Virus record (IMG/VR): IMGVR_UViG_3300020400_000017
Location: 1-35,314 of that record
DNA from: a virus
Length of the DNA stretch: 35,314 bases
Reading direction: 5' to 3' (one strand)
Shown: positions 1 to 35,314 of the stretch, piece after piece
Layout of the letters: the number at the start of each line of letters is the position of its first letter
Position numbering within the stretch: the first letter of the stretch is position 1
Translations under genes and position numbers: made by a program
Notes under the pieces: generated by a model
What the model saw: only the letters and a program-made list of their open reading frames with translations
Database searches by the model: none
What the model was told of the DNA's origin: nothing

Positions 1-1364
1 GTAGGATATATACCCGCACTTGCAGTACCTTCTACATTTTCGATGCCTCTACATTTAGCACGACCGATTTCTTTTATATCAGCATTTGTATTTGCAATCG
101 AAGTTCCTCTAGAACTTGTTGCTGTATCGAATAGTTTTATATTTGCATAAGGTTTAATATCACCTGCACCTGAACCATTACCTTTTCCTAAATCAGGAAT
201 ATTAAACATATTTGTTACATGAACAAAATTGCCTAGAGTGAATTGAGTAACATTAGCATTTACATCTTTAAACTCTCTTGCTTTCTCAACATCAACAATA
301 TTCTGACTTGTTTTTTCTATCTCGTAACCTTTAACATATGCTTTACCAGGTGTTAGAAGAGCAGCTAATTTAGTTGTTGAGGCTGTACCGCCTTGATTAG
401 TAGTACCGCCATCTGAATAAATACCTCTATTATTGCCAGATAAAACACTTTCTCTTATATCTAAATCGAAATCTCTAATTGTATAATCACCAGACTCATC
501 AAAGGTTCTTCTTGCAAGTGTATCAGATAAAATATTATAATCAGTTTGATCTTTTTGAAAAATAGTTACGCCATTTATTACTCTTGTCAACTCTATGAAA
601 TTTATATCATCAGTTGCATCTATTGCTTTCTTTGCTAATGTTAATTCAAATTTTAATCTATGAGCACCGGGTGCATTTTCATTTGAAGAACCAGCCGCAT
701 TATCATTTAGACTAGCGTTTTCAGTAGGTGTATCAATTTTTTCCTCTATAGTAAGACCAACTCTATAAGTAGCATTAAAATCATATTTTTCTAATATTAA
801 TGATTGCTCACTTGTTTGTACAAAAAATCCTCTAACAAAAAATATACCTTGAGATATATTAGCAATAACACCTTGGTGAAAAGTATTGACAACAGCAGAA
901 ACACTCGTACTAACACCACTTATATCTACTGTGCCTGATATGGTTTCACTACCTGTAAATGTAGTAGAAGTATTATTAGAACCACTATTTTGATATTCAA
1001 CAAAAAGAGTATTAGGATCAGTACCATCAGCTGCTGAAGTTTCTAATACTTTCGCAACAACACCCGAGGTACCACCAGTTAGTGTCGCACCTTTAAGGTC
1101 TGATAGTGTACTAGTTCCTGTGAATGAAGTGAGTTTTATAGAATCTCTAACAGTTGTTTTAACGCCACCAGGTACAACAATATCACCTTCTTTAAATATA
1201 TTATTACCAAACCTCTCTACTTGATTTTGTAAAATAGTTTGTGCTTGAGTAAGCTCTCTTGCTTGTATAGAGAAGGATGGTCTAAATAATACTCGATGGT
1301 AATTATTACTGTCAGCAAAATCATCATAATAAGGGCTGACATTAAAATCCGTTATAGTTGCCAT
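1..1364 (-). CDS. DUF4815-type virion structural protein, C-terminus beyond the window
   Basis: An open frame runs from the ATG at 1364 to the left edge with no stop, so about 454 codons of the N-terminal part are present. The N-terminus, MATITDFNVSPYYDDF followed by NNYHRVLFRP, a QARELTQAQ stretch and a QVERFGNNIFKEGD stretch, is what I recognise from the DUF4815 proteins of marine T4-like phages, large structural proteins of the baseplate or fibre region. An AAGGGA ribosome site precedes the ATG, and gp8 ends 10 nt upstream, so the two are co-transcribed. The rest is Thr/Ser/Gly-rich beta-type sequence. Its exact place in the virion is not known to me. Confidence is high for the family and low for the precise role. 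Confidence 0.8.
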   Translation of the reverse strand, partial: MATITDFNVSPYYDDFADSNNYHRVLFRPSFSIQARELTQAQTILQNQVERFGNNIFKEGDIVVPGGVKTTVRDSIKLTSFTGTSTLSDLKGATLTGGTSGVVAKVLETSAADGTDPNTLFVEYQNSGSNNTSTTFTGSETISGTVDISGVSTSVSAVVNTFHQGVIANISQGIFFVRGFFVQTSEQSLILEKYDFNATYRVGLTIEEKIDTPTENASLNDNAAGSSNENAPGAHRLKFELTLAKKAIDATDDINFIELTRVINGVTIFQKDQTDYNILSDTLARRTFDESGDYTIRDFDLDIRESVLSGNNRGIYSDGGTTNQGGTASTTKLAALLTPGKAYVKGYEIEKTSQNIVDVEKAREFKDVNANVTQFTLGNFVHVTNMFNIPDLGKGNGSGAGDIKPYANIKLFDTATSSRGTSIANTNADIKEIGRAKCRGIENVEGTASAGIYP

Positions 1365-1374
1365 TATATTTCCC

Positions 1375-2835
1375 TTAGAATTCTATAATTAATTTAATAT
1401 TTTCCGTTTGATCCGAAGCCCTTGCAATTGGTGCTCTATTTTCTAGATAGATAATATCACCTGAGTCAGGTTCTATTTCTGGATTTGAATAACCAGATGT
1501 AAACACGACAGCATTTACAGTTGAAGAACTAGCGATAGGTGTTGCAGTTGCACTTGAGGTCGCACCCGTTACTACATTTGTTCCACTAAATGCTGTTCTA
1601 TTACCATTAGTATCAGCACCGCAATCTGGGAATCTAGTTTGTATGTAATATAAAATTCTATTTGTTGAATCCCAACTAACTACTTTACCTACAGCACCAG
1701 TTGTTGCCTGTGTTATTTTTTCATCAACAACAAAAGTTCCTGGTGTTGGAGATGAATTCATTAGTATTGCATTAACACCTCTAAGTGTTGTAGCACTTGC
1801 GACAGTAGTTGTACCAAAATTTGTTGGGTCTCTTACTACACCAATTTGTCTGAAGTCATTTGCTGCCAAGATATCTGAAGTACCCTCAGCACCAGAGAGA
1901 TCAATATTCATCATAACAAAGAATCCACCTAACTCTTTAATAGCGTCTTTGCCGTGACCACCTTTAGGTGGAATAATAACATTTAAATTAGCGCCAGAAC
2001 CACCACCAGCAGCATTTGTAGCAGCAATAATATCTGCACTACGAATATATGCGTATGTGTAACCAGTACCTGCAGTTGTTACCGTTGCAGCTGAAACAGC
2101 ACCACCTGTTATTGTTACTGAAGCAACACCACCAGAACCATCACCACGAATAGGTATATTTGTAATAGTTGTTCCTGAACTTAATGTATAACCAGAACCA
2201 CCAGCAACCACTAAAATCGTATCTAAAGCACCATCAACAGCAGCTGCAGATACAGTTGAATCAGTTGAAACAGGAATAAAATCAGTGGTTGTAAAATTAG
2301 TTGCCTCAGATGTTGTTAGTGAATACATAAATTTCCATCTATATCCATCAGCAGTAGAAAATATAGCTGTTGAAGTAGCAGTTGGTTCTACTGTTGAAGC
2401 AGTAGCGCCATCATTTTCAATAACTTTGTAAACATTATTGGCAGAGTTGATTACATAAAAGTTTGAATCGAATATATTTGTTGCACCACTTGCCGCAGCA
2501 TTTGAAGAACTTATATTATGTTCATACATATCATAAGTTGTACCACTTACCCATGTTCTTCTTTGAATTACATTAGTTATATCTGAAGTTGTTATTTTCT
2601 TAGCACCTAGTAATTCATCATAAGAGTAATATTCAGTTGAAATATCATCATTTGGTGTTGGTGGAGTAGTGTCAGTTCCTTCATTTATTGAATTTCCTTG
2701 TACATCCACATCAGTTGACCACGATTGTGGTCTACCTATAAACAAATAGTACGCAGTTGGAGACGCTTCTGAGAACGACTCAACGAACTGTTCCGCATTG
2801 TTTATTCTAAATTTATTTGTAATAATTGCTGCCAT
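1375..2835 (-). CDS. 8: Baseplate wedge protein gp8
   Basis: T4 gp8 is a structural subunit of the baseplate wedge. Visible landmarks: the ITNKFRINNA start, FIGRPQSW near residue 33, the IQRRTW block near 90, GYRWKFMYSL near 165, and the C-terminal IIYLENRAPIARASDQTENI, which matches the T4 gp8 ending (MIYMENRPPI, then DQTEEI). At 486 residues it is longer than T4 gp8 (334); the extra length is a Gly/Ser/Thr-rich central insertion around residues 200-290. A late promoter lies 19 nt upstream and a weak AGGAA ribosome site precedes the ATG. It is followed by the DUF4815 protein. Confidence 0.85.
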   Translation of the reverse strand: MAAIITNKFRINNAEQFVESFSEASPTAYYLFIGRPQSWSTDVDVQGNSINEGTDTTPPTPNDDISTEYYSYDELLGAKKITTSDITNVIQRRTWVSGTTYDMYEHNISSSNAAASGATNIFDSNFYVINSANNVYKVIENDGATASTVEPTATSTAIFSTADGYRWKFMYSLTTSEATNFTTTDFIPVSTDSTVSAAAVDGALDTILVVAGGSGYTLSSGTTITNIPIRGDGSGGVASVTITGGAVSAATVTTAGTGYTYAYIRSADIIAATNAAGGGSGANLNVIIPPKGGHGKDAIKELGGFFVMMNIDLSGAEGTSDILAANDFRQIGVVRDPTNFGTTTVASATTLRGVNAILMNSSPTPGTFVVDEKITQATTGAVGKVVSWDSTNRILYYIQTRFPDCGADTNGNRTAFSGTNVVTGATSSATATPIASSSTVNAVVFTSGYSNPEIEPDSGDIIYLENRAPIARASDQTENIKLIIEF

Positions 2836-2853
2836 TGTTTTATTCCTATAAAC

Positions 2854-2861
2854 TATTTATA
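2854..2861 (-). promoter_or_regulatory. T4-type late promoter for gp8
   Basis: TATAAATA read on the minus strand, followed by GT as at most late promoters of this window, with the gp8 ATG 18 nt further on. It lies in the gap between the protease and gp8. Confidence 0.75.
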
Positions 2862-2900
2862 ACGATTTTTTCAATCTGTTATACATTAATCCTTTCTAGT

Positions 2901-2908
2901 TATTTATA
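2901..2908 (-). promoter_or_regulatory. Possible second late promoter upstream of gp8
   Basis: A second minus-strand TATAAATA about 47 bp upstream of the first. Its transcript would carry AAAGGA and a 9-codon leader frame (2857-2886) ending inside the proximal promoter. Tandem promoter or chance match in AT-rich sequence; I cannot tell. Confidence 0.4.
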
Positions 2909-2916
2909 TACATTTT

Positions 2917-4455
2917 TTAAGTAGTTATTGTCAATACATTCGCACCCGTATAAGGATTGAACAAAAATCTCTTAGGTGTAGAACCTGGGTTTAAATTTCT
3001 CCAGTTTGCAAAGTTGCCATCTGCAGGATCATAGATTTTATCAGTTGTGCATAAACTATGAACTAAAGTTTTTAATTCTGCAGGTGTTAGTTGCGGGTTT
3101 ACAGATAGTAATAAACATAAAACACCTGCAACTTGAGGGCCTGCCATACTAGTACCTGATATATTAACTTGTTTATAACTAGAATTAGCATAATAGTTTT
3201 GACCACTTTTATCATTTGTTGTACTACAAGCACTCATAACATAAGTACCTGGGGCATAAATATCTACCGCAGGTCCGTGAACTGAATCTACACTTTTTTG
3301 ATCTTGAGTTGAACTATAAGCAGTACTATCAATATTTCCAACATTAAAAGCATTTACTGAATATGGAGATGAGCCTCTATTATAATATCCTGTACCAGCA
3401 GTTATTGTATAAGTGTTATTATAATCTGAACCTGTTGTTAAATCGTGAGTATAATAACTATTACCAGCAGAATGACAAATATGTATACCTGCATCTATCA
3501 TTTCATCTAAATCAGCATCAACTGAAGCAACTCGTAAAGGTGTTTTATATGGTGCTGAACCTGGAAATGCCTGAAACTTAAATGTTCTTAATTCAGCCAG
3601 TGTATCTATATCAGTTCCTGATTTAGCAGTACCTTGATAATTTAACGCTGAAGGTAAATCATTATGAGTTGTATTATATCCCCAAGACATATTTACGACT
3701 GTTGGTCTTCCTGCATTTGCACCTGACTTAGCATTATGCCAACCTTTTATACAATCAAAAGCATCAGCAATAGCAATACCTGTACCACTATCTCCTGTTC
3801 CTTCTAAACCTGAAAGTTTTTGTGCATATATTTTTGCCCCTTGAGCGTGACCGAAAGTTTTACCAACAGCGATACCAGCACAATGAGTGCCGTGACCATC
3901 ATAGTCTCTATCGTGATTTGCATTTTGAGTTCCTGAAACGCCTGAAGCAGTATACCAGTCCACAGTTGACCATCTATTAGAACCACTTGAGTCTTGAAAC
4001 TCAGGATGATCTGTTTGAATACCACTATCTTGAACTATGAAATCTACACCAGTGCCATCTGCTGTAAAATTATAATTATCACTTGTTGTTGTTCCTGTGC
4101 CGTAATTATTTGTCTCATTTTGACACCTTATTAATCCCCAATTTTGAAATGTGCCTGTGCTACTAGTTGTTTTATTATATGTACCTGATCTTGTAGCATC
4201 ATGGCCTATCACAGCGTTAGGAATTTTATCTGGTGGGACTTCGACATCTTCTACTCTAGGATCATTTTTAAGATCCTGTGCTTCAGATTCTTCTAAACCA
4301 TAGTGTGTGTTTCTAATTGATTTAGGTCTTGCATTTGCGACATCTACTGTACGATTAGGAATTTTACCTGTGCCAGAACTGGCAGTCATCTCTGAATTAA
4401 ACTGATCAGCGTCAACCCCTTTTTTGAGGGTGACTATATACTCTTTCTCCGCCAT
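2917..4455 (-). CDS. Subtilisin-like serine protease (peptidase S8)
   Basis: A complete S8 catalytic set is visible in 512 residues: Asp143 in VQDSG, His188 in DGHGTHCAG, the oxyanion Asn332 in SAGN, and Ser436 in SGTSMAGP. Residues 1-75 (YIVTLKKGVDADQF, then a region ending in DPRVEDVEVPPD) resemble an inhibitor I9-type propeptide, which in this family acts as a folding chaperone and is cut off. I see no signal peptide. It follows the fibre gene by 10 nt and shares its late promoter, which suggests a virion-associated protease, for example for maturing a fibre or attacking host surface protein. That role is inference. It is unrelated to the T4 prohead protease gp21. Confidence 0.85.
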   Translation of the reverse strand: MAEKEYIVTLKKGVDADQFNSEMTASSGTGKIPNRTVDVANARPKSIRNTHYGLEESEAQDLKNDPRVEDVEVPPDKIPNAVIGHDATRSGTYNKTTSSTGTFQNWGLIRCQNETNNYGTGTTTSDNYNFTADGTGVDFIVQDSGIQTDHPEFQDSSGSNRWSTVDWYTASGVSGTQNANHDRDYDGHGTHCAGIAVGKTFGHAQGAKIYAQKLSGLEGTGDSGTGIAIADAFDCIKGWHNAKSGANAGRPTVVNMSWGYNTTHNDLPSALNYQGTAKSGTDIDTLAELRTFKFQAFPGSAPYKTPLRVASVDADLDEMIDAGIHICHSAGNSYYTHDLTTGSDYNNTYTITAGTGYYNRGSSPYSVNAFNVGNIDSTAYSSTQDQKSVDSVHGPAVDIYAPGTYVMSACSTTNDKSGQNYYANSSYKQVNISGTSMAGPQVAGVLCLLLSVNPQLTPAELKTLVHSLCTTDKIYDPADGNFANWRNLNPGSTPKRFLFNPYTGANVLTITT

Positions 4456-4465
4456 AAATTGCCTA

Positions 4466-5614
4466 TTAAATTAAGTTTGCCCAGCCGCCGTTCTCGTAAC
4501 CTTGAAACTTGTTATCAGTTGAATTGTAAATAATCATACCATTTGCAGCCGTTAGAGCATTTCTTTGAGTAGTGGTCATACTACCTAATAGTAATTCATT
4601 AGCACCACTAATTTTAACATTACCGGTTACATCTAATGTACTCGCAGGGTTATTCATACCAATACCTACTTTATCATTACCAGCATCAACAAATATCATA
4701 TTTGCATTACCATCGGATTCTACTCTAAAGTCAGCATTATTAGAACCATCATTAACAACAATCGTACCGCCTGTATTAGCATTAAGTGCCAATGTTGTTG
4801 CAGCTGTAAAGGTAACATTACCACTACCTGACATTGTTAATGAATCAATAGTTAAGTCTGATGAGAATGATAGATTACCAGAACCATCAGTTTGTAAAAG
4901 TTTATTAGCGACTGGTGCAGTTTGTGGGAATGTAAGTGTATATGACTGACCTGCACTATGAGGTGGTGACGCAAGTTTAATACCGTGAGAGTTTTGAGAA
5001 CAGTTTAATTGTACTGTACCATCTGCTGAAGAGCCATCACCTTTTACCTCAACAACACCTGTACCATTAGGATTTAATTTTATATTTCCATTAGAAGTGG
5101 AGGTAGTAATTTCATTAGCTTGAACATCTAAATTACCTCCAAGTTGGGGTGAAGCGTCAGCAACAATATCTGTTAAGGCACTTGCCCAAGAAGCTGCATC
5201 TGAACCATTAGTCTGTAAAAAGTATCCGTTTGTTCCCCCACTAGTTGGCCAATCTACACCATCAAGTATAATTTTACCTGAACCATTAGGAGTAATAGGA
5301 ATATTACCATTACTTGCAGATATAATACCATTACTATTTACATCTAAATCTCCTCCGAGTTGAGGTGAAGTATCACTAACAATATCTGAAAGACCACCAG
5401 ATTGAGTCGCAGGTTCAAATCTTGCATTTGAAGAACTATAAACTAGTGCCTGTCCATTAGATGCACCTGAAACTGTAATTGATAAAGCACTTCCTGTTCC
5501 TATAGCAGAATATATTTCATCAAAGTTATCATTAACTAAATCACCACCAGCACGAAGTGTGGTACCTGTGCCATCATTTGCGCTTGATCCTAAATTAATT
5601 GATTGTTTTGCCAT
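4466..5614 (-). CDS. Tail-fibre-like structural protein with repeated beta modules
   Basis: This 382-residue protein begins MAKQSINLGSSANDGTGTTL, a start common in marine phage fibre proteins. It carries two copies of a module (residues 77-118 and 149-192) with the landmarks SPQLGG(D/N)LDV, SNGNI and PNG(S/T)G. The rest is Gly/Ser/Asn/Thr-rich and ends GMIIYNSTDNKFQGYENGGW, a frequent fibre C-terminus. Its likely role is in host contact or as a baseplate appendage. It is the first gene after a late promoter and is followed by the protease. Whether it is a main fibre or an accessory tailspike cannot be told here. Confidence 0.7.
   Translation of the reverse strand: MAKQSINLGSSANDGTGTTLRAGGDLVNDNFDEIYSAIGTGSALSITVSGASNGQALVYSSSNARFEPATQSGGLSDIVSDTSPQLGGDLDVNSNGIISASNGNIPITPNGSGKIILDGVDWPTSGGTNGYFLQTNGSDAASWASALTDIVADASPQLGGNLDVQANEITTSTSNGNIKLNPNGTGVVEVKGDGSSADGTVQLNCSQNSHGIKLASPPHSAGQSYTLTFPQTAPVANKLLQTDGSGNLSFSSDLTIDSLTMSGSGNVTFTAATTLALNANTGGTIVVNDGSNNADFRVESDGNANMIFVDAGNDKVGIGMNNPASTLDVTGNVKISGANELLLGSMTTTQRNALTAANGMIIYNSTDNKFQGYENGGWANLI
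5039..5386 (-). repeat. Two divergent copies of a fibre module
   Basis: Residues 77-118 (5261-5386) and 149-192 (5039-5170) of the fibre gene share the order DIV, SPQLGG, LDV, SNGNI, PNG. The copies differ enough that they look like an old internal duplication. Confidence 0.6.
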
Positions 5615-5632
5615 TTTTCTCTCTCTTTTTAC

Positions 5633-5640
5633 TATTTATA
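5633..5640 (-). promoter_or_regulatory. T4-type late promoter for the fibre-protease pair
   Basis: Minus-strand TATAAATAGT, 18 nt before the fibre ATG at 5614, with a purine-rich AAAGAGAGAG leader serving as ribosome site. It lies in the short gap after the 886-residue gene. Confidence 0.75.
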
Positions 5641-5647
5641 ATTGTTT

Positions 5648-8308
5648 TTATGCCTTATCAAAAGTTATTGTGGTATCATCAAAAGAAGTGGTAGTCGTAT
5701 CAAATCCTAGACCAGTAGGTGCAACATAGGCAGGTATTGCAATATTCCACTTAGTAAAAGGACTAGTATCTTTTGTTGCATCTGTAATACTCGCATTTGT
5801 TACCTTTTCAAATACATTTTGTAATTCTGCTATCGTTAATGCACGATTATTTACTGTAGTTGCAGTTCCTATCTGAGAAACAGGAACGCCTGATTGTGTA
5901 AATGCTAAACTTGATTCAGGCAAGTTCCCTGATTTTTGATTATAAATTCCGCCAAATACACTAGTGGCATTAAAAAATGCAGTTTTAGCTTTAGGACCTG
6001 CATATGCAAATCCTATCGTTTGTTCTGTGCCGCCGACATTGAAATCTAAATCTGCGCCATCTCCTACAACTTTAACTGTTATTCTTTGTTTTAATGTGAT
6101 ATCTCTTGTTGTTGAAGCCAATGCTGTGTCTATATCGGCTGCTTCTACATCACTTTCAGGATTACTTCTTAATGTTGTGCCGTCTGTTTCTGTTCCTAGT
6201 CTACGACCAAATACAGTAGAGAATAATTGTTCTAGAGTAAAGAACAATGGAGATTGTGAAAGACCAGATATTACGCCCTCAACAGGAACTGATATTTGAC
6301 CACTTACTCTATTTTGTATTCTAACCTCACCACTAACAGCAAATCCTGATGGGTGTATTGCCTTCTTGATATAATCTCTCCAGTTTGCGATTGTTTCGCC
6401 AACCTTAATAACATAAGAATAATCTTGATAATAAAAACTGTCTTGTATTCTTTTTGCTTTTTCAGAGCTAAACCCGTTTTGACTAATAAACTTTCCTGAT
6501 GTTTCAACAACTGTGCCGGTTGTTGCAGTTAAAGTTGCTGGATCTATCTTTTTAACAACACCAGTTGTGCCGCTTGAATATGTAATTGTTTCGCCAACAA
6601 CAGGAGTTCCTGATGTTGCAGTAAAAGAAACTATACTATTTGAAAATCCTGTAACTGTTCCTTCAGCACTTGATGTACCACCTGTAAAAGTTTCACCAAC
6701 GGTAACATTTCCTGATAAGGCACTATTTACCATATTAATAGGCACTTTTATTGTAGGTGTACCTGTGTAGTTTACGCCTGGATCTATTAATCGTGTTTCA
6801 ATAATTCTTCCTATTTCATCGCCGTATGCAATTACTGAAGCACCTGAACCACCACTACTTGTTACCGTGCCTGTTGGCGGTTTACTATATCCTGTTCCTG
6901 TTCTAACAATTCTTATATCTGTAATATCTTTTGTTGCACTTGTACCTGCCTCTTGTACAATTTTATTACCGGCATAGTGATCTAGAAATTGTGTATTATC
7001 TTCTAAAACAATATGATCATCGGTAGCCATACTATATGCTGAGACACTACCTGTCTCAGGTGCAAACCCACCATTTACTACTGATACTACAGCCTCAGGT
7101 GTATTGCCTCCAGAATTTGTTGTACTAAAACTAACTGAGTCACCTACAGCATAACCTGTACCGCCTGCTGAAATAATTATATCTGTTAATGGGCCTGTTC
7201 CTACTGCCTCAACACGGGCAGCTGCATCTGTTCCACCGCCGCCTGATATAGTTATTGTATCATTTACATTATATAAAGATCCATCATTTGTTATAGTAAA
7301 TCCACCTATGATTGTTTTAATAATGCCTTTTGCAGTTAGAGTGGAATCTGTGCTATCAATACCTATGATATTTTCATTATTTACAAAAGTACCATCTATC
7401 GAATTTTTATCTAACTCTAATTCAAATACATCTGTTCCTGATAAAATAAATTTAGTAACATCTATACATCTTGCTGATGCTGTGGAACTTGAGGTTGTCA
7501 TTGTGATTGTTTGACCTTTTAAATTTAGTAATGACCCTGCTGTTTGTGTTACTCTTAAAATTGTTCTAGTTTGCCAATCACCATTTGAAGGTTTTAATAA
7601 ATCTCTATTAGGATAATAAACATCTGCCTCCTCATTTAGTAGTAATCTAAAAAACAATTCATTTGCTTTTTTAGTTCCTTTCGCCTTATATAAGTCTTTT
7701 ATATTTTTTACTGTTTTTCTTTTATCTGTTAAATCAGCTAAATTATCAGTAATACCTGACATAAAAGATTTTCTCATTTCACCTAAAAAGTCAGAAATGG
7801 TTTTATCAGCGTCTGTATAGTTTAATAGTTGTTGAATATTTTGTATAGGATTTGCTCTATATTTACCTACTGTTGCTGTTGCACCTGAGGCACTGCCTGT
7901 AATTGTTTCACCAGTTTTAAATCTAGATTGTGCAGATATGAATAATTTTTTATTTGATATGTTTGTACTTAGTATAGTTGCTTGAGCACCAGTAGTAGAA
8001 CCTGTAACTGTTTCGCCATTTCTAAATGCTGATAAAAAACTATTTTCTTCTAGTATGATTGTATCGCCAACCTCATCTGTGGCATCTTCATAAACTAATT
8101 TTTGTATTGAAGCAACATTATCAGACTCTAATAATATTTCATCTTGCTCAGAAATATCTGTAAGTTGAAGTTCAGCTGCTTCTAAAAATACAAAATATGT
8201 TTCAAGAAAATCTGTAAATCCTGAATGATCTGATTTTACAAAATCAGGTGCCTGTTGGCCTACTAAGGACGATACTTTTTCTTTTAGTGTAAAATAACTC
8301 TCAGACAT
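5648..8308 (-). CDS. Large virion structural protein in the gp7 (baseplate wedge) position
   Basis: The 886-residue protein has an alpha-helical N-terminus (FTLKEKVSSL, then FTDFLETYFVFLEAAE) and a helical stretch around residues 165-240 (LLNYTDADKTISDFLGEMRK, then KAKGTKKANELFFRLL). Between and after these are beta-type repeats, GE(T)(V/I/F)TG followed by S/T/A-rich turns, at about residues 97, 132 and 540. It follows gp6 by 12 nt, where T4 has the wedge protein gp7 (1032 residues). I recognise it as a conserved marine T4-like structural protein, but the identity with gp7 rests on position, not on motifs. Confidence 0.6.
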   Translation of the reverse strand: MSESYFTLKEKVSSLVGQQAPDFVKSDHSGFTDFLETYFVFLEAAELQLTDISEQDEILLESDNVASIQKLVYEDATDEVGDTIILEENSFLSAFRNGETVTGSTTGAQATILSTNISNKKLFISAQSRFKTGETITGSASGATATVGKYRANPIQNIQQLLNYTDADKTISDFLGEMRKSFMSGITDNLADLTDKRKTVKNIKDLYKAKGTKKANELFFRLLLNEEADVYYPNRDLLKPSNGDWQTRTILRVTQTAGSLLNLKGQTITMTTSSSTASARCIDVTKFILSGTDVFELELDKNSIDGTFVNNENIIGIDSTDSTLTAKGIIKTIIGGFTITNDGSLYNVNDTITISGGGGTDAAARVEAVGTGPLTDIIISAGGTGYAVGDSVSFSTTNSGGNTPEAVVSVVNGGFAPETGSVSAYSMATDDHIVLEDNTQFLDHYAGNKIVQEAGTSATKDITDIRIVRTGTGYSKPPTGTVTSSGGSGASVIAYGDEIGRIIETRLIDPGVNYTGTPTIKVPINMVNSALSGNVTVGETFTGGTSSAEGTVTGFSNSIVSFTATSGTPVVGETITYSSGTTGVVKKIDPATLTATTGTVVETSGKFISQNGFSSEKAKRIQDSFYYQDYSYVIKVGETIANWRDYIKKAIHPSGFAVSGEVRIQNRVSGQISVPVEGVISGLSQSPLFFTLEQLFSTVFGRRLGTETDGTTLRSNPESDVEAADIDTALASTTRDITLKQRITVKVVGDGADLDFNVGGTEQTIGFAYAGPKAKTAFFNATSVFGGIYNQKSGNLPESSLAFTQSGVPVSQIGTATTVNNRALTIAELQNVFEKVTNASITDATKDTSPFTKWNIAIPAYVAPTGLGFDTTTTSFDDTTITFDKA

Positions 8309-8320
8309 TTAACATCCATA

Positions 8321-10237
8321 TTAGTATGTACCACTAGTACCACCAGTGGAAGTTGAATAACTAGTTGAAGTTGAATATCCTACACCAGAAGAAGTTGATC
8401 CGCTCTCTATTGTATCAACTGTACCTTGTATTGTTGAGTTTGCTGTATCAATATTTAAAACTTGACCTCTTACAGGTGCAACATCATTTGATCTTGGTAT
8501 TACTGTAACTCTAATTTGAGTCGAAACAGCACCGTCTACATCTGAGACAGCAGTTATTCTTGCTGATGATATTACTATTTCGCCTGTATCATAATTTACT
8601 GTGCCAAAGTTATTATCATCATAAACTATTTGTCCGCCATCTAAGTGATATAATCTAATATTACCAGCACCATCATCATTAAAAAAGTATTCAACTGTAT
8701 TATCATTGTTTAATTTAAATCCTGTTGTTGAAACAACGCCACCCATAGCAGAGTTATGGCCACTATGTGGATTGTAAATAGCATTGTTAAATAATATTGT
8801 ATATTTTTGATTTGCAGTAGAAGAAACAAGTGGTGTAAATTTTTGATAAATTTTAACAGTTGTTATATTACTAACTATTGCAGGATCTGTATTGTCTATT
8901 AATCCGCCTATTACACTATGTCTAAACACTCCAACAAAATTATTTAAAGAATCAGTTGAATAGTTTGATAGTGTTGTATTAACTTCACTTGCTAAAGTTG
9001 TGGCGTCTTTAGTTGTTAAATTACTATTAAATTTAAAATTAACACCTAAAACAATAAATGTAGTTTCAGGATCTACTAAAGTTGGTCTAACTGAAGCAAC
9101 AGCATATTGACCTAATTGTGTTTCAATATCTGTTTTATCTACTGAAGTTAAATTAGAACCATCTGCTAATTTAACTGATATGAAAACTTTACCATATTGA
9201 GGTGTTGAGTTATCTTCACCACCCCATACTTGAATAGCATTTGCCGCAGGATATATTTGTTTTACTAATGTTTTATAATCTGCAGCTGTTACTGCCCTAT
9301 CTTGAGCACCATATTGTAAAGGTGCATTTAATTTTACAGAAGCAATACTTTCTGCCTCTGAACCGCCAGTAGATTTACTATTAACTGTAATTGATTGAGC
9401 AGAAAATCCTGCGATAGTGCCTGATAGTGAAAAACTATTTGCACCATTTGAAGCTGTTTTATTGGTTACTATGTAAGTTAATTTAACTATATTACCATCT
9501 TGTATTTTTTTACCTACAGCACCATCACCAAAAAATACTTCAAATTTTCCATCTTCAACTTCTTGGGTAAAATAAACTCTACCATCTGGTGCTACGCCTG
9601 TTAGTGATGAAACTTTTGAATATGTAAAAGTCCTTGTATCTGAGGATGAGTTTTGTACTTCAACTTTTAGTGTAGTCATATCAGCATTAGAATTGGGTAC
9701 TATAAATCTTTGATCTTCGTTGCTACTATCTGCCGTGTATTGAAAAGTTACTCTAGTGCCTTCAAATATTTTGCAGTTTGAAAATGTGTAGACACCATCC
9801 TGTGGTGTTATTGTTTTATCAGAATTTGTAACATAAGTGTATTGTGTGTCGCCAACAGTTGTTGTGAATTTTGTTCCTGCAGGCATTGTAACCGAAGCAC
9901 CTGATGCATTTGCTAAAACTATTGTAATATCAGCTGAAGGTGCAATCGCTGAAGCAGGAGTATATCCTAACATTTTAGACAAAGATACTACACTTGATCT
10001 TAAAGCTGCACTATCAAGGAACATTTCATTTGCTAACATATTAGCATTAAATCCTAAATAGTGTGTATTGTATGCTAGTAGATCAAGAAGAACTGACATG
10101 CCAGAACCTTCAAAATCAAAATCAGCAAACTCTGCTTGATTTCTTAAAAAGTTTTTAAGATTAGTTTTGATTTGGTCAAAGTCTAACTCTGTGACCTGTA
10201 ATTTTTTTGTTTCGTTAGCACTAGTTGTTGTAGCCAT
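8321..10237 (-). CDS. 6: Baseplate wedge protein gp6
   Basis: T4 gp6 forms the ring of the baseplate wedge and belongs to the baseplate J family. Diagnostic here is the N-terminal block LDFDQIKTNLKNFLRNQ, then FDFEGSGMSVLLDLLAYNTH and MLANEMFLDSA, which is the strongly conserved gp6/J signature. Later YGAQDRAVTAADYKTLVKQI (near residue 310) is the J-family core. Its 638 residues compare with 660 in T4. It starts 1 nt after the gp25 fusion ends and is followed by the gp7-position gene, the T4-like wedge order. Confidence 0.9.
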   Translation of the reverse strand: MATTTSANETKKLQVTELDFDQIKTNLKNFLRNQAEFADFDFEGSGMSVLLDLLAYNTHYLGFNANMLANEMFLDSAALRSSVVSLSKMLGYTPASAIAPSADITIVLANASGASVTMPAGTKFTTTVGDTQYTYVTNSDKTITPQDGVYTFSNCKIFEGTRVTFQYTADSSNEDQRFIVPNSNADMTTLKVEVQNSSSDTRTFTYSKVSSLTGVAPDGRVYFTQEVEDGKFEVFFGDGAVGKKIQDGNIVKLTYIVTNKTASNGANSFSLSGTIAGFSAQSITVNSKSTGGSEAESIASVKLNAPLQYGAQDRAVTAADYKTLVKQIYPAANAIQVWGGEDNSTPQYGKVFISVKLADGSNLTSVDKTDIETQLGQYAVASVRPTLVDPETTFIVLGVNFKFNSNLTTKDATTLASEVNTTLSNYSTDSLNNFVGVFRHSVIGGLIDNTDPAIVSNITTVKIYQKFTPLVSSTANQKYTILFNNAIYNPHSGHNSAMGGVVSTTGFKLNNDNTVEYFFNDDGAGNIRLYHLDGGQIVYDDNNFGTVNYDTGEIVISSARITAVSDVDGAVSTQIRVTVIPRSNDVAPVRGQVLNIDTANSTIQGTVDTIESGSTSSGVGYSTSTSYSTSTGGTSGTY

Positions 10238-10238
10238 A

Positions 10239-11435
10239 TTATCTTAGTCTCTCTAAAAATGTTTCAACCGTAACCGGTTCAGGATGATTAACAACATAAA
10301 ATTCAATCCAGACTCTATATCTATTTTGATCTGGATTAGAATTAACATTTACTCTCACCAACCTTACTCTTGGTTCGTGATTTATTAAAACTTCTTCAAT
10401 CTTCTTAGCCAAAAAGACTTCAGTAAGTGGTGTCATAGGTTCAAATAAAATATCTCTTACATTTGATCCTATTTCTGGGTGAAAAGGTTTCTCATAATGA
10501 TTTAAGTTAATGAGATTTCTTACACTTCTTTTTACAGCATTTACACCTTCAAGTTTTACAATATCTTTTGTTGTAGGGTGTCTCGTAAAATTTAAATTCA
10601 AATCTTTCCATACTTTAGTATTTCTCTTAGTCCCCGTAGAGCTGGTATAATTATATGCCATACTTCTATTTATATTGGCAACTACGGACATTTTTAATAT
10701 TCTATCATAGTATCCTGCATAATTGTGAAGTCTAATAGTGAATGTGAAAGTTGTATCAGTCGTAACCGTGGGTGCAGTTCCTTCAATTCTATTATTAACT
10801 AGACTTAATCCATCAGGCAAACTACCTGATACTAATTCAGTATAGATATATCTAAATGCCTGACCACCTGCAGCCTTAAATTGTGAGACATAAGTAGGAC
10901 TATCATCAATTAATATTTTGCCTGATCCCCCAAAAGTGCCCTTGTTAAAATTTTGAGCAAAGTTAATACTACCTGTGGGTGCAAATGATGATAAGTTAGA
11001 ACTAACCCAAGATGTTTTTTCACTATTACCAGTCGAACCTGCTTCAGTTGTTAATATAGAGTAACTACCGTGTATTGACTTTACTAAATCTAATACGCCT
11101 TTACCACTATCTAAAAATACCTGAGGTAGTACAGATAAACCTGCAAAGAACCCAGGTGTATTATTTGATATTTGTTGTGTAATAGAGGTCGTAGTAGTAT
11201 CAGCATCTAAAAGATTATCAACACCATATAACTGAGCAAGTTTAATATTAAAACCTGCAAGTGTATTATCCATATCAACAAAGATAGTGCTAGATCCTGT
11301 TCTATGAGTATTTAAAAATAACTCTAAATCATTAGTTGAATTTTCTGTTTTAATAGGTAAATCTAGATTTATTGTTTGACCACTTTTGATATTTACAAAG
11401 TTATCATTATCCTGTACTGTCCAATCATTAGCCAT
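10239..11435 (-). CDS. 25: HAD phosphatase - Ig-like - gp25 baseplate wedge fusion
   Basis: Three domains are visible in 398 residues. Residues 50-195 are a HAD-type phosphatase: motif I DMDNT (Asp54, Asp56), motif II SILTT (Thr129/130), motif III Lys140 before SWV, motif IV ILIDDSP (Asp177, Asp178). The NTPGFFAGL stretch and the final KAAGG resemble the 5'(3')-deoxyribonucleotidase (NT5C) type. Residues 200-250 (SGSLPDGLSL, then NRIEGTAP) look like a He_PIG Ig-like domain. Residues 275-398 are gp25: DIVKLEGVNAVKRSVRNLI, FHPEIGSNVRDILFEPMTP and the WIEFYV end. T4 gp25 alone is about 132 residues. A late promoter inside the gene could make the gp25 part separately (ATG at 10661, 140 codons). 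It lies 2 nt after the PAAR gene. Domain calls are firm for gp25 and strong for HAD; any enzyme activity is inference. Confidence 0.85.
   Translation of the reverse strand: MANDWTVQDNDNFVNIKSGQTINLDLPIKTENSTNDLELFLNTHRTGSSTIFVDMDNTLAGFNIKLAQLYGVDNLLDADTTTTSITQQISNNTPGFFAGLSVLPQVFLDSGKGVLDLVKSIHGSYSILTTEAGSTGNSEKTSWVSSNLSSFAPTGSINFAQNFNKGTFGGSGKILIDDSPTYVSQFKAAGGQAFRYIYTELVSGSLPDGLSLVNNRIEGTAPTVTTDTTFTFTIRLHNYAGYYDRILKMSVVANINRSMAYNYTSSTGTKRNTKVWKDLNLNFTRHPTTKDIVKLEGVNAVKRSVRNLINLNHYEKPFHPEIGSNVRDILFEPMTPLTEVFLAKKIEEVLINHEPRVRLVRVNVNSNPDQNRYRVWIEFYVVNHPEPVTVETFLERLR
10667..10674 (-). promoter_or_regulatory. Internal late promoter for stand-alone gp25
   Basis: TATAAATA, then GAAGT, then ATG (10661) in frame with codon 259 of the fusion, at the boundary between the Ig-like and gp25 domains. 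The 5-nt spacing is the same as at 19319, 22551 and 31384. It predicts a leaderless message for a 140-residue gp25 of normal length. Confidence 0.6.
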
Positions 11436-11437
11436 TT

Positions 11438-11728
11438 TTAACCTCCTGCAAATACATTAGAGGAACCTGCAGCCACAGAGGTGCAACCTGATATGCCATC
11501 ACCTACTCTACCACAACCTAGATTATTTACTTTCACCGTAGATGAACCTGAAGCAATAGGTGCTGAGTGTGAAGGACATGGAGTCCCAGGTAATAGGTGT
11601 GATGTATTATTATCACTTTGCCTAGATACAGCAATCCCATTACAGAATACATTTGGTGAACCCTGAGCTCTAGTCATACCAGAGCAGTGTGCAACATCAG
11701 CGTCTCCTATTCTTGTTACTGCCGGCAT
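11438..11728 (-). CDS. PAAR-repeat spike tip protein (gp5.4-like)
   Basis: PAAR proteins cap the membrane-piercing spike of contractile tails with a metal-bound cone. This 96-residue protein starts MPAVTRIGDADVAHCSG and has evenly spaced VFCNGIAVSRQSD, HLLPGTPCPSHSAPIASGSS and VKVNNLGCGRVGD blocks, with the His and Cys residues typical of the metal site and of PAAR spacing. It overlaps the upstream 65-residue gene by 1 nt (TAATG) and is followed by the gp25 fusion. It should sit on the gp5 trimer encoded at 20976-21995. Confidence 0.9.
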   Translation of the reverse strand: MPAVTRIGDADVAHCSGMTRAQGSPNVFCNGIAVSRQSDNNTSHLLPGTPCPSHSAPIASGSSTVKVNNLGCGRVGDGISGCTSVAAGSSNVFAGG

Positions 11729-11925
11729 TATTTTTTCTCCCGTTTCATTAATCGCTTTAACTTATCATCAAAAGTTGCAATTAGTTCGTGTTCTTCTTCA
11801 CTATGAGGAGGTTCTGGGTATTCAGGTTTAAAGACTATCACATTATCAAAAAAATCAGGAATATCATTATAATCAGAAAACTCTAATAAATCTGTACCTA
11901 TCTTTACGATAAATTGACCTTTCAC
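11728..11925 (-). CDS. Small acidic protein of unknown function
   Basis: 65 residues with a GTG start at 11925, overlapping the stop of the preceding gene by 4 nt (GTGA). Starts MKGQFIVKIGTDLLEF, is acidic in the middle (PPHSEEEHE) and ends in a basic helix (DDKLKRLMKREKK). No family recognised. Its place between tiny basic proteins and the PAAR tip in a fully overlapping gene chain suggests a baseplate-related or assembly role. Confidence 0.65.
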   Translation of the reverse strand: MKGQFIVKIGTDLLEFSDYNDIPDFFDNVIVFKPEYPEPPHSEEEHELIATFDDKLKRLMKREKK

Positions 11926-12068
11926 CTACCTTGGCCTCTATATGCCTTGTATGATCTTCTTTTTGACTTATTCATTGTACTCGTAATAGGTTTTCTACCT
12001 TGAGAAGTGCCTTTTATTGTTGGAGTATGTCCTGAATTAACGCCAAAGTGTTTCGATACTTTTGCCAT
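11922..12068 (-). CDS. 48-residue basic protein of unknown function
   Basis: ATG at 12068, stop at 11922-11924 overlapping the next GTG start. Rich in Lys, Arg, Ser and Gly: it begins MAKVSKHFGVNSGHTPTIKG and ends KRRSYKAYRGQGR. The stop of the upstream 35-residue gene is 2 nt before its ATG. Coding is supported by tight tiling with its neighbours on the same strand. No family recognised; perhaps a nucleic-acid or virion-binding peptide. Confidence 0.6.
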   Translation of the reverse strand: MAKVSKHFGVNSGHTPTIKGTSQGRKPITSTMNKSKRRSYKAYRGQGR

Positions 12069-12070
12069 AA

Positions 12071-12178
12071 TTACTTTTTCTTTTTCTTAGTTGTTTTTTT
12101 CTTCTTTTTAGGTGCTTTTTCTGATTTTGGCCAGAAAACTTCTAATCCATCTCTAAAAAATTTTAAAACTTCATTCAT
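12071..12178 (-). CDS. 35-residue lysine-tailed peptide of unknown function
   Basis: ATG at 12178 preceded by a strong AAGGAGAT ribosome site. An amphipathic start (MNEVLKFFRDGLEVFWPK) is followed by an almost pure lysine tail interrupted by two Thr. It sits 2 nt after the 56-residue gene and 2 nt before the 48-residue gene. The strong ribosome site supports translation; function unknown. Confidence 0.6.
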   Translation of the reverse strand: MNEVLKFFRDGLEVFWPKSEKAPKKKKKTTKKKKK

Positions 12179-12180
12179 TT

Positions 12181-12351
12181 TTATCTCCTTGTGCCGAAGG
12201 TTGTACCTTCTATTGTTACTTTTACGGATCTTCTAATCAAAATACTAGGATTTACAATATCCACGATATATTCGTGTCTATCCAACACTAAATTCCATAC
12301 AAAATTGTGTGATTCGTACAATTTCACACCATCATAACAAGGATCCGTCAT
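12181..12351 (-). CDS. 56-residue protein, probably from a leaderless late message
   Basis: The frame runs from ATG 12351 to TAA at 12181-12183. It begins MTDPCYDGVKLYESHNFVWN and ends TIEGTTFGTRR. The late promoter TATAAATA ends 6 nt before the ATG, leaving no room for a ribosome site; if the true start is further in, the protein is shorter. It is the first gene of the minus-strand baseplate operon that continues to gp6. No family recognised. Confidence 0.6.
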   Translation of the reverse strand: MTDPCYDGVKLYESHNFVWNLVLDRHEYIVDIVNPSILIRRSVKVTIEGTTFGTRR

Positions 12352-12357
12352 ATCCAC

Positions 12358-12365
12358 TATTTATA
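12358..12365 (-). promoter_or_regulatory. T4-type late promoter for the PAAR-gp25-gp6 operon
   Basis: Minus-strand TATAAATAGT, 6 nt before the ATG of the 56-residue gene and heading the chain of four small genes, PAAR, gp25 fusion, gp6 and the gp7-position gene. Confidence 0.75.
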
Positions 12366-12385
12366 AGACCTGCCAAGATGTATTT

Positions 12386-12512
12386 TTTTCGCATTTTTCC
12401 GTCATTTTCTTGATTTTTCGCAGTTTTCTGCGTTTTTTCTAAGTTATTGATTTTAAACGAAAGAAAATAGCGTTTCCCTCAAAAAATATGCCATTTTTCG
12501 CTTGTTTTCGCA
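12386..12512. repeat. Iterated TTTTCGCA motif in the divergent control region
   Basis: Three exact copies of TTTTCGCA at 12386-12393, 12415-12422 and 12505-12512, and one TTTTCGCT at 12495-12502. Copies 2 and 3 share TTTTCGCAGTTT. The last copy overlaps the -35 region of the plus-strand promoter. Possible regulator or replication-protein sites; no function shown. Confidence 0.4.
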
Positions 12513-12530
12513 GTTTCCCTAGTGTATAAT
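12502..12530 (+). promoter_or_regulatory. Sigma70-like early promoter
   Basis: TTGTTT (12502-12507), a 17-bp spacer, then a perfect TATAAT (12525-12530), 32 bp upstream of the first plus-strand gene. This is the host-type promoter expected for phage early genes and fits the opposite polarity to the late operon. Confidence 0.65.
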
Positions 12531-12562
12531 TATCGTATATTAACTAAACAAAAGGACTAAAA

Positions 12563-12745
12563 ATGAATAATTTTGAATATAAAACAAAATATCAAGTTTT
12601 CAGAGAATTCAAAGAGTGTAAAGATATCTTTGCTAAACTAGATTATGCTAAACAATTAAAAAAAGATCAATATGACTATTATTATGATATTGACCTAGAC
12701 GGCGTAATCAGAAAATTACAAAATTTAATCGTAATCAATTATTAA
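12563..12745 (+). CDS. 60-residue early-type protein of unknown function
   Basis: Starts at ATG 12563 after an AAAGGA ribosome site and the sigma70-like promoter. Mostly Lys, Asp, Tyr and Phe, with a DQYDYYYDIDLDG stretch; predicted helical and soluble. It is the first gene of a plus-strand series of small proteins. No family recognised; small host-interacting early proteins are common at such positions. Confidence 0.6.
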   Translation: MNNFEYKTKYQVFREFKECKDIFAKLDYAKQLKKDQYDYYYDIDLDGVIRKLQNLIVINY

Positions 12746-12758
12746 GGAGGACAATATA

Positions 12759-12998
12759 ATGAAAAATTTTGATGTAAATAACGATATTCAGTCAACAATG
12801 ACTGAGTTAAAAAATCTAAAGGCAGAATATAATGCTGTTCTTGCTGGCGCTTACATGGGTGATGAAAACCTAATCGGCGATAAAATAGAAAGAGTTGCTA
12901 ATTCGATTAATCTAACAATCGAAGATGTTATGGATATGGATTTCGATAATGAACAAAGTATCTATTCTGAATTTGCAACTGAAGGGCTGTTATCATAA
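12759..12998 (+). CDS. 79-residue early-type acidic protein of unknown function
   Basis: ATG at 12759 behind a near-perfect AAGGAGG site. Acidic and helical: MKNFDVNNDIQSTMTELKNL, then GAYMGDENLIGDKIERVANS and LTIEDVMDMDFDNEQ. Its stop overlaps the ATG of the next gene (TAATG), implying translational coupling. No family recognised. Confidence 0.65.
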   Translation: MKNFDVNNDIQSTMTELKNLKAEYNAVLAGAYMGDENLIGDKIERVANSINLTIEDVMDMDFDNEQSIYSEFATEGLLS

Positions 12999-13144
12999 TG
13001 GATGTTATTGCAATTACACTTTATCTTTTTGTAATTTTTATGTGCATTTATTCATTATACATTTTAGGTAAAATGAAATACCATGTTGATAAAATTTCAA
13101 TAGAATTAAATAGAATGTCAGAAAGTATAAAAAAATGGAAATAG
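12998..13144 (+). CDS. 48-residue single-span membrane protein
   Basis: ATG 12998 overlaps the previous TAA. One N-terminal membrane segment (about residues 3-24, VIAITLYLFVIFMCIYSLYI) and a polar helical tail (YHVDKISIELNRMSESIKKW). The coupled start and well-formed topology support it as a real gene. Function unknown; a membrane-acting early peptide or holin-related protein is possible. Confidence 0.55.
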   Translation: MDVIAITLYLFVIFMCIYSLYILGKMKYHVDKISIELNRMSESIKKWK

Positions 13145-13191
13145 TTTTACTTACCTTACCGGTAGTGCTTGTTTATATTATACTGAGCTAA
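13135..13191 (+). CDS. Possible 18-residue hydrophobic peptide
   Basis: ATG 13135 overlaps the end of the preceding gene and its TAA overlaps the ATG of the next (TAATG). The peptide is almost wholly hydrophobic (MEIVLLTLPVVLVYIILS). Either a translated micropeptide or just a re-initiation link between its neighbours. Confidence 0.3.
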   Translation: MEIVLLTLPVVLVYIILS

Positions 13192-13367
13192 TGATCAAAG
13201 GTTGTGTAGGATTTTGCCATATACATGGTAGACTATTTGGCGAAATGTTGCTGGTAAGAGGTAAAAGAGTCATACACATACCTTTATTTTATCCGTTATA
13301 TATATTAATGCGAAATATCTATTCTAGCAAAATGGGTAAATTTTTATATAAAACAAGTGAGTATTAA
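13191..13367 (+). CDS. 58-residue protein of unknown function
   Basis: ATG 13191 to TAA 13367, 2 nt before the oxygenase gene. Begins MIKGCVGFCHIHGRLFGEML, with two Cys and two His near the N-terminus, then a hydrophobic VIHIPLFYPLYILM stretch and a basic tail. Not a recognised family; the early Cys/His residues could bind metal. It fills the gap between the membrane peptides and the oxygenase on the same strand. Confidence 0.5.
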   Translation: MIKGCVGFCHIHGRLFGEMLLVRGKRVIHIPLFYPLYILMRNIYSSKMGKFLYKTSEY

Positions 13368-13369
13368 TT

Positions 13370-14026
13370 ATGTTAAGAAATATATGCTGGGTATTCTCAG
13401 GCGAACACGGCCTCTCAAAAGAGCGCTGTGATTTTTTGGTTAGGCGAGGTCTTGAAGCACAGGAACAAATTGCAACCCACCAAAACGAAAATCAAACATA
13501 TTCAAGTGATGATAAAGTTAGAGCAAGTCGTATATCTTGGTTACACGGTGAGGATATCTATGAATGTGTAAGGCCATTTGTTAATAAAGCAAATGAAGAA
13601 GCGGGTTGGCGCTTTGATGTAAGACAAATAGAGAATATACAATTTACAAAATATGGTCTAAATCAACATTACGATTGGCATATAGATGGCGACTCTGATC
13701 ATTTTGCCAGTAAAGTTTTAACACCTAATAAAAAAGAATATGCTATTAATGAAACACCTGATCATTCTATGGTTGGCATGTGCAGAAAAATAAGTGTATC
13801 TATACAACTATCAAATAGTGAAGATTATGAAGGTGGCAATATGTACTTTACAGACTTACCTAAACATAGTCAAACAAGCGAATTACAAACATGGACAAAT
13901 GAGAGATTTAGAGAACGAGGTGCAGTATTAGTTTTTCCATCTTTCATTAGACACAAAGTAGAACCCGTTACAAAAGGCACACGATTGAGTGCTGTTGCCT
14001 GGTTTAACGGCCCACCATTCAGATAA
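13370..14026 (+). CDS. 2OG-Fe(II) oxygenase, prolyl-4-hydroxylase type
   Basis: Enzymes of this family hydroxylate a substrate with O2 and 2-oxoglutarate at a mononuclear iron. The 218-residue protein shows the iron ligands His104 and Asp106 (HYDWHIDGD) and distal His195 (SFIRHKVEPV), plus Arg205 (KGTRLS), which binds 2-oxoglutarate. The core SVSIQLSNSEDYEGGNMYF and GAVLVFPSF are typical of P4H/PKHD-type proteins, common in marine T4-like phages. The substrate is unknown. It is followed 1 nt later by a second oxygenase-like gene, so they are likely co-expressed. Confidence 0.85.
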   Translation: MLRNICWVFSGEHGLSKERCDFLVRRGLEAQEQIATHQNENQTYSSDDKVRASRISWLHGEDIYECVRPFVNKANEEAGWRFDVRQIENIQFTKYGLNQHYDWHIDGDSDHFASKVLTPNKKEYAINETPDHSMVGMCRKISVSIQLSNSEDYEGGNMYFTDLPKHSQTSELQTWTNERFRERGAVLVFPSFIRHKVEPVTKGTRLSAVAWFNGPPFR

Positions 14027-14027
14027 G

Positions 14028-14735
14028 ATGTATTTAGAATACAAAAAAGAAATTATACCTAAAGCATTAATTCTAGAAACCATGATTCCTGAGGATATGG
14101 TTATTAGATTAAATGAATTATTAGATAAAGTTTCTGAAGATAAAAAATATAAGTTTGAACATAATGCAGCCCCAACACTTGCAGGTGTTATTAAAAAAGG
14201 ATTTCAAGTTTATCTAGATCAAAAAGAATCCATCATACAAGAATATACAAACTTAACACACGAATTATCAAAAAAGTATATTCAAGAGTTTTCTATTATA
14301 TCACAAAATAATTATTCTAACAAAATGATAAAGACTGAGGATATATGGTCAGTTCATCAATATGAAGGTGACTATAATCCTATTCATTCTCATAATGTGC
14401 CAGGTAGCGTACCTGGATTTGCTACCGTATTATGGACAAAAGTGCCTGAACAATTAGAAGCAATTAGTCCAGATAAAAAATTATACGAGACAAAAGGATT
14501 GATAAGAGATTTTGGTTTAAATGGCATTACGGATGGTCACTTATGTTTTATGACTGATCCGACAACATCAATAGACGAGATAGAAAGATTTAAATTTTCA
14601 GGAACAAGTTTAGTGCAACCAGTAGTAGGAAAGTTAGTGTTGTTTCCACTACATATAAATCACTTAGTTTACCCATTTGAAGGTAAAGGTGAGAGGCGAT
14701 CAATCGCTAGTAATATATCTTGTACTAATGTCTAA
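14028..14735 (+). CDS. 2OG-Fe(II) oxygenase-like protein with an HSH motif
   Basis: 235 residues from ATG 14028, which I prefer to a GTG at 13989 because it begins 1 nt after the previous stop. The double-stranded beta-helix core shows His120 and His122 (NPIHSHN), FATVLWTKVP, GKLVLFPLHINHLVYPFEGK (His202) and Arg213/214 (GERRSI). That layout resembles the PF13759 type of putative 2OG oxygenase, but the usual acidic second ligand is replaced by His. The 19324-20121 protein has the same HSH and LWTK arrangement, so the two look related. Substrate unknown. Confidence 0.65.
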   Translation: MYLEYKKEIIPKALILETMIPEDMVIRLNELLDKVSEDKKYKFEHNAAPTLAGVIKKGFQVYLDQKESIIQEYTNLTHELSKKYIQEFSIISQNNYSNKMIKTEDIWSVHQYEGDYNPIHSHNVPGSVPGFATVLWTKVPEQLEAISPDKKLYETKGLIRDFGLNGITDGHLCFMTDPTTSIDEIERFKFSGTSLVQPVVGKLVLFPLHINHLVYPFEGKGERRSIASNISCTNV

Positions 14736-15138
14736 GAAAATATTCCCAGCAATATCTGATAAAATAATGTTTACGGGTCCTAAAAACCCTAAGGACTTAT
14801 TACCTAAATGTGTAGTACCATACAATAAAGATTTTAATATAAAGGCATATGGGTTTAGTTCTGAAGGCTATCTTATGCCTTGTTGTTGGACTATTGAAGA
14901 AGAAAATAATGATTTTGCAGAATTAAAAAAAGAAAAACTGAATATAAAAAATGTTGAAAAAATAGAAGATATTACAAATTCAGACGAGTGGAAAAACTTT
15001 GCAGATATATTAATTAATAAACCTCAACAGGCACCTAATCTGTGCTGGTTTTTCTGTGGCAAAAAAGAAAAACAAAACGAACAGTCTGTGCTATATGATA
15101 CTGAGGGTAATACAAAGATACAAGGACCAAAGGCTTAG
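14728..15138 (+). CDS. Cys-rich SPASM-like protein without a radical-SAM core
   Basis: 136 residues from ATG 14728, overlapping the previous stop by 8 nt; a start further upstream at 14677 would overlap more. The pattern YGFSSEGYLMPCCW (Cys52, Cys53), then NSDEWKNFADIL and NLCWFFCG (Cys106, Cys110), with an early Cys28, matches the Fe-S-binding SPASM domain usually attached to the C-terminus of radical-SAM enzymes. No CxxxCxxC radical-SAM motif is present. It may be an electron carrier or partner subunit for one encoded elsewhere, or a zinc protein. The assignment rests on the Cys pattern alone. Confidence 0.5.
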   Translation: MSKKIFPAISDKIMFTGPKNPKDLLPKCVVPYNKDFNIKAYGFSSEGYLMPCCWTIEEENNDFAELKKEKLNIKNVEKIEDITNSDEWKNFADILINKPQQAPNLCWFFCGKKEKQNEQSVLYDTEGNTKIQGPKA

Positions 15139-15184
15139 CCCTATTCTGAGGGAACGACACCCATATATATAAGATTAATGATCC

Positions 15185-15799
15185 CTACTTCCCGTTATAA
15201 TAATCAAACCAGCGTCTTACTATCTTAGGTACTATCCACTTTCTAGGATACCAAACTTTAACACCATCTAATTGTTGCTGTCTAGTGCAACCTTTCTTTG
15301 CCCAATACTTATAACTTGGCATAATGGTACCATCTGGTAACATAAACTCAAAACTTCTCTGTCTAGACTTCTTATCCAAATAAGAGAAACCTTTAAACAT
15401 AATAGATACCGCTTTGTCTTTGTATAATTCTATCTTATGAAAGTCATCTAATTTAGTATCACTACTAAACGACCCAGGCCGCCTGTTTTTGATAGTCTTT
15501 TCGCCTGTGTGTCTATTGACTATGATTTCTTTATAACCGCCGTAAACGATAAATGTGTGCATCCTCCATGGGTGATTATGGAAATCGGTATAGTCATTAT
15601 ACATTATGTTTATTACCAAATGATTTAGAATTGGTATCCAACCAAATGGGAATATTCTGAGTATGTAGAAAAATTTGCCATTACTACCTTCGACTGCTGG
15701 CATGGCATTAACTTCGTGAATGAATAACCAGTTCTTACAAAATCGTAAAAACCAGCCATCATTTTTTTCTTGTTCTTTTATTAAATCAATGTAATTCAT
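15185..15799 (-). CDS. Cupin-like protein with HxHPW motif
   Basis: I chose ATG 15799; a GTG at 15808 is possible. A cupin-type barrel is suggested by NDYTDFHNHPWRMHTFIVYG (two His as metal ligands) followed by a YKEIIVNRHTGEKTIKNRRPG strand series and a third His in DDFHKIEL. The ending is basic and aromatic (VWYPRKWIVPKIVRRWFDYY). Cupins of this kind bind a metal and may act as sugar or small-molecule modifying enzymes; the reaction is not evident. It overlaps the sulfotransferase gene end and faces the plus-strand cluster convergently. Confidence 0.6.
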   Translation of the reverse strand: MNYIDLIKEQEKNDGWFLRFCKNWLFIHEVNAMPAVEGSNGKFFYILRIFPFGWIPILNHLVINIMYNDYTDFHNHPWRMHTFIVYGGYKEIIVNRHTGEKTIKNRRPGSFSSDTKLDDFHKIELYKDKAVSIMFKGFSYLDKKSRQRSFEFMLPDGTIMPSYKYWAKKGCTRQQQLDGVKVWYPRKWIVPKIVRRWFDYYNGK

Positions 15800-16574
15800 A
15801 ATTTTCACTATAACCAGTTCTTCTGATTACCTCATCCTTTTCTTCTCTAGTATATTTATTAAGTTTAAAAGTAAACTGTCCTTCATATTGTTTTAATGGT
15901 ATACCACACAATTCTTTCATATTAAATAAATCCTCATATGCCACAGTATGATCAAACTTATGTTCTCTATAACACTTCAACATAATCTCCATATGTAGTT
16001 TATGATAGTTAATATAGTAATCATCATATTTAAGATTTGGTCTTTTATATTGCATAAACTGGCTACTCGCATTACCAATACCTGTTTGATGATACGCTAA
16101 GAAAGATAAAAAATGTTCTACAAAGTTTTTTCTATATAAAAATATTGTAGTTAGTGGTGCCCATTTTTCTAATAATTCTTTATAATTAAATCCTACACCG
16201 TAACCGTGTTGATCATCTTCATATAAATCCCAGCAGGTAAATTTAGCAACAAAAGGGCCGTTATCTACACAATGTTTTATTTGATCTTCTCTAGATAATG
16301 ACCTTATCTCTCTATCTAAATTATGAAGTTTTGATAAATTTTCTCTATACTCTTTTGATGATTCTTTTATAACTTTATAAAATTGATCACCCATGTATTG
16401 TAAACCTTTTTTATTTTGCATACCCATAAGGTCTTTTTGCATACCTTCTTCCATAACACCAGGTGCAATCTTACATAACTTTTCACCTACATTATATAAA
16501 TTATAGTGTGTTTCTAGAACATGGTTTAACCAACTTGAGCCACACCTAACAGGACATACAATCAAATAGTTCAT
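15786..16574 (-). CDS. Sulfotransferase family protein
   Basis: Sulfotransferases move sulfate from PAPS to hydroxyl groups. The N-terminus YLIVCPVRCGSSWLNHVLE is the 5'-phosphosulfate loop typical of the family, and LTTIFLYRKNFVEHFLSFLA is the 3'-phosphate-binding block (Arg in YRK, Ser in LSF). I take ATG 16574 because it overlaps the carbamoyltransferase stop as ATGA; an in-frame ATG at 16583 is also possible. About 262 residues, usual for the family. With the carbamoyltransferase and methyltransferase-like genes it suggests chemical tailoring of a glycan or metabolite. Confidence 0.8.
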   Translation of the reverse strand: MNYLIVCPVRCGSSWLNHVLETHYNLYNVGEKLCKIAPGVMEEGMQKDLMGMQNKKGLQYMGDQFYKVIKESSKEYRENLSKLHNLDREIRSLSREDQIKHCVDNGPFVAKFTCWDLYEDDQHGYGVGFNYKELLEKWAPLTTIFLYRKNFVEHFLSFLAYHQTGIGNASSQFMQYKRPNLKYDDYYINYHKLHMEIMLKCYREHKFDHTVAYEDLFNMKELCGIPLKQYEGQFTFKLNKYTREEKDEVIRRTGYSENYELH

Positions 16575-18211
16575 CTTGTCCATGTTTTACTACCTACAAC
16601 CATTTTATTAATACCTTCTGCTTCTTGAAATAGTTTTATTGCTTGTTCTCTAGTGCCACATATTGCTTCACCTTGTAAGTTTGCTGAAGTATTGAGTAAT
16701 ACAGGTATGCCTGTTAGTTTTTCAAACTCATCTAGTAATTCATAATATACAGGATTCATTTCTGGTGTTACCGTATTATGTCTGCAAGTACCGTCTCTAT
16801 GTGTCACCGCAGGTATACCTGAATACTTAACTTGACTATTGTACATCATAAAAGGACTATCAGTCATTTCAAAAAATCTATGTGCTTGATCTTGTTTCAC
16901 ACTAGCACCAAAAGGCCTCCAAGGTTCTCGTCTCTTAACTGCATTTATCTTTTGTTTACCATTTTTGATTGTTGGGTCCATAAGTATAGAACGATTACCT
17001 AACGCTCTAGGTCCTACCTCACCATGACCATTATACCATAGAACAACTTTACCGTTTGCAAGATCCTCAGCAGTTCTTTTAATAGTTTGGCTATCAGCAG
17101 TACCCCAAGATGGTTCATCACTTTGACAAAAAGGAAAGTTATCAAACTTAACTTCAAAATCATATTTCTTACCTAGATATGCTAAAGCACCTATTGATAA
17201 GCCTTCATCGCCACAATGAGGTGGTATCTTAATATCAAAACCCTCTTGTTTTAATCTTTGATTAATTACTACATTTAAAGCAACACCGCCTGTATAACCT
17301 ATCGGTTTACTTTTATCAAAGTTATCTTCAAATAACTTTATCATATAATTAACAAGTGTATTATGTGCTGATGCTACAAAATCTAACCAGTCTTTATTTT
17401 GAAATACTGCTTCACCCTCAAAAATAGATAATGGATAATTTAATAAATCAATGCCAAATAATTTACTATATTTTTCTATAACTCTACCATATGATTGTAG
17501 ACCCATAATCTTACCAGGTAAATCTAGAGAGTCATTAACTTCACAGCCTGTTGATAATCCCATTTTTAGTCCTATGGGTATCATGTAACTACCAATAGGC
17601 CAACCATCTTTGCCTATATTAAATATCTTATCATTAATTAATGCATACCTGCTACCTGAACCTTTACCATCCATAACAGCCTGTTGCTCATAATCTCTTA
17701 ATGTGCTGTATATGTGTAGTTTGTGATGGTCAATATCCTCAACTTTACAGTTCCAATTATTTTTAATTTCTTTAATAATTTTGTAATTTGCCCAAAGTAA
17801 AGGATCTAATGTTTTACTAGAAAATATATTATGTGTTGAAAAGACTGTTTTTGTTGCACTCATATCACTCGTATCAGTCGAGTAAATAATTTTTCTTGGA
17901 GTAGTAGGTGAACCACCACCAAAAACAACATTATCATCCTGATACAATTTCATCTTATCTACCATTGCTTGATGACTATGTTCTGAGCCATCTTCATAGA
18001 AGGCAGTACAATGAACCATATGTTTGATTTGTTTATGAGGTTCATCAACACCCCAAGATTTTAAAGTGTCAATCAACCATTCAAAGTTACCAGGGCCGTG
18101 TTTCTTACCACCAATACCTGATACTCTCTCATATTTTGAGTAATAAGACTTTCCGTCTTTATAAAGTGAAATATTGGAATCGTGGATTCCGATGTGCAAA
18201 CCTAAAAACAT
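16571..18211 (-). CDS. Carbamoyltransferase, NodU/TobZ family
   Basis: These enzymes make carbamoyl-adenylate from carbamoyl phosphate and ATP and transfer the carbamoyl group to a sugar or other hydroxyl. The N-terminal domain shows GLHIGIHDSNISLY and a DHHKLHIYSTL metal-type block; then GGVALNVVINQRL and the nucleotide-binding GEVGPRALGNRSIL. The C-terminal domain has REPWRPFGASV and VLLNTSANLQGEAICGTREQ. At 546 residues it is full length for the family. Such genes occur in marine T4-like phages. The acceptor is unknown; the neighbouring sulfotransferase may act on the same molecule. Confidence 0.9.
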   Translation of the reverse strand: MFLGLHIGIHDSNISLYKDGKSYYSKYERVSGIGGKKHGPGNFEWLIDTLKSWGVDEPHKQIKHMVHCTAFYEDGSEHSHQAMVDKMKLYQDDNVVFGGGSPTTPRKIIYSTDTSDMSATKTVFSTHNIFSSKTLDPLLWANYKIIKEIKNNWNCKVEDIDHHKLHIYSTLRDYEQQAVMDGKGSGSRYALINDKIFNIGKDGWPIGSYMIPIGLKMGLSTGCEVNDSLDLPGKIMGLQSYGRVIEKYSKLFGIDLLNYPLSIFEGEAVFQNKDWLDFVASAHNTLVNYMIKLFEDNFDKSKPIGYTGGVALNVVINQRLKQEGFDIKIPPHCGDEGLSIGALAYLGKKYDFEVKFDNFPFCQSDEPSWGTADSQTIKRTAEDLANGKVVLWYNGHGEVGPRALGNRSILMDPTIKNGKQKINAVKRREPWRPFGASVKQDQAHRFFEMTDSPFMMYNSQVKYSGIPAVTHRDGTCRHNTVTPEMNPVYYELLDEFEKLTGIPVLLNTSANLQGEAICGTREQAIKLFQEAEGINKMVVGSKTWTR

Positions 18212-18224
18212 AATTTAAAATAAT

Positions 18225-19319
18225 TTATTTTTTCTTACAAACTATCACATATTTTGTTGCGTCTGAAATATTTGCAATTAAGGTAGTTCTAGCAAAAAAG
18301 TGTCTTGTTTCAGTACCCGAACCAATACCTTTATCAATCAAACTATGATGAACCATATCAAGGCCACCTTCTTCAATCATAGGTTTAAAGGTATCAATAT
18401 CACTTGCCATACTATTATGTACAGTTATTAAATAACCACCTATCTTTAAATATTTGTGAGCATTTTTAAATAGATAACGGTGACGACCAAAGTTTTCATC
18501 ATAACATTTATTTTCAAATTTTGCAACAGATGTATAGTAATCTCTTTGAGCCCTTGTAAATGGCCAGTCTTGACCTTCAGGTACAAAGTTCTCCATTGCA
18601 TTTTCCATTTGTCTTATTTGTTGTTTTAAATAATAGTTGCCTTCTATTCTATCACAAAAAGGTAAAGTGGCAATCATCATATCATATTGCTTTGTTCTAA
18701 ATGTATCCCAGTCATCTGTACCTGTTTCTGGTTCTTCTATTGACGAATTAAAAAGTGCTTTGATATTTGTAATACCATGTTTATTAATTATATACTTTTG
18801 CCAATCAACTAACTCCTGATCATCTTCAACCATGGTAACATTTTTAAATAAACCATTATTAACTTTATGTGCATAATCACTATTCAGACCAGTATCGCCT
18901 AAATAAAAACCAAGAGTACCTCGACCTGCACCGATAATACATAGTTCATCTGTTTTATAATCATTAGGCATTTCATACTTAGGTTGTGTTAAAAAGTTTC
19001 TTACACCACCTGCAGTATCCATATTCCAATATTCCCATTTACCACTCTTTTCAGGTCCCACCATTCTAATACTTGTCTCTGTGCCATCTGCAACAAAGAC
19101 ACCATCTTCAAGTGTGCCACCTGCAAGATAAAAAGGTTGTACTGCTTCTTGAGTTGCCTTATCCATGTAAGGCTCGAAAGGTGCAAAGTGAGATATTTTA
19201 CTAAACTCACTCATACTGATCATTTCAACAGGCCTTCCACCACTATATTCTTTATCTTTAAATTTTAAAGGTGTTGATCTACCGTATTGATCTTTGTATT
19301 TTTTATATTCGTCAGCCAT
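18225..19319 (-). CDS. SAM-dependent methyltransferase-like protein
   Basis: 364 residues from ATG 19319, chosen over an upstream in-frame start at 19433 because the late promoter TATAAATA ends 5 nt before it. A Rossmann-type motif I (ELCIIGAGRGTLGFYLG, about residues 125-141), an acidic MVEDD after strand 2 (163-167) and YDMMIATLPF at the motif IV position support a class I methyltransferase fold. KIGGYLITVHNS is the usual strand 5. The LPF in place of a DPPY motif argues against an adenine-N6 DNA methylase. Substrate unknown. Confidence 0.6.
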   Translation of the reverse strand: MADEYKKYKDQYGRSTPLKFKDKEYSGGRPVEMISMSEFSKISHFAPFEPYMDKATQEAVQPFYLAGGTLEDGVFVADGTETSIRMVGPEKSGKWEYWNMDTAGGVRNFLTQPKYEMPNDYKTDELCIIGAGRGTLGFYLGDTGLNSDYAHKVNNGLFKNVTMVEDDQELVDWQKYIINKHGITNIKALFNSSIEEPETGTDDWDTFRTKQYDMMIATLPFCDRIEGNYYLKQQIRQMENAMENFVPEGQDWPFTRAQRDYYTSVAKFENKCYDENFGRHRYLFKNAHKYLKIGGYLITVHNSMASDIDTFKPMIEEGGLDMVHHSLIDKGIGSGTETRHFFARTTLIANISDATKYVIVCKKK

Positions 19320-19323
19320 ATCA

Positions 19324-20121
19324 CTATTTATATGACTTTGGTAAAGTATTGAGAAGAGGATTTTTAACAAGGGCATCACCAACTTCATACTTAACAGTTG
19401 TGCTACCACCTGTAAATATTGTATTGATGCCAACTTTACGAAGATTTTTTGTTAAATGAACACAACGATAACAAACTTGATCTTCAACACAATCACAGCA
19501 CTCTTGATCTTGTATTAAAAAATCAAAAGAGATACCTGCTCTTGTTGTTTTATGTGGGTAAGGTTCTGTCCAATGTTCAGTCTGACTCGAAAATACAACA
19601 CAACGACCAGGTACATTGTTGATTTGATTGATTTCTGAACCTGGCGATTTCACAAACAAAGGGCAGATATCACCTTTTGTCCATAGAATACCACTTACTG
19701 TTTTTTTCTTTGTTTGATATGTATGAGAATGTCTTGGAACTGCAACACCATTATTCAGTATTGACCACCAACTTCTTAAATGCAATAATGAAACAGAACC
19801 TGTATGCCAAGATATACGCTCTTGTACCCATTTTCGTAGTTCGCCTTGCAAAGGGCCACCTTCATCACTTGGCGACTCAATATTATAAAGAGAAGGTAAT
19901 ACCTTTTCAAGATCCTCTTTTGTTTGTACTTGATGTTTGTCTGGTATAATCTGCCAATCCTCAGTTTGACTATATCCTCTATGAGTATGTCTTACCTGTG
20001 CATTAACGGCATCAAAACTATTATGAACATCCCGTTCTTCAGGGTTATCTTCATCTGGTGAAATTATCCCCTCGATTGGAGCACCATCATAGATACTTAC
20101 TTCTTCTTCCGCCGCATACAT
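19324..20121 (-). CDS. Oxygenase-like protein with HSH motif and Cys-rich tail
   Basis: I start it at ATG 20121, which has AAGGG upstream; a TTG at 20142 would add 7 residues. Of 265 residues, 105-200 form a beta-helix core: His131 and His133 (PRHSHTY), VSGILWTKGDICPLF, GRCVVFSSQTEHWTEPYPH (His183) and Arg194 (TTRAGISFDF). This layout parallels the 14028-14735 protein and suggests a 2OG-Fe(II) oxygenase or related metal enzyme. A tail with CCDC and CYRC (Cys208-220) follows, a likely metal or Fe-S site. Substrate unknown. Its stop codon lies within the late promoter for the methyltransferase-like gene. Confidence 0.55.
   Translation of the reverse strand: MYAAEEEVSIYDGAPIEGIISPDEDNPEERDVHNSFDAVNAQVRHTHRGYSQTEDWQIIPDKHQVQTKEDLEKVLPSLYNIESPSDEGGPLQGELRKWVQERISWHTGSVSLLHLRSWWSILNNGVAVPRHSHTYQTKKKTVSGILWTKGDICPLFVKSPGSEINQINNVPGRCVVFSSQTEHWTEPYPHKTTRAGISFDFLIQDQECCDCVEDQVCYRCVHLTKNLRKVGINTIFTGGSTTVKYEVGDALVKNPLLNTLPKSYK
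19325..19332 (-). promoter_or_regulatory. Late promoter giving a leaderless methyltransferase message
   Basis: TATAAATA, then GTGAT, then the ATG at 19319. The promoter contains the TAG stop of the upstream 265-residue gene. No ribosome site fits in the 5 nt. Confidence 0.7.
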
Positions 20122-20160
20122 AAACTCACAAACCCTTCGCAACCAACTAAAAAAATTTTC

Positions 20161-20313
20161 CTAGACTATACTCAATAATAGCATACACAGAAATACAAGA
20201 TGTATGGCCGCAAAGAATAACCAGTTCTCAGTTATCCAACAGAAATACAAAAAGGCCATATACCCAAAACTCATCAATCCGAGTTGTATCAGTACAAATG
20301 ATATATCAATCAT
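20161..20313 (-). CDS. 50-residue two-span membrane protein
   Basis: Best start is ATG 20313, overlapping the upstream gene's stop by 8 nt; the frame extends further up but would overlap that gene heavily. Nearly all hydrophobic: ISFVLIQLGLMSFGYMAFLY, then WLFFAAIHLVFLCMLLLSIV, two likely membrane spans joined by a short CWITEN loop. Function unknown; the size and topology would suit a holin or antiholin-type protein. Confidence 0.5.
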   Translation of the reverse strand: MIDISFVLIQLGLMSFGYMAFLYFCWITENWLFFAAIHLVFLCMLLLSIV

Positions 20314-20533
20314 ACCATTGGCTCTCACACATAAAGTCAAAGCCTGTAAGTTGTCCATTATCGAAATGCTGTAATAAGTCTTTGACTACAACTACTTTGT
20401 TTTTGTAGATATAGTCCTCACAAGCCTCTAATGTTTTGAAATGTAATGTACCAATCTCTGTATCATGTTCAAGCGTCTTTATATCTACTATGCTACCATA
20501 AGATAACATAACAGTTAATATCCATATATACAT
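20306..20533 (-). CDS. 75-residue exported-type protein of unknown function
   Basis: A hydrophobic N-terminus (MYIWILTVMLSYGSIV) without strong positive charge, then a soluble part with two Cys (TLEACEDYIY and FMCESQWYD). It resembles in plan the 22258-22551 protein (hydrophobic start, an xC-D/E-rich helix, later Cys), so the pair may be a small secreted family. It starts 3 nt after the preceding stop and overlaps the following membrane gene. Confidence 0.55.
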   Translation of the reverse strand: MYIWILTVMLSYGSIVDIKTLEHDTEIGTLHFKTLEACEDYIYKNKVVVVKDLLQHFDNGQLTGFDFMCESQWYD

Positions 20534-20536
20534 AAT

Positions 20537-20761
20537 TTAAAATACCTTTGGTGCTTTATTTATACGCTTTCTCGCTTTATTCTCATCTCTTTGACGAATG
20601 CTCTCTTTATATGATTCATTGAGATCCTTTTCTTCTTGATCCCAGTATTCATCAGCAGTCATGTCTTTCTTTACCATTTTGCCATAACTGTCTTTTTTCA
20701 TTGTCTTAATATTGTGTTCTACCATAGTTTGCCATCTCCATTCCCATGATTCCTTGCTCAT
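20537..20761 (-). CDS. 74-residue charged protein of unknown function
   Basis: ATG 20761 behind a strong AGGAGG site. Highly charged and helical: MSKESWEWRWQTMVEHNIKT, then DEYWDQEEKDLNESYKESIR and a basic end (KARKRINKAPKVF). No family recognised. A perfect inverted repeat lies just upstream and could act as its operator. A TATAAATA at 20557-20564 near its 3' end may drive the next genes. Confidence 0.6.
   Translation of the reverse strand: MSKESWEWRWQTMVEHNIKTMKKDSYGKMVKKDMTADEYWDQEEKDLNESYKESIRQRDENKARKRINKAPKVF
20557..20564 (-). promoter_or_regulatory. Possible late promoter for the 20161-20533 genes
   Basis: Minus-strand TATAAATA 23 nt before ATG 20533, with AAAGG between. It lacks the GT that follows most other late promoters here and lies inside a coding region, so it may be chance. 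Confidence 0.4.
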
Positions 20762-20778
20762 GTCTACCTCCTATACTA

Positions 20779-20798
20779 ACATATCCTATACGATATGT
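20779..20798. promoter_or_regulatory. Perfect inverted repeat, operator-like
   Basis: ACATATC, 6-nt spacer CTATAC, GATATGT: two perfect 7-bp arms, 18 bp upstream of the ATG at 20761 and just downstream of the 28-residue gene. No T-run follows, so I prefer a protein-binding site to a terminator. Confidence 0.4.
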
Positions 20799-20801
20799 CA
20801 A

Positions 20802-20888
20802 CTAAATTGTGATTATGATACCAAAGATACAGCATAGAAAGAGTACTACTATGCCATATAGAGCCGACTTTTTGATCTTTTTATCCAT
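20802..20888 (-). CDS. Possible 28-residue single-span membrane peptide
   Basis: ATG 20888 to TAG 20802. A basic start (MDKKIKKS) and then one hydrophobic span (LYGIVVLFLCCIFGIIITI), a typical N-in or exported micropeptide layout. No clear ribosome site. Small membrane peptides recur in this genome, so it may be real. The rest of the 20889-20975 gap shows nothing I can name. Confidence 0.35.
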   Translation of the reverse strand: MDKKIKKSALYGIVVLFLCCIFGIIITI

Positions 20889-20975
20889 ACGAAAAAATTT
20901 TTACAACAAAATCCATAGGAAACGGCTGAGTCCTCTAGTGTGATAGTATCTAAAAGATTACTTACGGTCCTGCTC

Positions 20976-21995
20976 CTAGTTTAAGTCTATACGGTTTGCG
21001 TCTATGTCAATATTGCCTGTTACCTGAGTTGTTTGATTACCCTCGACATCTTCATTGACATCCCCTAGAATCTTAACATTTAGATTTTGATTTGCCTCCA
21101 TGTTTATATCCCCACTTGATATAAGGTTAATATCATTACCTGAACCGCCTGTAACGAGATTAATCTGCCCGTTATCTACTTGTATATTACAGTTACCGCC
21201 ATCATCTATTTGTAGTGTATAATCGTTAGAACCCTTGTCTGTATTGATCAGAACCTTTAGGGATCCATTGATTGTAATTGATTCGTTGTTCTTGATATTA
21301 CAAAAGTGAGAACCCTCGATAATACTGTAAGCATCCTTCTTCACTATATCAACCTTATCCCCGTTAGGGTGCATTTCGATTCCTGTGCCACCCTTATGTC
21401 GTAGGTGTATGCGTTCATGTGATATTGGTTTATCAGGGTCTGTCTCGTCTACACTATCGTCAAACTCTAACAGATGGCCGTTAGTACTCTCATATACATG
21501 ATTGTCAGGGTATATGGCATTGTAGGGTATTGATGGTTCGGACCACGGATCGTTGTTCTCAGATGCAATATTACCCACCTCTTGCCCAAACACACGAAGT
21601 TTCTTCTCTGCCCTATCTGGTCCTGCAACCTCTAGGGTACGAGCGGCCTTACGAGTGGTCAGACTGTTATGCTCTAGATCAGGGTCATTGACTGCTAATC
21701 TATTGACATCATTCTCACCAGGGTTGCCTGCAAGGGATCCCAGTATAAGCGGTCGTTGTTTCTTTGCGTCTAGATAGAACCCGACTACCCATGACCCTAT
21801 ACGAAGGCCGAGGGGTGTCTGCCCGATGCCCGCTGAACTATGTGAATGTATATCGTTAAGAGGGGTTGCCCATGGTAGATCGTCTGTGGGTAGTATCTCT
21901 TTATCACTCGTATGATCCCCAAGTATTCGAACCTTGACACGACCGTTCTTCAGAGGATCAGATATACTCTCTACATTTCCTATAAAGAAATTCAT
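20976..21995 (-). CDS. 5: Baseplate hub spike protein gp5, without lysozyme domain
   Basis: gp5 forms the trimeric needle of the tail. The N-terminal OB-fold is clear: NFFIGNVESISDPLKNGRVK, then PWATPLNDIHSHSSAGIG, LGLRIGSWVVGFYLDAKKQR and PLILGSLAGNPG. The C-terminal half has short beta-strand repeats typical of the needle (INLVTGGSGNDINLISSGDI and similar). At 339 residues it lacks the lysozyme domain of T4 gp5 (575 residues), as do marine relatives. The 5' half is unusually GC-rich for this genome. It overlaps the upstream 79-residue gene by 4 nt, and the PAAR tip at 11438-11728 should cap it. Confidence 0.85.
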   Translation of the reverse strand: MNFFIGNVESISDPLKNGRVKVRILGDHTSDKEILPTDDLPWATPLNDIHSHSSAGIGQTPLGLRIGSWVVGFYLDAKKQRPLILGSLAGNPGENDVNRLAVNDPDLEHNSLTTRKAARTLEVAGPDRAEKKLRVFGQEVGNIASENNDPWSEPSIPYNAIYPDNHVYESTNGHLLEFDDSVDETDPDKPISHERIHLRHKGGTGIEMHPNGDKVDIVKKDAYSIIEGSHFCNIKNNESITINGSLKVLINTDKGSNDYTLQIDDGGNCNIQVDNGQINLVTGGSGNDINLISSGDINMEANQNLNVKILGDVNEDVEGNQTTQVTGNIDIDANRIDLN

Positions 21996-22231
21996 TTGAA
22001 ACTCCCATAATTGTCAATCTTTAATCCACTCGGTTGCTGTTTTTCCTCAGCATTTGGGGGATCATGGGGGATGATGGGGGATCGACTGGATTCAATTAGT
22101 TTCTCGTTCTCTCGTATGGCCAACCACTCGGAAAACTGCGAAATTTGCCTACGCTGTTTTTCTGTTTGTTTCATAGATTTTAGTTGATAGCAATTAGGGT
22201 TACAATTATCATAAAAACGATAAACACCCAT
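21992..22231 (-). CDS. 79-residue protein of unknown function coupled to gp5
   Basis: ATG 22231 with an AGGAAG site; the stop overlaps the gp5 start as ATGA, so translation is probably coupled. The start has two close Cys (NCNPNCYQL), then a basic helix (MKQTEKQRRQISQFSEWLAI) and a Pro-rich part encoded by a 10-bp-periodic G/C-tract repeat. No family recognised. Coupling suggests a gp5 accessory role, which is inference. Confidence 0.5.
   Translation of the reverse strand: MGVYRFYDNCNPNCYQLKSMKQTEKQRRQISQFSEWLAIRENEKLIESSRSPIIPHDPPNAEEKQQPSGLKIDNYGSFK
22055..22084. repeat. Three 10-bp tandem units, TGGGGGAT plus two bases
   Basis: TGGGGGAT recurs at 22055, 22065 and 22075, exactly 10 bp apart, inside the 79-residue gene. 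The period is not a multiple of three, so it is not a peptide repeat. G5 runs are rare in this AT-rich genome. Confidence 0.6.
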
Positions 22232-22257
22232 ACATCTATATCTTCCTTATTCATATT

Positions 22258-22551
22258 CTATATATCATCCGTTCTTGTATATTTATGTTCTAACGGCACG
22301 AAACCATAACCAGGCGATATGGTATACTTCTGACACTCTAATATTAGACCCTCTAATTCACTCTCTGGTTTTTGTTCTTGTATATACAACATGGACCCAT
22401 TGTAGTAGTAATCGTACATTTCATCTAAAGTATCATTACATATCTCACGAGTCATAAAGATGGCCATGGGATGATGTGAATAGAAAGTATTGTACGGTTG
22501 TTCTACAAAGGTTGCAAGTAGTGTAATCATATAGACTATGCCGAATTCCAT
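22258..22551 (-). CDS. 97-residue exported-type protein of unknown function
   Basis: The hydrophobic start MEFGIVYMITLLATFVEQ is followed by a soluble part with Cys in TREICNDTLDEMYDYYY and LEGLILECQKY, and a mixed-charge end (LEHKYTRTDDI). Similar in plan to the 20306-20533 protein. The promoter GATAAATA ends 5 nt before the ATG, so the message is probably leaderless. It precedes the 79-residue gene and gp5. Family not recognised. Confidence 0.55.
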   Translation of the reverse strand: MEFGIVYMITLLATFVEQPYNTFYSHHPMAIFMTREICNDTLDEMYDYYYNGSMLYIQEQKPESELEGLILECQKYTISPGYGFVPLEHKYTRTDDI

Positions 22552-22556
22552 ACTAC

Positions 22557-22564
22557 TATTTATC
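22557..22564 (-). promoter_or_regulatory. Late promoter (GATAAATA) giving a leaderless message
   Basis: GATAAATA, then GTAGT, then ATG 22551: the same GTAGT spacer as at 31390-31397. It should drive the 97-residue gene, the 79-residue gene and gp5. The 22565-22678 stretch upstream holds no convincing gene. Confidence 0.6.
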
Positions 22565-22678
22565 TGAATTGCTCATGGTTTTCATTAGGGATCGTTGTCG
22601 GAGTGTCATAGAACTATTGGGTAGAGACCCTTCAGGAAAAAATCGGCGTTCTCTGTGTATTTCATAGGGTGGTGTGTG

Positions 22679-24079
22679 CTATTGTGTGAGGGTAGTGATA
22701 GCGAGTTTCTCTGGTTGCTGTTCGTTTTCGTTCTCGCCGATCTGTAGAGTTGCTTCGACTGAGTCACGAATACAAGTGAAATTCATTTCGTGTTTCTTCA
22801 CTGGCGCACCAAATACGAAACTATGTTGTAGTGCTTCGATTAACCATGTACCTGAGTAAACAGGATCTTCTTTTGGTACAATACTGTCTGATTTAGTCAT
22901 GTCAGGTATAGATAATCTTATGATCTCGCCTGCATGAATCTGGGCGCAACCAGGCACTTGTATCTTCACTCTTTGATTGTTCCATGCCAATCTTTGACTG
23001 TTTGCCTGTAATACTGTATTTTCTGGGTATGATTTACTTGTCTCGTCAGCCGTAGTATGAAAAGCAGTATGTTGTACATAGTCAGGATAATCTGATATAC
23101 GATTACCTTTCATATCAGGTGTTTGACTATGCGGGATGTGTTGACTTAACTCAGTTTTTTCTTCGCCTGTATAGTCTAAATGTGGTATATCGCCATAGCT
23201 GTCGAAATAGTTATATTCTGTCTCGTTAAGTGTCTTTGTATAGATATCGAAAGAAACTAACTTAGAACCGTATAATCCTTCGTTTAAATTAGTAATATTA
23301 TTGTGATTGACCATAGGCGTAAACTTCTCTATATTGAATAGTTTGCCAAAGTTAGGATCTTCACCGTCATATTGTGCATTGGCAGTCTTATTCAGCGTAT
23401 ATTGTCGTACCTCAGGTTGTTTTGCCTTGGCCTCAGATATCAAACTCCCGTATGACTGAAAATGAAACTTGTTATCAAGTGTTTCATAGAACAAATACCC
23501 TACATTATCACGGTCTTTTGCTTGACAAAGAGGTCTAATTGTGTTAATAAAATCAATAGGGTGTTGATCTGTAATACAATGTTTGAATATGTGTCTTGTA
23601 GGTTCAAGCACTAACTCTTTTTTAGTACCCACATAACTATCATCTCTCAAGACATCTTCGACCATAAGGTGAAACTCTTTCTGATAGGTCTTACTTATGC
23701 GTACTTGTTTGTCGGTTACAAACTCTTTACTTACAAATTGTACTTTGATTTTACGAGATGAAGTGAATGCCTCATCTTCCATAACAGCAATAATACGAAA
23801 GTTGAATTGTCCTGCGTTGACTACAGGTCTTTCAAATGTCGAGGTGCGTATTTGAATTGATAGTCTCTCTTGACCTAGATTTAATTCGTTATCTCTGATT
23901 AAATTATTCGAGTCTAGAAATGTCATATCGCCAGTTAGAAATGGCCGATTGATATTCTCATAGATATTTAAATTAACTATACTGTCTGTTATATTGATTG
24001 ACTCGCCTAAGTGATTTATGATAAACACAAAGTCGCATTGAAAGTCACCTGGGAAATTTAATTTGTCTTGTTCACTCAT
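22679..24079 (-). CDS. Baseplate hub protein, gp27-like
   Basis: The 466-residue protein begins with an acidic, beta-rich part (SINITDSIVNLNIYENINRP, then FLTGDMTFLDSNNLIRD) like the first domain of gp27/VgrG-type hubs. It continues with PTRHIFKHCITDQHPIDFIN and VGYLFYETLDNKFHFQSYGS, which match the YLFYE-type block of hub proteins. The second half has RVKIQVPGCAQIHAGEIIRL and GTWLIEALQHSF, typical of phage late-control/hub domains. In T4, gp27 is the ring on which the gp5 needle stands. Gene order (gp48, gp53, this gene, gp5) supports the hub call. The exact T4 equivalent rests on fold-like features and context. Confidence 0.65.
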   Translation of the reverse strand: MSEQDKLNFPGDFQCDFVFIINHLGESINITDSIVNLNIYENINRPFLTGDMTFLDSNNLIRDNELNLGQERLSIQIRTSTFERPVVNAGQFNFRIIAVMEDEAFTSSRKIKVQFVSKEFVTDKQVRISKTYQKEFHLMVEDVLRDDSYVGTKKELVLEPTRHIFKHCITDQHPIDFINTIRPLCQAKDRDNVGYLFYETLDNKFHFQSYGSLISEAKAKQPEVRQYTLNKTANAQYDGEDPNFGKLFNIEKFTPMVNHNNITNLNEGLYGSKLVSFDIYTKTLNETEYNYFDSYGDIPHLDYTGEEKTELSQHIPHSQTPDMKGNRISDYPDYVQHTAFHTTADETSKSYPENTVLQANSQRLAWNNQRVKIQVPGCAQIHAGEIIRLSIPDMTKSDSIVPKEDPVYSGTWLIEALQHSFVFGAPVKKHEMNFTCIRDSVEATLQIGENENEQQPEKLAITTLTQ

Positions 24080-24083
24080 AGCA

Positions 24084-24626
24084 TTACGCTACTGATGGTT
24101 CGTTTACAATTTTTTCAAATTCTCTTACGAATGGTGTCAGTAGATTAGGTTCTAATAATTTAATTCTTCTCTTTTCGTCTTGTACTCTTTGTTCGTGTTC
24201 TCTATTTGATACGGGTAAAGCACCTGGTTCAGTAGAATTACATTGTATCAGATGACTAAAGTCCGTACTTGTCGCAGGTCCACTTGTTTGTGTTATCTCA
24301 TAGTGATGAATACCATCACCACTTGCGCCATACTTGTCTTTTAACATCTTCTCGAAGTCTAATTGACCTAATGGCCAACCATAATATCTATCAGTTATAT
24401 TATTTGTGAGTAATATAACCCAATGATACTTAGCAGAACCGAAATGTTTGTGTGATAAATTCTCAGGTGTCTCGCCTTCTTTGACATAATAGTCATCCAT
24501 CAACTTCATATCATCATCAAGAGATTGTTTAATTGCGACTCGTCTTAATATATGAGTAACAACCTTTGCATCTGTAGTAGAACCTGTACTTGAATACTCT
24601 AATTTAGGAAACTTACTGAAATACAT
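24084..24626 (-). CDS. 53: Baseplate wedge protein gp53
   Basis: T4 gp53 clamps the wedges around the hub. Here MYFSKFPKLEY starts the protein, and the diagnostic centre is YYVKEGETPENLSHKHFGSA followed by KYHWVILLTNNITDRYYGWP, matching the T4 gp53 stretch with YYIKG, ELANAIYG and YWVLLMCND before YYGW. Length 180 against 196 in T4. It overlaps the gp48 stop by 1 nt and is followed by the hub gene after 4 nt, so the three are one translational unit. Confidence 0.85.
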   Translation of the reverse strand: MYFSKFPKLEYSSTGSTTDAKVVTHILRRVAIKQSLDDDMKLMDDYYVKEGETPENLSHKHFGSAKYHWVILLTNNITDRYYGWPLGQLDFEKMLKDKYGASGDGIHHYEITQTSGPATSTDFSHLIQCNSTEPGALPVSNREHEQRVQDEKRRIKLLEPNLLTPFVREFEKIVNEPSVA

Positions 24627-25768
24627 TATAGACCTCCTGTACCATTTATATTAGGAATGATACCATTCGGTGCAACACTCTCAAAATCTGCGACTTGACC
24701 AGCAGGTTTACGACCAGGTGGCAATTCGTGTTTGAATAATGATCTCTTGTCTTGAATGTCGATCTCTTTAAATGCAAGTGTCATATTGATAACATTAGGT
24801 GGCGCCCCATTATCATTACCTCTATATGTTTTAAACACATCACCCTCGCCATACTTTACTTCCATGTTCTGTAATACTACATCACCCATTGTATTTAAGT
24901 ATTTGTTCTCATCACCTCTGTACATATAATGAATATTGAACATACTTGGTACTCTAAATACAGGACTATTTGAGCCACCTAGTATTGTAGGGTGCATATG
25001 GTACTTGAACATATAAATTATTTTCTGTACTTCGTCTGCCTCTTCTTTGTTTCTAGGCATAAACTTAAATGAATAAGTAAATTCACGCAAGTTAATTGCT
25101 TTAAATGTTAATTCAAGTCTATTGTTGACTGCAATACCTGTCTGTGCCTGTCTCATCGCTACAGTACCTGGCGCAACAGCATCAACTGCACCTAATACAT
25201 TTTGTCTAACGAAAGAAGTAAATTCTTCATTGAAACTAAAATCGCTAAGATTGTCTGCCAGTCTAGCAGCACTACCTATATCTTCACCTGCATAGTCTGC
25301 CCCGTAAGTTACATTAATCTCAGGTGGCATATACAATACGATAGCACTTTGTATTCTCTTAAACTCACCTCTGCCCTTGACAGCTGCGTTACCTTCTCGT
25401 CTAGGTATTTGTTTTGGTGTTGACCCTAAATCAGGTTTCAATAGTGTTGTTTGTTGTGCATCAAGCGTCTTTTCTTCTTCTCGCATATCTTCATTAGGAA
25501 TATTGATATAGAATATCATATAATGCCCATTTGCATTTTGTAAATTACTTGCTAAGTCTAGTGGATATTGTACTGTACCGAATGAGTATTCGTTTTCTTC
25601 AAATATTTCGTCTGATTGTTCTCTAATCTTTGCTTGATTTCGACCTAGATTTAGTGCTGATACAGTACCTGCTGTTTTAGCATTGAAGCCACCATTGAGT
25701 AAAGACCCAATCATTCCCCCTACAACATTACCTGCAAGACCTTTTAAGTGTTTTGATATGACGCCCAT
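24626..25768 (-). CDS. 48: Baseplate tail-tube cap protein gp48
   Basis: gp48 sits on the hub and starts the tail tube together with gp54. The 380-residue protein has a Gly-rich start (GLAGNVVGGMIGSLLNGGFN) and the conserved FGTVQYPLDLASN, then GHYMIFYINIP block near residues 62-92. Later LTFKAINLREFTYSFKFMPR and IIYMFKYHMHP are typical of the tube-like domain. T4 gp48 has 364 residues. A late promoter lies 27 nt upstream of the ATG, back to back with that of gp4. Confidence 0.8.
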   Translation of the reverse strand: MGVISKHLKGLAGNVVGGMIGSLLNGGFNAKTAGTVSALNLGRNQAKIREQSDEIFEENEYSFGTVQYPLDLASNLQNANGHYMIFYINIPNEDMREEEKTLDAQQTTLLKPDLGSTPKQIPRREGNAAVKGRGEFKRIQSAIVLYMPPEINVTYGADYAGEDIGSAARLADNLSDFSFNEEFTSFVRQNVLGAVDAVAPGTVAMRQAQTGIAVNNRLELTFKAINLREFTYSFKFMPRNKEEADEVQKIIYMFKYHMHPTILGGSNSPVFRVPSMFNIHYMYRGDENKYLNTMGDVVLQNMEVKYGEGDVFKTYRGNDNGAPPNVINMTLAFKEIDIQDKRSLFKHELPPGRKPAGQVADFESVAPNGIIPNINGTGGL

Positions 25769-25778
25769 TGTTTCTCTT

Positions 25779-25786
25779 TATAAATA
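25779..25786 (+). promoter_or_regulatory. Late promoter for gp4
   Basis: Plus-strand TATAAATA with ATG 25802 15 nt further on. The gene has no ribosome site in between, and the leader would be about 10 nt. Confidence 0.6.
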
Positions 25787-25794
25787 TTCTATAC

Positions 25795-25802
25795 TATTTA
25801 TA
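25795..25802 (-). promoter_or_regulatory. Late promoter for gp48, gp53 and the hub
   Basis: Minus-strand TATAAATAGT with ATG 25768 26 nt further on and AAAGAGAAA as a weak ribosome site. It overlaps the first base of the gp4 start codon and is interleaved with the plus-strand promoter. Confidence 0.7.
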
Positions 25803-26260
25803 TGAAAATGATGAAGAAACATAAGACATACAAAGGAAAATATACACCTAAGTTTCCTAAGAAATACAAAGGCAATTACAAGAATATTGTATATCGTTCA
25901 TTATGGGAAAGAAAGTGTATGGTATATTTTGATACTAATCCTAATATACTATCTTGGTCTAGTGAAGAATTAGTCATACCTTATTTTGATTCTGTAACTA
26001 AGACAAGGCGTAGATATTATCCTGATTTTCTAATTACTGTTATGAATAGTGATGGTGAAAAGAAAATACATCTAATAGAAGTTAAACCATCTAAACATCT
26101 TAAACCACCTACATCTACAAAAGGTAAAAGGCGTAGTACCTTATTACAAGAGGCACAAGCATACTATATGAACATGGATAAGTTTGCGGCTGCAGAGAAG
26201 TGGTGCAAAAAGAAAGATATCAAGTTTAGTATCTGGACTGAAAAAGAACTGCAATTTTAG
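25802..26260 (+). CDS. 4: Head completion protein gp4 (nuclease-like)
   Basis: T4 gp4 (gp50) is needed to complete filled heads before tail joining, and its fold resembles TnsA-type nucleases. The 152 residues begin with a basic KTYKGKYTPKFPKKYKGNYK, then YRSLWERKCMVYFDTNPNIL and WSSEELVIPYFD, almost the T4 wording. Nuclease-type residues are visible: Glu in LWERK, Asp in YYPDFLI and Glu-x-Lys in LIEVKPSK. It is the only plus-strand gene in the right-hand part of the window, with its own late promoter, and runs convergent to the tape measure gene. Confidence 0.9.
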   Translation: MKMMKKHKTYKGKYTPKFPKKYKGNYKNIVYRSLWERKCMVYFDTNPNILSWSSEELVIPYFDSVTKTRRRYYPDFLITVMNSDGEKKIHLIEVKPSKHLKPPTSTKGKRRSTLLQEAQAYYMNMDKFAAAEKWCKKKDIKFSIWTEKELQF

Positions 26261-26271
26261 GGGGTACTAGA

Positions 26272-26325
26272 GTATCACCGTGTGTTATAAACCGGGTGAT
26301 ACGGCGGCTATGGCGTCTTTTTTTT
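26272..26325 (+). terminator. Probable terminator after gp4
   Basis: Perfect 8-bp arms GTATCACC (26272-26279) and GGTGATAC (26295-26302) around a 15-nt loop, then a GC-rich spacer and a run of eight T (26318-26325). The T-run begins 15 nt after the stem, so it is not a textbook intrinsic terminator. It lies between convergent genes, where one is expected. Confidence 0.45.
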
Positions 26326-28237
26326 ACCGAGCGAGTGCAGGAGTTGAATAAGTATCAAAAAAATCATTAATAGGTTTAGAACCGAAATGATTAGATACTA
26401 CTGATGAACTTCTATTATCTGAAGTAACTGCTGTATTTACTGAAGGCATACTACCACCCGTAGAAGTCATACCTGATTGACTAGCATTCAACGCAGCTGT
26501 TCTACTTACATTTGATGCAGTCCCAGGATTTGCAACCACAGCCATCTCTCTAACAAAGTCTGCTGCCGTTCCTCTTAAATCTTTAAATGCAAGACCGAAA
26601 GCAGCCATCTTTACTGTTGTGCCTACGCCAGGTAATGAATCTTTAAATCCTTCCATACTCTCAGAGAAATCTTTTAATATTCTAGGGGCATCACTTTTGC
26701 CAAATGCTTTTATATCTTCATCTAATGTCTTTAAACCCTTACCAAACTTCTCTATACCTTCGCCTGCGGCCTTAATATTTTCACCATCTAACTCTTGTAA
26801 TTGATCTAAAGGACCACCACCGAAGAAACTACCTATTGCACCTAGTATACCACCAACAGCAAATGTTCCAAGTGCAGCAGATATCGCAACTATACCCGCA
26901 GCTGCATCAAATAAATCACCACCATCTAAGGCGGCTAGTCTCTCTACTGTATCAGCAATACTATTAAATATAGTGCTGACAATACCAGATATTGATTCAC
27001 CTACACTTTCAATGACACCGCCAATACTATCAAATATAGGTGGTATTCTTTCCATTGCACCAAGGAATGTTTCACCTAACACCTTCGAAATATCAACTAC
27101 TGCTTTAGCAAATATTTTAAGTGCTGGCGAGGCAATTTTTAAAGCCGCACCTATACCTATGATTGCTAATGTAAACGCACCTAATCCTATCAATGCAAGA
27201 GGATTTGCTAGTGTCATCACACTCATAGCAAGACCTCTTATTGCAGCACTCAATGCTGTTATACCAGCAGAAAGAGCAGCACCAGCAGCACCCATAAGAC
27301 CACTTAACATACCCATTATGCCACCTTTTTTCTCACCCTCTCCTGCCACAGGAGGCATGCCAGTATCATCATCACCAGGTTTTACATTTGCACCTTCAGT
27401 TGCTGATGAATCTTTACCCTCTAATGCCTCTGATATTTTTAGTAGGAATGATTGACCACTTTTATCAGTAAGACCTAAACCAAAAGCAAGTGTTCTTCTA
27501 ATTCTTGCTAACATGCCCACTGGTGGCATTAATAAATCTTTTGCTGTTAAAGATTGTTGATCATTTGACTCTGTAGGATCTGCTACAAAATCTGCTTTAG
27601 TTTTAGGTCTACTATCTTCGTAATCTGATTGTGTTTCTTCTAAATCTTGTCTGCCTGATACATACTGTTCTACTTTCTCAACACTATCATCAGTTAGACC
27701 ACCTATGCCTAATGCACCTTTTATCTTATCATTTATGCCATCGCCAAGTGAGTTAAAGTATGCCTCAAATGGTGCACCGCCAGGTAATTGTGCAAATACA
27801 TCACCTATCTTTGTGAATGGATTTAGTGTTTCTGTTAATGAATCTAAGAACGATTCATTTGCTGAACCAAATAGACCTTTACCTGCTTTCTTAACATTCT
27901 TTTCTGAGGTAGTGATAAGTCTTTTTAGATTAGCAACTTCATCTTTGCTCATCTTTTGATCATCTGACAAATTCTTTTGTGTCTGATCTATAATTTTTTT
28001 ATATTCTTTTAATCTTCTTGAGGCATCTTTTAATTGCTCAGGATCTGTTGCATCTTTAATAGCAGCAGCTTCAGTTGAAAGATCAGTTAATATTTGACCT
28101 GCAACGCCAGAAACATTTGGTTGTAATGCTTCAATTTCTGAAGCCATGATGCTAGAGGCAGTTCTTTTCTTTGCCCCAAAACCTCTAGTGCCTGTTGACT
28201 CTTGTATTGTTTTTAATGTTTCTGAAAAGTCTGCCAT
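26324..28237 (-). CDS. Tail tape measure protein (gp29-like)
   Basis: The tape measure sets tail length and is threaded through the tube. This 637-residue protein has a charged helical N-terminus (about 1-130, with DQTQKNLSDDQKMSKDEVAN), then a long Gly/Ala/Ile-rich hydrophobic central part (about 305-480: MLSGLMGAAGAALSAGITAL, IGLGAFTLAIIGIGAALKIA, GIVAISAALGTFAVGGILGA), characteristic of tape measures. T4 gp29 is 590 residues. It follows the tail chaperone genes and a small membrane protein, the usual order for tailed phages. Confidence 0.85.
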   Translation of the reverse strand: MADFSETLKTIQESTGTRGFGAKKRTASSIMASEIEALQPNVSGVAGQILTDLSTEAAAIKDATDPEQLKDASRRLKEYKKIIDQTQKNLSDDQKMSKDEVANLKRLITTSEKNVKKAGKGLFGSANESFLDSLTETLNPFTKIGDVFAQLPGGAPFEAYFNSLGDGINDKIKGALGIGGLTDDSVEKVEQYVSGRQDLEETQSDYEDSRPKTKADFVADPTESNDQQSLTAKDLLMPPVGMLARIRRTLAFGLGLTDKSGQSFLLKISEALEGKDSSATEGANVKPGDDDTGMPPVAGEGEKKGGIMGMLSGLMGAAGAALSAGITALSAAIRGLAMSVMTLANPLALIGLGAFTLAIIGIGAALKIASPALKIFAKAVVDISKVLGETFLGAMERIPPIFDSIGGVIESVGESISGIVSTIFNSIADTVERLAALDGGDLFDAAAGIVAISAALGTFAVGGILGAIGSFFGGGPLDQLQELDGENIKAAGEGIEKFGKGLKTLDEDIKAFGKSDAPRILKDFSESMEGFKDSLPGVGTTVKMAAFGLAFKDLRGTAADFVREMAVVANPGTASNVSRTAALNASQSGMTSTGGSMPSVNTAVTSDNRSSSVVSNHFGSKPINDFFDTYSTPALAR

Positions 28238-28536
28238 TATTTTTTACTTGTACCTGTGTATAAACCGAACCATGCAGCCCCAGCACCTACGACAATACTA
28301 ACTAACCCAGATTGTTCTAGTGTAGGATCTGCTATGTTCATGTACCATATTACTACTTTGTATAGTAAGTAAATGTATGTTGTTATGAATATTCTAGGAA
28401 AGATACGCCAAGAATCTATCGCCTTTGCAAGATCAATTAGATTTTGATATTTATTTTTACTAGAGTCAACAACATTAGTATCAACTTCTAGTTCTATATT
28501 GACCTTTTTTGTTTCTGTTTTACTTTCTTCGCTCAT
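28237..28536 (-). CDS. 99-residue membrane protein, possible holin
   Basis: An acidic, soluble N-terminus (about residues 1-45) is followed by two likely membrane spans (RIFITTYIYLLYKVVIWYM and GLVSIVVGAGAAWFGLYTG) and a short basic tail. It ends where the tape measure starts (1-nt overlap). Its own start overlaps the frameshift extension of the chaperone by 17 nt. A holin role would fit size and topology, but I see no diagnostic motif; a tail-associated membrane protein is equally possible. Confidence 0.5.
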   Translation of the reverse strand: MSEESKTETKKVNIELEVDTNVVDSSKNKYQNLIDLAKAIDSWRIFPRIFITTYIYLLYKVVIWYMNIADPTLEQSGLVSIVVGAGAAWFGLYTGTSKK

Positions 28537-28708
28537 TGTTTATTCTCTCCTTTTCATCTCTGAGATGATCTATAAGCATTTTAACATATATCTCCCTTTC
28601 CCAGGGCATCATGTTCTCAAGTTCACTTAATGAATACTTATGGTGTTGCATTAAGTTAAAGTTAGTAGTATAATGGTTCTCTAAGTTATCATGGGAAAGG
28701 GCTGTTAA
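28520..28708 (-). CDS. Frameshift extension of the tail chaperone (GT-like domain)
   Basis: In the -1 frame relative to the chaperone, 62 codons remain open from the slippery run to TAA at 28520-28522. The peptide shows LSHDNLENHYTTNFNLMQHH, then KYSLSELENMMPWEREIYVK and a charged helix (HLRDEKERINNERRK). This is the pattern I know from the T part of tail-assembly chaperones and similar T4-like small proteins. An internal ATG (28651) could also start a separate 43-residue protein, but no ribosome site is evident before it. Together with 28705-29397 it would make a 292-residue product. Confidence 0.7.
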   Translation of the reverse strand, partial: LTALSHDNLENHYTTNFNLMQHHKYSLSELENMMPWEREIYVKMLIDHLRDEKERINNERRK

Positions 28709-29397
28709 AAAAAACTTTGCATACCTTCAAGCGTTCTTTTTTCAGTCTTACCCGTCTTAGGTTGTTTATACTCTATCTCATACTTTAATCTAGGCATAGT
28801 TTCAAAAAATGTTCTAAACTGTTTAAAATGTTTATTAGATAAACTACCTAAAAACTCATCTAACTCAGCCTCGGTCATTTCTGTTCTTTCGTGTACAGTT
28901 TCGCCATCAACCACTTGCCATATGCAACTTTTTATTACTTTAAAGAAAGACTCAACTTCAGAATCTCCTGGTAAAGTAATATCAACTTTAGGATAATCCA
29001 TAATCACTTTTATTTTATCTGTTATGTCTATCCTATTAGTATGGTTTTCATCAACATGAACATTAACCTCTTCTAAAGGTATTTCTACCTCAGCAAATGT
29101 TTCTTTATCATCACATCTAACTCGTATTGTTGAAGTTTCACCAACTGACTTTGCTCTTATTCGTAAAAAGATATACTCTAAATCAAATAAAGGTGCAGTA
29201 TCAGGATCAAACTTCTCAAATGTACACGCCTTGATTAAACTTTTCAAAGCACTTATCATCTCACCATTGTCCTTAGACTCAAGTGCCATTAAAAGTACCT
29301 TTTCTTCTTTGACAAGAAATGGTCTAAACTTTATTTTCTCGTCTGTACTCGGTACTTCTAATTCGTAAGTCGGTACCTCGACCTTTGGTAATGCCAT
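28705..29397 (-). CDS. 26: Baseplate/tail assembly chaperone, gp26-like
   Basis: The 230-residue protein fits the T4_baseplate (gp26) family: a Pro-containing start (LPKVEVPTYELEVPSTDEKI), KFRPFLVKEEKVLLMALES, the FDLEYIFLRIRAKSVGE block, and the second half with DITDKIKVIMDYPKV and FFETMPRLKYEIEYKQP. In other tailed phages the gene in this position, just before the tape measure, is the G-type assembly chaperone. It ends AGT TTT TTT TAA, a slippery end for a -1 shift. An AAGGAG site precedes its ATG, and a late promoter lies 38 nt upstream. Confidence 0.75.
   Translation of the reverse strand: MALPKVEVPTYELEVPSTDEKIKFRPFLVKEEKVLLMALESKDNGEMISALKSLIKACTFEKFDPDTAPLFDLEYIFLRIRAKSVGETSTIRVRCDDKETFAEVEIPLEEVNVHVDENHTNRIDITDKIKVIMDYPKVDITLPGDSEVESFFKVIKSCIWQVVDGETVHERTEMTEAELDEFLGSLSNKHFKQFRTFFETMPRLKYEIEYKQPKTGKTEKRTLEGMQSFF
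28707..28714 (-). other. T8 slippery run for a -1 ribosomal frameshift
   Basis: Read on the minus strand, the last codons are AGT TTT TTT TAA. The run of eight T allows both tRNAs on TTT TTT to slip back one base and continue TTA ACA GCC into the extension, avoiding the stop. Confidence 0.65.
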
Positions 29398-29434
29398 AAT
29401 ATATTCTCCTTATGCATTATTAAAAATTCAGTAA

Positions 29435-29442
29435 TATTTATA
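29435..29442 (-). promoter_or_regulatory. Late promoter for the chaperone-tape measure genes
   Basis: Minus-strand TATAAATA followed by TT instead of GT, 37 nt before ATG 29397, which has a good AAGGAG ribosome site. It overlaps the gap after gp54 (stop at 29443). Confidence 0.6.
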
Positions 29443-30387
29443 CTAGAAATACGGAGGGAAAACTTTGCCTCCGAATACTCTTCCAGTAGGTAATCTGTTT
29501 TTTGCCTGATTAAATACTTCGTTTCCTGCCCTTCTTAACTCAGCAGGTAAGTATCTGAATAGACCTAATGGGCCCATTCCTTTTGTATCAGGCGTGACCA
29601 CACCAGTATTTGCGGTCATAAATGTATCTGCCTTTTCAACTTCATCAATATCAACCATATTGTGCCAGTATCTATACTCAAATGTAATACTAATTTTATG
29701 CACCTGATTTCTAGCGTCATAACTTAGTGCCTGAGCAGCTATTGTTTTAGGATATGCTTCAACTAATTTACAACCATACACAGCATTTTTTATTTCTTCT
29801 TTATGTGCATTGTCAAGTGTTGATCCCATTTCTTCATCAAAATCACTTAATTGATATATCTCAATCGGTGCTGTATATTCATCATAATAATTTAATTCGT
29901 ATGTTCTTTTATCAATAACTAAGTTCTGCCAAGTTTCAAAATAATGTTTCTCTCTCATAAATTTATCACAATAAAACTCAGCAGTTATCTCTGCAAAGTT
30001 TAGACCACTTGCAAAGTTTGTTTCAGGTCCGTGTATTCTATGAGGTTGTGTTTCTATTGTTCTACCTGGGAATTGTAAATCTGAACAATGAAATGCTACT
30101 TGAGCACCATATAACTTGTCTAAGTTTTGTGCATCTTTAGTGTCTTTAGCAACACCAGGTTGATCACTTGCACCACGAGGTAGTGTCATTATTAGAATAT
30201 ACTTTGTAGGTTTTGCAAACCCACCAGCTGCCTCTGTAAATGACCTAAATCTGTTTAGTGAAGTGTTAGGATTAGTTTTTCTTTTTAGTCTAGGGTCCTT
30301 GTCAATTCTATCGTAAGACCTATCTCTAGGTAAACCAATACGAATATCGTATCCTCCTATTTTTATGCCTTTACGAAATATTGCCAT
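29443..30387 (-). CDS. 54: Baseplate tail-tube initiator gp54-like
   Basis: The 314-residue protein shows the tail-tube fold signs: KPTKYILIMTLPRGASDQ, VAFHCSDLQFPGRTIETQPH, RIHGPE, then AEFYCDKFMREKHYFETWQN and VHKISITFEYRYWHNM. These features are shared by the tube protein gp19 and the tube initiator gp54; the length (T4 gp54: 320) favours gp54. It lies between the nuclease and the chaperone and ends in a hydrophobic and Pro-rich tail (LPTGRVFGGKVFPPYF). Confidence 0.75.
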   Translation of the reverse strand: MAIFRKGIKIGGYDIRIGLPRDRSYDRIDKDPRLKRKTNPNTSLNRFRSFTEAAGGFAKPTKYILIMTLPRGASDQPGVAKDTKDAQNLDKLYGAQVAFHCSDLQFPGRTIETQPHRIHGPETNFASGLNFAEITAEFYCDKFMREKHYFETWQNLVIDKRTYELNYYDEYTAPIEIYQLSDFDEEMGSTLDNAHKEEIKNAVYGCKLVEAYPKTIAAQALSYDARNQVHKISITFEYRYWHNMVDIDEVEKADTFMTANTGVVTPDTKGMGPLGLFRYLPAELRRAGNEVFNQAKNRLPTGRVFGGKVFPPYF

Positions 30388-30824
30388 TATACTATCCCTA
30401 AATCTCCTAATATCTTTCTATTCTTCATATGTTCTTCTTGAATATCATCTTTACTTTGACCATAATATGCAACAGCATGGCCTTGATTACACATTTCTTG
30501 ATTAACATTTAAACCATCACAAAATATTTCACCAAGAATACGACCAAACTTACCAGTCTCTTCGCCTTTATGTGTTTTAATAACTATCTTATCAGCATTT
30601 TTCAATGCATCTTTTAGAAAATCTTTAGACATAAGTCCATATTTCTTTTCTACTAAATCTCTTGTTCTACTTTCAGGTGTATCAATGCCGAATAGTCTTA
30701 CTCTACTTTTATACATTATATCAAAACCTAAGTCAATAATAACATCTATTGTATCACCGTCTACAACTTTAGTTACTTTATTAACTCTGTATGAAAAATC
30801 TGTTGGGTCTCCTAATTTTGCCAT
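30387..30824 (-). CDS. Staphylococcal-type (SNase) nuclease
   Basis: SNase enzymes cut DNA and RNA using Ca2+. In 145 residues the site is complete: metal-binding Asp22/Asp24 (KVVDGDTIDV), Arg43 and Glu51 (RVRLFGIDTPES) and Arg95 (GKFGRILGEIF), followed by NVNQEMCNQGHAVAYYG. No signal peptide is seen, so the protein works in the cytoplasm or in the virion. It overlaps its neighbours by 1 nt on each side within a tail operon, which suggests a late role, for example host DNA breakdown or a virion-linked nuclease. Confidence 0.85.
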   Translation of the reverse strand: MAKLGDPTDFSYRVNKVTKVVDGDTIDVIIDLGFDIMYKSRVRLFGIDTPESRTRDLVEKKYGLMSKDFLKDALKNADKIVIKTHKGEETGKFGRILGEIFCDGLNVNQEMCNQGHAVAYYGQSKDDIQEEHMKNRKILGDLGIV

Positions 30825-31384
30825 TATATCATCTTTCTTGTATCTGAGTAAACTTTTGCATCTGTAGCACCAACAAATCTTTGAACAGGCAAATTTAGTG
30901 CAACAGGCATTTCATTTACTTTTATATTTAAAAAGGCACTTCTTACATTACTAAAAAGATAAGACTTGATAGACGGTCTCACAGCTCTGATACCTGCTAC
31001 CTGTCTCCAACTTACATTTATAGTTGTTTTCTCATCAAAGTTATTATCACTAGCAAATCCTAGCATTCTTCTAAACAACTGTACCCTTAGGCCATAAGGT
31101 AAATAATGAAAGTTTATACCCCAAAATCTACCACCTCTTTGTTCAGTAGGTATGATTAGTGGGAATCTATCATAATAAGGTAAAGGTGCGCCATATGTTT
31201 TTGCCTGATACCCAAATAGATTAAATATACCAAACTTAGGTGTTGCTGATGCCTTACCTTGTCTTATCAATCCTCTTGCAGTAGTGCCTGATCCTGTAGC
31301 GTCTCGTACTTTTCTACGATACCAGTCCATAGACTTTCTAGTGTCACCTGCCTGCTTGACTATACTGTCTATAACTCCTGCCAT
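30824..31384 (-). CDS. Conserved T4-like virion protein, possibly gp2-like DNA end protector
   Basis: The 186-residue protein has the block LPYYDRFPLIIPTEQRGGRF, then GINFHYLPYGLRVQLFRRML, which I associate with a widespread myovirus family often labelled DNA end protector (gp2) or left unnamed. The N-terminus is basic (MDWYRRKVRDATGSGT). In T4, genes 2, 4 and 53 are adjacent, and here gp4 and gp53 lie nearby, which mildly supports gp2. The promoter TATAAATA ends 5 nt before its ATG, so it heads a late operon with a leaderless message. Function uncertain. Confidence 0.5.
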   Translation of the reverse strand: MAGVIDSIVKQAGDTRKSMDWYRRKVRDATGSGTTARGLIRQGKASATPKFGIFNLFGYQAKTYGAPLPYYDRFPLIIPTEQRGGRFWGINFHYLPYGLRVQLFRRMLGFASDNNFDEKTTINVSWRQVAGIRAVRPSIKSYLFSNVRSAFLNIKVNEMPVALNLPVQRFVGATDAKVYSDTRKMI

Positions 31385-31389
31385 ACTAC

Positions 31390-31397
31390 TATTTATA
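31390..31397 (-). promoter_or_regulatory. Late promoter inside the cyclase stop, leaderless
   Basis: TATAAATA, then GTAGT, then ATG 31384. The TAA stop of the adenylate cyclase gene lies within the promoter, which ties the cyclase operon physically to the phage late genes. Confidence 0.7.
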
Positions 31398-33240
31398 CTG
31401 GTTTATAGATGGTAATTAATTCTTCTTTACCTTTAACTTTGATCTTATCTACTTCGATTGACTTGATATTCTTTAGTTTTTCTTGAGTATAACTAGAATA
31501 TAATGTAGTTACAATACCACCATCATCTGTTTTATAGTTTCGTGTTGTTGCCTCTAGTCTTGCAGCTAGATTTACTGCATCCCCTATAACTGAATAATCA
31601 AATCTTGTATCACTACCCATATTACCTACAATACAAGTGCCAGTATTGACACCTGAACCTATATTGATATCAGGTAGACCTTTTTCTCTAAACATCACTT
31701 TTAATTTTTCAGTTTCTTCAGCACATTCTATTGCTGTCTTAACTGCCATCTCAGCATGATCTTCACAATCAAGTGGTGCATTCCAGAATGCCATGATACA
31801 GTCGCCCATATATTTGTCAACACAACCACCATTGTTTAAAACAATCTTTGTCATTCTGTTTAGATAATCATTTACAATCTCTACGAGGCCTTCAGGATCA
31901 TCATTATTTTTATAGTACTCAGAAATAGGTGTGAATCCTACAATGTCCATAAATAAGAAACTCATCTCTCTTCGCTCACCACCTAGTTTCAATTTGCTAG
32001 GATCTTTTTGCAATATAGCAACTTGTCTTGGATCTAAATATGTTTCAAATTGTTTTCTAATTTGTTGTTTTAATCTAAACTCTAAAACAAACCGATTAAA
32101 TATACTATGCATACCAACTATTGTCAAGCAGATAATGGCCCAACTTACATCTGCCAATATCAAATACTTAGCAAATAAAAAATATGAGACATATATCAAA
32201 CTGATATAGGTAAGAATTAGGAATATGCCTACAAACCAATAAGGTGTAAATCTTGCCAATATCACTATTAAGACACCTAGGATAATAGAAACCAATAATT
32301 CTAGTATTAGAGAGTAATCATATCTGTTAATTTGGTCTCCGTCTAATACCGTCTGTAAAGTCGAAGCAGATAACATATAATCATACTGTTCCCCGTTTGG
32401 GGTTGCAACTATACTAGATAACCCCTCTGCTGTCAAGCCAATTATTACAGTCTTACCTGCAAACTCGGAAAAGTCTTGACTCGCTGCTGATAATGTGTTA
32501 TATTCTTTCTTCCATCTTAACCAAATTCTGGCATGTGGATCAGTCTCAATGGTATCATAACCTGGCACTCTAACAGCAATAACTCCCCCTTCGCCAGCCT
32601 TAATCTGATAACTAGGATCGCCTGTTGCCACTCTAATAGTTTCTAGTGCTATTGCAGGATAAGTCTCATCACCAATTTTCATAATTAGTGGCACTCGTCT
32701 AACAACACCATCTATCTCAGGTGCTGTATTGATAACACCCACACCATCTGCATACTGCCCTAGTTCAGGTATTGGTCCTAACATACCTGGCCATTCATAT
32801 AACCAAGGTAGAGGATCACCTATTTTTGCAACACCTCTTGGTACAGCATTCTTGTTTATTTGTGTAGTGCCGACTTGTGCTATAACAACACCCATTTGAT
32901 ATATCGTATTTACAAATGCCTCATCACCACCCATTCTATCATACTCAGAAAATAATATAGGCATTACAATTATACCTACTTGTGCTTCTCTTAACTTAAC
33001 AACAAGATCAGCAAGTACCCTTCTATCCCAAGGCCATTGACCATACTTTTCAATAGACTCTTCATCTATGGTTACTATACCTATATCTTGAGATAATTCT
33101 TTTGTTTCTGACTGTAATAAAAAATCAAAAGATTTAAGTCTCATCATTTCTTTTAAATAAGGATCACCTAAACCTATGACTGTTAATATTGCAAGTGTTA
33201 ATAAACCTATTGTCCAGTGTGTGAATATTTTAGAAATCAT
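31393..33240 (-). CDS. Membrane adenylate cyclase with CHASE2 sensor domain
   Basis: A class III cyclase making cAMP from ATP. Order in 615 residues: one membrane span (about 10-25), an extracytoplasmic CHASE2 sensor (about 30-300, with SQDIGIVTIDEESIEKYGQW, PWDRR and GVGVINTAPEIDGVVRRVPL), three spans (about 310-375) and the cyclase domain (about 400-610). Catalytic residues are intact: metal-binding Asp432 (FMDIVGFT) and Asp480 (KYMGD), adenine-type Lys476, Asp548, and Asn557 and Arg561 (GDAVNLAARLE). So it should be an active adenylate rather than guanylate cyclase. It overlaps the 55-residue gene by 11 nt. The signal sensed is unknown; FecR-domain genes often accompany such cyclases in bacteria. 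Confidence 0.92.
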   Translation of the reverse strand: MISKIFTHWTIGLLTLAILTVIGLGDPYLKEMMRLKSFDFLLQSETKELSQDIGIVTIDEESIEKYGQWPWDRRVLADLVVKLREAQVGIIVMPILFSEYDRMGGDEAFVNTIYQMGVVIAQVGTTQINKNAVPRGVAKIGDPLPWLYEWPGMLGPIPELGQYADGVGVINTAPEIDGVVRRVPLIMKIGDETYPAIALETIRVATGDPSYQIKAGEGGVIAVRVPGYDTIETDPHARIWLRWKKEYNTLSAASQDFSEFAGKTVIIGLTAEGLSSIVATPNGEQYDYMLSASTLQTVLDGDQINRYDYSLILELLVSIILGVLIVILARFTPYWFVGIFLILTYISLIYVSYFLFAKYLILADVSWAIICLTIVGMHSIFNRFVLEFRLKQQIRKQFETYLDPRQVAILQKDPSKLKLGGERREMSFLFMDIVGFTPISEYYKNNDDPEGLVEIVNDYLNRMTKIVLNNGGCVDKYMGDCIMAFWNAPLDCEDHAEMAVKTAIECAEETEKLKVMFREKGLPDINIGSGVNTGTCIVGNMGSDTRFDYSVIGDAVNLAARLEATTRNYKTDDGGIVTTLYSSYTQEKLKNIKSIEVDKIKVKGKEELITIYKPV

Positions 33241-33397
33241 AGTCTATACCATTTAATGAATAAGTTTTGCCATTGAAACCTTTATCCATCTTTTCAATCT
33301 CAGTCATTTTATCACCATCTTTTCTCTCGTAAGGATTAAAGTGTGGTTTCTTTTCTTCTTTTTTCTTCTTTTTGAATATATTTAATATCTTTTTCAT
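33230..33397 (-). CDS. 55-residue basic protein of unknown function
   Basis: ATG 33397 overlaps the stop of the MIP18-like gene (TAATG), and its stop overlaps the cyclase start by 11 nt. A very basic start (MKKILNIFKKKKKEEKKP) precedes a polar part (FNPYERKDGDKMTEIEKMDK) and an acidic-aromatic end (YSLNGIDYDF). No family recognised. Its coupled position between the Fe-S-related genes and the cyclase suggests a linked role or simply a translational bridge. Confidence 0.55.
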   Translation of the reverse strand: MKKILNIFKKKKKEEKKPHFNPYERKDGDKMTEIEKMDKGFNGKTYSLNGIDYDF

Positions 33398-33720
33398 TAC
33401 CAACCCATTATAAATTTTGTTTCTTCAGGAACCATATGCATACCAAATGGTGGATCAAATGTAAGTTCAACTGTACAATCTTTTACACCTTCTACTTTTA
33501 GTCCTGCATTTTTTATATCTTGTTGAATTTGATCTGCCATAGGACAGGCAGGACTTGTTAGTGTGTGTTTTATATTTACAACATCATCATCTGATACTGT
33601 TATGTCGTATATTAGTCCTAGTTTTATAACAGAGATGCTAGGCATTTCAGGATCAAACACCTTCTCTAAATTATCTCCTACTTGAGATATTATCTTATTC
33701 TTCTTCGGATCTAAGCTCAT
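33397..33720 (-). CDS. MIP18/DUF59 family Fe-S assembly factor (SufT/PaaD-like)
   Basis: Members of this family help mature Fe-S proteins. The 107 residues show the family wording FDPEMPSISVIKLGLIYDI, then VNIKHTLTSPACPMADQI with the conserved Cys59, and a closing VELTFDPPFGMHMV. Length is normal for a single-domain member. It overlaps the CHCC zinc protein gene by 26 nt and follows the ferredoxin, which makes sense if it helps assemble the ferredoxin clusters. Role in a phage is inference. Confidence 0.85.
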   Translation of the reverse strand: MSLDPKKNKIISQVGDNLEKVFDPEMPSISVIKLGLIYDITVSDDDVVNIKHTLTSPACPMADQIQQDIKNAGLKVEGVKDCTVELTFDPPFGMHMVPEETKFIMGW

Positions 33721-33871
33721 AAGTCATACTACAATATGGACACACCATTTCTGTATCTTCTTCTTTCATTGTTAAGTATACCAAAGGATGACCCTCTGAT
33801 GGGTGCATACCTTCTTTTATTAATCCATCGCAAGTAAATTTTCTTGTTTCTGTTTTAATCTTGTAATCCAT
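33695..33871 (-). CDS. CHCC zinc-finger protein (NDUFS6/zf-CHCC family)
   Basis: 58 residues from ATG 33871, overlapping the ferredoxin end by 17 nt and the MIP18 start by 26 nt. The four ligands of the zf-CHCC family are in order: Cys14 (TCDG), His28 (SEGHPLVYL), Cys44 and Cys47 ([11 protein letters not shown]). In mitochondria the related NDUFS6 is a zinc subunit of complex I, and alphaproteobacteria carry a short form of about this size. A phage copy suggests capture from an alphaproteobacterial host and an effect on respiration or on Fe-S proteins; that effect is inference. Confidence 0.85.
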
Positions 33872-34178
33872 ATTTTTCTAATTTATTCTTCTCTTCAGCA
33901 AATAATTCTGCATCAGGATAAGAATCTTTCTTTACTGTTATATTAGGCCACTTCTCACTATATTCCTCATTCAATTTATACCACTTATCACCCACATCTT
34001 CAGTATCTTCAATAATAGCATCAACAGGACATTCAGGTATACAAACTCCACAATCAATACATTCTTCTGGATTGATTACTAACATATTAGGTCCTTCATA
34101 AAAACAATCTACAGGACAAACCTCAACACAATCTGTATGCTTACATTTAATACATTTATCATTCACTAAATGAGTCAT
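33855..34178 (-). CDS. fdxA: Seven-iron ferredoxin FdxA ([3Fe-4S][4Fe-4S])
   Basis: Low-potential electron carrier. All nine Cys of the Azotobacter ferredoxin I pattern are present: Cys9, 12, 17, 21, 25 ([20 protein letters not shown]) and Cys40, 43, 46, 50 ([16 protein letters not shown]). The family tail with [14 protein letters not shown] is also there. Length 107 is normal for alphaproteobacterial FdxA. It stands between the curlin-like gene and the CHCC zinc gene in a one-strand operon. The similarity to bacterial FdxA is so close that fairly recent capture from a host is likely. It differs from the plant-type ferredoxin known in cyanophages. Confidence 0.95.
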
Positions 34179-34200
34179 AATATTTAAAGTTGACGAGGTA

Positions 34201-34548
34201 TTATTGATTAAGAGTCATGGTGCAAAATGAATGCCCACAAAATAAATTAGCGTTATAATTTTTATTATTACCTGTTTGTGTTATAAAAATTGATGAACCA
34301 TTACTTGTTCTACCATCAACATCTATATTGATATTATTATCGTTACCTACTTGAGAAAAATCTAATTCAAAGTTGTCCATACTTTGTACATCTAAATCAA
34401 TATTATTATCTTCACCGTCTTGTAAAATATCAAGATCACCACCATCGCTAGTTATGATAGTCAGGTCAAAGTCATTTGCATCTGCCTTGTTAGGTATAAA
34501 CCCAATCAAAAAATACAAACTAATTAGACTGAATAATAGTAATTTCAT
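34201..34548 (-). CDS. Secreted curlin-repeat (CsgA-like) protein
   Basis: Curlin repeats build amyloid fibres on cell surfaces. The 115-residue protein has a signal peptide (hydrophobic 1-18, likely cut after ADA at 24). After that come three Q-x-G-x-x-N units: [24 protein letters not shown] and [12 protein letters not shown], the curlin signature, and a closing pair of Cys (FCGHSFC). A strong AGGAGG precedes ATG 34548, which overlaps the FecR-domain gene by 29 nt. It is shorter than CsgA, so it may be a minor fibre subunit or a nucleator-like protein. Confidence 0.75.
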
Positions 34549-35314
34549 TTGAATTTCCTCCTATCTCGTAATCATAAATCTCATCATCACCTTGTATAAT
34601 ATTTATATTGTACCCATACTCTTGATCTAGTCTCAATTCAAGATAGTTTGCCTCTGTTTCTCTTATAACTAACCATTCTGGTTCTTCATTCAATATTATG
34701 ATACCTGTTTCTTCATCTTTACCTGTGGCAACTCCTGTTCCTGACTTCTTTTTATCGAACTCACTTCTCATCTTTTTTGCTAATTGTTCGTTCAGCTGTT
34801 TTAAAATATCACCTAAAAAATTCTGTTCTAAAAAATCTATATCAAGTGCTGTTGCCCAAGCACTTTCTTCCTCTTCTAAATAGTCTACATCTAAATCGTC
34901 AAATTGTAGAAAGTCTAGATCGAGAGCATCTGCAACCTCAATATATTCTGACTGTTCTAATTGTTCAGTTATTGCAGGCGGTCTTGATATAATCAATAGA
35001 TTGTTTATCATATTCTCATCTAGACCTAGCGTTACAGGTTTCATAGGTGTGCTAGAAACTGTATCAACAACTGTGGCCTGAAATGCCTGATTAAGTATAA
35101 CTTGTCCTGCATCTGATTCTACTGATATCTCACCTACATAACAAGCACCAGTAGTATTACAACTAGGTAGTAGTATGATAGTTGAACTACCTAACTCGTC
35201 TACAGTCATTGAAAAATCTGTGCCTCTAACACCTATTGTTGCTGTAGGTGTCTTTATTTTTATACTTGTAGGATTAGTTTTTGCAATCTGACCTGAGGCA
35301 TATCTAACTGTGCC
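34520..35314 (-). CDS. FecR-domain protein, N-terminus beyond the window
   Basis: The frame is open to the right edge, so the 5' end is missing. Visible at the edge is the FecR core: RYASGQIAKTNPTS, then the diagnostic KTPTATIGVRGTDF and SMTVDE. FecR-domain proteins are periplasmic sensors or wall-binding modules often next to CHASE2 cyclases. The middle carries three similar acidic units (LDLDFLQ, LDVDYLE, LDIDFLE), and the end has NINIIQ and EITIIQSN strands that resemble curlin repeats. Overlap with the curlin-like gene suggests that they act together. Confidence 0.75.
   Translation of the reverse strand, partial: GTVRYASGQIAKTNPTSIKIKTPTATIGVRGTDFSMTVDELGSSTIILLPSCNTTGACYVGEISVESDAGQVILNQAFQATVVDTVSSTPMKPVTLGLDENMINNLLIISRPPAITEQLEQSEYIEVADALDLDFLQFDDLDVDYLEEEESAWATALDIDFLEQNFLGDILKQLNEQLAKKMRSEFDKKKSGTGVATGKDEETGIIILNEEPEWLVIRETEANYLELRLDQEYGYNINIIQGDDEIYDYEIGGNSNEITIIQSN
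34600..34607 (-). promoter_or_regulatory. Weak candidate late promoter for the curlin-like gene
   Basis: Minus-strand TATAAATA inside the FecR-domain gene, 51 nt before ATG 34548. It lacks the following GT; it may be chance in AT-rich coding sequence. Confidence 0.25.

Follow-up and report, generated by a model that had tools for sequence, protein, structure and literature searches.

A putative tail assembly chaperone gene of a marine T4-like phage with a probable programmed −1 frameshift and a candidate RNA stimulator

The tail assembly chaperones of T4-like phages are reportedly the subject of a study by Vladimirov, Gautam and Davidson (Virology 2022, doi 10.1016/j.virol.2021.11.003), in which gp26 is said to be the TAC-N protein and gp51 the TAC-NC protein. 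Its abstract is said to propose that several T4-like groups use frameshifting and that the T4 group has separate genes. The genes of that system are the same as those of the locus described here. The lambda-type G/GT frameshift is conserved among long-tailed phages, with T4 listed as an exception in 2016 (PMC5009743). Excerpts of two other articles, both citing Vladimirov et al. 2022, refer to poly-T −1 frameshift signals in the TAC-N genes of T4-like phages (PMC12846349) and to a T4-like lineage in which the fused gene exists apart from the short one (PMC10885494). The original prediction for this locus had doubted that frameshifting is described for T4-like phages, a doubt that is out of date to judge from the excerpts of PMC12846349 and PMC10885494. 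Because poly-T slippage in T4-like phages has been reported, as the excerpt of PMC12846349 indicates, the chaperone frameshift here is of an already known kind. As in lambda gpG/gpGT, a short chaperone and a −1 product are encoded close to the tape measure gene, and the short gene carries the heptamer near its end (PMC5009743); unlike in lambda, the heptamer is T_TTT_TTN. In the Vandenendeviridae phage Adele, TAC-N likewise ends in a conserved −1 frameshift site with a GTTTTT motif, but this phage belongs to a different phage family, and the excerpt of the article describing it does not mention a downstream stem (PMC12846349).

The window, i.e., the whole stretch of DNA that was analysed, is a 35,314-base fragment of one uncultured virus, a marine T4-like phage. 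Its relevant features are as follows.

29443–30387, minus strand: tail tube-like gene, immediately 5′ of the chaperone gene (phrog_45, tail tube, E 3e-28)
28705–29397, minus strand: gp26-like gene, putative short chaperone TAC-N, 230 aa (PF12322, phrog_150, model match to 2OB9)
28708–28714, minus strand: slippery heptamer T_TTT_TTT, within the T8 run 28707–28714 (sequence; T6 invariant in 74 nonredundant relatives)
28520–28708, minus strand: −1 frame extension, TAC-C or gp51-like domain, 62 codons plus TAA (phrog_634, E 3.5e-27; kept in 334 loci)
28237–28536, minus strand: 99-aa ORF separating the chaperone and tape measure genes, its start overlapping the last part of the extension (phrog_10198, unknown function, E 2.5e-24)
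26324–28237, minus strand: tape-measure-like gene, 637 aa (phrog_1272, tail length tape measure, E 2.5e-7)

The gp26-like gene is preceded by the ribosome site AAGGAG and ends in ATG CAA AGT TTT TTT TAA, so that the 0-frame TAA (28705–28707) directly abuts the heptamer. A −1 slip within TTT TTT leads into 62 open codons and then a TAA at 28520–28522, giving a predicted long form of 292 aa versus 230 aa for the short form; the +1 frame past the T8 run is closed in the frame translation of the window site. Both the gene end on the T8 run and the 62-codon −1 frame, with the peptides quoted for it in the original prediction, are thus present at 28520–28714. The predicted tryptic peptide spanning the junction of the −1 product is TLEGMQSFFLTALSHDNLENHYTTNFNLMQHHK. 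Among 55 in-frame X_XXY_YYZ heptamers counted in the 29 longer ORFs of the window, the T8 heptamer alone combines a position at the end of a gene with a −1 frame open for more than 40 codons, barring one AAATTTG site; the 167 open −1 codons at that site seem to represent the neighbouring gene. A second 8-base T run (26318–26325) is found near the end of the tape-measure-like gene, where an in-frame T_TTT_TTT stands 11 codons before the stop and the −1 frame closes immediately.

The chaperone locus sits between the tail tube gene and, past one small ORF, the tape-measure-like gene. The latter is assigned on one PHROG match and gene order, its place corresponding to that of the "putative tail tape measure" of HTVC008M. 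The chaperone gene had been placed just ahead of the tape measure; the tape measure does lie downstream, but the 99-aa ORF intervenes. ORFs of similar size occupy the same place in HTVC008M, Melnitz and Mosig. A gp4-like head closure gene (25802–26260, phrog_218) lies on the plus strand, opposite to its neighbours, and has a TnsA-like nuclease domain match (PF08722, E 1.3e-23).

A tblastn search with the 62 extension residues returned 575 phage records, mostly cyanophages, which together with the phrog_634 match places the extension beyond chance. The first relative set comprised 80 virus-contig relatives and four isolates, and the extension was in the −1 frame in all 84 of them as well as in the window. 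Further scans yielded 335 loci with both the gp26-like part and the extension, 334 of them in the −1 frame; the single in-frame match, in Aeromonas phage 44RR2.8t, is a T4-type fused gene 51. T_TTT_TTN was found at the junction in 333 of the 335 loci, as TTTTTTC (183), TTTTTTT (127), TTTTTTA (21) or TTTTTTG (2). The T run and the −1 frame, whose retention in relatives had been proposed as a check, are therefore conserved, and a programmed −1 frameshift in a T4-like tail chaperone, as originally predicted, is supported by these counts. The same layout was seen in HTVC008M, Sinorhizobium phage phiN3, C48C1, Vibrio QD01 and phi-Grn1, Stenotrophomonas Ps15, Agrobacterium OLIVR5, Rhizobium AF3, and Synechococcus MA10 and S-CREM1. 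In one virus contig (L012, about 2489–2496) a T-to-G change breaks the heptamer (AGT GTT TTC) and the extension is intact.

The six Ts were invariant in 74 of 74 nonredundant sequences, although these are related and nominal probabilities for T6 constancy overstate their independence. The first Phe codon at the site was TTT in all 74, versus 571 of 739 (77%) at the other Phe codons of these genes, and the codon ahead of the TTT TTT of the heptamer had T as its third base in every one. Variability by codon position followed the 0-frame pattern before the site and the −1-frame pattern after it. A similar −1 extension after gp26 occurs in the Ackermannviridae phages Kuja, rabagast and T751 (L094 3244, L095 3244, L098 3241). 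Despite this extension, a slippery T6 is absent from their junctions, which read CTT TTT CAA in Kuja and ATT TTC ATT in rabagast and T751.

Downstream of the heptamer, a candidate RNA stimulator was predicted in the window, with the following elements.

28702–28707, minus strand: spacer of 6 nt between heptamer and stem (sequence, fold)
28692–28701, minus strand: stem arm 1, CCCUUUCCCA (fold, pair probability 1.0, covariation)
28594–28603, minus strand: stem arm 2, UGGGAAAGGG, over the W-E-R-E codons (fold, pair probability 1.0, covariation)

The arms form a 10-bp long-range helix, arm 2 lying about 90 nt past arm 1, with a pair probability of 1.0. The long stem was seen in 140 nt folds, whereas folds of 77–107 nt leave out arm 2. 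Among 73 relatives, the arms of the same sequence had a mean energy of −15.9 kcal/mol compared with −12.7 for arms swapped between sequences (permutation sd 0.32). In 70 sequences, 83.6% of the cells paired, versus 41–58% when one side was slid by 1–3 columns, and the covariation score was 0.190 against 0.124 ± 0.009 after shuffling. Because the helix had first been seen in these same sequences, further tests were made with the 70 sequences and 116 held-out ones (186 in all). The top mutual-information pairs of the whole alignment (−50/−41) were produced by small indels in gp26, and mutual information was therefore confined to the gap-free downstream part. The top pair of 10,731 column pairs in the 70-sequence set was +13/+118, which are third codon positions in the helix, but in the 116 held-out sequences the two wobble pairs of the helix ranked only 28 and 272 of 10,731. 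Considering that the held-out pairs were not at the top, we keep the claim of a long-range partner to the nearer relatives of the window. When co-change was counted over 87 disjoint sister pairs from all sequences, the two pairs of the helix ranked 1 and 2 of 266 third–third pairs, and 15 double changes at these positions retained pairing.

Compared with synonymous codon shuffles, which keep the protein and the codon use, the downstream region had a folding z of −2.3 in the 70 sequences and −1.7 in the 116 held-out ones, and two upstream control segments gave −0.4 to −0.9. A helix of at least 6 bp starting at +10 to +14, i.e., 4–8 nt after the heptamer, was found in 115 of 186 sequences versus 32.0 ± 4.6 in synonymous shuffles, with a peak of starts at +11 to +13 (5–7 nt after the heptamer). 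The 3′ partner varies by lineage and can be local, middle or long range; the long-range stem was the predicted form in 44 of the 70 and 24 of the 116 sequences. From its covariation and spacing, the helix seems to be a frameshift stimulator whose start is fixed and whose partner changes. On balance we favour the view that marine Kyanoviridae-type T4-like phages carry a conserved stimulator whose 5′ arm is fixed 5–7 nt past the heptamer and whose 3′ partner moves between lineages (about 20–40, 60–70 or 90–100 nt off), held by compensatory synonymous changes in the extension coding sequence and setting the ratio of the two chaperone forms. No Rfam family reached the gathering score in the window, the stem region having a chance-level match (E 0.52). 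The literature searched does not mention the downstream stem, which does not show that it is unreported; a conserved RNA stem promoting slippage may be new.

The fusion could also arise if RNA polymerase slipped on the T8 run and made a mixed mRNA pool, the longer mRNAs being translated normally. A run of T8 is long enough for possible polymerase slippage, and runs of T7 or longer are present in 30 of the 84 relatives. However, the relatives most often have T6 and then C (183 of 333), a site that agrees with tandem tRNA slippage on T_TTT_TTC but is short for a polymerase to slip on. The T run keeps a fixed phase relative to the codons, and a stem at a fixed spacing of 5–7 nt suits a ribosome rather than a polymerase. 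This explanation is therefore improbable beside slippage of the ribosome.

The gp26-like gene matched the Pfam family PF12322 (T4_baseplate, E 3.8e-59) and the PHROG family phrog_150 ("baseplate hub", E 4.2e-63). A search of the extension against gp51, suggested with the original prediction, gave a match to phrog_634 (gp51, "baseplate hub assembly catalyst", E 3.5e-27). By hhalign, T4-type gp26 matched the window-type short form (E 1.3e-20), and the T4-type gp51 profile aligned with the fused product from one end to the other (E 1.2e-19, columns 6–251 of the gp51 profile). T4 gp51 is a single in-frame gene with a gp26-like part ahead of the extension domain. Since the gp51 profile aligns with the whole fused product, T4 gp51 appears to be the long form, fixed in a single gene. 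The short and fused forms are separate, divergent genes (26 and 51) in T4, whereas in the window the long form can be reached by frameshift only. The locus is very probably a G/GT-type chaperone pair.

These matches also bear on the reading of most GenBank records, in which the extension figures as an independent small gene (gp51) having a start of its own. Mosig, Melnitz, P-HM1, HTVC008M and others have a separate short CDS in their records, and in L083-type records and the isolate records L002, L003, L004 and L088 gp51 is annotated as a short CDS with an internal start. The conserved residues, however, begin directly past the heptamer (S-H at extension positions 5–6, N-F at 16–17), and the annotated gp51 starts fall within the conserved domain and omit conserved residues such as S-H-D and N-F. 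A Shine-Dalgarno-like word precedes the first ATG of the extension in 3 of 84 sequences, and none does in the window. The 0-frame T_TTT_TTN is retained at synonymous positions, and the gp26-like part of T4 gp51 likewise argues against a separate gene. The relatives were searched for a separate gene that has its own ribosome site and lacks the slippery run, and none was found. We consider this reading very unlikely, and because gp51 is annotated from an internal start, the frameshift product is missing from annotation and protein databases. That the frame break is a homopolymer sequencing or assembly error in one truly fused frame is barely credible, since one base lost from a T9 run would look identical but 334 independent loci, isolate genomes included, agree in phase and differ in the bases that follow T6.

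An AlphaFold2 model of gp26, with window and virus-contig rows as its only input, had a mean pLDDT of 87. Residues 1–85 of the model resembled the HK97 tail assembly chaperone (PDB ID 2OB9; Z 7.7, rmsd 3.9 over 83 residues, 8% identity). The top three matches, 2OB9 and two further phage-type proteins near it, 3FGX and 3KLU, had Z scores of 7.0–7.7, with the next at 2.7, although a Z under 8 may mean a common arrangement only. Foldseek alone also placed 2OB9 first, but with an E of 0.89; a second look at the PDB revealed no other family above Z 2.7, and sequence searches against solved structures gave chance-like matches only. The C-terminal half of gp26 was without a clear structural match. 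The modelled HK97-like match agrees with a chaperone role, short of proof.

Taken from sequence comparison, the probability that the two chaperone forms arise by ribosomal −1 slippage on the T run, aided by the stem, is roughly 93%. Most ribosomes would stop at the TAA and release the short form of 230 aa (TAC-N). A few, their P and A sites occupied by TTT TTT, would slip by −1 on T_TTT_TTT, and the RNA stem beginning 6 nt downstream may pause the ribosome and aid the slip. Slippage and its rate are inferred; the slipped ribosomes would continue for 62 codons to produce the long form of 292 aa (TAC-NC). If the pair works as lambda gpG/gpGT does, short chaperones in large number and long ones in small number might then cover the tape measure protein and deliver tail tube subunits to it.

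This reading amends several hundred T4-like phage records whose annotation lists gp51 as a separate gene in truncated form. A testable candidate stimulator with covariation support is a further gain, in a group of abundant marine phages where the ratio of the chaperone forms could be tuned and compared between lineages.

Follow-up and report, generated by a model that had tools for sequence, protein, structure and literature searches.

Why would a marine phage place genes for surface proteins, iron-sulfur (Fe-S) and redox proteins and an adenylate cyclase in a single operon? The window, that is, the entire 35,314-nt stretch analysed (IMG/VR record IMGVR_UViG_3300020400_000017), ends in such a set. 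Its ORF list agrees with the sequence-only reading of seven same-strand genes that overlap or nearly touch: all seven lie head-to-tail on the minus strand at 31393–35314, in the 5′ to 3′ order FecR, short curlin-like protein, FdxA, CHCC zinc protein, SufT-like protein, a 55-residue ORF (p55) and CHASE2 class III cyclase, followed by gp2. FecR and curlin overlap by 29 nt, curlin and FdxA are 22 nt apart, and further overlaps join FdxA to CHCC (17 nt), CHCC to the SufT-like (MIP18) gene (26 nt), MIP18 to p55 (1 nt, with an ATG start of p55) and p55 to the cyclase (11 nt); 8 nt separate the cyclase from gp2. Because starts and stops overlap, the seven genes are probably co-translated. Pfam, NCBIfam and PHROG searches bore out the proposed gene identities, with the curlin assignment the weaker one.

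The gene after the cyclase, gp2 (30824–31384, minus strand; phrog_429, 8.3e-41), encodes a DNA end protector and opens the block of phage structural genes. Its late promoter, TATAAATA at 31390–31397 on the minus strand, overlaps the cyclase stop codon at 31393–31395, as had been noticed from the letters. Of 23 loci in which gp2 follows the cyclase, 22 have the same motif no more than 40 nt from the cyclase stop, as do 4/60 loci without gp2 there and 0/332 control windows; TATAAATA at the cyclase stop belongs to gp2. Across the whole window the motif occurs 12 times (7.0 expected; 7 shuffles had as many). A further late-promoter candidate, lying inside the operon ahead of the curlin gene (34600–34607), was dropped, since the identical octamer occupies the identical position in 8 of 53 FecR genes and is probably codon-bound.

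An assembly chimera, with phage structural genes wrongly joined to a bacterial fragment, would undercut the claim that the set is physically part of the phage genome. It is refuted by the recurrence of the cyclase–gp2 junction, and we regard it as vanishingly improbable: contig L084 is 99.6% identical to the window over 5,273 nt spanning the junction, and the junction with its promoter recurs in the 22 loci above, diverged populations included. The gene order is exact in L084, and contigs L085 and L086 match it without p55 and with a longer curlin.

These contigs also identify the operon. Viral curli operons with FecR and adenylate cyclase have been published (PMC9599517), and the order CsgF-CsgG-curlin-FecR-curlin-cyclase is found in HTVC008M (gp14–gp19) and Melnitz (gp99–104). 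The window holds FecR, curlin and cyclase; in L084 these genes are joined by CsgG and by a gene resembling CsgB, and in the sister contig L086 the order is complete from CsgF to gp19, all six curli-operon genes being present together with Fe-S genes. Together, they make up a viral curli/type VIII secretion (T8SS) operon.

The FecR-domain protein (34520–35314, minus strand; phrog_37870, 1.7e-106; 67.7% identical in HTVC008M) has its 5′ end outside the window. In L084 (1168–2292) it is 374 aa long with a signal-like N-terminus. PF04773 scored 40.8 bits on this full-length protein and 21.1 bits, below the cut-off of 24, on the copy cut by the window edge. FecR anti-sigma regulators have a cytoplasmic anti-sigma part besides the FecR domain; the 374-aa protein has no anti-sigma domain match, PF04773 being the sole match at E up to 0.01. 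A predicted-structure model was unusable (pLDDT 37.6).

The short curlin-like exported protein (115 aa; 34201–34548, minus strand) fills the second curlin slot. It bears QxG repeats, and in an alignment of 27 short-curlin sequences three of the repeats keep their Q-x-G positions without exception. The NCBIfam CsgA model scored 29.8 bits where 160 are required (E 4.9e-07), a Pfam search found no match, and a CsgB-like C-terminus profile matched the L084 short curlin at 7.8e-05. The AF2 model is all-beta (pLDDT 70), with no significant match in a fold search against the PDB. The curlin assignment is thus weaker than the other gene identities.

A motif of the FecR tail is present in all 49 phage FecR rows (43 distinct tails), 2/956 other neighbour proteins and 0/14 cellular FecR proteins, by a pattern written after the data were seen. 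A more relaxed terminal pattern, [hydrophobic]-x-[hydrophobic]-x-Q, is common to 49/49 FecR and 45/45 CsgB-like proteins; a stricter pattern occurs in 0/45 CsgB-like proteins and 0/27 short curlins. Profile tests of homology were not significant: among the matches listed, the short-curlin profile reached at best E 0.0066 on whole FecR and 0.029 on its tail, the FecR and CsgB-like tails compared at P = 0.029 over 18 columns, and the CsgB-like tail profile had no FecR match at E 0.01. Homology between FecR tail and curlin was set aside and kept as a lead only.

The cyclase (615 aa; 31393–33240, minus strand) combines CHASE2 (PF05226, 142.4 bits, cut-off 26.3) with a class III domain (PF00211, Guanylate_cyc, 65 bits, above the cut-off). 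D432, K476, D480 and R561 are present in 86/86 sequences and S550 and N557 in 85/86; we take D432 and D480 to be the metal aspartates, K476 the adenine-selecting lysine, N557 and R561 the transition-state residues and S550 the second adenine site. By its catalytic residues the enzyme is intact and is a predicted cAMP producer. Its cyclase domain is similar to PycC models (best 2.4e-25); Pycsar defence, in which an effector adjoins the cyclase, was rejected, as none of the six other operon proteins searched matches PADLOC.

What would read phage-made cAMP? In the likely host order, our term for the inferred host group, none of 197 genomes has a class III cyclase or a CRP-type DNA-binding domain over the cut-off, and 15 of 197 have cNMP-binding domains. 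The earlier proposal that cAMP resets host metabolism therefore lacks a known receiver, and these counts speak against it for the host as inferred. A sensor that makes cAMP is expected to have a receiver; the 17 phage records have no cNMP-binding domain, and the likely host order has almost none. There is a small chance that the phage brings in a second messenger which its host does not otherwise use: FecR, bearing a curlin-like C-terminus, would link the phage-made fibre to the CHASE2 cyclase, the state of fibre or outer membrane would set cAMP output in a cell lacking class III cyclases and CRP-type receptors, and cAMP would act via an unknown receptor, on neighbouring cells via the curli pore, or as an ATP sink.

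Cellular gene neighbourhoods bear on the FecR–CHASE2 pair. In the likely host order, FecR directly adjoins CHASE2 in 12/21 loci; four CHASE2 proteins from the 21 loci were scanned, of which one comes from a FecR-bearing locus (L272), and all four end in SpoIIE. Other Pseudomonadota have FecR beside CHASE2 in 3/30 loci, by a profile seeded with viral FecR. FecR also occurs with CHASE2 cyclases in Campylobacterota (PMC9239204) and around CyaD1 in S. meliloti (PMC5498481). The S. meliloti study reports smc02177, the FecR gene beside CyaD1, as dispensable for signal perception, which counts against FecR as an obligatory sensor part.

The Fe-S/redox insert spans 968 nt (33232–34199, minus strand; window-oriented 1116–2083), as delimited by blastn segments and junction bases. 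FdxA (33855–34178) is a 7Fe ferredoxin of the Azotobacter FdI type (PDB 1f5b and others): it exceeds the equivalog cut-off of NF045490 FdxA_Protbact (153.4 against 135 bits) and the cut-offs of Pfam DUF3470 and Fer4, and nine Cys columns are invariant in 14 phage FdxA copies. The 58-aa zinc-finger protein (33695–33871) belongs to zf-CHCC (NDUFS6-like; PF10276, 43.5 bits, cut-off 27). The MIP18/DUF59 protein (33397–33720) matches PF01883 (60.8 bits, above the cut-off) and PDB entries for TTHB138 and TM0487; it stays below the cut-offs of TIGR02945 (94.7 of 143.4 bits) and TIGR03406 (81.1 of 202.6), and because the TIGR02945 equivalog cut-off is not reached we call it SufT-like, in the sense of the DUF59 family only. 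The lysine-rich p55, an ORF call at 33230–33397 (57 aa with a TTG start), has no Pfam or NCBIfam match and one weak PHROG match (E 0.0084), and among the loci compared occurs elsewhere only in L084; it starts with TAATGAAAAAGATATT, as does the cyclase of L005/L085. All lie on the minus strand.

The contents of this slot form a graded series. L004 and L005 have nothing there, curlin in L005 running directly into the cyclase; L023 and L165 have the SufT-like gene only; L085 and L086 have FdxA-CHCC-SufT-like; and the window and L084 add p55. In a rapid tree built from 31 of the 86 cyclase sequences, the four carriers included fall into one seven-row clade with three empty-slot relatives. Sister phages (L087–L090, L166–L168) carry Fe-S genes, namely FdxA and the SufT-like gene, near the replication genes gp59/gp32, the curlin–cyclase slot lying outside the visible contig. 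The Fe-S genes are under purifying selection (dN/dS 0.045–0.133 where computable, no higher than the 0.133–0.164 of gp2). The last operon slot takes up Fe-S genes stepwise; the cargo is therefore separable from the core, and the Fe-S genes look like removable cargo. The slot would accept insertions whose start and stop codons overlap and are probably coupled.

In the FdxA tree, the window copy clusters (98/85) with copies that lie behind gp32 or upstream of CsgF, from which we infer movement of FdxA within the phage family; this phage group lies near SAR11 FdxA (87/91, outside the strongest support class). None of 80 cellular FdxA loci had a SufT-like or CHCC gene (tblastn E ≤ 0.01, up to 4 kb on each side). 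Acquisition of the Fe-S genes as one bacterial block is thus unsupported by the genomes compared, some of the 80 loci having short flanks.

We consider it probable, with some reserve, that the locus is the tail end of the known pelagimyophage curli (type VIII secretion) operon, with periplasmic FecR–CHASE2 sensing and Fe-S genes as inserted cargo. Three iron-sulfur/redox genes and a small ORF would have been inserted into the last slot of the CsgF-CsgG-curlin-FecR-curlin-cyclase operon, riding there because the slot tolerates insertions. FecR would be exported and partner the CHASE2 sensor domain in the periplasm, and envelope or fibre status would alter cAMP output; FdxA, CHCC and SufT-like proteins, as separate cargo, may supply the infected cell with a ferredoxin of host type and assist Fe-S maturation. 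Observed directly were the gene order, its conservation, the nested pattern in which genes are present or missing, and purifying selection. The sequence-only reading had instead proposed that the surface pair and CHASE2 detect a superinfecting phage or the state of the envelope, that cAMP resets host metabolism and that the Fe-S set keeps electrons flowing. As one integrated circuit, this would have cAMP act via host regulators and the Fe-S genes belong to the same response. Tight packing with overlapping, probably co-translated genes and a cyclase intact by its residues are in keeping with this. Yet the cyclase occurs without Fe-S genes, or with the SufT-like gene only, in close relatives, sister phages keep Fe-S genes near gp59/gp32, and in 197 genomes the likely host order offers neither CRP-type domains over the cut-off nor class III cyclases. 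Among the matches listed, one of 69 loci with a visible upstream curlin has an Fe-S gene, a count from which L084–L086 and L165 are missing and which is not a frequency. A single circuit is unsupported because the Fe-S genes look removable, and we hold it improbable.

Iron could instead be the input. In line with PMC9599517, FecR would regulate the curli operon in response to iron, with the Fe-S genes coupling the operon to iron state. The FecR domain and the shared operon fit this idea, but the phage protein is a FecR domain with no anti-sigma match, FecR pairs with CHASE2 proteins in some cells, and most relatives compared carry FecR without Fe-S genes nearby. FecR is better read, we infer, as a periplasmic partner of CHASE2, and iron sensing appears very improbable. 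A stronger contender, though still on the unlikely side, is service to one phage enzyme, FdxA being the electron donor while SufT-like and CHCC proteins help build clusters; candidate clients are ribonucleotide reductase, ThyX, a radical-SAM enzyme such as QueE, and heme oxygenase with bilin reductase. Scans of one member per cluster found FdxA in L137/L140/L144 in the company of QueD, a SufT-like protein and an IscA-type carrier, and IscA-FdxA in L145/L146. HTVC008M has an annotated ferredoxin between ribonucleotide reductase genes, the Mosig annotation lists a bilin reductase and a heme oxygenase, and ThyX-like ORFs, named by eye, lie within 3 kb of FdxA in 16/81 loci. Against this, the window proteins scanned, a subset of its ORFs, include no candidate enzyme, and the window's FdxA clade, whose contigs are short, has no known client. 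The grouping of FdxA, SufT-like protein and A-type carrier recurs in other phages (L137, L140, L144) and speaks against our cargo reading, hinting at a more specific role for the Fe-S set.

Compared with HTVC008M and Melnitz, which share the gene order of the window group on a T4-like or podovirus backbone, the window's cyclase is 67.5% and 50.9% identical, respectively (over 99% coverage). Both lack Fe-S genes between second curlin and cyclase, unlike the window and its close relatives; their second curlins have 441 and 338 aa, against the short form of 115 aa in the window; and their cyclases converge with tail genes, whereas in the window gp2 follows on the same strand. The Campylobacterota and S. 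meliloti clusters have a FecR-domain protein and CHASE2 cyclase as in the window, but add a phosphodiesterase or CRP-family regulator; the 17 phage records, searched for cNMP-binding domains, have none. In the likely host order, FecR lies directly upstream of the CHASE2 protein, as in the phage; there the CHASE2-SpoIIE proteins have a phosphatase output where scanned and are 26–27% identical to the phage cyclase, and FecR has a lysine-rich rather than curlin-like tail. Azotobacter vinelandii ferredoxin I (FdxA_Protbact) matches phage FdxA over nearly its full length with the cluster cysteines kept; the window's copy differs in being phage-borne and up to 74% identical to SAR11 FdxA. The combination had been thought new in a virus. 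For the surface genes with the cyclase it is not, given HTVC008M, Melnitz and PMC9599517; for the Fe-S insert the claim stands, the FdxA-CHCC-SufT-like arrangement being absent from the literature searched, as far as its accessible text extends. The core operon is already known, and what is new is the iron-sulfur cassette between curlin and cyclase.

The window encodes a T4-like phage with a tail and baseplate gene set (35,314 bp), whose nearest isolates by baseplate wedge protein are the Pelagibacter phages Mosig (54.3%) and HTVC008M (54.0%) and the Methylophilales phage Melnitz (52.5%). The seven genes at 31393-35314, encoding a FecR-domain protein, a short curlin-like protein, FdxA, a CHCC zinc protein, a SufT-like protein, a 55-aa ORF and a CHASE2 class III cyclase, form a genuine minus-strand set, overlapping or nearly so, as proposed in the sequence-only reading. 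The FecR gene is truncated by the window edge; the related contig L084, which matches the window at 99.6% identity across 5,273 nt, carries it at full length (374 aa), with a CsgB-like curlin gene and CsgG further upstream. The locus is a variant of a viral curli operon that is already known; it is real, intact and no chimera.

That operon is present in HTVC008M, where gp14 to gp19 encode CsgF, CsgG, a curlin-associated protein, a FecR-type protein, a second long curlin-slot protein and the cyclase, the FecR-type and second curlin-slot proteins both being annotated as hypothetical. Melnitz has the equivalent gene set, with FecR and curlin named in its annotation, and podo- and myovirus curli operons are described as including FecR and adenylate cyclase in portions of PMC9599517. 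Because these phages and published operons already have the core, the idea that the gene combination is new to viruses fails for curli, FecR and cyclase. According to passages of PMC7029224, curli genes of pelagimyophages lie in a hypervariable region that separates the replication module from the structural one; in PMC9004378 the curli pore is considered as a lysis device, and the terms FecR and cyclase are absent from its main text.

Elsewhere in the window, a 398-aa gp25 baseplate wedge protein (10239-11435) matches phrog_2643 (5'-3' deoxyribonucleotidase) in its N-terminal part and gp25 only in Pfam, and may be a fusion. The structural region also holds a 512-aa subtilase-family (S8) peptidase (2917-4455). 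At 15185-18211 lies a protein with a phrog cysteine dioxygenase match and no Pfam match, plus a Nol-like carbamoyltransferase, with 2OG oxygenases nearby.

On the 3' side of the cyclase, a late promoter octamer, TATAAATA, overlaps the cyclase stop (31393-31395, minus strand), as had been noted from the sequence. Not counting the window itself, the octamer lies ≤40 nt from the cyclase stop in 22 of 23 loci in which gp2, the DNA end protector gene (here 30824-31384, minus strand), follows the cyclase, compared with 4/60 loci without gp2 there and 0/332 control windows inside the cyclase gene. Since the octamer tracks gp2, the promoter belongs to this first structural gene, and the cyclase is therefore not driven by it. 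Its recurrence also makes the cyclase-gp2 junction a normal feature of these phages, which bears out the view that the cyclase set is physically part of the phage genome.

What varies among relatives is a single slot, from the second curlin to the cyclase, in which they form a nested series. The slot is empty in L004 and L005; the latter has a TAATG in which the stop codon of the curlin overlaps the start codon of the cyclase. It holds a SufT-like gene only in L023 and L165, FdxA, CHCC and SufT-like genes in L085 and L086 (which share 99.3% identity), and these three plus the 55-aa ORF in the window and L084. The 55-aa ORF opens with the bases that start the cyclase in L005 and L085. In a quick cyclase tree (31 of 86 cyclases, including four of the carriers), the four Fe-S carriers share a seven-row clade (SH-aLRT 100) with three relatives whose slot is empty, which requires two or more changes.

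The Fe-S genes also occur at other sites. A scan for the SufT-like gene found 8 contigs; in 5 the gene occupies this slot, and in the other 3 (L166, L167, L168) it stands ~2-3 kb before gp59. FdxA of the window type lies behind gp32 in L088 (the same contig as L166), L089, L090 and L168, and between gp32 and CsgF in L087; in L087-L090 and the L166-L168 group the curlin-cyclase slot is not visible. Window FdxA and six of the gp32-side and related copies group in a single clade (98/85) that lies near SAR11 FdxA (87/91) in a tree built on few columns. A dedicated scan for CHCC yielded 3 contigs, and a further copy lies in L159, a more distant phage. Beside cellular FdxA, the other two genes appeared in 0/80 loci, with ≤4 kb viewed on each side. 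Among the matches listed in the cyclase scan, a curlin lies upstream in 69 of 80 loci and an Fe-S gene intervenes in one of these 69 (L023), which is no frequency, as the 80 exclude L084, L085, L086 and L165. It is well supported that the Fe-S insert is insertable cargo.

Low dN/dS values argue that these genes are kept by selection. FdxA has 0.045 and 0.088, a third pair being saturated, CHCC has 0.116 and the SufT-like gene 0.111-0.133; the values for comparison are 0.133-0.164 in gp2 and 0.094-0.250 in the cyclase. FdxA clearly belongs to the 7Fe family. The SufT-like product is a DUF59 protein scoring below the SufT equivalog cut-off; it has SAR11 homologues (35-48% identity) in 18/22 genomes, and homologues of CHCC occur in 4/22. 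PMC4982691 describes the S. aureus DUF59 protein SufT as helping Fe-S protein maturation at high demand. The likeliest candidate role is that the Fe-S genes would support Fe-S maturation and electron supply in infection. A clamp-loader-like gene lies ≤3 kb from FdxA in 43/81 loci (clamp loader and some neighbours identified by visual inspection). In L137, L140 and L144 (FdxA at 6001, 6001 and 2398), QueD, SufT-like, FdxA and IscA-type genes cluster, forming an Fe-S group that recurs in phages.

Other phages are already known to carry ferredoxin and Fe-S assembly genes, according to parts of PMC7678222 and PMC8940887. The terms ferredoxin and iron-sulfur are absent from the main text of PMC9599517, as are ferredoxin, Fe-S and iron from that of PMC7029224. 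In the portions consulted of the literature on pelagiphage ferredoxin, Fe-S AMGs, curli-FecR-cyclase and fdxA, we recognized no publication describing the cassette.

The proposal that cAMP resets host metabolism finds little by way of a receiver in the likely host order, taken as Pelagibacterales from G006, the genome of a Pelagibacteraceae locus. Among 197 genomes of this inferred order, of which the named ones are mostly single-cell or metagenome assemblies, the CRP-type DNA-binding domain PF13545 exceeded its cut-off in none (controls 14/14), though 26 gave weak and partial sub-threshold matches, and the PF00211 cyclase domain occurred in none (0/32 in an overlapping set; controls 5/14). 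The cNMP-binding domain PF00027 was found in 15 (controls 10/14). Of these matches 14 were weak, at 27.7-29.2 bits: 13 fall in a frame of 870 codons and the other, close to the end of its contig, in one of 372 codons. The remaining match scored 49.3 bits in a 205-codon frame. PF00027 was absent from 17 phage records, many of them fragments, including HTVC008M, Melnitz, Mosig and the window. The host counts cover class III cyclases and CRP-type and cNMP-binding domains, in this order alone and not in OM43, the host of Melnitz. Of all features of the locus, the cyclase's apparent lack of a receiver is the most interesting.

In an alignment of 86 sequences the class III catalytic residues of the cyclase are present. 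The FecR encoded upstream has a signal-like N-terminus, judged by eye, and, unlike the anti-sigma regulator, a FecR domain alone. All phage FecR examined (L084:1168-2292 and 48 other rows) end in a curlin-like tail, NxIxIxQ, absent from 14/14 cellular FecR adjoining CHASE2; the pattern was written after the data were seen, and a profile comparison was not significant.

In the likely host order, CHASE2 proteins occur in 21/117 genomes, and FecR lies directly upstream in 12 of the 21 loci (L272, L273, L282-L288 and L292-L294), at least one other locus, L281, being too short to show it. All four CHASE2 proteins scanned from these loci, one of them (L272) with adjoining FecR, carry a SpoIIE phosphatase domain. 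Among other Pseudomonadota, FecR lies near CHASE2 in 3/30 loci by our own FecR profile. FecR may be a periplasmic partner of CHASE2, whose outputs would be exchangeable. In S. meliloti the FecR protein SMc02177 directly follows, by gene number, the receptor cyclase CyaD1 (SMc02176), and smc02177 is dispensable for signal perception according to sections of PMC5498481, which counts against an obligatory role of FecR in sensing. In Campylobacterota, as portions of PMC9239204 describe, FecR occurs together with CHASE2 cyclases.
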